Assembly (NCBI GenBank): GCA_018658305.1
Contig: JABHVM010000012.1
Location: forward strand, 1-38,575
Direction: 5' to 3'
Origin: Thiotrichales bacterium
GTDB taxonomy: Bacteria; Pseudomonadota; Gammaproteobacteria; GCF-002020875
Length of the DNA stretch: 38,575 bases
Shown here: one piece after another, positions 1 to 38,575 of the stretch
Layout of the letters: every line of letters begins with the position of its first letter
Numbering within the stretch: position 1 is the first letter of the stretch
Position numbers and translations under genes: made by a program
The notes under the pieces: generated by a model
What the model was told of the DNA's origin: nothing
Database searches by the model: none
The model's input: the letters and a program-made list of their open reading frames with translations, nothing else

Positions 1-1
1 A

Positions 2-70
2 CTCGTTAAATGGATGCTTGGTGTAGTAATAGCTGCAACTGTATTGCCTTTACTAAAAAAAATGTTCTGA
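2..70 (+). CDS. C-terminal end of a membrane-anchored protein (5' end outside window)
   Basis: An open frame enters from the left edge and stops at TGA 68-70. The 22 visible residues read as a hydrophobic helix (VKWMLGVVIAATVLPLL) followed by a basic tail (KKMF). This is the usual look of a single C-terminal membrane anchor. Small coiled-coil proteins of the DUF1640-like kind often end in a K/VKW[ML]xG helix of this sort, and a complete protein of that type lies at 38025-38378, so a relative is possible. Only the tail is visible, so the family assignment is weak and the frame itself could be chance. Confidence 0.3.
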   Translation, partial: LVKWMLGVVIAATVLPLLKKMF

Positions 71-120
71 CTTTTGGGTTAGAACTGAGCAGTAGAAAAG
101 CAGGGGGCAAAGAAAATATT

Positions 121-160
121 AAATAAATCACACTCTGACCCTGATTATTTCTGATTATTT
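121..160. repeat. Repeat motif ACTCTGACCC and tandem CTGATTATTT upstream of fic
   Basis: ACTCTGACCC lies at 132-141 and is followed by two perfect head-to-tail copies of CTGATTATTT at 141-150 and 151-160. The first motif is close to the reverse complement of GGGGTCAAGAGT at 955-966, just after the fic stop codon, so the pair brackets the gene as imperfect inverted repeats. The rest of the 120 bases between the left-edge frame and this point shows no gene. Confidence 0.5.
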
Positions 161-191
161 TTTTAAAGGTTAAGTAATTAATGATTTTACA

Positions 192-947
192 ATGAACAAA
201 TTTAACTCTAAAACAAATATAGAAGATAGTCACGCAGACAGCCTATTAGAAAATAGAGGTAACTTATTAGATTCTGTTAATAAAGTTCTAAAAAAACTCA
301 CCCTAGTAAAAGATAAAGAGAGATCTTTGTTTTTAGCAAATAAACTTTTTGCTGAAATTATTTATGATGTTGCATATCTTGAAGGAAGCCCGTACACCTT
401 TCCTGAAGTACAAACCCTATTGGAAGGTATTACTGTTGGTGGGCATAAACTAGATGATGAGAAGCTAATAATTAATCAATCTAATAGTTGGAAACTATTA
501 TTAGAGATGGTTAAGAAAAATGAATTTACTATATCTAAAGAAGTTGTCTTAAAACTTCATACAAAAGTTGCTAAAGAAGAAGCATTAAAGTGGGGGAGTT
601 TTAGAGATGGTCAAGTCTATATTGCTGGTACAGAGTGGATGCCACCAGCTCATGAAGCGTTAGATGCAATATTTAAAAGTGTCACTAAAGATATAGAGAC
701 AATAGCAAATCCTTATGAAAAAGGTATTTGCTTGTTTCTTTATATGGCAAGAAATCAATTTTTCTATGATGGCAACAAAAGAACAGGGCGTTTAATGATG
801 AATGGAATTATACTTAGCGCTGGATATGAAGCCATTAGCATTCCTGCTAAGAGTAAACAAGCGTTCAATGAGAAGATGATTAGGTTTTATAATTCAGGCG
901 ATACAATTGAGATGTTAGAGTTTATTCTATCTTGTAGCCGAGTCTAG
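192..947 (+). CDS. Fic-domain family protein with degenerate catalytic motif
   Basis: Fic-fold protein of 251 residues. Fic enzymes normally transfer AMP or another phosphate-containing group to target proteins. The N-terminal part has an inhibitory-helix-like segment, YLEGSPYTFPEV (residues 62-73, E64-G65), resembling the class II (S/T)xxxE(G/N) motif, but with Val where Ser/Thr is expected. GSFRDGQVYI (135-144) and the following PP are typical of the Fic core. The active-site loop reads QFFYDGNKR (189-197) against the consensus HxFx[D/E]GN[G/K]R, so the catalytic His is Gln while the phosphate-binding D-G-N-K-R is intact. It may therefore have lost AMP transfer or do other chemistry. The ATG at 192 is used because an earlier ATG (181) hits a stop at once. 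The ribosome site (AAAGG near 166) is distant and weak. Codon use is more AT-rich than in purB, and repeats flank it, suggesting transfer. Confidence 0.88.
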   Translation: MNKFNSKTNIEDSHADSLLENRGNLLDSVNKVLKKLTLVKDKERSLFLANKLFAEIIYDVAYLEGSPYTFPEVQTLLEGITVGGHKLDDEKLIINQSNSWKLLLEMVKKNEFTISKEVVLKLHTKVAKEEALKWGSFRDGQVYIAGTEWMPPAHEALDAIFKSVTKDIETIANPYEKGICLFLYMARNQFFYDGNKRTGRLMMNGIILSAGYEAISIPAKSKQAFNEKMIRFYNSGDTIEMLEFILSCSRV

Positions 948-1003
948 TATAAAAGGGGTCAAGAGTATAAAAGTATAAAAGGGGTCAGGTCTTTACTTTT
1001 GCA
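947..1003 (+). repeat. Dispersed repeat copy A, with tandem GTATAAAA units
   Basis: GTATAAAA occurs at 947-954, 965-972 and 973-980, and TATAAAAGGGGTCA is repeated exactly at 948-961 and 974-987. The second unit runs into GGGGTCAGGTCTTTACTTTT (981-1000) and then GCA. Nearly the same sequence is present in reverse orientation at 21633-21656 (22 of 24 matches), and its last 14 bases reappear in reverse at the right edge (38562-38575). From memory, motifs of this GGGGTCAGGTCTTTACTTTT kind are common beside REP-associated tyrosine transposases in proteobacteria. No such transposase is in the window. Confidence 0.7.
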
Positions 1004-1014
1004 CTCTACGCCGA

Positions 1015-1109
1015 AAAGTTGGAAGAGATCTCCTCTTTCTGATGTGTTAAAATAGCCTCTTTTATACTTGCGTTTATACTTGGACTTTATACTTAAAACT
1101 TCCAACTTT
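1015..1109. repeat. Inverted-repeat element with triple TTTATACTT in the purB leader
   Basis: AAAGTTGGAAG (1015-1025) and CTTCCAACTTT (1099-1109) are perfect 11-bp inverted repeats. Inside lie a small hairpin (AAGAG 1023-1027 and CTCTT 1033-1037 around ATCTC) and three direct copies of TTTATACTT (1061-1069, 1073-1081, 1086-1094), which are the reverse complement of the AAGTATAAA seen at 971-979. The block ends 37 bp before purB, so it is either part of the purB promoter or leader or a small inserted element that purB now uses. I see no convincing -35/-10 pair with normal spacing here. Confidence 0.6.
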
Positions 1110-1128
1110 ACTATTTGCCACTCTATAA

Positions 1129-2514
<1,386 letters not shown>

Positions 2515-2546
2515 TTTTATATAATTAGATTTAGAGGAGTAAATTA

Positions 2547-3245
2547 GTGATCAATGATTCTAAAATAGTTGTTGCCCTAGATTTTCCAACAGAGGCTGCA
2601 GCATTAGAACTTACAGCTAAACTCAGCCCTGAAGAGTGCAAACTTAAAGTTGGTAAAGAGCTCTTTACCAGAGCTGGGAGGGGTATAGTTGAGAAACTTG
2701 TAGCTGATGGATTTGATCTATTTCTCGACCTTAAATACCACGATATTCCAAATACCGTTGCTCACGCCTGTGCGGCAGCTGCCGATCTTGGAGTATGGAT
2801 GGTAAATGTCCATGCCTCTGGCGGCAGAAAGATGATGGAGGCAGCTGCTGAGATTTTTGCAAAAAGAGGAGAGTCACCACTCCTTATTGCTGTAACTGTA
2901 TTGACTAGTATGGATCAGAGTGATCTGACTGAAATTGGATTAGAGATTGATCCTGCACAACAAGTATCTCGACTAGCTACTCTTGCCCAAAGCTCTGGAA
3001 TGGATGGAGTAGTATGCTCTCCTCTGGAGATAGAGCTTCTCAGAAATGAGTTAAATAGAGATTTTAAATTAATCACCCCTGGAATTCGCCCTGCTGGCTC
3101 TGCGACTGGTGATCAGAAGAGAGTTATGACTCCTGCCGATGCAGTTAAAATGGGTAGTGATTGGTTAGTAATTGGGAGACCGATAACCCAAGCTCCAGAC
3201 CCTGTAGCAGCTTTACATAGTATAAATAGTTCACTGAAGAACTAG
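2547..3245 (+). CDS. pyrF: Orotidine 5'-phosphate decarboxylase
   Basis: Converts OMP to UMP, the last step of de novo pyrimidine synthesis. The protein has 232 residues, normal for the bacterial short form. The catalytic Asp-Lys-Asp array is in [10 protein letters not shown] (D61, K63, D66), and the phosphate-binding end reads [12 protein letters not shown]. The start is GTG 2547, preceded by AGAGGAG seven bases upstream; no in-frame ATG lies nearby. It converges on lapB with only 39 bases between stops. In many gammaproteobacteria pyrF follows lapB in the same direction; here it is on the opposite strand, so a local inversion or rearrangement is implied. Confidence 0.97.
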
Positions 3246-3284
3246 CTTCTATTTAACCCTGCTCGCCTATCTCTACTCGCATGT

Positions 3285-4487
3285 CTACTCGCCTGACACT
3301 CCTAAAATAGGCTTAATACTGTCCCAAGTTTTACACCCTGGGCACTGCCAATGTAGATTATGGGCTTGAAAACCACACTGCCCACAGAGATACTCTGGCT
3401 TCTCTTCTTGAAGCTGACTAGTTAGCATCTGCAACCCCAGCAGCCCTTGCTTAGACTTTTCATCTTGAGCATGGGCCAAATTTAACTTAATCAACCTCTC
3501 TAAACCGCGCACTGATGGGCGTTGCATCAACTGCTTTATGAGAAATTGCTCTGCAACTTTCTCGCCATGCATAAGCTGAATCTGCTCTACTGTTGCAAGT
3601 AGAACTGTGGTACTAGGATACTCTTGAAGAAGCCTATTAAGATAGGAGTATACTTCAGCCTCATCACCCTCTTGACGATAGATTTTTATTAGTGGGGTTA
3701 TAATGTTTGGAATAAAGCTAGAGTTCTGCTCTTCAACCATCTTATAACTAACAATTGCGCCCGCTCGATCACCCTGTAGCAGCAGCAGCTCTGCCTGAAG
3801 TATGGTCGCACGAACAGCCTTAGGATCCTCATTAAGAGCTGACTTCACTAACTTCAAGGCTTCATCAATATCTTCTTGATCTTTTGCAAGCTCAGCCTGT
3901 TCACATATAAACTGCGCAATCACTGGAGAGTTTTTCTCTGAAACATTAACTCTATTCTTACCACTTCCATCGATCTGTTTACGCAACATCTCAATAGCAC
4001 GATCCCACTCTCGTTCTTGCTGATATATTATTACTAACTGACTATAAGCCTCTTCTTGATATACTCCGAGTTGCAACAGGTCTTGTAACGGCTCTTCGGC
4101 TCGATCTAGAAGTCCAGCTTTCATATAATCAAGCCCCAACTCTAAAAGAGCATGGCTTCGCTGTTTTGTAGTTAAGTTACCGCTACTGACTAAGTTATTA
4201 TGGAGCTGAATAGCTTGAGATGTATCACCTTGACGGCGAAATAGAGTACCAAGAGCGAGATGGGTTTCAACCATCTCTGGCTCCTCTTCCACCAAGCGTG
4301 TAAATAGATCGATAGCTCGATCTTGTTCTTGGTTAATTAGATAGTTTAGACCACGAAAGTAGTCTGTTGAGAGAGTTGAGCAGCGTTGATCACTGCGTTG
4401 CGTACCACCTTGACGGGCAAACCACCACCCAGAGGCGGCTGCCACTGGGAGGAGGATAAACCCTAAGTAGGGAATAAATGAGTTCAA
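3285..4487 (-). CDS. lapB: Lipopolysaccharide assembly protein B (YciM-type TPR protein)
   Basis: Inner-membrane-anchored TPR protein that in E. coli tunes LPS synthesis by promoting FtsH-dependent turnover of LpxC. The 400 residues begin with one membrane helix (about 5-24, [20 protein letters not shown]), then TPR repeats over most of the length, and end in a rubredoxin-like metal knuckle: C368-x2-C371 and C382-x2-C385 (CGQC, CPGC). All four cysteines are present. Length matches E. coli LapB (389). It overlaps the upstream ihfB stop by four bases (ATGA), so translation is probably coupled. It is the last gene of the gyrA-to-lapB leftward run. Confidence 0.95.
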
Positions 4488-4783
4488 GACTTGTTTTTAA
4501 GCCAAGCCTCGTTAACTCGTTCACGCATATCTTTACCTGGCTTAAAGTGTGGCACATGCTTCTCCTGCAGAGCAACAGCCTCTCCAGTTTTAGGATTGCG
4601 CCCCATTCTAGCTCTGCGGTGATGCAGAGAGAAACTTCCGAAACCACGGATCTCTATGCGTTCACCAGCTCCGAGTGCACTGCTCATTGAATCAATAATA
4701 GCTCTTACCGCCGTATCTACATCAGTATATGCTAGATGTGGTTGTTTTCTATATAGCGACTCAATTAGTTCTGATTTTGTCAT
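4484..4783 (-). CDS. ihfB: Integration host factor subunit beta
   Basis: DNA-bending HU/IHF-family protein that pairs with IHF-alpha and sharply bends specific sites in the nucleoid. It has 99 residues, close to the usual 94-100. [10 protein letters not shown] starts the family fold, the beta-arm tip carries the intercalating proline in [10 protein letters not shown] (P64), and the DNA-contact stretch [12 protein letters not shown] is intact. A strong AGGAG site lies before the ATG. rpsA upstream is 22 bases away and lapB overlaps its stop, matching the rpsA-ihfB order known across gammaproteobacteria. Confidence 0.97.
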
Positions 4784-4805
4784 TACTTACTCCTCTTTTA
4801 TAAAC

Positions 4806-6485
4806 TTATGATCCCATCTGTTCTTTGATCAAATCTCCGATAGTAGTACTACCAGATTTTTCATCTACAGCATTAGCATCATTGTACTCTTTTATTGCTT
4901 TCTCTTCATCCAATGAATCTTTCTGTTTAACAGACAAGTTAAGTGTATTTGATTTACGATCCACACCTAGAATAGCAACTTCAATCTCTTCACCTTGAGT
5001 AAGGTTAGTTCGTGCATCTTCAACTCTCTCTTGTGAGATCTCTGCAACTCTTAGATATCCAGTAACATCTTCAGTTAGCTGAATAACCGCACCGCGAGCA
5101 TCAACTTCACCGATAGTTCCAGTTACGATAGTTCCTCGTGGATTCTCTGCAACATAAGTTGAGAATGGATTCTGCTCAAGCTGTTTGATACCTAGAGATA
5201 TTCTTTCACGATCTGCATCGATAGCCAATACCACAGTTTCAACCTCATCTCCTTTCGTGAAGCCCTTAATAACTTCTTCTCCACTCTCATTCCATGAGAT
5301 ATCAGAGAGGTGAACTAGACCATCAATATCGCCATCTAGACCGATAAAGATACCGAACTCAGTGATAGACTTAATATTACCTGTAAGACGATCACCCTTC
5401 TTATGCGATACTGTGAATAGCTCCCATGGGTTTGCTTTACACTGTTTCATACCAAGCGATATACGGCGGCGCTCTTCATCAATATCTAGCACCATAATCT
5501 CAACCTCATCACCAAGTGCTACTATTTTAGATGGGTGAACATTTTTATTAGTCCAATCCATTTCAGAAGTGTGGACTAGCCCCTCAACTCCATCTTCAAT
5601 TTCAATAAAGCAACCGTAGTCTGCAATATTTGTAACTTTACCAAACACTCTTGTAGATGCAGGGTAACGACGCTCTATATTCATCCAAGGATCTTCTGCT
5701 AACTGTTTTAGACCAAGCGAGACACGGCTCTTTTCACGGTCATAACGGAGTACTTGAACATCAATCTCATCTCCAACTGTTACGATCTCAGATGGATGAC
5801 GAACTCGTTTCCACGCCATATCTGTAATGTGGAGTAGACCATCAATACCGCCAAGATCGATAAATGCGCCATAATCGGTAAGGTTCTTAACAATACCTTT
5901 AACCTGCATACCATCTTCAAGAGTCTTAAGAAGCTCTTCGCGCTCTGCGCTGTATTCAGCCTCAACCACCGCACGGCGGGAGACAACAACATTATTTCGT
6001 TTCTGATCAATCTTGATAACTTTAAACTCAAGATCTTTACCTTCAAGATATGAAGTATCACGAACTGGGCGCACATCAACCAGTGATCCTGGAAGGAACG
6101 CACGCACATCATCAAGATCTACGGTAAAGCCGCCTCGAACCTTACCACTAATAACACCGATAATAGTCTCATTAGCCTCTTGCGCAACTTCCAAACGCTT
6201 CCACGCCTCTTGAAGTTTTGCCTTCTCGCGAGAGAGAATTGTTTCACCATAGCCATCAGCTACTGACTCTAGCTCAACTTCTACAATATCACCAATTGCA
6301 ACCTCTAACTCACCATCACGGTTCATAAACTGATCCGTTGCAATTGCAGCTTCAGTCTTCAGACCTGCATTAATCAATACAACTTCATCTGTAATATCGA
6401 TCACTGTTCCACTGACCATCTCTCCACTCTCCATCACTGTGGATTTGAAGCTCTCTTCTAGAAGTTCCGCAAAATTCTCGCTCAT
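4806..6485 (-). CDS. rpsA: 30S ribosomal protein S1
   Basis: mRNA-binding ribosomal protein needed to start translation on most leaders. With 559 residues it matches E. coli S1 (557) and contains six S1 domains. The first (from about residue 20) is the diverged ribosome-binding one; later domains show the repeating pattern [37 protein letters not shown] and [19 protein letters not shown]. The gap to cmk is 143 bases, the largest in this block before gyrA, and probably holds its own promoter and leader. In E. coli S1 represses its own leader; nothing here proves the same. Confidence 0.98.
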
Positions 6486-6628
6486 AATAATTTTTCCTAA
6501 ATATAACTCTATAGGTCATCTATAACTATCTATTTTAGTGACTCTAATAAAGCTGTTGTGGGGATTTCATTATCCCGTTCATAAAAAAAGTGCCGCTACT
6601 TGTGCACCAAACTAATATCTACCAACTT

Positions 6629-7363
6629 TTACATCTTACCTAAACTACGATCTTTTACCAAATTCAACACCGTAGATATAACTTCATCAATAACCATCTC
6701 AGTTGTATCTATGGTAACTGCATTATCTGCTGCACGCAGCGGTGAGGCAGAACGCTCAGAATCTCTACGATCTCTCTCTTCAATCTCACGCTGTATCTTG
6801 CTTTGGAGGGTGCGTATACTAACACTATCTTCTTTCTCTCTCAACCCTTTATTGGTTAATTGTAGATATCGTCTTTTCGCACGCTCCTCTGCACTAGCTA
6901 TCAGAAATATTTTTAATGGAGCGTCTGGAAACACTGTTGTGCCCATATCTCTACCATCTGCAACTACTCCAGGATTGATCTCAAAATCACGCTGCCTTTG
7001 GAGTAGTGCCTCACGAACTGCTGGAACTGCTGCCACTTTAGAGGCTGCACTCCCTGCATCTTCCGTTCTAATATCTGCAGTAACATCTTCTCCATCAAGT
7101 ATTACACGCACTCCTAAATCTGGATCTTCTGTTCCAAATGAGATATCAAGCTTAGATGCTTCTGCACCGAGAGAATTTTCATCACTAAAACTTATCCCCT
7201 TTTTCTTAGCAGAGAGCCCTAACACTCTATACAGTGCGCCACTATCTAAGTAGTTAAGTCCAAGTTTATTTGAGAGAAGTAGTGAGATAGTTCCCTTACC
7301 AACCCCGCCTGGCCCATCCACTGTAATTACTAACGGTTTCTCTATAGACATTTCAACAGACAT
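6629..7363 (-). CDS. cmk: Cytidylate kinase
   Basis: Phosphorylates CMP and dCMP with ATP. The P-loop is GPGGVGKGT (residues 17-25), followed by the NMP-binding part (YLDSGALYR) and the CMP-specific region VVADGRDMGTTVFPDA. The 244 residues are slightly longer than the usual 225-230, because the first ten residues precede the normal start; the internal Met at residue 5 is an alternative start. The ATG follows the aroA stop codon directly (TAAATG), so translation is likely coupled. The downstream gap to rpsA contains GTGC...GCAC followed by seven T, a weak candidate terminator. Confidence 0.95.
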   Translation of the reverse strand: MSVEMSIEKPLVITVDGPGGVGKGTISLLLSNKLGLNYLDSGALYRVLGLSAKKKGISFSDENSLGAEASKLDISFGTEDPDLGVRVILDGEDVTADIRTEDAGSAASKVAAVPAVREALLQRQRDFEINPGVVADGRDMGTTVFPDAPLKIFLIASAEERAKRRYLQLTNKGLREKEDSVSIRTLQSKIQREIEERDRRDSERSASPLRAADNAVTIDTTEMVIDEVISTVLNLVKDRSLGKM

Positions 7364-8698
7364 TTAACTCTCTCTTATTTTTAAGCCAACACTACTAGCC
7401 AATTGACTAAAGCCTGGAAAGGATGTATTTACATTATCACAATCTAAAATCTCAATCTCAGCAGTAGCTCGCAGTGCTGCAATCGCAAACGACATAGATA
7501 TCCTATGATCCCCATGAGACTCTACAGTTCCCCCGCTAAAACTATCTCCACCCTCAATAATAATTCCATCAGGAGTAACCTCAACTTCAACTCCAAGTAT
7601 GGCAAGACCATCAGCCATAACTTGAATCCGATCACTCTCTTTAACTCTAAGCTCTTCCGCACCGCTTAACAAGGTCTGTCCATCAGCTACAGCAGCAGCC
7701 ACAAACAGTACAGGAAATTCATCAATAGCTAATGGCACTTGCTCCAATGGAATCTCTATCCCATGCAGTGGTGCATATTTAACTCGCAAGTCAGCTACTG
7801 GCTCACCTCCAGAGATAGTCTCATTTAGAAGTTCGATATCAGCTCCCATCTCTCGTAAGATATTAATAACACCAATACGAGTTGGGTTGATTCCTACATG
7901 CTCTAAGAGCAGATCAGACCCTTGTGCGATAGATGCTCCCACCAGAAAAAAAGCTGCGGATGATATATCAGCAGGAACATCTACAGCTACAGCGTTTAGC
8001 GAACCTCCGCCTGTTAAGCATACTTTAGACTCCCCATCTCCAAAATTTTCTCTTCTAACCTCATACCCAAACCCTTGCAACATTCTCTCCGTATGATCAC
8101 GCGTTGGCGCAGGCTCAGTAACACAAGTCTCACCCTGCGCATATATACCAGCCAGAAGTAACGATGACTTAACTTGAGCACTCGCCATAGGCATCTCATA
8201 CTCAACCCCAGAGAGATGATCGCTCTTGCTAATTTTTAGTGGTGCAGTTCCATCATCTTCACTAGCTATCTCTGCCCCCATACTCTGCAAAGGATCAGTC
8301 ACGCGACGCATAGGACGACTTGATAGTGATTCATCTCCACTCAGAACAAGTTCAAACTTAGCCGCTCCAGAGAGCAATCCAGAGAGAAGGCGCATCGATG
8401 TTCCAGAGTTACCGAGATAGAGATCTCCAACTGGTTGCGAGAGACCGCCCATACCAACACCGTAAATAGATACCTCTCCAGCTACAGGGCCATCAATAGA
8501 GACGCCCATTTCACGAAAAGCTTGTAGAGTTGCTAGACTATCTTCCCCCTCTAAGAACCCACTGACCTTAGTCACCCCCTCAGCTAACGCTCCCAACATA
8601 ATAGAACGGTGTGAGATTGATTTATCACCTGGAACACGAATAGCACCCAACAGTTGACTACCAGGGTTAACTGTAAATTTAAGTTTCCCACTACTCAT
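7364..8698 (-). CDS. aroA: 3-phosphoshikimate 1-carboxyvinyltransferase (EPSP synthase)
   Basis: Joins shikimate-3-phosphate and PEP in the chorismate pathway. The protein has 444 residues with the two-domain signature motifs: GDKSISHRS near the N-terminus (K26, S27, R31), LGNSGTSMRLLSG, and the C-terminal region with RVKESDRI and HGDHRISMS. In Pseudomonas aroA is fused behind tyrA; here they are separate genes 49 bases apart. That gap holds a direct repeat of CATATTACTCA (8701-8711 and 8715-8725), as if a short linker had been duplicated. The LGNSGTSMR phosphate-loop residues match the typical enzyme. Confidence 0.97.
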   Translation of the reverse strand: MSSGKLKFTVNPGSQLLGAIRVPGDKSISHRSIMLGALAEGVTKVSGFLEGEDSLATLQAFREMGVSIDGPVAGEVSIYGVGMGGLSQPVGDLYLGNSGTSMRLLSGLLSGAAKFELVLSGDESLSSRPMRRVTDPLQSMGAEIASEDDGTAPLKISKSDHLSGVEYEMPMASAQVKSSLLLAGIYAQGETCVTEPAPTRDHTERMLQGFGYEVRRENFGDGESKVCLTGGGSLNAVAVDVPADISSAAFFLVGASIAQGSDLLLEHVGINPTRIGVINILREMGADIELLNETISGGEPVADLRVKYAPLHGIEIPLEQVPLAIDEFPVLFVAAAVADGQTLLSGAEELRVKESDRIQVMADGLAILGVEVEVTPDGIIIEGGDSFSGGTVESHGDHRISMSFAIAALRATAEIEILDCDNVNTSFPGFSQLASSVGLKIRES

Positions 8699-8747
8699 AA
8701 CATATTACTCATTGCATATTACTCACTGTTAACCATTAATTAATCAT

Positions 8748-9632
8748 TCACTTCTTATAGTGCTCATCACGAGCCTGTTTAGCTCGCACAAAAATATTCT
8801 CTAACTCTACACCATTTTCTGCTCTAATAAACTCCTCGATCTGCTCTAGCTCCTCTCTAAATACGCTGAGCTTATGCAAGAGTGCATCTCTATTTGCCAT
8901 TGATATATCGCGCCACATAACTGGACTACTTGATGCAATACGGCTAAAGTCACGAAATCCTCCTGCCGCATAACGAAATATCTCTTGGTGTGACTCATCC
9001 CTAGCTAGAGAATCAACTAACGCATAAGCCAGCAGATGAGGAAGATGGCTAGTAGCAGCCAGCACCTCATCATGGTGCTCAACCTCCATCTCCACGACTT
9101 CAGCACCTACTAATTCCCACATTTCAGTTACTGTTTTAACTGCCTGCAAATCACTATCTGCAAGAGGTGTAAGAATCACTCTACGATTTTGATAGAGTTC
9201 TGCAAAAGATGCCGCCGCTCCACTCTGCTCAGTTCCAGCAATAGGATGAGCAGGAATAAAGTTAGTAGGAACCAATCCAAAAGCTGCAACTGCACTATCT
9301 ACTACTGCACCTTTAACACTACCAACATCTGTTATTACCGCATTCTCTGCGATGTGCCCTACCATCGCTCTAAATATATCTTCAATAGCACCAAGAGGAG
9401 TTGAAACCACAATCAAATCTGCGTTAGTTACAGCCTCTGCCACACTATCTGCAATAGAGTCTATAACTCCAAGATCTAATGCATGCTCTAAATTATCTCT
9501 TCCTCTGCCATACCCAACCACATCTCCAACTGCTCCTACCTGACGCAGAGCACGCACTAAAGATCCTCCTATTAGTCCCACCCCTAACAACGCAACCCTT
9601 CTAAACTTTACTGGATTAATCTGTAAACTCAT
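8748..9632 (-). CDS. tyrA: Prephenate dehydrogenase
   Basis: NAD(P)-dependent oxidative decarboxylation of prephenate (or arogenate) to the tyrosine precursor. The Rossmann motif GVGLIGGSL is at residues 17-25. The substrate pocket has AHPIAGTEQSG and the later HHDEVLAATSHLPH with the family's catalytic-region histidines. At 294 residues it is a stand-alone TyrA without a chorismate mutase domain; that activity is supplied by the N-terminal part of PheA in the same operon. The start overlaps the hisC stop by four bases. Confidence 0.95.
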   Translation of the reverse strand: MSLQINPVKFRRVALLGVGLIGGSLVRALRQVGAVGDVVGYGRGRDNLEHALDLGVIDSIADSVAEAVTNADLIVVSTPLGAIEDIFRAMVGHIAENAVITDVGSVKGAVVDSAVAAFGLVPTNFIPAHPIAGTEQSGAAASFAELYQNRRVILTPLADSDLQAVKTVTEMWELVGAEVVEMEVEHHDEVLAATSHLPHLLAYALVDSLARDESHQEIFRYAAGGFRDFSRIASSSPVMWRDISMANRDALLHKLSVFREELEQIEEFIRAENGVELENIFVRAKQARDEHYKK

Positions 9633-10777
9633 AATAGACCTCGCAATACACTTAAACAGCGTCTATTCTCTTCGGGTAGACCAATTGAGATACGCAGATG
9701 ATCAGGCATTCCGTAGTTGGCAATGGGGCGTGTAATAACTCCTTGCTGCTCCATTGCTCTGAAAATTGGAGCAGCCTCAATCCCCAGATCAACTGCGATG
9801 AAATTTCCTGCTGATGGAATCCACTTAAGATTGAGTTGCTTAAACCCATATTCAAACTTAGCCATCTCCTCTCTATTTAGCTCCACCACTCTCTTAATAT
9901 GTGAGTTATCACTGAGGGCTGCAACTGCAGCTGTCTGCGCTAGTGAGTTAACATTAAATGGTTGCCGCACTCTATTCAAGAGCTCTGCTACCCGCTCACT
10001 TGATAGAGAATAACCAACTCTATATCCAGCTAGACCATACGCTTTAGAGAAGGTTCTAGTTACAATTAGATTAGGAAACTCTGCCAACCACTTACTACTA
10101 TCCACTGTATCTGCTGCAATATCTGCAGCAGTATCTATATTAACTCTATCTTGCATAAACTCAATATATGCCTCATCAACTACCACCACAACTTGTTCAG
10201 GAATATTTGTTAAAAATTTATATAGCTGTTCTCTACTAACCCAGTTACCCGTTGGATTATTGGGATTCGCAACCCATACCACACGCGTAGTCTCATCAAC
10301 TGCAGCTGCCATAGCTGTAAGATCATGCCCCCAATCAAGGGCTGGTACTACCACAGCAGTTGCCCCTACAGCTTGAGTGACTAGTGGATATACTGCAAAA
10401 GCATGTTCAGAGAAAATCGAAGCTCTTCCTTCCCCTAGAAAAGTTCGAGCTATCAGATCCAACACATCATTCGAGCCATTGCCCACAGTTATCTGCTCTG
10501 GAGTGCAATTATGGTGTGCTGCCAATCTTTCTCGTAAGAGTATAGCTCCACCATCTGGATAACGAGCCTGCTCACTTGGAGCACTAGTTAAGTACGACTT
10601 AATAGCCTCCACCACCATTGGCGATGGACCAAGAGGATTTTCATTAGAAGCTAGCTTTATTATTTCTGTTTCATCCATCCCAATTTCACGAGATAGGGTA
10701 GATATTGGCTTACCTGGCTGATAGGGGTGAAGCCCCTGAACCCCAGCCATAGAGTAGTTATAGAGGTCGCAGCTCAT
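9629..10777 (-). CDS. hisC: Histidinol-phosphate / aromatic aminotransferase (HisC family)
   Basis: PLP-dependent fold-type I aminotransferase, 382 residues. The PLP lysine is K245 in RTFSKAYGLAG; NPNNPTG (171-177) and DEAYIEF (201-207) bind cofactor. The N-terminus MSCDLYNYSMAGVQGLHPY resembles the HisC2 type that sits between pheA and tyrA in Pseudomonas, which supports this start although no strong ribosome site is visible. Its place between pheA and tyrA suggests it serves aromatic amino acid (or prephenate) transamination as well as or instead of histidine synthesis. No other his genes are nearby. Confidence 0.93.
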   Translation of the reverse strand: MSCDLYNYSMAGVQGLHPYQPGKPISTLSREIGMDETEIIKLASNENPLGPSPMVVEAIKSYLTSAPSEQARYPDGGAILLRERLAAHHNCTPEQITVGNGSNDVLDLIARTFLGEGRASIFSEHAFAVYPLVTQAVGATAVVVPALDWGHDLTAMAAAVDETTRVVWVANPNNPTGNWVSREQLYKFLTNIPEQVVVVVDEAYIEFMQDRVNIDTAADIAADTVDSSKWLAEFPNLIVTRTFSKAYGLAGYRVGYSLSSERVAELLNRVRQPFNVNSLAQTAAVAALSDNSHIKRVVELNREEMAKFEYGFKQLNLKWIPSAGNFIAVDLGIEAAPIFRAMEQQGVITRPIANYGMPDHLRISIGLPEENRRCLSVLRGLL

Positions 10778-10786
10778 ATATATAGA

Positions 10787-11866
10787 TCAGATAATTGCCT
10801 TAGGATAAGATCCTAAAATACGGAACATACTTGCCGCAGACTCCAACTGCTGGAGGGCACTCTTAACATTCTCATCTTCTGCGTGCCCTTCAATATCGAC
10901 AAAAAATAGGTAGTCCCAATTACCTCTCCGTGAGGGGCGAGACTCTATTCTACTCATAGACACACCTCTCTCAGAGAGTGGAGTTAATAACTCATAGAGA
11001 GCACCTGGCTTATTATCTGTTGAGATAAGAAGTGAGGTCTTGTCATTGCCACTAGCTGCTGGGGACTCCTTACCGATAACTAAAAAACGGGTACTGTTAT
11101 CTGGCTCATCTTCCATATTTTTAACCAACAGATTAAGACCATATATATCTGCAGCCATATCACCAGCAATTGCTGCTGCCCCGATCTCTTGTGAAGCCAA
11201 ACGAGCTGCTTCCGCATTACTTGATACTGCAATCTGTTCAACCCCAGAGAGATGCTCTTCCAATCCAGCTCGACACTGCGCCAGTGCTTGTTGATGAGAG
11301 TAGACTTTATTAATTTCGCTAGCAGAATCCATCTTACCCATAAGGTGGTGATGAATCCGTAACTCAACCTCACCGTTAATCTGCAGCGGCGAGTTAATAA
11401 ACATATCTAAGGTATGAGTAATAACACCTTCAGTTGAGTTCTCAACTGGAACCACACCATAGTTTGCTTCACCAGATTCAACATCATGAAACAGAGCTGG
11501 AATTGAACTAAGTGGACGAGTTTTAACTGACCTCCCAAACTGCTTAAGGGCTGCACCCTGAGTAAATGTACCCTCAGGACCAAGATATGCGATTTGAAGC
11601 GGCTCTTCCAGCGCTAAACATGCGGACATAATTTCACGGAACAGCCGAGCCATCTCTTCATCACTAAGAGGACCATCGTTTCGTTTCATCACTTGCGCTA
11701 AAACTTGAGCCTCTCGCTCTGCTCTATAGAAACTGCCGCCACCCCCTGCAGAGGTTTTTATTGTAGCAACCTCTTGAGCAAGCGCAGCTCTGCGACTGAT
11801 AAGACCCTGTATATCTAGATCTAACTGATCAATCTCTACTCGTATCTGTTGCAAATTCTCAGTCAA
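10787..11866 (-). CDS. pheA: Bifunctional chorismate mutase / prephenate dehydratase (P-protein)
   Basis: Turns chorismate into prephenate and then phenylpyruvate. The 359 residues hold an AroQ-type chorismate mutase (about 1-88, starting with the helical IRVEIDQLDLDIQGLISRR), a prephenate dehydratase domain from YLGPEGTF (94-101) through STRFLVIG (258-265), and a C-terminal ACT domain with GALYELL (288-294) and ESRPSRRGNWDYLFFVD. The GAL and ESRP motifs bind phenylalanine in characterised relatives, so feedback inhibition is expected. The GGGGSFYRAERE linker is typical of the Pseudomonas type. Gaps are 18 bases to serA upstream and 9 to hisC downstream. Confidence 0.97.
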   Translation of the reverse strand: MTENLQQIRVEIDQLDLDIQGLISRRAALAQEVATIKTSAGGGGSFYRAEREAQVLAQVMKRNDGPLSDEEMARLFREIMSACLALEEPLQIAYLGPEGTFTQGAALKQFGRSVKTRPLSSIPALFHDVESGEANYGVVPVENSTEGVITHTLDMFINSPLQINGEVELRIHHHLMGKMDSASEINKVYSHQQALAQCRAGLEEHLSGVEQIAVSSNAEAARLASQEIGAAAIAGDMAADIYGLNLLVKNMEDEPDNSTRFLVIGKESPAASGNDKTSLLISTDNKPGALYELLTPLSERGVSMSRIESRPSRRGNWDYLFFVDIEGHAEDENVKSALQQLESAASMFRILGSYPKAII

Positions 11867-11884
11867 TTTAACTATCCTACTAGC

Positions 11885-13048
11885 CTAAACTACATGTACT
11901 GCAAGCACACCATCGATCGCCCTGATCTGATCAGCTACACTCTCTGCAACCTCACCTTCCACATCAAGTAGATTGTATGCCATATCATCTCTAGATTTAT
12001 TCATCATATCAACAATATTAATTTCTGCTTCAGCCAATATAGAGGTTACCTGCCCAACCATATTTGGCACATTGGAGTTAGCAACAGTTATACGGGTATC
12101 GCCAGCTCTCGGCATACTCATCTCTGGGAAGTTTACCGAGTTGGTTATATTTCCATTTTCAAGATAGTCTTTAACTTCGTCTGCAACCATAATCGCACAG
12201 TTATCTTCTGCCTCTGCGGTTGATGCACCAAGATGAGGTAGACAGACAACACGAGGGTGATCTTTATTCTCATTAGTTGGAAAGTCATTAATGTAGGCAT
12301 ATACTTTACCAGAGTCTAGAGCCTTTAGAACTGCGCTATCATCAACAATACCACCACGAGCAAAGTTCATAATAACTACACCATCTTTCATATTAACTAG
12401 GCGCTCTTCATTAATCATATTTTTTGTAGCATCAATTAACGGCACATGAAAAGTGACAAAATCAGCTTTCGCAAGTAGCTCGTCAACGCTATGCGCACGC
12501 ACAGCATCAGCAGAGAGCTTCCAAGCACTCTGAATTGTAACTGTTGGATCATAGCCGACAACTTTCATTCCTAACGAAATAGCAGCATTTGCAATTTCAA
12601 CACCAATTGCTCCAAGACCGATAACCCCTAAAGTGCGTCCAGGAAGTTCAAAACCGACATATTTCTTTTTACCAGCTTCTACATCTTTTGCGATTGAACT
12701 ATCATCTCCTTCTAGATTTTTAGCATAATTCCAAGCTTGTGCAATATTACGACTTGCCATCAACATACTGGAGATAACTAACTCTTTAACTGCATTTGCA
12801 TTTGCTCCAGGAGCATTAAATACAGGTATACCACGCTCTGTCATCTTAACAACAGGTATATTATTTACTCCAGCCCCTGCACGACCAACCGCTTTTAGAG
12901 TCTCTGGAATTTCCATATCGTGCATTTTATATGAACGGAGTAAGATCGCATCAGGGTGTTGAATTTCTGAAGCTATCTCATAATTATCACGAGGCAGACG
13001 GTCAAGCCCAACTGCCGCGATATTATTTAAAGTTAAAATTTTATTCAT
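11885..13048 (-). CDS. serA: D-3-phosphoglycerate dehydrogenase
   Basis: NAD-dependent first step of serine synthesis, 3-phosphoglycerate to 3-phosphohydroxypyruvate. The 387 residues contain the dehydrogenase fold with the GLGAIGVEIANAA NAD loop, the NFARGGIVDD segment, the H in LPHLGASTAEAEDN, and a short C-terminal ACT domain (about 318-387) with ILAEAEINIVDM. This is the form without the extra intervening domain. It starts three bases after the serC stop, pairing steps one and two of the pathway. In the Pseudomonas order as I recall it, serC is followed directly by pheA, so serA here is an added member of the operon. Confidence 0.95.
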   Translation of the reverse strand: MNKILTLNNIAAVGLDRLPRDNYEIASEIQHPDAILLRSYKMHDMEIPETLKAVGRAGAGVNNIPVVKMTERGIPVFNAPGANANAVKELVISSMLMASRNIAQAWNYAKNLEGDDSSIAKDVEAGKKKYVGFELPGRTLGVIGLGAIGVEIANAAISLGMKVVGYDPTVTIQSAWKLSADAVRAHSVDELLAKADFVTFHVPLIDATKNMINEERLVNMKDGVVIMNFARGGIVDDSAVLKALDSGKVYAYINDFPTNENKDHPRVVCLPHLGASTAEAEDNCAIMVADEVKDYLENGNITNSVNFPEMSMPRAGDTRITVANSNVPNMVGQVTSILAEAEINIVDMMNKSRDDMAYNLLDVEGEVAESVADQIRAIDGVLAVHVV

Positions 13049-13051
13049 AAT

Positions 13052-14134
13052 TTATCCTTGTTCTTTTTCAAATTCTTGCATATAAGATATTAATGAGTCA
13101 ACACCCTCTTCTGGCATTGCATTATAGATACTAGCACGCATCCCCCCAACTGAACGGTGCCCTTTAAGAGTGACTAAACCGCGAGCTGCCGCCCCCTCAA
13201 GGAAAGCTCCATCCAACTCAGCATCAGCAAGTGTAAATGGAATATTCATCCAAGAGCGTCCATTTTTAGCTACAGGGTTAGCATAAAAATCAGAGTTGTC
13301 AATCGCCGCATAGAGCTTCTCAGCCTTACGCCTATTGATCTCACCAATCGCCTCTAAACCACCCTGCTCTTTAATCCACTCAAAAACCAATCCTGCCATA
13401 TACCAGCTGTATGTTGGCGGAGTGTTATACATAGAGTCTGCACCTACATGCGTTGCGTAGTTAAACATTGCTGGAGTGTTATCTGCAGCACCACCAACAA
13501 GATCTTCACGCACAATAACTATAGTCAACCCTGCTGGGCCAATATTTTTCTGCGCTCCTGCATAGATAACTCCATACTTTGATACATCCATAGGACGCGA
13601 AAGAATTGTCGATGACATATCTGCAACTAGTGGCACACCACCTGTCTCTGGAAGATAGTCAAATTCAACACCACCGATTGTCTCATTTGGAGTGAAGTGT
13701 ACATAGGCTGCGTTACTATCAAGCTGCAACGACTCCTGCGTAGGTACTGAGGCGAAGCCTGACTCTGAAGTATCAGCAGCTAGATTTACGCTACAGTAGC
13801 GTTTAGCCTCAGATACTGCCTTTTTAGACCACATCCCTGTATTTAAGTAGTCAGCACTCTCTTTGCCTCGTAGAAGATTTAGTGGAACCATCGCAAACTG
13901 GCTAGATGCGCCACCTTGTAAAAAGAGAATCTTATAGTTATCAGGGATTGCCATAACCTCTCGCAGATTACTCTCTGCAGCTGCGGCTATAGACATATAG
14001 TCTTTACCACGATGACTCATCTCCATCACTGACATTCCAGCACTATTCCACTCTAACATCTCTTGCTGTGCTCTCTCAATAACTGCTGTAGGCAACATTG
14101 CAGGTCCTGCACTAAAGTTATAACTTCTTCCCAT
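13052..14134 (-). CDS. serC: Phosphoserine aminotransferase
   Basis: PLP enzyme making phosphoserine from 3-phosphohydroxypyruvate and glutamate; also used in pyridoxal phosphate synthesis (4-phosphohydroxythreonine). It has 360 residues. The Schiff-base lysine is K196 in YAGAQKNIGPAG, and FLQGGASSQF (71-80) binds the cofactor phosphate. NFSAGPAMLP at the N-terminus is the standard family start. It follows gyrA by 36 bases and precedes serA by three, so the two serine genes are probably co-translated. Confidence 0.97.
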   Translation of the reverse strand: MGRSYNFSAGPAMLPTAVIERAQQEMLEWNSAGMSVMEMSHRGKDYMSIAAAAESNLREVMAIPDNYKILFLQGGASSQFAMVPLNLLRGKESADYLNTGMWSKKAVSEAKRYCSVNLAADTSESGFASVPTQESLQLDSNAAYVHFTPNETIGGVEFDYLPETGGVPLVADMSSTILSRPMDVSKYGVIYAGAQKNIGPAGLTIVIVREDLVGGAADNTPAMFNYATHVGADSMYNTPPTYSWYMAGLVFEWIKEQGGLEAIGEINRRKAEKLYAAIDNSDFYANPVAKNGRSWMNIPFTLADAELDGAFLEGAAARGLVTLKGHRSVGGMRASIYNAMPEEGVDSLISYMQEFEKEQG

Positions 14135-14170
14135 AATTAATATCCTTATATTTTCATTGACTAATTTTAA

Positions 14171-16744
14171 TTAATTTTCAGCATCGTTGCTAGAGTCATC
14201 GTCAGAATCATCGGCAATCTCTTCACTCTCTTCAACTCGTTCAAGGCCAACTAACTCAGTTCCTTTATCGAGACGAATCAATCTTACACCTTGAGTATTT
14301 CTACCCTGACTACCGACCTCTGCGACCTTAGTCCTAACTAAGATACCACCGCTTGAGATCATCATAATCTCTTCACTATCATCTACCTGAACAGCACCTA
14401 TAACCTCGCCGTTGCGTTCAGAAGTCTGAACTGAGATCACTCCTTTAGTTCCTCGTCCTTTACATGGATACTCTTCGAGCGGAGTTCTCTTTCCATATCC
14501 ATTTTTAGTTGCAGTTAAAATATGGCTCTTATCTGGCACTATAAGAGAAATTATAGTCTCACCAGCATCAAGTTTCATCCCCTTAACTCCTCGTGCTGTT
14601 CTACCCATAGAGCGCACTACTGACTCTGTAAAGCGTACCGCTTTACCACCACTAGCAAAGAGCATAATATCACTCTCTCCATCGGTAACTTCTACCCCCA
14701 CTAACTCATCATCATCTCGCAATTCAACGGCAATCAGACCAGCACTGCGCTGTCTAGAAAATGCCGTTAGTGGAGTCTTTTTAACTATTCCTCTCTTTGT
14801 TGCCATAAAGATATATTTATCTTCTGCATACTCACGCACAGAGAGGAATGCAGTAATCCGCTCACCATCTTCTAGCGATAGAAGGTTATTGATCGGTTTT
14901 CCACGAGCAGTACGACCCGCTTGTGGCAGTTGATAAACTTTAAGCCAGTAGAGTCGTCCACGGGTAGAGAAGCATAAAACTGTATCGTGAGTACTAGCTA
15001 CAATCAGGCGTTCAATAAAATCTTCATCTTTAGTTGCCGCCGCGCTCTTACCTCGTCCACCTCGTTTTTGCGCTCTATAGTCTGCAATTGGTTGCGCCTT
15101 AACATAACCTCCATGAGATAGAGTAACTACCACATCCTCCTCATTAATAAGATCCTCTAATGAGAGCTCCTCTTGATTTTGAACTATCTCTGTTTTACGC
15201 TCATCACCATACTTTTCTCTCATCTCAACCAACTCTTCGCGAATAACCTCCATCAAACGATCTGGATTACGCAAAATATTGAGAAGCTCTGCTATTTTTT
15301 CAAGCAGAACACGATACTCATCTAAAATCTTCTCTTTCTCTAACCCAGTTAGACGGTGCAGTTTTAGATCAAGAATCGCTTGAACCTGAACAGGCGAGAG
15401 ATGGTAGAGACCATCCACCAACCCAAAACCATCCTCTAAACTCTCTGGTCTAGTATCGTCAGAGTTAGCACTACTTAACATATCAACGACAATACCTGGC
15501 TCCCACCCTTGCGCCGCCAACTTAACCTTAGCCTCTGCAGGAGTCGCAGATGCTTTAATCATCGCAATAATAGGATCGATATTGGTCAGCGCAATTGCCA
15601 GCCCCTCCAGCACATGCGCTCGCTCACGTGCTTTGCGTAATTCATAGAGTGTACGGCGTGTTACCACCTCACGACGGTGACGCACAAACACCTCTAGCGC
15701 CTGCTTCAGATTGATCAACTTTGGCTGACCATCCACCAGCGCAACCATATTAATGCCGAACACATTCTGCATCGTAGTCTGCTTAAAAAGATTGTTGCGT
15801 ACTACATCAACAACCTCACCGCGCTTGATCTCAATAACCATGCGCATACCATCTTTATCTGACTCATCGCGCAGTGCTGAAATCCCTGTAAGCTTCTTAT
15901 CTCGCACCAACTCCCCAATTCGCTCAAGAAGCTTTGCCTTGTTAACTTGATATGGAAGCTCATCAACTACTAAAGTCTGCTTCTTACCATCCTCCCCTTC
16001 AACATGAGTCCGAGCTCGTAGATATATTTTTCCTCGCCCTGTACGATACGCCTCATGAATCCCTTTAACCCCATTAATGATCGCAGCAGTTGGAAAATCT
16101 GGTCCTGGAACATACTCCATCAGCCCTGGCACATCAATTTCAGGATCATCAATTAGAGCAATAGTAGCACTAACTACTTCGGTTAAATTATGAGGTGGAA
16201 TTTTAGTAGCCATTCCAACTGCGATACCCTCAGAGCCGTTAATCAGTAGATTAGGCAGACGAGTTGGTAAGATAGATGGTTCATGCTCGCTCTCATCGTA
16301 GTTAGGGGTAAAGTTAACAGTCTCTTTATCAAGATCTTCCAGAAGATCATGCGCCATCTTAGACATCCGAATTTCAGTATAACGCATCGCTGCCGCAGAG
16401 TCGCCATCCACCGAACCAAAGTTACCCTGCCCATCCACCAGCATATAGCGTAGCGAGAACGGTTGCGCCATTCTTACAATAGTGTCATAAACAGCTGTAT
16501 CACCATGTGGATGATACTTACCGATCACATCACCGACAATACGAGCCGATTTTTTATATGCCTTATTCCAGTCATTACCTAGCTCATGCATAGCATAGAG
16601 TACACGACGATGCACAGGCTTAAGTCCATCCCGTGCATCAGGTAGCGCACGCCCCACAATCACGCTCATCGCATAGTCGAGATACGACTGACGCATCTCC
16701 TCTTCAATATTTACAGGAAGAACTTCTTTGGCAAAATCTGTCAT
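14171..16744 (-). CDS. gyrA: DNA gyrase subunit A
   Basis: Breakage-reunion subunit of gyrase, which introduces negative supercoils. The 857 residues start with the usual [20 protein letters not shown]. The quinolone-determining region reads GDTAVYDTI at 81-89, with Thr at position 83 where E. coli has Ser; natural Thr83 occurs in Pseudomonas. The catalytic tyrosine is in AAAMRYTE. The C-terminal wrapping domain has the GyrA box as QKRGGRGKS, and the acidic tail ([17 protein letters not shown]) is normal. It heads the leftward operon; an extended -10 promoter lies about 60 bp upstream. A ParDE module points toward it from upstream, and gyrase is the classical ParE target. Confidence 0.98.
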
Positions 16745-16803
16745 TTTTATTGTCTGCTACCGTCTATTTTTTAGCTCAACAAAGAGCGGAATATAAGCGG
16801 GTA

Positions 16804-16812
16804 ATTATATCA
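16804..16812 (-). promoter_or_regulatory. Extended -10 promoter element for gyrA
   Basis: On the minus strand the sequence reads TGATATAAT, a perfect TATAAT with the TG of an extended -10. It lies about 60 bases before the gyrA start. The hexamer 17 bases further upstream (TCCATC) is a poor -35, which an extended -10 can tolerate. Confidence 0.45.
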
Positions 16813-16942
16813 GATTTATACCAGTGGATGGAGGATGGTGAACGCATCAAAATCGATAGTGACTATCAAAAAATAGAGGATTAGAGTTGCTCTTCATTTA
16901 GAGTTACTTTTCACTAAAATAAATTAAATAAAAAACTTTAGG

Positions 16943-16960
16943 CCACTCCTTTTTAAGTGG
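16943..16960 (-). terminator. Possible terminator after parDE
   Basis: On the minus strand, downstream of the parE stop, CCACT pairs with AGTGG around an 8-base loop and is followed by CCTAAAGTTTTTTATTT. The stem is only 5 bp, so termination would be partial and read-through into gyrA is possible. A 13-bp palindrome AACAATTATTGTT (16961-16973) adjoins it. The rest of the 249-bp gap holds the gyrA promoter element and nothing else I recognise. Confidence 0.35.
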
Positions 16961-16993
16961 AACAATTATTGTTGTCACTTATCAAGCAAGAGG

Positions 16994-17293
16994 TTATTTT
17001 ATATGCCGTTGTGGATCTTGTCTGTTATGCAATATACGAACAATTTTTATCTGTTGATTATCAGTTTGATAAAAAACAGTATGACTTTCGACTGCCAAAC
17101 TACGCATAACTGGAAGAATATTATCACGATCAACTCCCATTTCAGGGGGATCGGTTAATATCCATAACTGTGCCTGAATCTTTTCAAGATAACCATTTGC
17201 ACGAGACTTGCCCCAGTTAAGGAGACTGTATCGATAAATATTTTTTAAATCATCTTGAGCAACAGGTGATATAAGCAGTGTATATACAGTCAT
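16994..17293 (-). CDS. parE: ParE-type toxin of a type II toxin-antitoxin module
   Basis: A RelE/ParE-superfamily toxin of 99 residues. It shows the family pattern of an N-terminal strand (YTLLISPVAQDDLKNIYRY), two helices (SRANGYLEKIQAQL), and a C-terminal strand IKIVRILHNRQDP. Known ParE toxins poison DNA gyrase rather than cutting mRNA; the subfamily here rests on the ParD partner. It starts 12 bases after parD, in the normal antitoxin-first order. The module lies between mtnA and gyrA on their strand. Confidence 0.9.
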   Translation of the reverse strand: MTVYTLLISPVAQDDLKNIYRYSLLNWGKSRANGYLEKIQAQLWILTDPPEMGVDRDNILPVMRSLAVESHTVFYQTDNQQIKIVRILHNRQDPQRHIK

Positions 17294-17305
17294 AGCGCAG
17301 CTATT

Positions 17306-17563
17306 TTACTCTTTAATACTCTGAAACAGATCGTTTAACGCAGCCTTAGATTTAATAGTTACCCCTTTACCACTATCCAACTGGTCAACACCGAGTTGCA
17401 GTTGCTCACGGAGCTTAGCGAGTTTAATTTGATTAATCCACTCTTCGTGAGAATCCACAAAACGCAAAGCTTCTCTAATCACCTCACTGGCACTGCTATA
17501 CAAACCACTATCTACTCTAGCTTTAACCCGAGATTCAAGTTCTGGTGTTAGAGAAATATGCAT
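17306..17563 (-). CDS. parD: ParD-type antitoxin
   Basis: The 85 residues have a ribbon-helix-helix DNA-binding start (MHISLTPELESRVKARVDSG, then YSSASEVIREALRFV) and a C-terminal helix that would wrap the toxin (LREQLQLGVDQLDSGKG). ParD proteins neutralise ParE and repress their own promoter. AAGGAG sits before the ATG. A textbook promoter and a long palindrome overlapping its -35 are 40-75 bp upstream, which fits autoregulation. The tail after SGKG (KSKAALNDLFQSIKE) is usual for the family. Confidence 0.93.
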   Translation of the reverse strand: MHISLTPELESRVKARVDSGLYSSASEVIREALRFVDSHEEWINQIKLAKLREQLQLGVDQLDSGKGVTIKSKAALNDLFQSIKE

Positions 17564-17599
17564 TAGGTTTTTTTCTCCTTGAACAATAAATAAAAACTA

Positions 17600-17628
17600 A
17601 ATATAATTGAGAATACAAAGATTGTCAA
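17600..17628 (-). promoter_or_regulatory. Sigma-70 promoter of parDE
   Basis: On the minus strand TTGACA (17623-17628) and TATATT (17600-17605) are separated by exactly 17 bases. It is the best-matching promoter I found in the window. Expected transcript start is near 17593, leaving a leader of about 30 bases before parD. Confidence 0.75.
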
Positions 17629-17637
17629 TTTTTGTAT
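17613..17637. promoter_or_regulatory. 25-bp palindrome overlapping the parDE -35 box: candidate ParD operator
   Basis: ATACAAA (17613-17619) and TTTGTAT (17631-17637) form the outer arms and ATTG/CAAT the inner ones. 11 of 12 base pairs match around a central T at 17625. The site covers the whole TTGACA box, so a bound ParD (or ParD-ParE) complex would block RNA polymerase. ParD is known to bind such inverted repeats at its own promoter; binding here is inferred. Confidence 0.65.
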
Positions 17638-17664
17638 ATAAGTTAATTGAGCAACAGTCCTGAC

Positions 17665-18702
17665 TCACTCAAACAGCGCTGCAATCTTCTCCTTAGTCGG
17701 ATTTTCTACTACCCCTCTCTCTGTTACGATCAGATCAACGAGAGAAGCTGGGGTAACATCAAAAACCGGATTCCAGCCGCTTGCCTTTTCGGCTGCGATA
17801 CGGTTGCCACTACAGGAGAAGAGCTCTTCTGACTCTCTTGATTCGATTGGAATATCATCACCTGCTGCAACTGCTCGATCTATTGTTGAGGTGGGAGCGA
17901 CCACCATAAACTTAATACCGTGATGTCTTGCTGCGATAGCTGCCGCATAGGTTCCAATTTTATTTGCAACATCTCCATTTGCTGCAATTCTATCTGAACC
18001 AACTACGACCCAATTTACTTTACCTTGCTTCATAAGCCATGAAGAGGCTCCATCTGCGAGCAGTGAAACTGGTATATTATCCTGTGTCAACTCCCATGCA
18101 GTCAAACGCGAACCTTGCAACCACGGTCTTGTCTCATCAGCAAATACTTCGCTCAATCTATTCTCTTCCCACGCTGACCTAATCACACCGAGAGCCGTAC
18201 CATATCCGCCCGTTGCTAACGCACCAGCATTACAGTGCGTGAGAACTCCACTTCCAGAATCTATATAAGAAGACCCCAAACGCCCCATTGTTTTACAAGC
18301 AGCGATATCCTCTTGATGAATTGCGACCGCTTCGGTAGAGAGTCTCTCTACCAAACCACTCTCCTCACCATCTAATAGAGGACGCATCCGCTCAATCGCC
18401 CAGTGAAGATTTATTGCTGTGGGACGAGCGTTCGCTAACATAACTAAGTCTTCGTTCAATTCTGCACGCCAGTCTCCCCCCTTAGAGATTCTAATCTTGG
18501 CGGCTAACACCACGCCATACGCTGCGGTTACTCCAATAGCTGGCGCACCTCGCACCACCATATCGGTAATTGCCTGCGCCACTTCATCAACTGTAAAGTA
18601 AGTGGTGTATTTCTCTTGTAGCGGAAGAATCCTCTGATCTAAGAGGAAAAGGTTTTTACCATCCCACTGCACAGCTGGAGACTCGCTCCTATCCATCATC
18701 AT
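17665..18702 (-). CDS. mtnA: Methylthioribose-1-phosphate isomerase
   Basis: Isomerises 5-methylthioribose-1-phosphate to methylthioribulose-1-phosphate in methionine salvage. The 345 residues belong to the eIF2B-like family: [15 protein letters not shown] near the N-terminus, the catalytic Cys in [20 protein letters not shown], and the catalytic Asp in [18 protein letters not shown]. The start at 18702 follows AAGGAGC; two more Met codons follow at once, so the exact start may differ by one or two codons. It diverges from mtaD over 140 bases. Only mtnA of the classical mtn set is here, but with MtaD next door the deaminase route (MTA to methylthioinosine, then phosphorolysis to MTR-1-P) is the likely supply. 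Confidence 0.95.
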
Positions 18703-18800
18703 AAATTTTAGCTCCTTATCTAATTATCTTTATATGGTAACATATTAGTTTTAAGCATTAATTTTTGTTTATTCAACTTTAGTGATTAAACCTTTGCCAT

Positions 18801-18810
18801 CCAAGCTTGG
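18801..18810. promoter_or_regulatory. Palindrome CCAAGCTTGG between mtnA and mtaD
   Basis: A perfect 10-bp palindrome, extended by outer TGC/GCA arms (18796-18798 and 18811-18813), lies in the divergent region 32 bp before mtaD. It could be a regulator site serving one or both salvage genes. A chance palindrome cannot be excluded. Confidence 0.25.
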
Positions 18811-18842
18811 GCATTAAAGATTAATTACAGAGGATCATTTAA

Positions 18843-20156
18843 GTGCAGCAGATTGATACATTAATAAGCGCCCGATGGGTTATTCCTATTGAGCCAGCTG
18901 ATACAGTATTAGAGAACTACTCCATTGCCGTGCATGATGGGTTAATTCTAGAACTATTACCAAACAGTAAGGCTATAGAAAAATACCAAGCAACTCACAC
19001 TTTTAATCTCGATGAGCATACAGTTATGCCTGGCTTAATCAATACTCATACCCATGCTGCGATGTCTCTTATGCGTGGCATTGCAGATGATCTTCCGCTT
19101 AAAGAGTGGCTTGAGGAGCATATTTGGCCCGCCGAACAGAAGTTAGTTACTGAATCTTTTGTGAGAGAGGGAGGAGAGCTGGCCATTGCTGAGATGTTAC
19201 GCAGTGGAACTACCTGCTTCAGCGATATGTACTTTTTTCCTGATGCAACAGCTAAGGCTGCAATTGATACAGGAATTCGTGCAGTAATTGGATTGATAGT
19301 ACTAGACTTCCCCACAGCTTGGGGTGAGAACGCTGATGAGTATCTGGAGAAAGGAGTTGCTCTGCACGACAGTTGTCGCAACTCTCCTCACATCCATACC
19401 GCATTTGCACCACATGCTCCCTATACTGTTTCAGATGGTCCGCTAGAAAAAATTCAGATGCTTGCCGAAGAGCTAGATATACCCATCCATATCCACCTTC
19501 ACGAAACAGCTCACGAGATTGATGAATCGCTGGAACTGTATGGAGAGCGCCCTATACAGCGTTTATGGAAACTAGGACTGCTTGGTCCACGCCTAATTGC
19601 TGTTCACATGACCCAACTTACAGATGAAGAGATCGAACTTTTAGCAGAGCATAGCGTAAATATTGTGCACTGCCCTGAATCTAATATGAAACTTGCGAGT
19701 GGGTTCTGTCCTGTAAACAAACTAATAAAGGCTGGAGTTAATGTTGCGCTAGGCACAGATGGAGCTGCCAGTAACAATGATCTAGATATGTTAGGTGAGA
19801 TGAAAACTGCAGCACTACTTACAAAAGGTGTCTCTGGAGACCCTACCGCCCTCTCTGCTCATAGTGCTTTGGAGATGGCAACCATAAACGGTGCTCGTTC
19901 ACTAGGGATAGATGAGATAACTGGATCACTAGTAGCAGGTAAAGCCGCAGACATAATAGCCATCAACCTATCAGCATTAGAGAGCCGCCCTCTCTACAAT
20001 GTAGCCTCACATATAGTATATGCAACCAACCGTCATCAAGTAGAAGAGGTCTGGGTTAATGGAAAACATCTACTTCGCAATAGAGAGTTAATCACTTTAG
20101 ATAAAGAGAAAGTTAAACAGCAGGCATATAATTGGCAGGTTAAAATAGACCATTAA
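18843..20156 (+). CDS. mtaD: 5-methylthioadenosine / S-adenosylhomocysteine deaminase
   Basis: Amidohydrolase of the TRZ/ATZ group, 437 residues, which removes the amino group of MTA and SAH. The metal site starts with NTHTHAAMSLMRG (H69, H71); further ligands lie in HIHLHETAHE and the LGTDGAASNNDLDM segment, where the Asp completes the site. GTG 18843 is the start, after AGAGGAT; no in-frame ATG is close by. It is divergent from mtnA and followed by ubiG 55 bases later, the Pseudomonas order. Deaminating MTA feeds the MtnA branch, while deaminating SAH relieves inhibition of methyltransferases such as UbiG. Confidence 0.95.
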   Translation: MQQIDTLISARWVIPIEPADTVLENYSIAVHDGLILELLPNSKAIEKYQATHTFNLDEHTVMPGLINTHTHAAMSLMRGIADDLPLKEWLEEHIWPAEQKLVTESFVREGGELAIAEMLRSGTTCFSDMYFFPDATAKAAIDTGIRAVIGLIVLDFPTAWGENADEYLEKGVALHDSCRNSPHIHTAFAPHAPYTVSDGPLEKIQMLAEELDIPIHIHLHETAHEIDESLELYGERPIQRLWKLGLLGPRLIAVHMTQLTDEEIELLAEHSVNIVHCPESNMKLASGFCPVNKLIKAGVNVALGTDGAASNNDLDMLGEMKTAALLTKGVSGDPTALSAHSALEMATINGARSLGIDEITGSLVAGKAADIIAINLSALESRPLYNVASHIVYATNRHQVEEVWVNGKHLLRNRELITLDKEKVKQQAYNWQVKIDH

Positions 20157-20211
20157 TAGAAGTTAAACAACTCATAATATATTAAACAATTCAACTGCAA
20201 GGTAAATAAGT

Positions 20212-20943
20212 ATGCACAATGACGCAACAATAGAGCATGATAATGTAGACCCTAAAGAGGTCGCTAAGTTTGAGGCACTCGCCCACCGCTGGTGGGATCG
20301 TGATAGCGAATTCAAACCGCTCCATGATATAAATCCACTCCGCCTAGACTACATTGAAAGGTTCGCCAGCTTAGCTGGAATGAAGATTCTTGATGTTGGT
20401 TGTGGTGGCGGAATTCTTTCAGAGAGTCTCGCGAAAGCAGGAGCTGAAGTAACTGGTATAGACATGGGAGAAGCACCCCTCTCCGTTGCAAAACTTCACC
20501 TCCTTGAGTCTAAACTGAATGTTGAGTACAAGAAAATAAGTGTAGAGGAGCTCGCCATAGCCGAGCCAAACAGCTACGATATAGTAACCTGTATGGAGAT
20601 GTTAGAACATGTCCCAGACCCATCCTCCATCATTCTCGCTTGCAGCAAATTAGTTAAACCAGAGGGTGACCTCTTCTTCTCTACAATTAACCGTAACTTT
20701 AAATCTTATATGATGGCAATTATAGGAGCAGAGTACATACTGAATATGCTCCCCAAAGGAACCCATGAGCACGACAAGTTCATAAAACCATCAGAGATGG
20801 AACAGTGGAGTAGAGCCGCTAATATAAAAATAGATGACCTAACTGGGATGCACTATAATCCACTAACTATGGTCTACTCATTAGGCTCAAACCTAGATGT
20901 AAATTATTATGCACATGCTAAACCTGCCAGCAATAACGCATAA
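20212..20943 (+). CDS. ubiG: Ubiquinone biosynthesis O-methyltransferase
   Basis: SAM-dependent enzyme carrying out both O-methylations of ubiquinone synthesis. The 243 residues include the SAM loop [13 protein letters not shown] (59-71), the acidic end of strand 2 (VTGIDMG), and [10 protein letters not shown] downstream. The UbiG start [17 protein letters not shown] is present. After its stop the next gene in the conserved order would be the HAD phosphatase; instead the duplicated 5' end of that gene and a toxin-antitoxin island intervene. A 6-bp hairpin (20958-20975) follows the stop. Confidence 0.96.
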
Positions 20944-20957
20944 AGTAAAGCATTAAA

Positions 20958-20975
20958 AGTACGATGCAACGTACT
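20958..20975 (+). other. Hairpin after ubiG
   Basis: AGTACG and CGTACT pair perfectly around ATGCAA, 14 bases past the ubiG stop. No T-run follows, so it is not a clear Rho-independent terminator; it may protect the 3' end of the transcript or be incidental. The remaining bases up to 21035 are AT-rich with no gene. Confidence 0.35.
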
Positions 20976-21035
20976 AATATTAGAAGCATTTAATTAAAAT
21001 GTTAATCAACTTTCTAACCCTACAATATCTCAATT

Positions 21036-21155
21036 ATGAAAACCAACGCTATACTCTTTGACCTCGATGGTACGCTGATTGATACTGCACCTGATCTTGA
21101 TCAAGCAGTTGCCGATAAGATTATTAAAAATTCCGATAAAGTATCCGAAGAGTAA
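21036..21155 (+). pseudogene. Truncated duplicate of the mupP 5' end fused in frame to a foreign tail
   Basis: The first 64 bases (21036-21099) match the start of the intact phosphatase gene (22325-22388) at 62 of 64 positions and encode MKTNAILFDLDGTLIDTAPD. From base 21100 the sequence departs and runs in frame into QAVADKIIKNSDKVSEE and a TAA at 21153. The result is a 39-residue open frame with the HAD DxDGT motif but no other phosphatase part. The foreign tail lies three bases before a zeta-like kinase gene and could be the remnant of that kinase's partner gene; this is inference from position. It probably is the original mupP start cut off by an insertion. Confidence 0.75.
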
Positions 21156-21158
21156 TAT

Positions 21159-21528
21159 ATGAGCAAAAAAATTATCATTATTTCTGGTCCTAATGGTGCT
21201 GGCAAAACAACTTTTGCCAGTGAGTTTCGCCTTTGAAACAACCCTTAGTGGGCGTGGATATGCACGCTTGATTCCTCAATGGCAGGCAGACGGATATACC
21301 GTAAAACTTTTCTTTCTGAGACTCAAAACGCCTGAACTGGCGGTTGCCCGTGTCGCCCAACGGGTTGCATCGGGCGGTCATGATATACCAAAAATAGTTA
21401 TACGCCGACGATTTAAAGTAGGATTAAGTAATTTTGAAACTTTGTACAAACCATTAGTTGATGAGTGGATACTCTATGAAAACTCAGGAAGTTCCCCTAT
21501 ACTCATTAATAAAGGAGTAAAACAGTGA
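21159..21528 (+). pseudogene. Zeta-toxin-like P-loop kinase, internally deleted and frameshifted
   Basis: The first frame from ATG 21159 gives MSKKIIIISGPNGAGKTTFA, a complete Walker A motif, and then stops at 21234. The continuation is in the +1 frame from about 21220: SFAFETTLSGRGYARLIPQW, then KLFFLRLKTPELAVARVAQR, VIRRRF and LYKPLVDEWILYENSG, to TGA at 21528. Intact relatives, as I recall them, have about 45 more residues between the P-loop strand and the FAFETT segment, so a deletion with a frame change at 21219-21226 removed the substrate-binding part. Zeta-type toxins phosphorylate UDP-sugars; this copy should be inactive. Confidence 0.85.
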
Positions 21529-21581
21529 ATAGAACAGAAAAGAAATCAGATAAAATAGTAACGCAAAGTAGCAGATAGTAG

Positions 21582-21611
21582 TTGTTATGCCTACACATAC
21601 TAAGGTATACT
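21582..21611 (+). promoter_or_regulatory. Candidate promoter of the second toxin-antitoxin pair
   Basis: TTGTTA (21582-21587) and TATACT (21606-21611) are 18 bases apart. An inverted pair TAAGG/CCTTA (21601-21605, 21617-21621) straddles the -10 and could be an operator. The antitoxin start is 59 bases downstream of the -10. Confidence 0.4.
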
Positions 21612-21632
21612 CCTAGCCTTATGAGTCAGGTA

Positions 21633-21656
21633 AAAAGTAAAGGCCTGCCCCCTTTT
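21633..21656 (-). repeat. Dispersed repeat copy B
   Basis: AAAAGTAAAGGCCTGCCCCC followed by TTTT is the reverse complement of the core of copy A (977-1000) with two substitutions in 24 bases. It lies in the leader between the candidate promoter and the ribosome site of the antitoxin gene at 21670, so it arrived with the island or inserted into it. Confidence 0.65.
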
Positions 21657-21669
21657 TTTAGGAGAAGAG

Positions 21670-21894
21670 ATGCAAGCACTAGAGTTTGAAGCAGATATTG
21701 AAAATGGCGTACTTCATATTCCTGATAATATACGAGAAGTGGGAAAAGTTCATGCTAAAGTTATCTTACTTATTAATGACAACCACAAAAAAATATCAAC
21801 CCTACAAAAAAAGATTGATGAAGGAATCAAAAGTGGTGTTGGAACCCATACAATGGCAGAACTCAAAGAGGTTGCGTTGAGACGAGCTGGGTAA
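21670..21894 (+). CDS. Antitoxin of a ParE/RelE-type module, apparently hybrid
   Basis: The 74-residue protein starts at ATG 21670 after a strong GGAGAAGAG. Residues 1-35 (LEFEADIENGVLHIPDNIRE, then HAKVILL) look like the beta-rich swapped-hairpin N-termini of AbrB-like small antitoxins, not a ribbon-helix-helix. Residues 44-74 (LQKKIDEGIKSGVGTHTM, AELKEV) follow the ParD toxin-wrapping pattern: compare LREQLQLGVDQLDSGKG in the ParD at 17306-17563. So one DNA-binding type seems joined to the neutralising tail of another. The toxin gene begins six bases after its stop. Confidence 0.75.
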   Translation: MQALEFEADIENGVLHIPDNIREVGKVHAKVILLINDNHKKISTLQKKIDEGIKSGVGTHTMAELKEVALRRAG

Positions 21895-21900
21895 TCTTAG

Positions 21901-22197
21901 GTGGGATATAAGCTGAGTCACGAAGCTGAAGAGGACATTATCAATATCTATCTTGAGGGAATCTCTCAATTTGGTTCAATACAGGCAGATAGATATCACC
22001 ATAAAATAGAAGAGGCATTCTATTTTCTATCGGATAACCCCGAGGCAGCACCACTAAGAATAGAGTTAAAACCAAATATTAGAGTACATCCTACTCATTC
22101 TCATATTGTAATTTATCAAATTGAAGATAATAGTGACCTCTTTATTCTGAGAGTAAGGCATAAGCGTGAAGATTGGTTGAGCCATGATAAATTGTAA
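21901..22197 (+). CDS. ParE/RelE-superfamily toxin
   Basis: The 98 residues have the superfamily layout: strand and helix YKLSHEAEEDIINIYLEG, helix ADRYHHKIEEAFYFLSDNP, the basic patch RIELKPNIRVHPTHSHIVIY, and a last strand LFILRVRHKREDW. GTG 21901 is the only possible start, because an in-frame TAG lies just before it; the ribosome site is weak, as expected of a toxin translated behind its antitoxin. The frame is intact, unlike its neighbours in the island. Whether it hits gyrase or the ribosome cannot be told from sequence. Confidence 0.85.
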   Translation: MGYKLSHEAEEDIINIYLEGISQFGSIQADRYHHKIEEAFYFLSDNPEAAPLRIELKPNIRVHPTHSHIVIYQIEDNSDLFILRVRHKREDWLSHDKL

Positions 22198-22233
22198 TAT
22201 TGTCTACTCAAAAATCCTTACGAAAGAGGGTAA

Positions 22234-22299
22234 ATGAAAATGAGTAAAAAATGCCAATTTTGTGGAAATAAAAACATTAAAGAGACAACTGTTAAATAA
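22234..22299 (+). pseudogene. Truncated YgiT-type zinc-finger antitoxin remnant
   Basis: A 21-residue frame, MKMSKKCQFCGNKNIKETTV plus K, stops at 22297-22299 after AGAGGG and a start at 22234 (or 22240). It matches the beginning of YgiT/MqsA-type antitoxins, whose first CxxC zinc pair and following Lys-Glu-Thr strand look like this. The second CxxC and the DNA-binding part are missing. It lies between the ParE-type toxin and the intact phosphatase gene and is probably the edge of another toxin-antitoxin module lost on recombination. Confidence 0.6.
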
Positions 22300-22324
22300 T
22301 TCTTAATAGTTCAAAAATTAAAAC

Positions 22325-22984
22325 ATGAAAACCAACGCTATACTCTTTGACCTCGATGGAACTCTGATTGATACTGCACCTGATCTTGCTTATGCGCTAA
22401 ATGAGGTTTTGAACTCATACAGCCTACCGCTACAATCGATAGAAAAAGTGCGGGAGGTTGCCTCTTTCGGAAGTACTGTTCTACTTAAACTGGGCCTTGG
22501 AGAGAGCCTTAATGAGGTGCAATTTGAGGAGGCTCGGCAGCGCCTATTTGATATCTATAGTGCTAACATCGCTAACCAGAGCTGTCTGATGTCTGGAATG
22601 GAGACGCTTCTGGAAGATTTAGAGCGCCAGCATATTCTCTGGGGCGTAGTCACTAACAAGCCAAAACGGTTCACCGATCCATTGATGGTTGAGCTAGGGT
22701 TAGCCGATCGCTCTGCTACAACGGTGAGTGGTGATACAACTGATCAAGCAAAACCACACCCTAAACCTATGCTTTATGCCTGTCGAGAGATGTCGGTCAC
22801 CCCTCAAACTTGCATATATATCGGAGATGCAGAGAGAGATATTGTGGCAGGCAGAGCAGCTGAGATGACCACACTCGCCGCACGCTTTGGCTATCTTGCA
22901 CCAGACGATAAGATAGATGAGTGGGGAGCAGAGGGAGTAATAGATCATCCTATTGAAATTATGGAGTGGATAAACAGTGATTGA
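22325..22984 (+). CDS. mupP: HAD-family phosphatase, MupP / phosphoglycolate phosphatase type
   Basis: Soluble haloacid-dehalogenase phosphatase of 219 residues. The nucleophile motif is FDLDGT (D9, D11), motif II is VTNKP, and motif IV reads IYIGDAERDI. The segment WGVVTNKP followed by VSGDT and KPHPKPMLYAC, and the ubiG/yciK neighbourhood, match Pseudomonas mupP, which dephosphorylates N-acetylmuramic acid 6-phosphate in wall recycling; phosphoglycolate phosphatase (gph) is the alternative. The first 64 bases are a duplicate of 21036-21099. Its native upstream region was therefore replaced by the island. No clear AGGAG precedes this ATG, so expression may have changed. The stop overlaps the rmuC start by eight bases. 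Confidence 0.9.
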   Translation: MKTNAILFDLDGTLIDTAPDLAYALNEVLNSYSLPLQSIEKVREVASFGSTVLLKLGLGESLNEVQFEEARQRLFDIYSANIANQSCLMSGMETLLEDLERQHILWGVVTNKPKRFTDPLMVELGLADRSATTVSGDTTDQAKPHPKPMLYACREMSVTPQTCIYIGDAERDIVAGRAAEMTTLAARFGYLAPDDKIDEWGAEGVIDHPIEIMEWINSD

Positions 22985-24332
22985 GACAGAACAGATAACT
23001 ATATTAACGATAGTATTAGCGGTACTACTGATAATATCATTAGCTATAGCTTTACAGTTATGGCGTAGAGTAGAGCAGAGCAGAGATAAGAATAGCAGGT
23101 TACGAGAAGAGTATGCGCGTATAGAGACAACTCTAGAGAGTGAACGCAAACATACGGAAGATAGGGTTACACAGGCAAAGAGTGAAAACAGAGAGCAACT
23201 CAACCAGCTAATTAACGAATTAACCACTCAGGCTCTTAAAAATAACAGTGACTCTTTTTTGAAGTTAGCACAGGAGTCTCTGAAAAAGCACCATACTCAA
23301 TCAGATGGTGACCTTAAGCAGCGTCAACAAGCTATTGACACTCTCTTAAAACCTATAAAAGATACTCTAGAGAAGAGTGATAAGCAGCTGCGAGAAATTG
23401 AGAAAGAGCGCAAAGAGCAGTATGGCGCACTCACCCACCATCTCGAAAGTATCACTTTAACTCAAAATCAACTCCAACAAGAGACTCGCAACTTAGTACA
23501 AGCTCTACGCCGCCCAGAGGTTCGTGGACAGTGGGGAGAGCTAACTCTGAAACGGTTAGCAGAACTTGCGGGAATGGTTGAACACGCTGACTTTATAGAG
23601 CAAGAGTCTACTAGAGTTGAGGGAGATCTGGATGAAAAGAGCCGCCAACTTCGCCCAGATATGGTGATTCATCTCCCTGACCAACGCGCAATTATTGTAG
23701 ACGCAAAAACTCCTCTAGATGGATATATATCTGCTACCGAAGCGACCACAGACAAAGAGAGAGATATTGCTTTAGAACGCCACACTAGCAATGTACGGAA
23801 ACGGGTAAGAGAGCTTGCCGCAAAAAGTTACTGGTCGCAATTTGAAGAGAGTCCAGATTTTGTGGTGCTCTTTATTCCTGGAGATCAATTTTTAAGCAGT
23901 GCATTAGAGCGTGACTACTCTCTATTAGAGGATGCTCTTAAAGAGCGAGTAATTCTAGCAACCCCAACTAGCTTAGTGGCTCTTCTCCGTGCGGTCGCTT
24001 TTGGCTGGAAGCAGCAAGAGGTCGCTCATAATGCTGCGGAGATTCGTAAAGTTGGAACCTCACTTTATGACCGTCTAGCCACTTTTAGCACCCACCTTAG
24101 TAAACTAGGGAAAAATCTAGATGGCGGTGTAGATGCCTTTAATAAAGCTATTGGCTCACTCGATCAGATGGTAATGCCAGCTGCACGCCGCTTTACTGAG
24201 ATGGGGATTAATCCTAAAAAAGAGATTAAAGATATTCCGCCAATTGAGAAGTTGACTCGCACCCCTAGACACATAGATCAAAATATAGCATCAAACCACA
24301 AATTAGATGAGAACAGCAATGAGCAAGAGTAG
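22977..24332 (+). CDS. rmuC: DNA recombination protein RmuC
   Basis: The 451 residues contain one N-terminal membrane helix (about 7-28, ITILTIVLAVLLIISLAIA), a long coiled coil to about residue 170, and the RmuC nuclease-like domain: RGQWGELTLKRLAELAGM, DMVIHLPDQRAIIVDAKTPL (with the D..DAK of a PD-(D/E)xK-like core) and FVVLFIPGDQFLSSAL. E. coli rmuC limits inversions at short repeats. The start is GTG 22977, inside the end of mupP, so translation should be coupled. In the Pseudomonas order I remember, yciK directly follows mupP, so rmuC is an added gene here. Confidence 0.93.
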   Translation: MIETEQITILTIVLAVLLIISLAIALQLWRRVEQSRDKNSRLREEYARIETTLESERKHTEDRVTQAKSENREQLNQLINELTTQALKNNSDSFLKLAQESLKKHHTQSDGDLKQRQQAIDTLLKPIKDTLEKSDKQLREIEKERKEQYGALTHHLESITLTQNQLQQETRNLVQALRRPEVRGQWGELTLKRLAELAGMVEHADFIEQESTRVEGDLDEKSRQLRPDMVIHLPDQRAIIVDAKTPLDGYISATEATTDKERDIALERHTSNVRKRVRELAAKSYWSQFEESPDFVVLFIPGDQFLSSALERDYSLLEDALKERVILATPTSLVALLRAVAFGWKQQEVAHNAAEIRKVGTSLYDRLATFSTHLSKLGKNLDGGVDAFNKAIGSLDQMVMPAARRFTEMGINPKKEIKDIPPIEKLTRTPRHIDQNIASNHKLDENSNEQE

Positions 24333-25068
24333 TTATCGAGATTACACTCCTAAAACAGACCTCCTCAAAGGTCGCACTATCTTAGTTACCGGTGCAGGTA
24401 GTGGATTGGGAGCTGCAGCAGCAATCGCGTATGCCGCACATGGAGCAACGGTTATGCTGCTGGGACGCACCCAATTTAGATTAGAAGACACCTATGATGC
24501 CATAGTTGAAGCAGGCAACCCACAACCCTATATATTCTCTATCGACTTCGCTAAAGCGGAAGAACAAGATTATCGCGAACTTGCTGGCGGAATATATGAT
24601 GAAGCTGGAAAGTTAGATGGACTACTTCACAACGCTGCTCATCTTGGCGATCTAAGCCCGATTGAGCACTTCTCACTCAAACAGTGGGAGACCACTTTTC
24701 AGGTAAATGTCACCGCACAGTTTCTATTGAGTAAATTCTGCATTCCACTACTGCGCCGAGCAGAAAATGCCTCAATGATCTTCACCAGCTCTGGAGTTGG
24801 CAAACAGGGAGCTGCATATTGGGGCGCTTACTCCGCTTCAAAATTTGCTAATGAAGGGATGGCACAGATACTAGCTGATGAGTTAGATGGCGATGGGGTG
24901 CGAGTAAATACTATCGATCCTGGTATAGCAAGAACCGTGATGCGTGCAAAAGCATTTCCGGCAGAAAACCCAAACATTCATCCAAAGCCAGAAGAGTTGA
25001 TGGGAGCTTATCTCTATCTAATGGGTGAAGAGAGTGAAGCAGTAACAGGGCAGCGCTTTAACGCATAA
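24319..25068 (+). CDS. yciK: SDR-family oxidoreductase, YciK type
   Basis: Short-chain dehydrogenase of 249 residues. The cofactor loop TGAGSGLG is at residues 24-31, LLHNAAH is the NNAG-like motif, Ser in FTSSGVGKQG and YSASKFANEG (Tyr-x3-Lys) form the catalytic set. The acidic or basic cofactor choice is unclear; GRTQ after strand 2 suggests NADP. Substrate unknown. I prefer ATG 24319 (MSKSSYRDYTPKTDLLKGR) because family members begin close to the YxP-DLL stretch; ATG 24307, four codons earlier, is possible. Either start lies inside the end of rmuC. Confidence 0.88.
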   Translation: MSKSSYRDYTPKTDLLKGRTILVTGAGSGLGAAAAIAYAAHGATVMLLGRTQFRLEDTYDAIVEAGNPQPYIFSIDFAKAEEQDYRELAGGIYDEAGKLDGLLHNAAHLGDLSPIEHFSLKQWETTFQVNVTAQFLLSKFCIPLLRRAENASMIFTSSGVGKQGAAYWGAYSASKFANEGMAQILADELDGDGVRVNTIDPGIARTVMRAKAFPAENPNIHPKPEELMGAYLYLMGEESEAVTGQRFNA

Positions 25069-25072
25069 AAAA

Positions 25073-25099
25073 ACTCCCAATATACTAGATATTGAGAGT
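25073..25099. terminator. Bidirectional terminator after yciK
   Basis: ACTCCCAATAT pairs with ATATTGAGAGT (10 of 11 pairs) around ACTAG, five bases past the yciK stop. On the plus strand it is followed by GTTTCTT; on the minus strand by a run of seven T. It should stop yciK transcripts and, more strongly, leftward transcripts from the small gene at 25222-25392. Confidence 0.75.
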
Positions 25100-25123
25100 G
25101 TTTCTTAACTTTCCAGATTGCCG

Positions 25124-25206
25124 CTAGAATCTGTCAGCTCGAGGAAGAAAATGTGAGTTTGCTATTGCAAATGATCATTTTCTGACAAAGAGATGACAGA
25201 CTCTAG
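25124..25206. ncRNA. Nested 83-nt hairpin, possible small RNA or decayed mobile element
   Basis: Three stems are nested about one centre: CTAGAATCTGTCA (25124-25136) with TGACAGACTCTAG (25194-25206), 12 of 13 pairs; AGAAAATG (25146-25153) with CATTTTCT (25176-25183), perfect; TTTGC (25158-25162) with GCAAA (25167-25171) around TATT. Such a long fold is unlikely to be chance. It lies between the terminator and the small gene on the minus strand, so it could be the 3' untranslated region of that gene, a separate RNA, or a miniature inverted-repeat element. No promoter is evident. Confidence 0.45.
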
Positions 25207-25221
25207 TAGTGAGATGGGAAG

Positions 25222-25392
25222 TTACACTGCGCAAGCTGTCTCTTCTTCGATATTCCCTGACTCTACTGCATCAATCGCCTTCTGATCGTGCTCATTTGCA
25301 GGACATCCACAACTATGACCATTATCAGTTGCATGCATTCTAGCCTGCTCCATATGCCACTGTGCCACCTTAATATGTTGATCTACATTCAT
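25222..25392 (-). CDS. 56-residue Cys/His-containing small protein
   Basis: The open frame is preceded by CAGGAG nine bases before the ATG, a strong ribosome site, and encodes 56 residues. It starts MNVDQHIKVAQWHMEQARMH, a likely amphipathic helix, then has GHSCGCPANEHD (25-36), where a Cys-x-Cys with nearby His residues could bind metal or a cofactor, then an acidic helix DAVESGNIEEE and a final Cys (C54) before the end. I do not recognise the family. The stop TAA is at 25222-25224. It stands alone between rluB and yciK on the strand of rluB. The 151 bases between its start and the rluB stop show nothing clear. Confidence 0.7.
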   Translation of the reverse strand: MNVDQHIKVAQWHMEQARMHATDNGHSCGCPANEHDQKAIDAVESGNIEEETACAV

Positions 25393-25543
25393 AATATTTT
25401 CTCCTGAACTTTATTAATCAATTAAAATATAAATTGCGGTATCTACTACCAGTTATTTAACTGCAAGCCAATGCCACACTAAAAAGCTCGGTTATTATAC
25501 AGGAGCTGACATTTTTTGCAATATATTTTTATATTTTATATTT

Positions 25544-26338
25544 TCAGCTGACTGATCCTAAACCAGCCGCTCTCTTCAACTCGATAATCTCTTCTGGCTT
25601 TAACTCTCTACTTTTACCAACTCTCACTTTTTTATCGAGAAAGACTGGTCCGTAACGGACTCGCATCAGACGACTCACCGTAAGCCCAACAGCTTCCCAC
25701 ATCCTCCGCACCTCTCTATTTTTTCCTTCTTGGAGTACGACATGGTACCAGTGATTAACCCCCTGCCCTCCAGAGATAACTATATCTGTAAATTTAGCGA
25801 CTCCATCTTCTAAGCTTACTCCATCTATTAACTTCTTAAGTTGATCTTCTGTAGCCTCACCTAAAGTACGCACCGCATATTCTCGTTCAACCTCTGCTGA
25901 TGGATGCATCAACTTATGGGCAAGCTCTCCATCTGTAGTAAAAAGGAGAAGTCCTGATGTGTTGTAATCTAATCTGCCAACAGCGATCCAACGAGCCCCC
26001 CTAATTTTAGGGAGATGGTCAAATACAGTATCTCGCCCATCTGGATCATTGCGGCTAGTTATTTGCCGTGCAGGTTTATGGTAGAGAATAACTCTACTCT
26101 TCACGCTAACCCCCTCTTTAGGAAATGGGTGGATAAGGCTACCATTAAGTCTAATCTCATCTTCTGCAGTAACTCTTACCCCAAGAGGAGCAACTTCCCG
26201 ATTTACTTTCACCTTACCCTCTTTCATCCAGCGCTCTACCTGACGACGAGAACCTATACCAGCTCTTGCCATCACTTTTTGTAGTCGTTCACCCTGCTCA
26301 GGTGAAGTATCTATTTGCTCTTGCTCTTTATCACTCAT
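25544..26338 (-). CDS. rluB: 23S rRNA pseudouridine(2605) synthase
   Basis: RluB/RsuA-family enzyme making pseudouridine in 23S rRNA. The 264 residues have an N-terminal S4 RNA-binding domain (RLQKVMARAGIGSRRQVERWM, 18-38 region) and the catalytic domain with GRLDYNTSGLLLFT, where D124 is the nucleophile. The C-terminal GKNREVRRMWEA is typical of the family. It is the last gene of the trpS-scpA-scpB-rluB run, starting two bases after the scpB stop, the conserved order in gammaproteobacteria. Confidence 0.95.
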   Translation of the reverse strand: MSDKEQEQIDTSPEQGERLQKVMARAGIGSRRQVERWMKEGKVKVNREVAPLGVRVTAEDEIRLNGSLIHPFPKEGVSVKSRVILYHKPARQITSRNDPDGRDTVFDHLPKIRGARWIAVGRLDYNTSGLLLFTTDGELAHKLMHPSAEVEREYAVRTLGEATEDQLKKLIDGVSLEDGVAKFTDIVISGGQGVNHWYHVVLQEGKNREVRRMWEAVGLTVSRLMRVRYGPVFLDKKVRVGKSRELKPEEIIELKRAAGLGSVS

Positions 26339-26340
26339 TA

Positions 26341-26961
26341 CTATTTAGTCTCATCTTCTTTAATTTTGATATTACCACTTGCCTTCTCACTATCAACCTT
26401 TTCCTCTTTTTCAAGATCAAGATCCTCATTAAGAGCGCCTATCTCCTTAATCTCCATCAGAGTTGGCATCTCTTCTAGGGTTTTAAGCCCAAAATAGTCT
26501 AAGAATTTTTTACTAGTACCATACATTGCTGGTCGACCAGGAACATCTCGATGCCCCAACATTCTAATCCACTCTCTCTCATGCAGAGTTTTCATAATAT
26601 TACTGCTCACAGCAACTCCACGAATCTCTTCAATCTCACCCCGAGTAATTGGTTGTCGATAAGTTATCAACGCCATAGTCTCCAGTAAAGCTTTTGAGTA
26701 ACGAGCTGGCTTCTCATCCCAGAGCCGATTGATCCAGGTTGAGATACCTTGCCGTACCTGCATTCTCCAACCACTTGCAACCTCAACTACCTCATAGCCT
26801 CGGCCTTGAGACTCCTGCTGAAGCTCTTGTAATACCGCTAATATCTCACCTCTTTCGGGTTGGGAGTTTTCCTCAAATAGAGCTTTCAAACTTTTAATAT
26901 TAAGAGGTCTACCAGCAGCCATCAATGCCCCTTCAACAATATTTTTTAAATTTGTCTCCAT
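26341..26961 (-). CDS. scpB: Segregation and condensation protein B
   Basis: Winged-helix kleisin-associated subunit of the bacterial SMC complex (SMC-ScpA-ScpB). It has 206 residues. The fold is seen in IVEGALMAAGRPLN, ALLETMALITYRQPITRGEI (the most conserved stretch), EEIRGVAVSSN and GHRDVPGRPAMYGTS. A charged Lys/Glu tail after about residue 175 is normal. The start overlaps the scpA stop by one base (TAATG), suggesting coupled, matched expression of the two subunits. Confidence 0.95.
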   Translation of the reverse strand: METNLKNIVEGALMAAGRPLNIKSLKALFEENSQPERGEILAVLQELQQESQGRGYEVVEVASGWRMQVRQGISTWINRLWDEKPARYSKALLETMALITYRQPITRGEIEEIRGVAVSSNIMKTLHEREWIRMLGHRDVPGRPAMYGTSKKFLDYFGLKTLEEMPTLMEIKEIGALNEDLDLEKEEKVDSEKASGNIKIKEDETK

Positions 26962-27860
26962 TACTGACCCTCGCTCATATCATCTATTCTCTCTATCGCT
27001 CTCTCTTCAATTATCTTCTCTGATGGATGACAGATGTAGATCTCTCCATAAGGCTCGCTCTGCACTATTCCAATCAACATCTCTTTAATTAATTCTAGCA
27101 CTGCCATTAGAGTTATCACAACTCCTAAACGACCCTCTTTAACATCGAATAGAGTTGAGAATTCCACAAACTCTCCATCCTCGCTTATACTATATAAACT
27201 ATCTAACACAGAGGTCATTCGCTCTCGAATAGAGAGAGGTTCACGCTGAATATGGTGACTATTAAATAGCTCCGCTCTTTTCAGCACATCACTAAATGCT
27301 ATCAATAGAGATTGGAGCTCCACCTCAGGCTCTGGCCGCTCACTGCGTTCTGGTGCGGCAATCTCTACTAAATTTATATCTCGCTCCAGACGGGGAAGCT
27401 CACCGATATCTTCTGCTGCTTGCTTAAACTGCTCATACTCCTGAAGACGGCGAATTAGCTCTGCTCTTGGATCATCTTCATCCTCATATTCCTCATGGCG
27501 TGGCAACAACATCCTAGATTTTATCTCTGCCAGCATCGCCGCCATCACTAGGTACTCAGCTGCCAATTCAAGATTAATAGAGCGCATCATCTCCACATAA
27601 CTCATATACTGCTTAGTAATTTCAGCAATCTCAATATTGAGAATATCAAGATTTTGTCTACGGATAAGATAGAGTAGCAGATCGAGGGGACCCTCAAATG
27701 TATTTTCTAAAATTACTTTGAGTGCATCTGGTGGAATATAGAGATCTTTAGGCAACTCATCTAACTGCTCTCCCTCGATTAAAATATCTTTAATCGAGAT
27801 CGGGCTAGAGTCTATCCTACCATCTTGCTGCTCTTCAACCAAAGAGAAATCTCTGCTCAT
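26961..27860 (-). CDS. scpA: Segregation and condensation protein A
   Basis: Kleisin subunit that bridges SMC heads and binds ScpB. The 299 residues include FEGPLDLLLYLIRRQNLDI (55-73 region), AEYLVMAAMLAEIKSRMLLP, the acidic linker EEYEDEDDPRAELIRRL, and a C-terminal winged helix (EGRLGVVITLMAVLELIKE). The first 50 residues are a variable extension before the usual fold. It overlaps the trpS stop by four bases. No smc gene is in the window. Confidence 0.95.
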   Translation of the reverse strand: MSRDFSLVEEQQDGRIDSSPISIKDILIEGEQLDELPKDLYIPPDALKVILENTFEGPLDLLLYLIRRQNLDILNIEIAEITKQYMSYVEMMRSINLELAAEYLVMAAMLAEIKSRMLLPRHEEYEDEDDPRAELIRRLQEYEQFKQAAEDIGELPRLERDINLVEIAAPERSERPEPEVELQSLLIAFSDVLKRAELFNSHHIQREPLSIRERMTSVLDSLYSISEDGEFVEFSTLFDVKEGRLGVVITLMAVLELIKEMLIGIVQSEPYGEIYICHPSEKIIEERAIERIDDMSEGQ

Positions 27861-29092
27861 TTTGAGTATGAGAGTCCCATCGCATGACGAACCTCAACCA
27901 TAGTTCGCCGCGCCTCTTCTCGTGCAAACTCACCACCTTCTTCAATAATAGTTCGTATCATCTTTGGATCTTTAGTAAAATTCCGGGCTCTCTCCTGCAT
28001 AGGTAAGAGCTCTTTCAGCACCCCTTCGACTACATACTGTTTACAATCTACACAGCCGATAGATGCATTTTTACACCCTTGCGCCAACTCACCGCGCACA
28101 CTCTCGTCAGTATAGATTTTATGAAAATCCCACACTGGGCACTTAGCTGGATCACCAGGATCGGTAAGACGAACTCTGGCAGGATCTGTTGGCATAGTTC
28201 TAATTTTTCTCTTAACCTCTTCTGGATCTTCACGCAGCGAAATTGTATTGCCGTAAGATTTAGACATCTTCTGTCCATCTATCCCTGGCATCTTAGATGC
28301 TTTAGTCAGGAGTGGCTGAGGTTCTGGCAGAATAACTTTACCTCCTCCATCTAGATAACCGAACAGTCTCTCTCGATCCCCCATCGTTATATTCTGCTGA
28401 TCCTCCAAGAGTGCGCGGGCTGTCTCTAGTGCATCGTGATTACCCTCCTCCTGAAAACTTCTACGCAGACGAGCGTAGATCTTCGCATTTTTCTTCCCCA
28501 TCTTTTTAGCGGCTATTTCAGCCTTCTGTTCGAAACCTGACTCCTTCCCATATATATGGTTAAAACGCCTTGCCACTTCACGAGTCAACTCGACATGCGC
28601 TACCTGATCCTCACCAACTGGAACCTCACCAGCACGATAAGCTAAAATATCAGCACTCTGAAGAAGAGGATAACCAAGAAATCCATAAGTTGAGAGATCT
28701 CTCTCCTTCAACTTCTCTTGCTGATCTTTATAGGTTGGAACTCGCTCTAACCAGCTCAATGGAGTCATCATTGAGAGTAGCGTATGGAGCTCCGCATGTT
28801 CTGGAACCTGTGACTGAATAAAGATATGAGACTTTTTTGGATTAACCCCGGCCGCAAGCCAGTCAATAACCATATCCCAGACACTCTCCTCAATTACTCT
28901 GCTATCTTCATAGTGGGTAGTGAGGGCGTGCCAATCTGCAACAAAGAAGAAACACTCCTTATCATTTTGGAGTCTAACCCAATTCTTTAACACTCCATGA
29001 TAGTGCCCAAGATGAAGATTTCCTGTTGGACGCATTCCAGAGACAACCCTCTGAAACTGTGAAGGGATTGTAGCGCGACTATTTATAGCCAT
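27857..29092 (-). CDS. trpS: Tryptophan--tRNA ligase
   Basis: Class I aminoacyl-tRNA synthetase charging tRNA-Trp. The HIGH-like site is GNLHLGH (24-30) and KMSKS is at 275-279. At 411 residues it is longer than the E. coli enzyme (334): an insert after REVARRFNHIYG (about 185-250, rich in Lys and Arg) accounts for the extra length, as in Pseudomonas. A cysteine set CKNASIGCVDCK in the C-terminal half is known in this longer type. It heads the scpA-scpB-rluB run and follows the peptidase gene by 22 bases. Confidence 0.96.
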   Translation of the reverse strand: MAINSRATIPSQFQRVVSGMRPTGNLHLGHYHGVLKNWVRLQNDKECFFFVADWHALTTHYEDSRVIEESVWDMVIDWLAAGVNPKKSHIFIQSQVPEHAELHTLLSMMTPLSWLERVPTYKDQQEKLKERDLSTYGFLGYPLLQSADILAYRAGEVPVGEDQVAHVELTREVARRFNHIYGKESGFEQKAEIAAKKMGKKNAKIYARLRRSFQEEGNHDALETARALLEDQQNITMGDRERLFGYLDGGGKVILPEPQPLLTKASKMPGIDGQKMSKSYGNTISLREDPEEVKRKIRTMPTDPARVRLTDPGDPAKCPVWDFHKIYTDESVRGELAQGCKNASIGCVDCKQYVVEGVLKELLPMQERARNFTKDPKMIRTIIEEGGEFAREEARRTMVEVRHAMGLSYSK

Positions 29093-29114
29093 ATTTCGTA
29101 ACCATATTCATAAA

Positions 29115-29771
29115 TTAAAACCCAGCTAGTGAAAAAAGAGAGTTGCTTATTATACCTATTGCTGGCCCCAGAATCTGCCCTAGAATACCAGTTGCAAGGA
29201 GTCCAATCAAAATAAAGAAGCCGTAAGGTTCAAGCCTACTATATTGATAAGAGAGTCGATTTGGAAGTAGTCCTGCCACCACTCGTCCACCATCAAGTGG
29301 TGGCAGTGGAAGTAGATTCAACACCATCAACACTACATTAATCAACACTCCAGCCTGACCCATATATATCAACGGCTCTGAGACCATCGGAAATGAGTCG
29401 TGCACCACAACCCCCAAGACAATAGCACCTAGCCAAAGTAACGCCATAATACCGTTAGAGGCAGGACCAGCCAGCGCAACCCAAACCATATCTACTTTTG
29501 GATTATTAAGATTTTGCGCAGTAACTGGCACAGGTTTAGCCCAACCAAACACAAATCCCGTCTGCATTACCACTAACAGTAGAGGGAGTAAAATTGTACC
29601 CATAGGGTCGATATGCTTTATTGGGTTGAGAGTCAGTCGCCCCATCATCATTGCAGTTTTATCGCCAAGTTTTTTAGCCATCCAACCGTGCGCAACTTCA
29701 TGCACAGTAATTGCAAAGAGAACTGGCAGCACCCATATAGCCACCGTCTGTATCATATTAAATTCTTCCAT
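29115..29771 (-). CDS. Site-2 protease family (M50) membrane metallopeptidase
   Basis: Polytopic zinc protease of 218 residues. The zinc motif HEVAH is at 24-28 inside the first membrane helix, and the second active-site segment NLLPLPPLDGGRVVAG supplies the Asp. It is the compact rhomboid-like M50 type without a PDZ domain, as found beside trpS in Pseudomonas. The longer frame opens at 29813, but ATG 29771 is preferred: an AGGGA lies about nine bases before it, at the end of the upstream yciO, and the extra codons overlap that gene. Substrate unknown. Confidence 0.88.
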   Translation of the reverse strand: MEEFNMIQTVAIWVLPVLFAITVHEVAHGWMAKKLGDKTAMMMGRLTLNPIKHIDPMGTILLPLLLVVMQTGFVFGWAKPVPVTAQNLNNPKVDMVWVALAGPASNGIMALLWLGAIVLGVVVHDSFPMVSEPLIYMGQAGVLINVVLMVLNLLPLPPLDGGRVVAGLLPNRLSYQYSRLEPYGFFILIGLLATGILGQILGPAIGIISNSLFSLAGF

Positions 29772-29778
29772 TATGTAA

Positions 29779-30402
29779 TTATCCCTGAAATGGTGTCGGA
29801 TCGCCACACCCAATACGGATAATCTTAGGAATAGAATCTACCATATTTATTACTGTAGTTGGCTCGTGACCGCAGTGTCCGCCATCAATAATAAGATCTA
29901 ATGCATGCCCCATCTGCTCCTCAATCTCAACCGCTTCATGCAGTGGAAACTCATCACCAGGAGCGATCAAGGTTGAGCTCATAAGCGGCTCTCCGAGCTT
30001 CTCCATTAAAGCATGGGCAATCGCATTATCTGGCACTCGTAGTCCGATGGTTTTTCGTTTAGGGTGTTGTAGACGGCGCGGAACCTCTCTACTTGCCTTC
30101 AGAATCAGAGTATATGGTCCAGGCATTACATGTTTCATCATTCGGTAAGCACTATTATCTACTTTTGCATAGAGACTCAGATCTGAAAGATTGGGGCAGA
30201 CTAAGGTGAAATTATGGTCATCACTCACCCGACGAATAGTTCGAATACGATCCATCGCCTGCTTATCTCCAATATGGCAGCCGAGCGCATAGCTAGAGTC
30301 AGTTGGATATGCAATCACCCCTCCTCTACTTACTATATCTACTGCCTGCTCAATCAGTCGAGGTTGTGGATTTTTCGGGTGAATCTCTAAAATTTTTGCC
30401 AC
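29779..30402 (-). CDS. yciO: YciO/Sua5/YrdC-family threonylcarbamoyl-AMP synthase-like protein
   Basis: YrdC-fold protein of 207 residues related to TsaC, which makes threonylcarbamoyl-AMP for tRNA t6A. Signature parts are GGVIAYPTDSSYALGC, RVSDDHNFTLVC, PGPYTLILKAS and KTIGLRVPDN. YciO proteins are thought to be a side branch with weak or altered activity, so the t6A role is not certain. GTG 30402 (MAKILEIHPKNPQPR) is chosen because GGGAGAGG precedes it and it starts one base after the PHP stop; the frame is open to 30459 inside that gene. The PHP-yciO pair also occurs in E. coli. Confidence 0.88.
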   Translation of the reverse strand: MAKILEIHPKNPQPRLIEQAVDIVSRGGVIAYPTDSSYALGCHIGDKQAMDRIRTIRRVSDDHNFTLVCPNLSDLSLYAKVDNSAYRMMKHVMPGPYTLILKASREVPRRLQHPKRKTIGLRVPDNAIAHALMEKLGEPLMSSTLIAPGDEFPLHEAVEIEEQMGHALDLIIDGGHCGHEPTTVINMVDSIPKIIRIGCGDPTPFQG

Positions 30403-30403
30403 G

Positions 30404-31234
30404 CTAAAACCTCTCCCAGATTGGATCACACTTTTTTGGTATCTGCTGTAAGCGCCCAAGCTCTACCCAACTATTCTTTGGATCGTGAAAATCAGATCCA
30501 CGCGATGCTGCTAACTTTAACTGTTGGGCATGGTCTGCCATAGTTATTACCTCATTATTGTTATGGGCTGATGAGACCACTTCAAGCCCAACACCACCAC
30601 ACTCAATAAACTCCCCCAACATTGAACGAAGTTTTGTTCTACTCATATTGTAACGCGCTGGATGCGCAACTACTGCCACCCCACCCGCCGCATTAATCCA
30701 GCTCAGAGCCTCTTCAATAGTTGCCCACTCCCCCCTTACATACCCTTTTTTTCCTGGGAGAAGATATTTTTTAAATGCCTCCTGCATACTACCAACCACC
30801 CCAGAATTATGGAGAAAACGACCATAGTGGGTGCGAGTCAGCAGATCACCCTGTTTCAGCGCCAGCGCGCCAGCATACGCTCCCTCAACTCCAGCCTTCT
30901 CTAATTTACGCCCAATCTCTTCTCCTCTCCACTCTCTATATTTTTGCAATCTCCCCAAACCTAAATTTAACTCTTTACTATGAGGATCTATATTGAGCCC
31001 AACAATATGGATTGTCTGTTTCCGCCAAGTTACCGAGACCTCTACCCCTGCAACAAGCTCTATTCCAAACTCCTGCGCCGCTGCTACCGCTTCCAGAGAA
31101 CCTACCACTTCATCGTGATCAGTTAACGCTAACACATCAACTCCCTTCTGCTGCGCGCGCTCCACCAGCTCCCGAGGGGTTAGCGTCCCATCAGATACTG
31201 TAGAGTGACTATGGAGGTCATAATTGATGCTCAT
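30404..31234 (-). CDS. PHP-domain phosphoesterase (RNase AM / YciV type)
   Basis: Metal-dependent PHP phosphoesterase of 276 residues. In E. coli the homologue YciV (TrpH, RNase AM) removes 5' nucleotides from RNA and 3',5'-nucleotide bisphosphates. Metal ligands are seen in YDLHSHSTVSDGTL (H8, H10), LTDHDEV, GVEVS, VAHPARY and GSDFHD. ATG 31234 begins at the conserved MSINYDLHSHS; the frame stays open upstream through yciB. The 5' end is only 22 bp from the divergent yciB start, so the two promoters must overlap the coding sequences. Confidence 0.9.
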   Translation of the reverse strand: MSINYDLHSHSTVSDGTLTPRELVERAQQKGVDVLALTDHDEVVGSLEAVAAAQEFGIELVAGVEVSVTWRKQTIHIVGLNIDPHSKELNLGLGRLQKYREWRGEEIGRKLEKAGVEGAYAGALALKQGDLLTRTHYGRFLHNSGVVGSMQEAFKKYLLPGKKGYVRGEWATIEEALSWINAAGGVAVVAHPARYNMSRTKLRSMLGEFIECGGVGLEVVSSAHNNNEVITMADHAQQLKLAASRGSDFHDPKNSWVELGRLQQIPKKCDPIWERF

Positions 31235-31256
31235 AATATGGTATAGTTTACACCTT

Positions 31257-31841
31257 ATGAAATTTCTATTTGACCTCTTTCCAGTGATCCTCTTCTTTAT
31301 TGCATACAAAATGGAGGGAATCTTTGTTGCAACTGCTGTAGCCATCGCCGCATCTGCGCTACAGGTTGCAATCTTCTGGCTCAAAAATCGTAGCTTTGAG
31401 AAGATGCACCTTATAACTTTAGGATTAATTACAGTCTTAGGTGGAGCAACTCTATTTTTTCAAGATGCCGATTTCATAAAGTGGAAAGTGAGCGTAGTAA
31501 ACTGGGTCTTCGGACTGGTATTTATCGGTAGCGGTTATATTGGTCAAAAGCCGCTAGCCGCACGAATGATGGGGGGAAGTGTTTCGCTACCAGATAAAAT
31601 TTGGATGCGTCTCAACTGGAGCTGGGGACTATTTTTTATTACTGTAGGCTTCATCAATATCTATGTTGCATTCTACTATGGATTAGAGCTATCTTCAGCA
31701 GAGAGAGAGGATATTTGGGTTAACTTTAAACTGTTTGGAGTTATGGGGTTAACTTTTGCATTCGTAATTGCACAAGCATTTTATATGACTAGATATGTAG
31801 AAGAGCAGGATGAAGAAGAGATCGAGAGTGACGCTAAGTAA
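31257..31841 (+). CDS. yciB: Inner membrane-spanning protein YciB (septation protein A)
   Basis: Polytopic inner membrane protein of 194 residues with about five helices, implicated in envelope integrity and division. MKFLFDLFPVILFFIAYKME is the standard family start and fixes ATG 31257; the longer frame from 31224 reads through the divergent PHP promoter region. Further signatures are KPLAARMMGGSVSLPD and LNWSWGLFFITVGFINIYVA. It is followed by yciI 22 bases later, as in Pseudomonas and E. coli neighbourhoods. Confidence 0.94.
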   Translation: MKFLFDLFPVILFFIAYKMEGIFVATAVAIAASALQVAIFWLKNRSFEKMHLITLGLITVLGGATLFFQDADFIKWKVSVVNWVFGLVFIGSGYIGQKPLAARMMGGSVSLPDKIWMRLNWSWGLFFITVGFINIYVAFYYGLELSSAEREDIWVNFKLFGVMGLTFAFVIAQAFYMTRYVEEQDEEEIESDAK

Positions 31842-31863
31842 ATTTATTAGGAGTTTAATCTAG

Positions 31864-32172
31864 ATGCTGTATGCGATTATAAGTGAAGATGTTGAGAATA
31901 GCCTGCCAAACAGAGTAAAAGCTCGTCCTGCGCATATTGCGCGTCTGGAGCAGCTGCAGAGCGAGGGGCGACTAACTCTTGCTGGACCACACCCTGCTAT
32001 AGATAGTATTGAACCTGGTGAAGCTGGGTTTAGTGGTAGCTTAGTGGTGGCAGAGTTTCCATCCATCCAAGATGCTGAAAGATGGGCAGATGCAGATCCA
32101 TATATGGAGTCTGGAGCATACAAACAGGTTACAGTAAAACCATTCAAACAGGTATTTCCAGCAACAGCTTAG
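31864..32172 (+). CDS. yciI: YciI family protein
   Basis: Small ferredoxin-like-fold protein of 102 residues with the YCII signature: MLYAIISEDVENSLPNRVKA, RPAHIARLEQLQSEGRL, TLAGPHPAID and WADADPYMESGAYKQVTVKP. Biochemical role unknown; family members have been suggested to be dehydrochlorinase-like with a His/Asp pair, and both His and Asp (ADADP) are here. GGAG sits 11 bases before the ATG. Its stop codon overlaps the end of the convergent RND gene by four bases, so no terminator fits between them. Confidence 0.93.
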   Translation: MLYAIISEDVENSLPNRVKARPAHIARLEQLQSEGRLTLAGPHPAIDSIEPGEAGFSGSLVVAEFPSIQDAERWADADPYMESGAYKQVTVKPFKQVFPATA

Positions 32173-34937
32173 ATTAACGCCCTCACCTGCTCCTCTTCCA
32201 CTGCTTGCTCTAGCACCCTCTTACTTAATATTATAGATAGATTGCTAAAAAGTTTGCTACTGATACGAGGATAGAAGCGTCTCAGATCATTAACCCTCTC
32301 CCAAGAGAGAGTCAATATTTTTGCATAAACATCCACTGAAACTCTAGAGTAGTGCAGATCACCAGATAGAGAAGAGACTTCTCCAAACACCTCTCCAGCA
32401 CCTAGAGAACGCAAGATAAGTGTCGAGCCATCACTTTCACGATGAGTAAAACTCACTTTCCCAGCCAATATTATATAGAGCCCACTACCAACACCACCCT
32501 GCTCTAGAATAATATCACCATCACTGCAGTCACTAATTACTCCAGACAACATCACCTTTTTCATCTGAAAACTATTCATCCCCTCAAACAGAACACTCTG
32601 CTCCAATACTGAATTCCGCATATTAGTGGAGAGTAGATCCCACGCTGTGGTAAGTCTAATATATGAGAGCAAAATTGGAGTTAATATAAAATTAGAGAAG
32701 AGAGCTAAAAACATCACTAACGCACTTAGAGCTCCAAAATTAACCACTGGTTGGAAACTAGAAAAAGTTAGAGTTAAGAACCCAAATGCAAGAGCTATAG
32801 AAGTTGTAATAATAGGAGTTGCTTCGTGTGAAACACTCTTCATCAACGCCTCCTCAATCCCAGCACTACCGTCAGTATACACCGTACTAAAGTAGTGGTA
32901 GCGAGTCAGGAAGTGAATAGTATCATCCACACAGATACCAATAGCTACCACTGCCACCATCGCTGTTCCAATATCTAGAGGTATCTTAAAGTATCCCATA
33001 ACTCCAAACAGCACAATCAACGGAAATATATTAGGTAGGATCGCCACAATCCCAGCTCGTAGATCGAAGAAGAGGATTGAGACTAAGATCATAATCACCA
33101 AAATCACATGTGTCAATGAGTGGAACTGCCCCCATGCCATAACATCTGCAGCATGATCGGTAAGCATCGACTCTCCAGTAAACGATATAGTAAGTGGACT
33201 CCCCATACCCTCAATAAAATGGCGTAACTCCAGCAGCTCATCCATCAACGCAGTAGACTCCGAGATATTATGGCGTACAAGAATTCTACTAACGCTATAC
33301 TCCTCATCCACATAAGGTGCCACCGTCTCAAACTGCACCAACCCCATATATGCTGAGACCAACTCACTCTCTTCTGGCAGCATCAACTCATCTAACCCAT
33401 CCATTGTACGATGCACGATTTTAACAAAATCTGCAAATGAGAGAGAGCGATCAAAAACTCCTCTCTTATCTATAAAACTCTGGATCTTCTCAATATCTTG
33501 CAAGTAACGAGGACGAAGAAATGTGCCCTCAATACCTGAATCAAGCACAATAGAGAATGTCTGCATTCCTGCAAGTTGCTGATGAATAGCATCTGCACGC
33601 TCACGAATATCGGACTCAGGAGCAAAATAAGAGAGAGTATTATTATTTGACTGTAGATACTGCGCTCCCCAAGAGAAGTATAGAAGCAACCCCAGTAGTA
33701 GCGAGAGCGTAACCCCCTTAAAACGAATCACCTGCGAGAAGATGGCTCTTACTGATCTCTGATATATATTATCCACTTTAGAAATATGGATCTTATCTGT
33801 TCCAAACAGTTTTAGATAGGCGGGAACAAATAACACCGTCACCACAAAGTTAATCAACAATCCTAACGAAACCATTAATCCGAACTCTCGAAGTAGTTCA
33901 AGCTCACTAATTACAATAGACAAAAAACCCACAAAGGTGGTGATAAAGGCGAGCAGTATTGCCATCGATTGAGTATTGTAGAGCTTAGCAACAGCGTCAT
34001 CACGACTGAGTTTATGGCGCAGTTCATCATGGAACTCTGCCATTAAATGCACATCCTCCGTTGATCCAACAATAATTAACAGTGCTGGAATAATAGAGGT
34101 CAAAACATTAAGAGTTATACCAAACAGAGCCATTAAAGCAAGGGTGATTACAATACTAATAGTTGAAGTTGAGAGTGGAACCACTGCACAGTTAAAGCTA
34201 CGGAGACTTATTCCTAAGATAACAATAAGTACTAGCAGTGCCAGTGGCATGATAGCAAACTGATCCTCTAAAATTTGTGTAGATATCTCACTGCGCACGA
34301 AGTGAGTACTCATCTGAAATAGCTGTTCAAACTCACTACTGTGTTGAGTGATGATCTCTTCAATCTTTGTTGTCACCTCTGCATCATGCCCAAGATCGTG
34401 ATTATGGTCACGCAACACCAAGTTTATCGCTACAGTTTTCCCATCTAGTGAAATAAGATTTCCAGCAACCAGAGGATTTTCCAAGGCATCCTCTACGACC
34501 CCCTGCAACTCTTCTCTACTCGCATCTATTCCATACGCAACTCCATCCTCAACATCACTTGGGATAGTTTTTAGAAATGGCTCTAGTGAGATAAAATCAT
34601 CATTCTCCTGCATATTAGGCACAGAGAAGAGACTACTACTACTCTCCACAAAATCGAGGCTCTCAAATTGAGCCACCATACCCTCAACTATCTTCAGTTT
34701 ATCTGGAGTAAATAGATCGGCATCACGCACCACCACCATTGCCACACTATCTGAACCGAAAGTGCGCAGGCTCTGCTGGTAGATATTCCAGAGCATCCCC
34801 TCCTTCACCATCATACTCTGTGCCGACACATCAACCTGCAACTTATGAAGTTGAGTAGCAGAGAGCAGAGTGACCGCAAGCAGAGTTAAGATTACCGCCT
34901 TTGGAAACTCAATAGATAGTTGAAATAGTTTTTTCAA
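32169..34937 (-). CDS. RND/MMPL-family exporter with C-terminal cyclic-nucleotide-binding domain
   Basis: Inner membrane protein of 922 residues. The first ~770 are a COG1033/MMPL-type RND exporter: two halves, each one helix, a large periplasmic loop, then a five-to-six helix bundle. Central helices carry the likely proton-relay acids, GSTEDVHLMAEFHDEL in the first half and GICVDDTIHFLTRYHY in the second. Residues 780-905 form a CRP-like cNMP-binding fold: GDIILEQGGVGSGLYIILAG, LGAGEVFGE (FGE 851-853) and SRVSV with R865 in the phosphate cassette position. This cytoplasmic domain suggests gating by cAMP or cGMP; ligand and cargo are unknown. It starts three bases after its partner gene. Confidence 0.9.
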   Translation of the reverse strand: MKKLFQLSIEFPKAVILTLLAVTLLSATQLHKLQVDVSAQSMMVKEGMLWNIYQQSLRTFGSDSVAMVVVRDADLFTPDKLKIVEGMVAQFESLDFVESSSSLFSVPNMQENDDFISLEPFLKTIPSDVEDGVAYGIDASREELQGVVEDALENPLVAGNLISLDGKTVAINLVLRDHNHDLGHDAEVTTKIEEIITQHSSEFEQLFQMSTHFVRSEISTQILEDQFAIMPLALLVLIVILGISLRSFNCAVVPLSTSTISIVITLALMALFGITLNVLTSIIPALLIIVGSTEDVHLMAEFHDELRHKLSRDDAVAKLYNTQSMAILLAFITTFVGFLSIVISELELLREFGLMVSLGLLINFVVTVLFVPAYLKLFGTDKIHISKVDNIYQRSVRAIFSQVIRFKGVTLSLLLGLLLYFSWGAQYLQSNNNTLSYFAPESDIRERADAIHQQLAGMQTFSIVLDSGIEGTFLRPRYLQDIEKIQSFIDKRGVFDRSLSFADFVKIVHRTMDGLDELMLPEESELVSAYMGLVQFETVAPYVDEEYSVSRILVRHNISESTALMDELLELRHFIEGMGSPLTISFTGESMLTDHAADVMAWGQFHSLTHVILVIMILVSILFFDLRAGIVAILPNIFPLIVLFGVMGYFKIPLDIGTAMVAVVAIGICVDDTIHFLTRYHYFSTVYTDGSAGIEEALMKSVSHEATPIITTSIALAFGFLTLTFSSFQPVVNFGALSALVMFLALFSNFILTPILLSYIRLTTAWDLLSTNMRNSVLEQSVLFEGMNSFQMKKVMLSGVISDCSDGDIILEQGGVGSGLYIILAGKVSFTHRESDGSTLILRSLGAGEVFGEVSSLSGDLHYSRVSVDVYAKILTLSWERVNDLRRFYPRISSKLFSNLSIILSKRVLEQAVEEEQVRALI

Positions 34938-34940
34938 TAG

Positions 34941-37895
34941 TTACTTTTGGTCACCAAATACAAACTTTGGTTTCAGCCAGAAGACTAACAGTGGCAATAT
35001 GGTTAAAGCAGTAATCACATCTAGAATCAACGCCTCACCGATATATAGACTTACCGACCAAGTATTCGCCAACTCAGTATTCATCAGTGGAATGAAGCTT
35101 CCTAGTAACACGATTACTGACACGATTACTGCCGAGCCTGTAGTGCTTAGAGTGTTACGCAGTGCTTCACTCCAGTTACCACCTGTCTCTTTCATCTCTT
35201 CTCGGAGTCTTGATATCATATAGATACCATAATCAACCCCTAACCCCATCGCAATACTTAGCGCAACCTGCACATGGAATGCGAGATTAGCTGACCACTC
35301 TTTTATCTCAGTCATATAACCACCAACTCCATATTGAGAGAATAGCGTCAAGAAGAGCATAGTTACCAAAATTCCAGCTACAGTTAGAGATTTAAACATT
35401 AGTGCAGCCACAATAAATATTGCTAGCGCAGTAGTCAATGGACTCTTGAGCCACTCTCCCATCGCAACTACACGAGTCGCCTCTGTCGCACCTAAGAAAC
35501 CACCAACCGCTGGAGCAGTAATTGCCGGATCACCATCAATCTGAGTAACATGGCGATAACCTGCTTCACCTGGAGTACCAACATGAAGATCTATAGGATC
35601 TCCATTACGGAAACCAATAATCAGCTTATCGAAACCAGGGCTATTCTCATGTTCAACTAAGAACGCCTGAATATCCTCTACAACTTTATGAGTTGCGATT
35701 GGATCCATAGTGTTAACAAAACCCATCACAATTCCCTCATCCCAAGTTTCAGTATTGACGAAAGAGTCTAGATCACCAGCTGAAGTGTTGACCTCTAGCA
35801 ATCCATTATAGGTCTGCACTAGATCATCAGGTGATGGAATATACTCTGGATCTTCATCATCCTTATAGGCGTACCAATTTTTCTCATCCGTCATATGCTT
35901 CTCTGTCGGAATATCATATAGGTTCAAATTATCGGTAGGAGTTGCGCCATCTGGCGTTGCCATAATCATATTAACAGTCTTTACAAATTGTACATAAGAG
36001 CCCGTATAGCCTATAGACTTATGCCCACGCATCCACTCCTCCATCTCGTTGAGTGCCGCCAATACCGAGGCATCGTTAAAGATTCCCTGCACTGGATCCT
36101 CATCCATATCGTAACAGATCTCTGGGCCTATCAAGCGTTCTCCCTCATCATCATAGGCATCAGCGCCACACTCCGGAAGAATTGGAGTTCGAGGACGAAT
36201 AGGAATATTGACTGAGATAACTCCTGGCATAATATTGCCGAGTCGCTCCAGCTCATGAATAGCTGCCACATTAGATTGTCTACGGTTATCCTCTTTACCG
36301 ATCATAATATCCTCTTCACCGAAGAGTCCACCCAACATAAAGTGATCTTTAAAGGCAGCACGAGAGTAGTTTACCCCCTTCTCCACCCCTGGCATAATAT
36401 CCCACTCTCGTTGAATTCGCATCTGCTCTGGCGTAGGATCATCTGCCATCATCCCCTCAATACCAGTTCCGAGCTGAGCATAGTTTGCTGAGACAACCAT
36501 CACCCCTGCAACCAGAGCGACCGGTATCCACTTACCAGGCCCTGCAAGCAACCTTGAAATTGAGTTACCCATATTCTTTTCCCACGACCTACCATCCTCA
36601 ACCTCACCACTCTTCTTAGGAGTGAAGGTCACTAACAGCAACGGGATCAAGGTTGTTGTGGTCAACAATAGAGTTGCCATTCCAAACATTCCAAAATAGG
36701 CATACGCCTTATAGAATGAGATATCTACAAATGAGAGTGTAAAGAAACCAACCATATCTGTAATTATCGAAAGCGTAGCTGGAACCATTGTATAACCAAT
36801 AGCCACCTCTGCCGCACGCTCTGCAGTTTTCTTCACATCGCTATTGAGCTCCTGCATAAAGCGTCGGGTAATCTGAACTGAGTGACCAATACCAATCGCC
36901 AATAGCAACATCGGAGTCAGCACCATCATTGTAGTAAGCTTGAACTGAGTAAATCCCATCAACCCTAAAGTTAAGATGATCGTCATTCCCACACCTAACA
37001 GCGGCAACAGTGCGCCCTGCCAAGTACGGAACTCATACCAAAGTACGCCAACTACAATCAGAAGCGAGATAATAAAGAGCCACGCTTTATTGACCAGATC
37101 CAGCAACATATAGGCGAGGAAGTATGGCTCACCCGCTGTCATAAACTCAACTTTTTCTCCATAGATATCACGGTAACCATCTACTAGCTCGGTCACACTC
37201 CGAATCCACGGCAGATAGTCCGCCTTCACATCATCATTGTAATCACCAATAATAAAGAGCGCCTTGGGCGAGCAGTCATTATGGGCATGGGCGCGTGAAG
37301 CATCCGTAAGTTTTCCATCCACATCGAGTAGATCACACTTATTCCCAGCTGCATCTTCGTAGTAGACCAACATCGACTCCATCGCAGGGTGGTTGTGAAG
37401 TGCATTTTCTAAGAAATCAAGATCTGCTTTCGCCTGCGCTGGATCATCCGTTGGAATCCCCTGTACTGGCAACATCCGTTTAAACTGAAGACTCCCCTCA
37501 TCATCCAGCCCCATATACTTCACCTTAGAGGAGGCGATATCGATAAAGTTAGGTGTATTAGAGTGCTTAAGATTAGTAACATCGTTATGGAGCTGCTGCA
37601 CCATATTGATAAACCAAGGGTCGCCATTCTGGTAGATATCACCATCTTTAAGCTTCATCCCCCAGACCATCAAGTTGCCCATTCCAAAAGTGTGCTCACC
37701 ATAAAGATTAGTAGCTACATAGCGATCAGTAGGCGGGAGCAGCGTGTCGGGGTCATTTCGAATATCGAGCTGATCAACAAATAACGCTCCAGCCACCGTA
37801 GAGGCTATTAACAACATAATAATTACCCATCTAAACTTCAGCACAAAACGGGCGTACTTATGGCTCAACTTATCTTCATTAGATCTTGTATTCAC
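34941..37895 (-). CDS. RND/MMPL-family exporter
   Basis: Polytopic exporter of 984 residues, without the nucleotide-binding tail of its neighbour. GTG 37895 starts it after AAAGGAG. It has an N-terminal helix (about 19-40), a large acidic periplasmic domain (45-260), the first helix bundle (270-430), a second periplasmic loop (480-790) rich in Asp/Glu and Pro, and the second bundle. The relay Asp is present in the second half (GLGVDYGIYMISRLREEM), while the equivalent first-half spot reads GIGHSVQITRRFMQEL, with His in place of Asp. So only one half may couple protons. COG1033 proteins often export lipids or hydrophobic compounds. No outer-membrane or adaptor gene is visible nearby. Confidence 0.92.
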   Translation of the reverse strand: MNTRSNEDKLSHKYARFVLKFRWVIIMLLIASTVAGALFVDQLDIRNDPDTLLPPTDRYVATNLYGEHTFGMGNLMVWGMKLKDGDIYQNGDPWFINMVQQLHNDVTNLKHSNTPNFIDIASSKVKYMGLDDEGSLQFKRMLPVQGIPTDDPAQAKADLDFLENALHNHPAMESMLVYYEDAAGNKCDLLDVDGKLTDASRAHAHNDCSPKALFIIGDYNDDVKADYLPWIRSVTELVDGYRDIYGEKVEFMTAGEPYFLAYMLLDLVNKAWLFIISLLIVVGVLWYEFRTWQGALLPLLGVGMTIILTLGLMGFTQFKLTTMMVLTPMLLLAIGIGHSVQITRRFMQELNSDVKKTAERAAEVAIGYTMVPATLSIITDMVGFFTLSFVDISFYKAYAYFGMFGMATLLLTTTTLIPLLLVTFTPKKSGEVEDGRSWEKNMGNSISRLLAGPGKWIPVALVAGVMVVSANYAQLGTGIEGMMADDPTPEQMRIQREWDIMPGVEKGVNYSRAAFKDHFMLGGLFGEEDIMIGKEDNRRQSNVAAIHELERLGNIMPGVISVNIPIRPRTPILPECGADAYDDEGERLIGPEICYDMDEDPVQGIFNDASVLAALNEMEEWMRGHKSIGYTGSYVQFVKTVNMIMATPDGATPTDNLNLYDIPTEKHMTDEKNWYAYKDDEDPEYIPSPDDLVQTYNGLLEVNTSAGDLDSFVNTETWDEGIVMGFVNTMDPIATHKVVEDIQAFLVEHENSPGFDKLIIGFRNGDPIDLHVGTPGEAGYRHVTQIDGDPAITAPAVGGFLGATEATRVVAMGEWLKSPLTTALAIFIVAALMFKSLTVAGILVTMLFLTLFSQYGVGGYMTEIKEWSANLAFHVQVALSIAMGLGVDYGIYMISRLREEMKETGGNWSEALRNTLSTTGSAVIVSVIVLLGSFIPLMNTELANTWSVSLYIGEALILDVITALTILPLLVFWLKPKFVFGDQK

Positions 37896-37912
37896 TTGTA
37901 TCTCCTTTATGT

Positions 37913-38005
37913 TTTACAACTTTTTTTATTTTACAGCTTTTTATTTTACAGCTTTTTTAGTTTACAACTCTCTTACATATGTTACAACTTTCTTAATTTA
38001 CAACT
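37913..38005. repeat. Six T-rich repeats of about 16 bp in the exporter leader
   Basis: TTTACAACT or TTTACAGCT units, each followed by a T-rich stretch, start at 37913, 37930, 37945, 37961, 37981 (GTTACAACT) and 37997. Spacings are 17, 15, 16, 20 and 16, so most lie about one and a half helical turns apart. They occupy the 5' leader of the exporter pair (minus strand units read AGTTGTAAA). They could be regulator sites or a slipped-strand array. Confidence 0.7.
37974..38003 (-). promoter_or_regulatory. Candidate promoter of the RND exporter pair
   Basis: On the minus strand TTGTAA (37998-38003) and TATGTA (37974-37979) are 18 bases apart, within the repeat array. The transcript would begin about 70 bases before the GTG and carry four of the repeats in its leader. 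TTGTAA recurs in every unit, so other -35 choices exist. Confidence 0.3.
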
Positions 38006-38024
38006 CTTGCCCTTCGGTACTTCA

Positions 38025-38378
38025 CTACTTAATTAAAATATCTAAAGCCTTCATCAAAACTAAAACCACACCTATACTACCTATATACCATTTCATTGTA
38101 TTGTTAATAGTGAGTTGAATATCTGTTTTAAATTCTGCTAAATCTGCCCTTATCTCAGATTTAAAAGTTTTGAACTCACCTTTTAAACTAGCGACATCAG
38201 TTGTCACTTCATCTAATTTTATATCAAGATGGTTAATATGATTGTACTGACTTTTTAAAAGTAAAGTATTGATATCATCTTGACTTAAACCCTCTCCCCT
38301 GCCAAACTTCTCCTCAATCTCCTTCACTTTTGGCGTGATCATCTCTATCAGCATATCATCAACTTTTGTTTTATCCAT
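38025..38378 (-). CDS. Coiled-coil protein with C-terminal membrane anchor (DUF1640-like)
   Basis: The 117 residues start MDKTKVDDMLIEMITPKVKE after GAGGAG. A predicted coiled coil runs from about 50 to 92 (LDIKLDEVTTDVASLKGEF, then FKSEIRADLAEFKTDI), followed by a short polar link and one membrane helix (95-113, WYIGSIGVVLVLMKALDIL) with a Lys tail. This layout resembles the DUF1640/CCDC90-like group of bacterial proteins, which have no firm function. A decayed fragment of a paralogue lies just upstream (38418-38477). The gap to the exporter gene holds the repeat array. Confidence 0.8.
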   Translation of the reverse strand: MDKTKVDDMLIEMITPKVKEIEEKFGRGEGLSQDDINTLLLKSQYNHINHLDIKLDEVTTDVASLKGEFKTFKSEIRADLAEFKTDIQLTINNTMKWYIGSIGVVLVLMKALDILIK

Positions 38379-38417
38379 AACACATAACTCCTCAGATTAA
38401 GATAGATTACATATAAA

Positions 38418-38477
38418 TTTCAGGCTAACGACATCAGCCATAACTCCATCCAATTTCATATATAGATGATTATACTA
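38418..38477 (-). pseudogene. Decayed fragment of a paralogue of the 38025-38378 gene
   Basis: Read on the minus strand the sequence gives YNH-LYMKLDGVMADVVSLK, against YNHINHLDIKLDEVTTDVASLK in the intact neighbour, with 37 of 48 bases identical in the central part. A TAG (38475-38477) precedes YNH, and nine bases are missing after it. The remaining sequence up to 38561 shows no continuing match, though AGGAG and a short frame near 38535 could be its former start. The fragment ends as the intact gene's ribosome site begins. Confidence 0.65.
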
Positions 38478-38561
38478 TTTTTCCTAACTCAAACATAGAT
38501 TAAATCTTTATTGATCATCTTATTTTCATTACTCCTATCCATATTTATGATTCACTATTTA

Positions 38562-38575
38562 TGCAAAAGTAAAGA
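38562..38575 (-). repeat. Dispersed repeat copy C (cut by window end)
   Basis: TGCAAAAGTAAAGA at the last 14 bases is the exact reverse complement of 990-1003 in copy A. If the copy continues, the next bases to the right should read CCTGACCCC. Only 14 bases are visible. Confidence 0.55.

Follow-up and report, generated by a model that had tools for sequence, protein, structure and literature searches.

An intact Fic protein with glutamine at the motif-histidine site belongs to a clade with a consistently altered active site

Textbooks recognize Fic enzymes by the histidine of their motif, and a protein without this residue is readily written off as dead. Fic proteins with glutamine at this site (here called Q-type) form a clade that is already in print: Khater and Mohanty (2015) described clade D2 from 45 sequences, with Gln for the catalytic His in the motif Qx[F|Y]x[D|E][G|V]NKR. 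In their section on this clade, the authors suggest that the proteins are not dead and argue for residual activity from the His-to-Ala form of IbpA (PMC4454073). A search by title or abstract, thin on subscription papers, returned no experimental study of a Q-type Fic. The Doc toxin has a lysine at motif position 8 that is reported to force inverted binding of ATP (PMC4177925). The inhibitory Glu of FICD-type proteins is described as repressing AMPylation and, in FICD, as supporting deAMPylation too (PMC6408439; PMC8373988). FICD deAMPylation reportedly uses Glu234 to position the attacking water and requires His363 (PMC8373988).

The window, the whole stretch of 38,575 nucleotides that we analysed, carries a Fic gene with an intact open reading frame from ATG to stop (Table 1). 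Fic is the sole domain detected by the Pfam scan across the 251 residues of the protein (PF02661, 43.7 bits against a gathering score of 24, residues 114-204). An AlphaFold2 model computed from a 27-row alignment has a mean pLDDT of 90. Its best structural match is FICD (Z 24.9, 2.4 Å over 221 residues, 20% identity, model residues 23-251), and Gln189 therefore occupies the place of the catalytic histidine. The residue is encoded by CAA at 756-758 and opens the motif QFFYDGNKR within the Fic fold, as the initial annotation had claimed from the letters. The phosphate-binding loop residues are kept, and the inhibitory Glu of FICD has Glu64 as its aligned counterpart, both in agreement with that annotation. 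Its description of an intact D-G-N-K-R loop holds for the integrity of the loop and not for its type, since Lys196 stands where AMP-transferring Fics have Gly. The Doc-like character of this loop, the coupling of Lys to Gln and the earlier publication of the clade had been overlooked. Every alignment-invariant residue is found in the window protein. It belongs, as an intact protein with a single domain, to the Q-type Fic clade, which combines an inhibitory Glu resembling that of class II Fics such as FICD and SoFic with a consistently altered active site.

Table 1 Features of the Fic gene and its 3' edge in the window
Feature	Position	Strand	Evidence
Q-type Fic protein, 251 aa	192..947	+	ORF, Pfam, model, structural match
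Inhibitory-helix segment, residues 59-68, DVAYLEGSPY, Glu64 at 381-383	366..395	+	FICD alignment
Flap segment, residues 138-146, with Arg138	603..629	+	Arg138 invariant in 76/76 Q rows
Fic motif QFFYDGNKR, residues 189-197; Gln189 for His, Lys196 for second Gly of GNG	756..782	+	Alignments
Arg200, second motif arginine	789..791	+	Arg in 46/54 short and 22/22 long Q rows
Tyr233, co-switched position	888..890	+	81/81 scored QK rows, 0/40 scored HG rows
Dispersed repeat adjoining the 3' side of the gene; two copies of AGTATAAAAGGGGTCA, and AAAGGGGTCAGGTCTTTACTTTTG at 978-1001	946..1001	+	Repeat search

Glutamine is the rule of a subfamily. A contig scan gave Gln at the motif-His site in 28 of 28 loci, a count that cannot prove the rule, as one of the six search peptides was NQFFYDGN. 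The question was therefore repeated without the motif in 369 genomes of the class and 398 genomes of the phylum; the plasmid and phage searches were also motif-free. Both genome samples show a score gap between close relatives, at 118 bits or more, and remote Fics, at 67 bits or less, with the exception of a 61-residue fragment (65.8 bits, 62% identical) counted with the close set. All 21 close homologous domains read, the window left out, carry Gln; some are the same genes as in the 28-locus scan, and one more close match (G057 C207), which has stops, lies outside the 21. The close family is patchy, present in 14 of 369 class genomes and 9 of 398 phylum genomes, with the window's genome and one other genome included in both samples. 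The remote relatives beneath the score gap include His-type proteins (HPFxDGNGR) and a group of about 460 aa that is again Q-type, mostly with the motif LQ[AP]FxDVNKR. The short Q-type proteins are mostly 213-283 aa long, and the named relatives of the window protein are bacterial. The sequences closest to the short-Q profile and to two long Q-type proteins among solved structures are FICD and C. elegans Fic-1, with HPF as the aligned motif.

The glutamine is coupled to a lysine and a tyrosine. We aligned 154 Fic domains, duplicates included, with an HMM; the His rows were taken from the top scores of the Pfam and Doc models, so that the sample favours canonical proteins. The motif-His site and motif position 8 combine as Q+K in 86 domains, Q+R in 1, H+G in 45, H+K (Doc-like) in 17, and Y+K, R+K and H+C in 1 each, with 2 domains gapped, and Q+G occurs in none of the 154. 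Position 8 is Gly in 42 of 42 His rows that align over the inhibitory Glu, where the H+K and H+C rows are gapped. The de-duplicated count drops rows of fewer than 150 residues and picks its His group as H, G, E and its Doc group as H+K, so that the Q groups alone serve as the test; position 196 is Lys in 53 of 54 short Q rows (Arg in one) and in 22 of 22 long ones. Tyr233 takes the place of a variable residue, and its counts in Table 1 include duplicates. Twelve plasmid and phage records, hand-chosen from the spread of plasmid matches and from the phage matches, were added: all 8 Q rows, two of which are split genes, have Lys and Tyr, and all 4 H rows have Gly and none has Tyr, one being gapped at 233. 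Next to Tyr233 lies Asn234, whose counterpart in the alignment is FICD Asn407 (numbered from the motif), a residue reported to contact adenosine (PMC4342408). The Tyr233 switch may re-tool the donor pocket, its nearness to which is read from the alignment only. Set aside before the tree and the counts were L003 and L106, which are the window again; L005, L035, L036, L039 and L044, which are identical to kept rows; and L066 (74% identical to L097) and L094 (80% identical to L045). The last two are both Q+K with Glu64 and Arg200, and no count depends on either.

Asp193, Asn195, Arg197, Arg138 and Glu64 are mostly or always retained across the clade. Residues 138-146 are taken here to be the flap, by comparison with Fic structures and from the FICD alignment. 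Glu is found at position 64 in 49 of 51 scored short Q rows, with 3 more gapped, and in 22 of 22 long ones. It is also kept in 9 of 11 Q rows that lack Arg200, 7 of 8 in the main set and 2 of 3 among the added unsplit rows, which suggests that Glu64 is probably more than a clamp for Arg200. The two exceptions, L100 and L163, are fused to zeta-toxin parts and have lost Glu64, Arg200 and the motif Asn while keeping Q and K; the split genes L161 and L164 lack Arg200 and have the Glu of position 64 in a separate frame. Arg is found at position 200 in 0 of 17 Doc-like H+K rows. Of the inhibitory-helix pattern (S/T)xxxE(G/N), the window protein has Glu64-Gly65, with Val60 at the S/T position. Four residues before Glu64, Ser or Thr occurs in 42 of 42 His-type rows, and the 54 short Q rows have T in 17, A in 14, S in 6 and V in 5. 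The inhibitory helix is thus only partly preserved.

We built a quick tree of 119 rows from an alignment stripped of the Q and K columns, leaving out rows with fewer than 150 aligned residues as well as L017, L137 and L149. The His/Gln state requires one change on this tree, which together with the 21 of 21 close domains answers positively the question, raised in the initial annotation, of whether Gln characterizes a subfamily. The window protein sits inside an all-Q set of 52 rows (SH-aLRT 99). The branch uniting the two Q groups has a support of 84 and also takes in, in an open fork, a His row on a long branch and a single long Q row. A single origin of Gln is the simplest reading of the tree and not proof of it. 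Doc rows have fewer than 150 aligned residues and are therefore absent. The close Q-type pairs are under purifying selection, with dN/dS of 0.05-0.20 in the 11 of 20 pairs with computable dS, short and long forms alike; dS is saturated in the other 9, which give no ratio. The Gln codon is CAG in 50 rows and CAA in 35, so that the codon drifts and the residue stays.

Some Q-Fic domains are fused to helix-turn-helix-like or zeta-toxin parts. The two proteins of about 460 aa that were scanned, out of 22 rows, have weak N-terminal helix-turn-helix matches below gathering (Penicillinase_R 19.1 bits, HTH_20 18.3 bits). The protein of L100 (280-1782), from an Acinetobacter plasmid, combines an N-terminal zeta-toxin domain (46.7 bits) with a region 34% identical to the window protein that has no Pfam Fic match at E 0.01. 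L163 (1437-2717), also on an Acinetobacter plasmid, has a zeta toxin family annotation like that of L100 and a C-terminal degenerate Q-type Fic region; both share the degenerate motif NQFTFEGEKR. Acinetobacter accounts for 96 of the 537 plasmid records with a match, and these two were the ones examined.

The neighbourhoods of 52 close Q-type loci were surveyed over up to three ORFs of at least 70 aa per side, 241 ORFs in all, with many loci cut by contig ends and with a crude ORF caller that took an overlapping wrong frame for the Fic gene at a few loci (e.g. L006, L010, L029). Among these ORFs, no gene recurs beside most of the 52 loci. Recurrent neighbours are transposases and a second Q-Fic, the latter at L020 (= L044) and L023 and, by BLAST but not by HMM, at L021; the apparent second Q-Fic of L026 is its own split frame. 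Small clusters of shared neighbours cover 2-4 loci, mostly close kin (L008-L011, L012/L018, L091/L093, L095/L098), and L004/L026, which are not close kin. The tandem Q-type pairs lie at 4227-5657 in L020 and 4223-5660 in L023, the upstream copy having the motif and a short C-terminus. At L009, L017 and L042, one of the first three ORFs upstream is a Doc-type gene, at a distance of 200 to 2756 bases; that of L042 has Tyr in the motif-His place. On three plasmids, DndB-like, PAPS-reductase-like and GmrSD-like genes lie shortly upstream of Q-type Fics (L095 984-4506, L098 3433-4530, L099 3002-4387). This defence-like setting belongs to a minority of loci and does not recur beyond these three among the loci examined.

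The window copy looks horizontally acquired, as judged from its low GC content (32.5% for the gene, 42.6% for the window, 44.7% for purB), comparison within the genus and a repeat at its 3' side. Five other genomes of the genus were compared: a match is absent from three and only remote in two, and all five carry a different, divergent ORF upstream of purB. The AAAGGGGTCAGGTCTTTACTTTTG repeat has 8 copies in the genome when 2 mismatches are allowed, against 0 for the backwards control. A 287-aa ORF (L101, G000 C22), which looks like a REP-associated tyrosine transposase, lies between two copies set in inverted order. The fragment CACTCTGACCCTGATT follows the repeat in L103 and is also found 5' of the Fic gene, at about 131-150 of the window. 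The dispersed repeat 3' of the gene is possibly a mobile or rearranged edge. The contig starts at window base 1, and bases 1-69 of the + strand seemingly hold the final codons of a different reading frame, whose tail resembles a membrane helix, as judged by eye. The same genome also encodes two His-type Fics, L001 (G000 C53) and L002 (G000 C32), with the motifs IHPFWDGNGR and IHPYEDGNGR.

We propose that the window protein is a nucleotide-site enzyme that has abandoned His-based AMPylation and, aided by Glu64, removes or transfers a group other than AMP; we give this reading a probability of about 0.4. The gene would spread horizontally, and its product would work inside the bacterium that harbours it, with no partner gene dedicated to it. 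The Fic pocket would still bind either a nucleotide or a target that has been nucleotidylated. By analogy with the equivalent residue of Doc, Lys196 would disturb the alpha-phosphate hole formed by GNG, and the ligand would consequently be placed differently from ATP in an AMP transferase. Ordinary AMP transfer is not expected, because the histidine base is absent; the initial annotation voiced the same expectation and suggested a regulator, a decoy or a different transferase. Glu64 may act on water or a hydroxyl, like Glu234 of FICD, so that removal or transfer of a group other than AMP becomes the most likely activity. The kept residues Asp193, Asn195, Arg197, Arg138 and Glu64, together with the new Gln, Lys and Tyr, look like a site set up for another task, not one that is eroding. 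Several points weigh against this proposal: deAMPylation by FICD needs His363, so that Glu64 alone may not suffice; Glu64 could be retained for folding; a conserved site can also fit a pure binding protein; and the inhibitory helix is only partly preserved. It is a doubtful extension that Q-type Fics form a separate enzyme class, marked by the Gln-Lys-Tyr set, one origin and plasmid and phage spread across phyla, in which the formerly inhibitory Glu has become catalytic and drives a histidine-free reaction such as removal of AMP, UMP or phosphate from bacterial proteins, or one with a different nucleotide.

Enzymatic activity of another chemistry is favoured by a narrow margin over a nucleotide-sensing pseudoenzyme, a tentative but serious contender in which the pocket binds nucleotide without turnover and signals by its shape as a sensor or regulator. 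The branch of about 460 aa would then gate its N-terminal helix-turn-helix on DNA, and the short branch would act by binding to a partner protein. This reading is favoured by the disappearance of the general base from a protein that keeps its binding loop, by the weak helix-turn-helix matches and by the Fic parts of L100 and L163, which retain Q and K after losing Glu64, Arg200 and the motif Asn. However, Gln, Lys and Tyr233 are fixed across the two Q branches as strictly as catalytic residues, and Glu64 nearly so, and none of the neighbour genes recurs at most of the 52 loci examined. Isolated decay of an ordinary AMP-transferring Fic, in this one allele, is hardly credible. Some relatives are split or interrupted (e.g. 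L017, L069, L161, L164), but the window frame is open and intact with all alignment-invariant residues, and Q stands in every close relative read. The alternative named in the initial annotation, of homologues mostly with His and a decayed copy here, is excluded by this and by the purifying selection.

The protein could also be a slow histidine-free transferase that modifies hydroxyls with AMP, or with phosphate as Doc does, using Lys196, Tyr233 or Glu64 as the base and acting as a self-restrained toxin. We regard this as unlikely. It would agree with the Doc-like NKR, with the residual-activity argument that Khater and Mohanty draw from IbpA, with the occurrence on plasmids and in phage records, with the Doc-type genes near 3 of the 52 loci, and with the annotated toxin-antitoxin genes beside L094 and L164, the Fic gene of the latter being split. 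Against it, the motif His is reported to be needed for AMPylation by CccR and for both reactions of FICD, and no recurrent antitoxin-like gene lies beside the 52 loci among ORFs of at least 70 aa, a length that misses shorter antitoxins. A role in antiphage defence, whether as the PADLOC candidate type PDC-S04 or as the SoFic type, is very improbable. The window protein does match both models (46 and 31 bits), and 27 of 27 members of alignment A1, whose 27 rows include L017 with its frame-shifted start and two short tandem copies, match SoFic at E 0.001 or better (best 2.8e-17). However, the models fit His-type proteins far better: four that were scanned reach 128-139 bits with PDC-S04 and 103-121 with SoFic, whereas none of six Q-type proteins exceeds 56 and 49 bits, respectively, and two match neither at E 1e-5. 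With these scores the window protein was not filed as PDC-S04, and one PDC-S04 gene was reported to give no sign of defence in its own host (PMC12409345).

The Q-type branch, published earlier, is widespread, with several active-site positions altered jointly. Since these positions changed together and are held by purifying selection in several phyla, dismissal of the proteins as dead is unwarranted. The window protein is small and self-contained and offers exact positions to mutate, which makes the question of Gln Fic function, posed in 2015, directly testable. Relative to the published section on clade D2, the present analysis adds the coupling of Tyr233, the retention of Glu64 without Arg200 and the fusions to helix-turn-helix-like and zeta-toxin parts; we claim no wider priority.

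Comparison with known systems places the window protein closest to clade D2, whose motif is matched by its QFFYDGNKR. It shares with D2, as that clade is characterized in its own section, Gln for His, a bacterial origin and a usually single-domain architecture. In contrast to the placement of D2 within Doc by its authors, the Q-type proteins examined here have the inhibitory Glu and mostly the second Arg, their nearest solved relative is FICD, and multidomain members exist. Doc-like proteins are not known to carry an inhibitory Glu; the alignments of the 17 Doc-like rows here cover the core only. The Doc toxin, a kinase (TIGR01550), resembles the window protein in the Lys at motif position 8 and in the Asn that precedes the motif in 16 of 17 Doc-like rows and in 44 of 86 QK rows, and differs in keeping the His, by which its H+K rows were chosen, and in lacking the second Arg in all 17. 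Filing the window protein as Doc was rejected, as it scores 21.7 bits against the TIGR01550 cut-off of 38.65 and has no catalytic His. The best phage family is phrog_11900 (E 1.6e-59, 202 bits), which has no assigned function, and comparison with a viral fold library yielded two hits at E 0.001 or better, whose TM scores, normalized to the query, are 0.63 and 0.54. BepC, with a presumably non-canonical motif, is similar by description, not residue by residue, in that its Fic fold is reported to act by recruiting a partner, GEF-H1; it is different as a host-directed effector. The class II protein FICD/HYPE shares the fold, the inhibitory Glu, the flap Arg, the Asp, the Asn and both motif arginines. 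Class II proteins are defined by the catalytic His in HxFx[D/E]GNGRxxR and by the GNG anion hole, where the window protein has Gln189 and GNK; it further differs from FICD in having Tyr233, in having no TPR part and in an identity of about 20%.

Follow-up and report, generated by a model that had tools for sequence, protein, structure and literature searches.

A dispersed repeat of a Thiotrichales genome as the terminal inverted repeat of a Y1-transposase element, and tandem stuttering at its outer edge

Introduction

The closest described systems are the TIRYT (TIRtron) elements, in which a Y1 transposase gene is flanked by terminal inverted repeats (TIRs) with the consensus GGGGWSAS (Di Nocera et al. 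2013, PMC3733652). According to the sections of that paper used here, TIRYT TIRs also occur elsewhere in genomes as singles, dimers and groups. These elements correspond to TnpA-Y1 subclass 2.1, or RAYT group 1, which the sections used of PMC6006769 give as the second largest Y1 subclass. A cleavage site for subclass 2.1 is not given in the literature that we examined, including those sections of PMC6006769. Elements of the IS200/IS605 group have neither terminal inverted repeats nor larger target duplications (PMC2817692).

Results

The window, meaning the whole stretch of DNA analysed here (38,575 nucleotides), is the entire contig C86 of a 1.645-Mb genome in 96 contigs. An earlier note had described a dispersed repeat family with three copies in this window, and all three were recovered. 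The sequence GGGGTCAGGTCTTTACTTTT occurs as an exact match at 981-1000 (+) and with 2/20 mismatches at 21633-21652 (-), where the 22/24 match claimed for 21633-21656 proved correct; 38562-38575 (-) is the reverse complement of TCTTTACTTTTGCA at 14/14 positions, with about 0.0008 such matches expected in the window. This last copy holds only the inner 14 bases because the contig stops there. In 100 shuffles of the window GGGGTCAGGTCTTTACTTTT had no match. Counting and mapping the motif over the whole genome, as the earlier note had suggested, gave 13 places when up to 3 mismatches were allowed, against 0 for a reversed-pattern control in the same genome. The GCA-extended form TCAGGTCTTTACTTTTGCA fits 11 of the 13, which comprise element ends, solo copies, one inverted pair and one dimer.

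Two copies, at C22:174(+) and C22:1069(-), form the ends of a single gene of 287 codons, and a 25-base inverted repeat with GGGGTCAG lies at both ends of that gene. The encoded protein has a Y1_Tnp domain (E=1.6e-12) with the HUH and Y---NP motifs (NHYHLL and YIVLNP). Its match to NCBIfam REP_Tyr_transpos (E=7e-22) falls slightly below the cut-off of that model. As for the helix-turn-helix or DnaA-C-like domain expected at the C-terminus of TIRYT transposases, the C22 protein gave only the sub-threshold matches HTH_Tnp_4 (E=0.003) and Sigma70_r4, and a relative on C21 passes Bac_DnaA_C. A link to a RAYT-type transposase, which the earlier note had raised, is borne out by the motif at both ends of a Y1_Tnp gene. 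The window copy at 981-1002 (+), GGGGTCAGGTCTTTACTTTTGC, matches both element ends exactly and is a solo TIR of the C22 type. A scan of bacterial genomes found 67 relatives of the protein. In about 40 related elements from other proteobacteria the TIRs mostly begin GGGGTCAGGTCT, and they do so at both ends in most complete relatives from alpha-, beta- and gammaproteobacteria. The repeat is almost certainly the TIR of a Y1 HUH-transposase (TIRYT) element, with an intact copy at C22:174-1088. The family is already known and this member is new; a literature search with the motif string returned one unrelated paper only. The solo, paired and head-to-head copies, mostly intergenic, are non-autonomous derivatives or relics of the C22 element. 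Two genomes of the same genus (G003 and G004) keep TIR copies, and no close C22-type transposase was found in them; therefore copies can outlive their enzyme, and we infer that some are relics there or that another enzyme serves them.

The comparison with the known systems is closest for TIRYT. The consensus GGGGWSAS fits the C22-family TIR, and scattered TIR copies are common to both. Tandem units of host flank plus TIR tip, seen here at the outer edge of the repeat, are without mention in the sections used of PMC3733652 and PMC6006769. REPINs and REP-RAYT systems (PMC3116915, PMC2817692) likewise consist of short dispersed non-autonomous repeats with a Y1 transposase, and their head-to-head dimers form hairpins as they do here. 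They differ in that the C22-family unit lacks a GTAG or GTGG head, has no hairpin inside the single unit and has few genomic copies. An assignment to GTAG-type REP/REPIN was accordingly rejected: the unit starts GGGGTCAGG, and a solo copy shows no folding (z=0.2). IS200/IS605 elements share the Y1 HUH catalytic domain with the C22 family, which differs in its long TIRs and the tandem duplications at its edge. An assignment to that group, defined by subterminal hairpins and no TIRs, failed on the long TIRs and on an NCBIfam transpos_IS200 score far below the cut-off. MITEs are gene-free TIR pairs of about 40-150 bp, like the C72 dimer and an Alcanivorax pair described below; those of DDE elements have fixed target-site duplications, whereas C22-family copies are often single ends.

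The eight loci with canonical copies take several forms (gene names without a Pfam match are our reading of the translations). The C22 element with its own transposase lies beside recG. Solo copies lie near purD (C36), engB/polA (C37), prlC (C43), an antiporter gene and a CopG/BrnT pair (C32), and fic/purB in the window. On C79 an inverted pair encloses a glyoxalase-like gene, and on C72 a head-to-head palindromic dimer of 42 bp stands between methyltransferase and zinc-peptidase genes. When folded, this dimer and a 46-bp counterpart from the same genus form near-perfect hairpins; the solo copy stays unfolded. In one uncultured alphaproteobacterium (G121; L153, L181, L223-L242), about 25 head-to-head TIR dimers, each roughly 50-70 bp long, make up a REPIN-like population composed of TIRYT ends. 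Several of them (L226, L233, L242) have inverted-symmetric host flanks.

Directly outside the window copy, at 946-980 (+), we observed a tandem stutter, which had been overlooked in the earlier note, whose coordinates start ahead of the TIR. These 35 bp before 981 contain AGTATAAAA at 946, 964 and 972, with GGGGTCA at 955 and 981, so that the order into the TIR is AGTATAAAA-GGGGTCA-AG-AGTATAAA-AGTATAAAA-GGGGTCAGG. The idea of repeated rearrangement at the edge of the repeat agrees with these tandem units of flank plus tip. The same pattern is present at the left end of the C22 element, at the C32 copy and at many relatives. We quantified it by asking whether the 11 boundary bases (5 of flank and 6 of tip) recur 8-60 bases upstream with at most 1 mismatch. 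Stutter was found at 33 of 137 TIR ends, whereas swapping the flanks gave 1.4 (maximum 5 in 200 permutations) and random positions scored at a rate of 1.1%. With the test unchanged, a hold-out set of new places from the genomes of relatives, largely copies away from transposase genes, gave 14/46 against 1.0 expected. The dimers of one alphaproteobacterial genome gave 5/40 against 0.54 expected. When the TIR ends of the superfamily were pooled, 60 of 263 (23%) stuttered at the boundary compared with about 0-2% at a distance of a few hundred bases, most of the relatives being metagenome assemblies, where mis-assembly of short tandem repeats is possible. The tandem copies in this pooled set sit outside the TIR end, not inside. 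A small control with DDE elements, 12 IS copies (IS1, IS2, IS4, IS5 and IS30) read from three annotated regions of E. coli K-12, showed stutter at 0 of 24 ends. TIRYT ends often carry this sequence scar, in the present genome as well as in many other bacteria. No description of it was found in the literature searched, nor any report joining a tyrosine transposase, tandem duplication and inverted repeats.

The geometry of the units was read from 85 ends at which the tandem copies were exact, with nested ones counted separately. The tip part was most often exactly GGGGTCA (20), followed by tips of 2 bases (11) and 6 bases (7), while the flank part mostly measured 6-11 nt. A gap of zero between successive units was commonest (18), and many units had filler or a different tip length. 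The modal event duplicates roughly 13-18 bp cleanly in tandem and ends after GGGGTCA. We rejected the idea that the two ends share a simple target-site duplication, as the flanks differ in the few pairs compared by eye. Some elements (L068, L100) have symmetric, inverted flanks.

Related genomes bear on the timing of the stutter. In Alcanivorax, G117 and G114 share a 100-bp TIR pair that G127 lacks; in G127, GGGG is left between the flanks. At apparently the same host flank, G116 (L085) has stutter units that G117 and G114 lack, and this difference suggests that stutter arises at resident ends. Alternatively, the site in G116 may reflect re-insertion, its TIR being of another subtype. G003 and G004 lack the C72 dimer at the corresponding sites; where the dimer is present, one side of the site carries about 50 additional stutter-like bases.

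A second TIR family (AATAATTAGGGTCAGAGTGTGATTTATT) occupies 15 genomic places. Its trace in the window, at 88-149 (+), is a decayed right end from a TIRYT element of the C29 type, aligned to the C29 element end over 65 columns with 82% identity, with its TIR at 122-149 facing left. Because this remnant belongs to the second family and the TIR at 981 is of the C22 type, the fic gene at 192-947 (+; Pfam Fic, E=5e-11) lies between outward-facing TIRs of different families. The Fic protein also matches the phage family phrog_11900, of unknown function (E=2e-59). Between direct copies of the second-family TIR there is a cupin-like gene upstream of the transposase on C29 (L050 1-4675) and a glyoxalase-like gene on C79 (L047 2949-4119); such genes may represent occasional cargo capture.

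The copy at 21633-21652 belongs to a divergent sub-class. It could not be kept as a plain copy, since it is part of a longer two-copy repeat before TA-type operons: a block of about 87 bp (21573-21659) is 91% identical to C90:2957-3043 (L048), just upstream of a TA-like operon of the BrnT type. The genes that follow the two blocks are antitoxin-like and unrelated to each other, and the block may be a mobile region that lies upstream of TA operons. Near the window copy of the block, the opening 64 bases of gph occur twice, at 21036-21099 and 22325-22388 (62/64 identical). These direct repeats bracket a 1.3-kb TA island, an insertion into the start of gph, with the intact gph on the right.

Discussion

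Taken as a whole, the explanation that joins a TIR origin of the repeat to stutter from transposase nicks has, in our estimate, a probability of roughly 0.8. A different account had been given in the earlier note, where the repeat was said to track accessory insertions and perhaps to act as an insertion tag or recombination site. An accessory-type gene does adjoin a copy or sit between copies at three of the eight canonical loci (fic in the window, the CopG/BrnT pair on C32 and the glyoxalase-like gene on C79), and fic is bracketed by TIRs from two families. However, the other five have only housekeeping or own-transposase neighbours, and the neighbours of the second TIR family are equally mixed, mostly housekeeping genes. 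Since copies lie mostly between housekeeping genes, the account fails as a rule, and a binding of the repeat to accessory genes is improbable. We regard it as still less probable, and indeed very unlikely, that the copies are regulatory elements, such as parts of promoters or terminators, spread through ordinary duplication. Their intergenic location and the position of the divergent sub-class immediately before two TA-type operons would suit such a role, but the copies occur in either orientation, their placement with respect to genes differs from one to another, and they match transposon ends exactly.

The stutter itself admits two mechanisms. In the first, the TIRYT enzyme would nick the tip of the TIR, with a preference for the position after GGGGTCA; a second break, or a point of re-annealing, would lie about 6-11 nt into the host flank, and repair of the nicked end would duplicate flank and tip in tandem, giving a stutter such as that at 946-980. 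That TIRYT transposases repeatedly nick resident ends in this way, so that edges grow ladders of flank and tip, is a tentative proposal drawn from sequence patterns, to which we give somewhat less than even odds; the same holds for its core, that the cut comes from the enzyme and not from replication by itself. The main rival is about equally likely and in our view only just short of an even chance: the TIR itself would provoke ordinary slippage or template switching during replication, with no role for a transposase, and the repeat would still be a TIR. The proposed provokers within the TIR are an internal GGTCA/GGTCT repeat, the run of G, or hairpin formation with an inverted partner; the tip indeed holds the short direct repeat GGTC-A-GGTC, the dimers form strong hairpins, and slippage would give the variation in tip length and the filler found in many units. 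Against slippage alone, copies that do not fold stutter too, including the solo copy of the window, and so does the hold-out set, largely away from transposase genes. Moreover, a single tip length (7) dominates with zero filler as the mode, the duplications lie solely on the outer side of the end, and ordinary IS ends did not stutter in the DDE control. The stutter at solo copies, the fixed tip and the clean DDE control lean towards the enzyme, though not decisively.

If transposases do make the cuts, the ladders would record in vivo cleavage by this transposase class, and the scar would be a genomic readout of TIRYT activity across many bacteria. As the scar recurs and has a preferred end point, it then predicts the position at which the enzyme cuts. 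Should replication be the only cause, the scar would remain a clear example of sequence-specific instability at an edge.

The stutter accounts for short tandem repeats beside TIR ends, and perhaps for contigs that break there. Both ends of the window (1-149 and 38562-38575) fall in TIR repeats, and contigs C29 and C74 likewise end at a TIR repeat or within 20 bases of one. These TIR families may break the assembly at contig ends.
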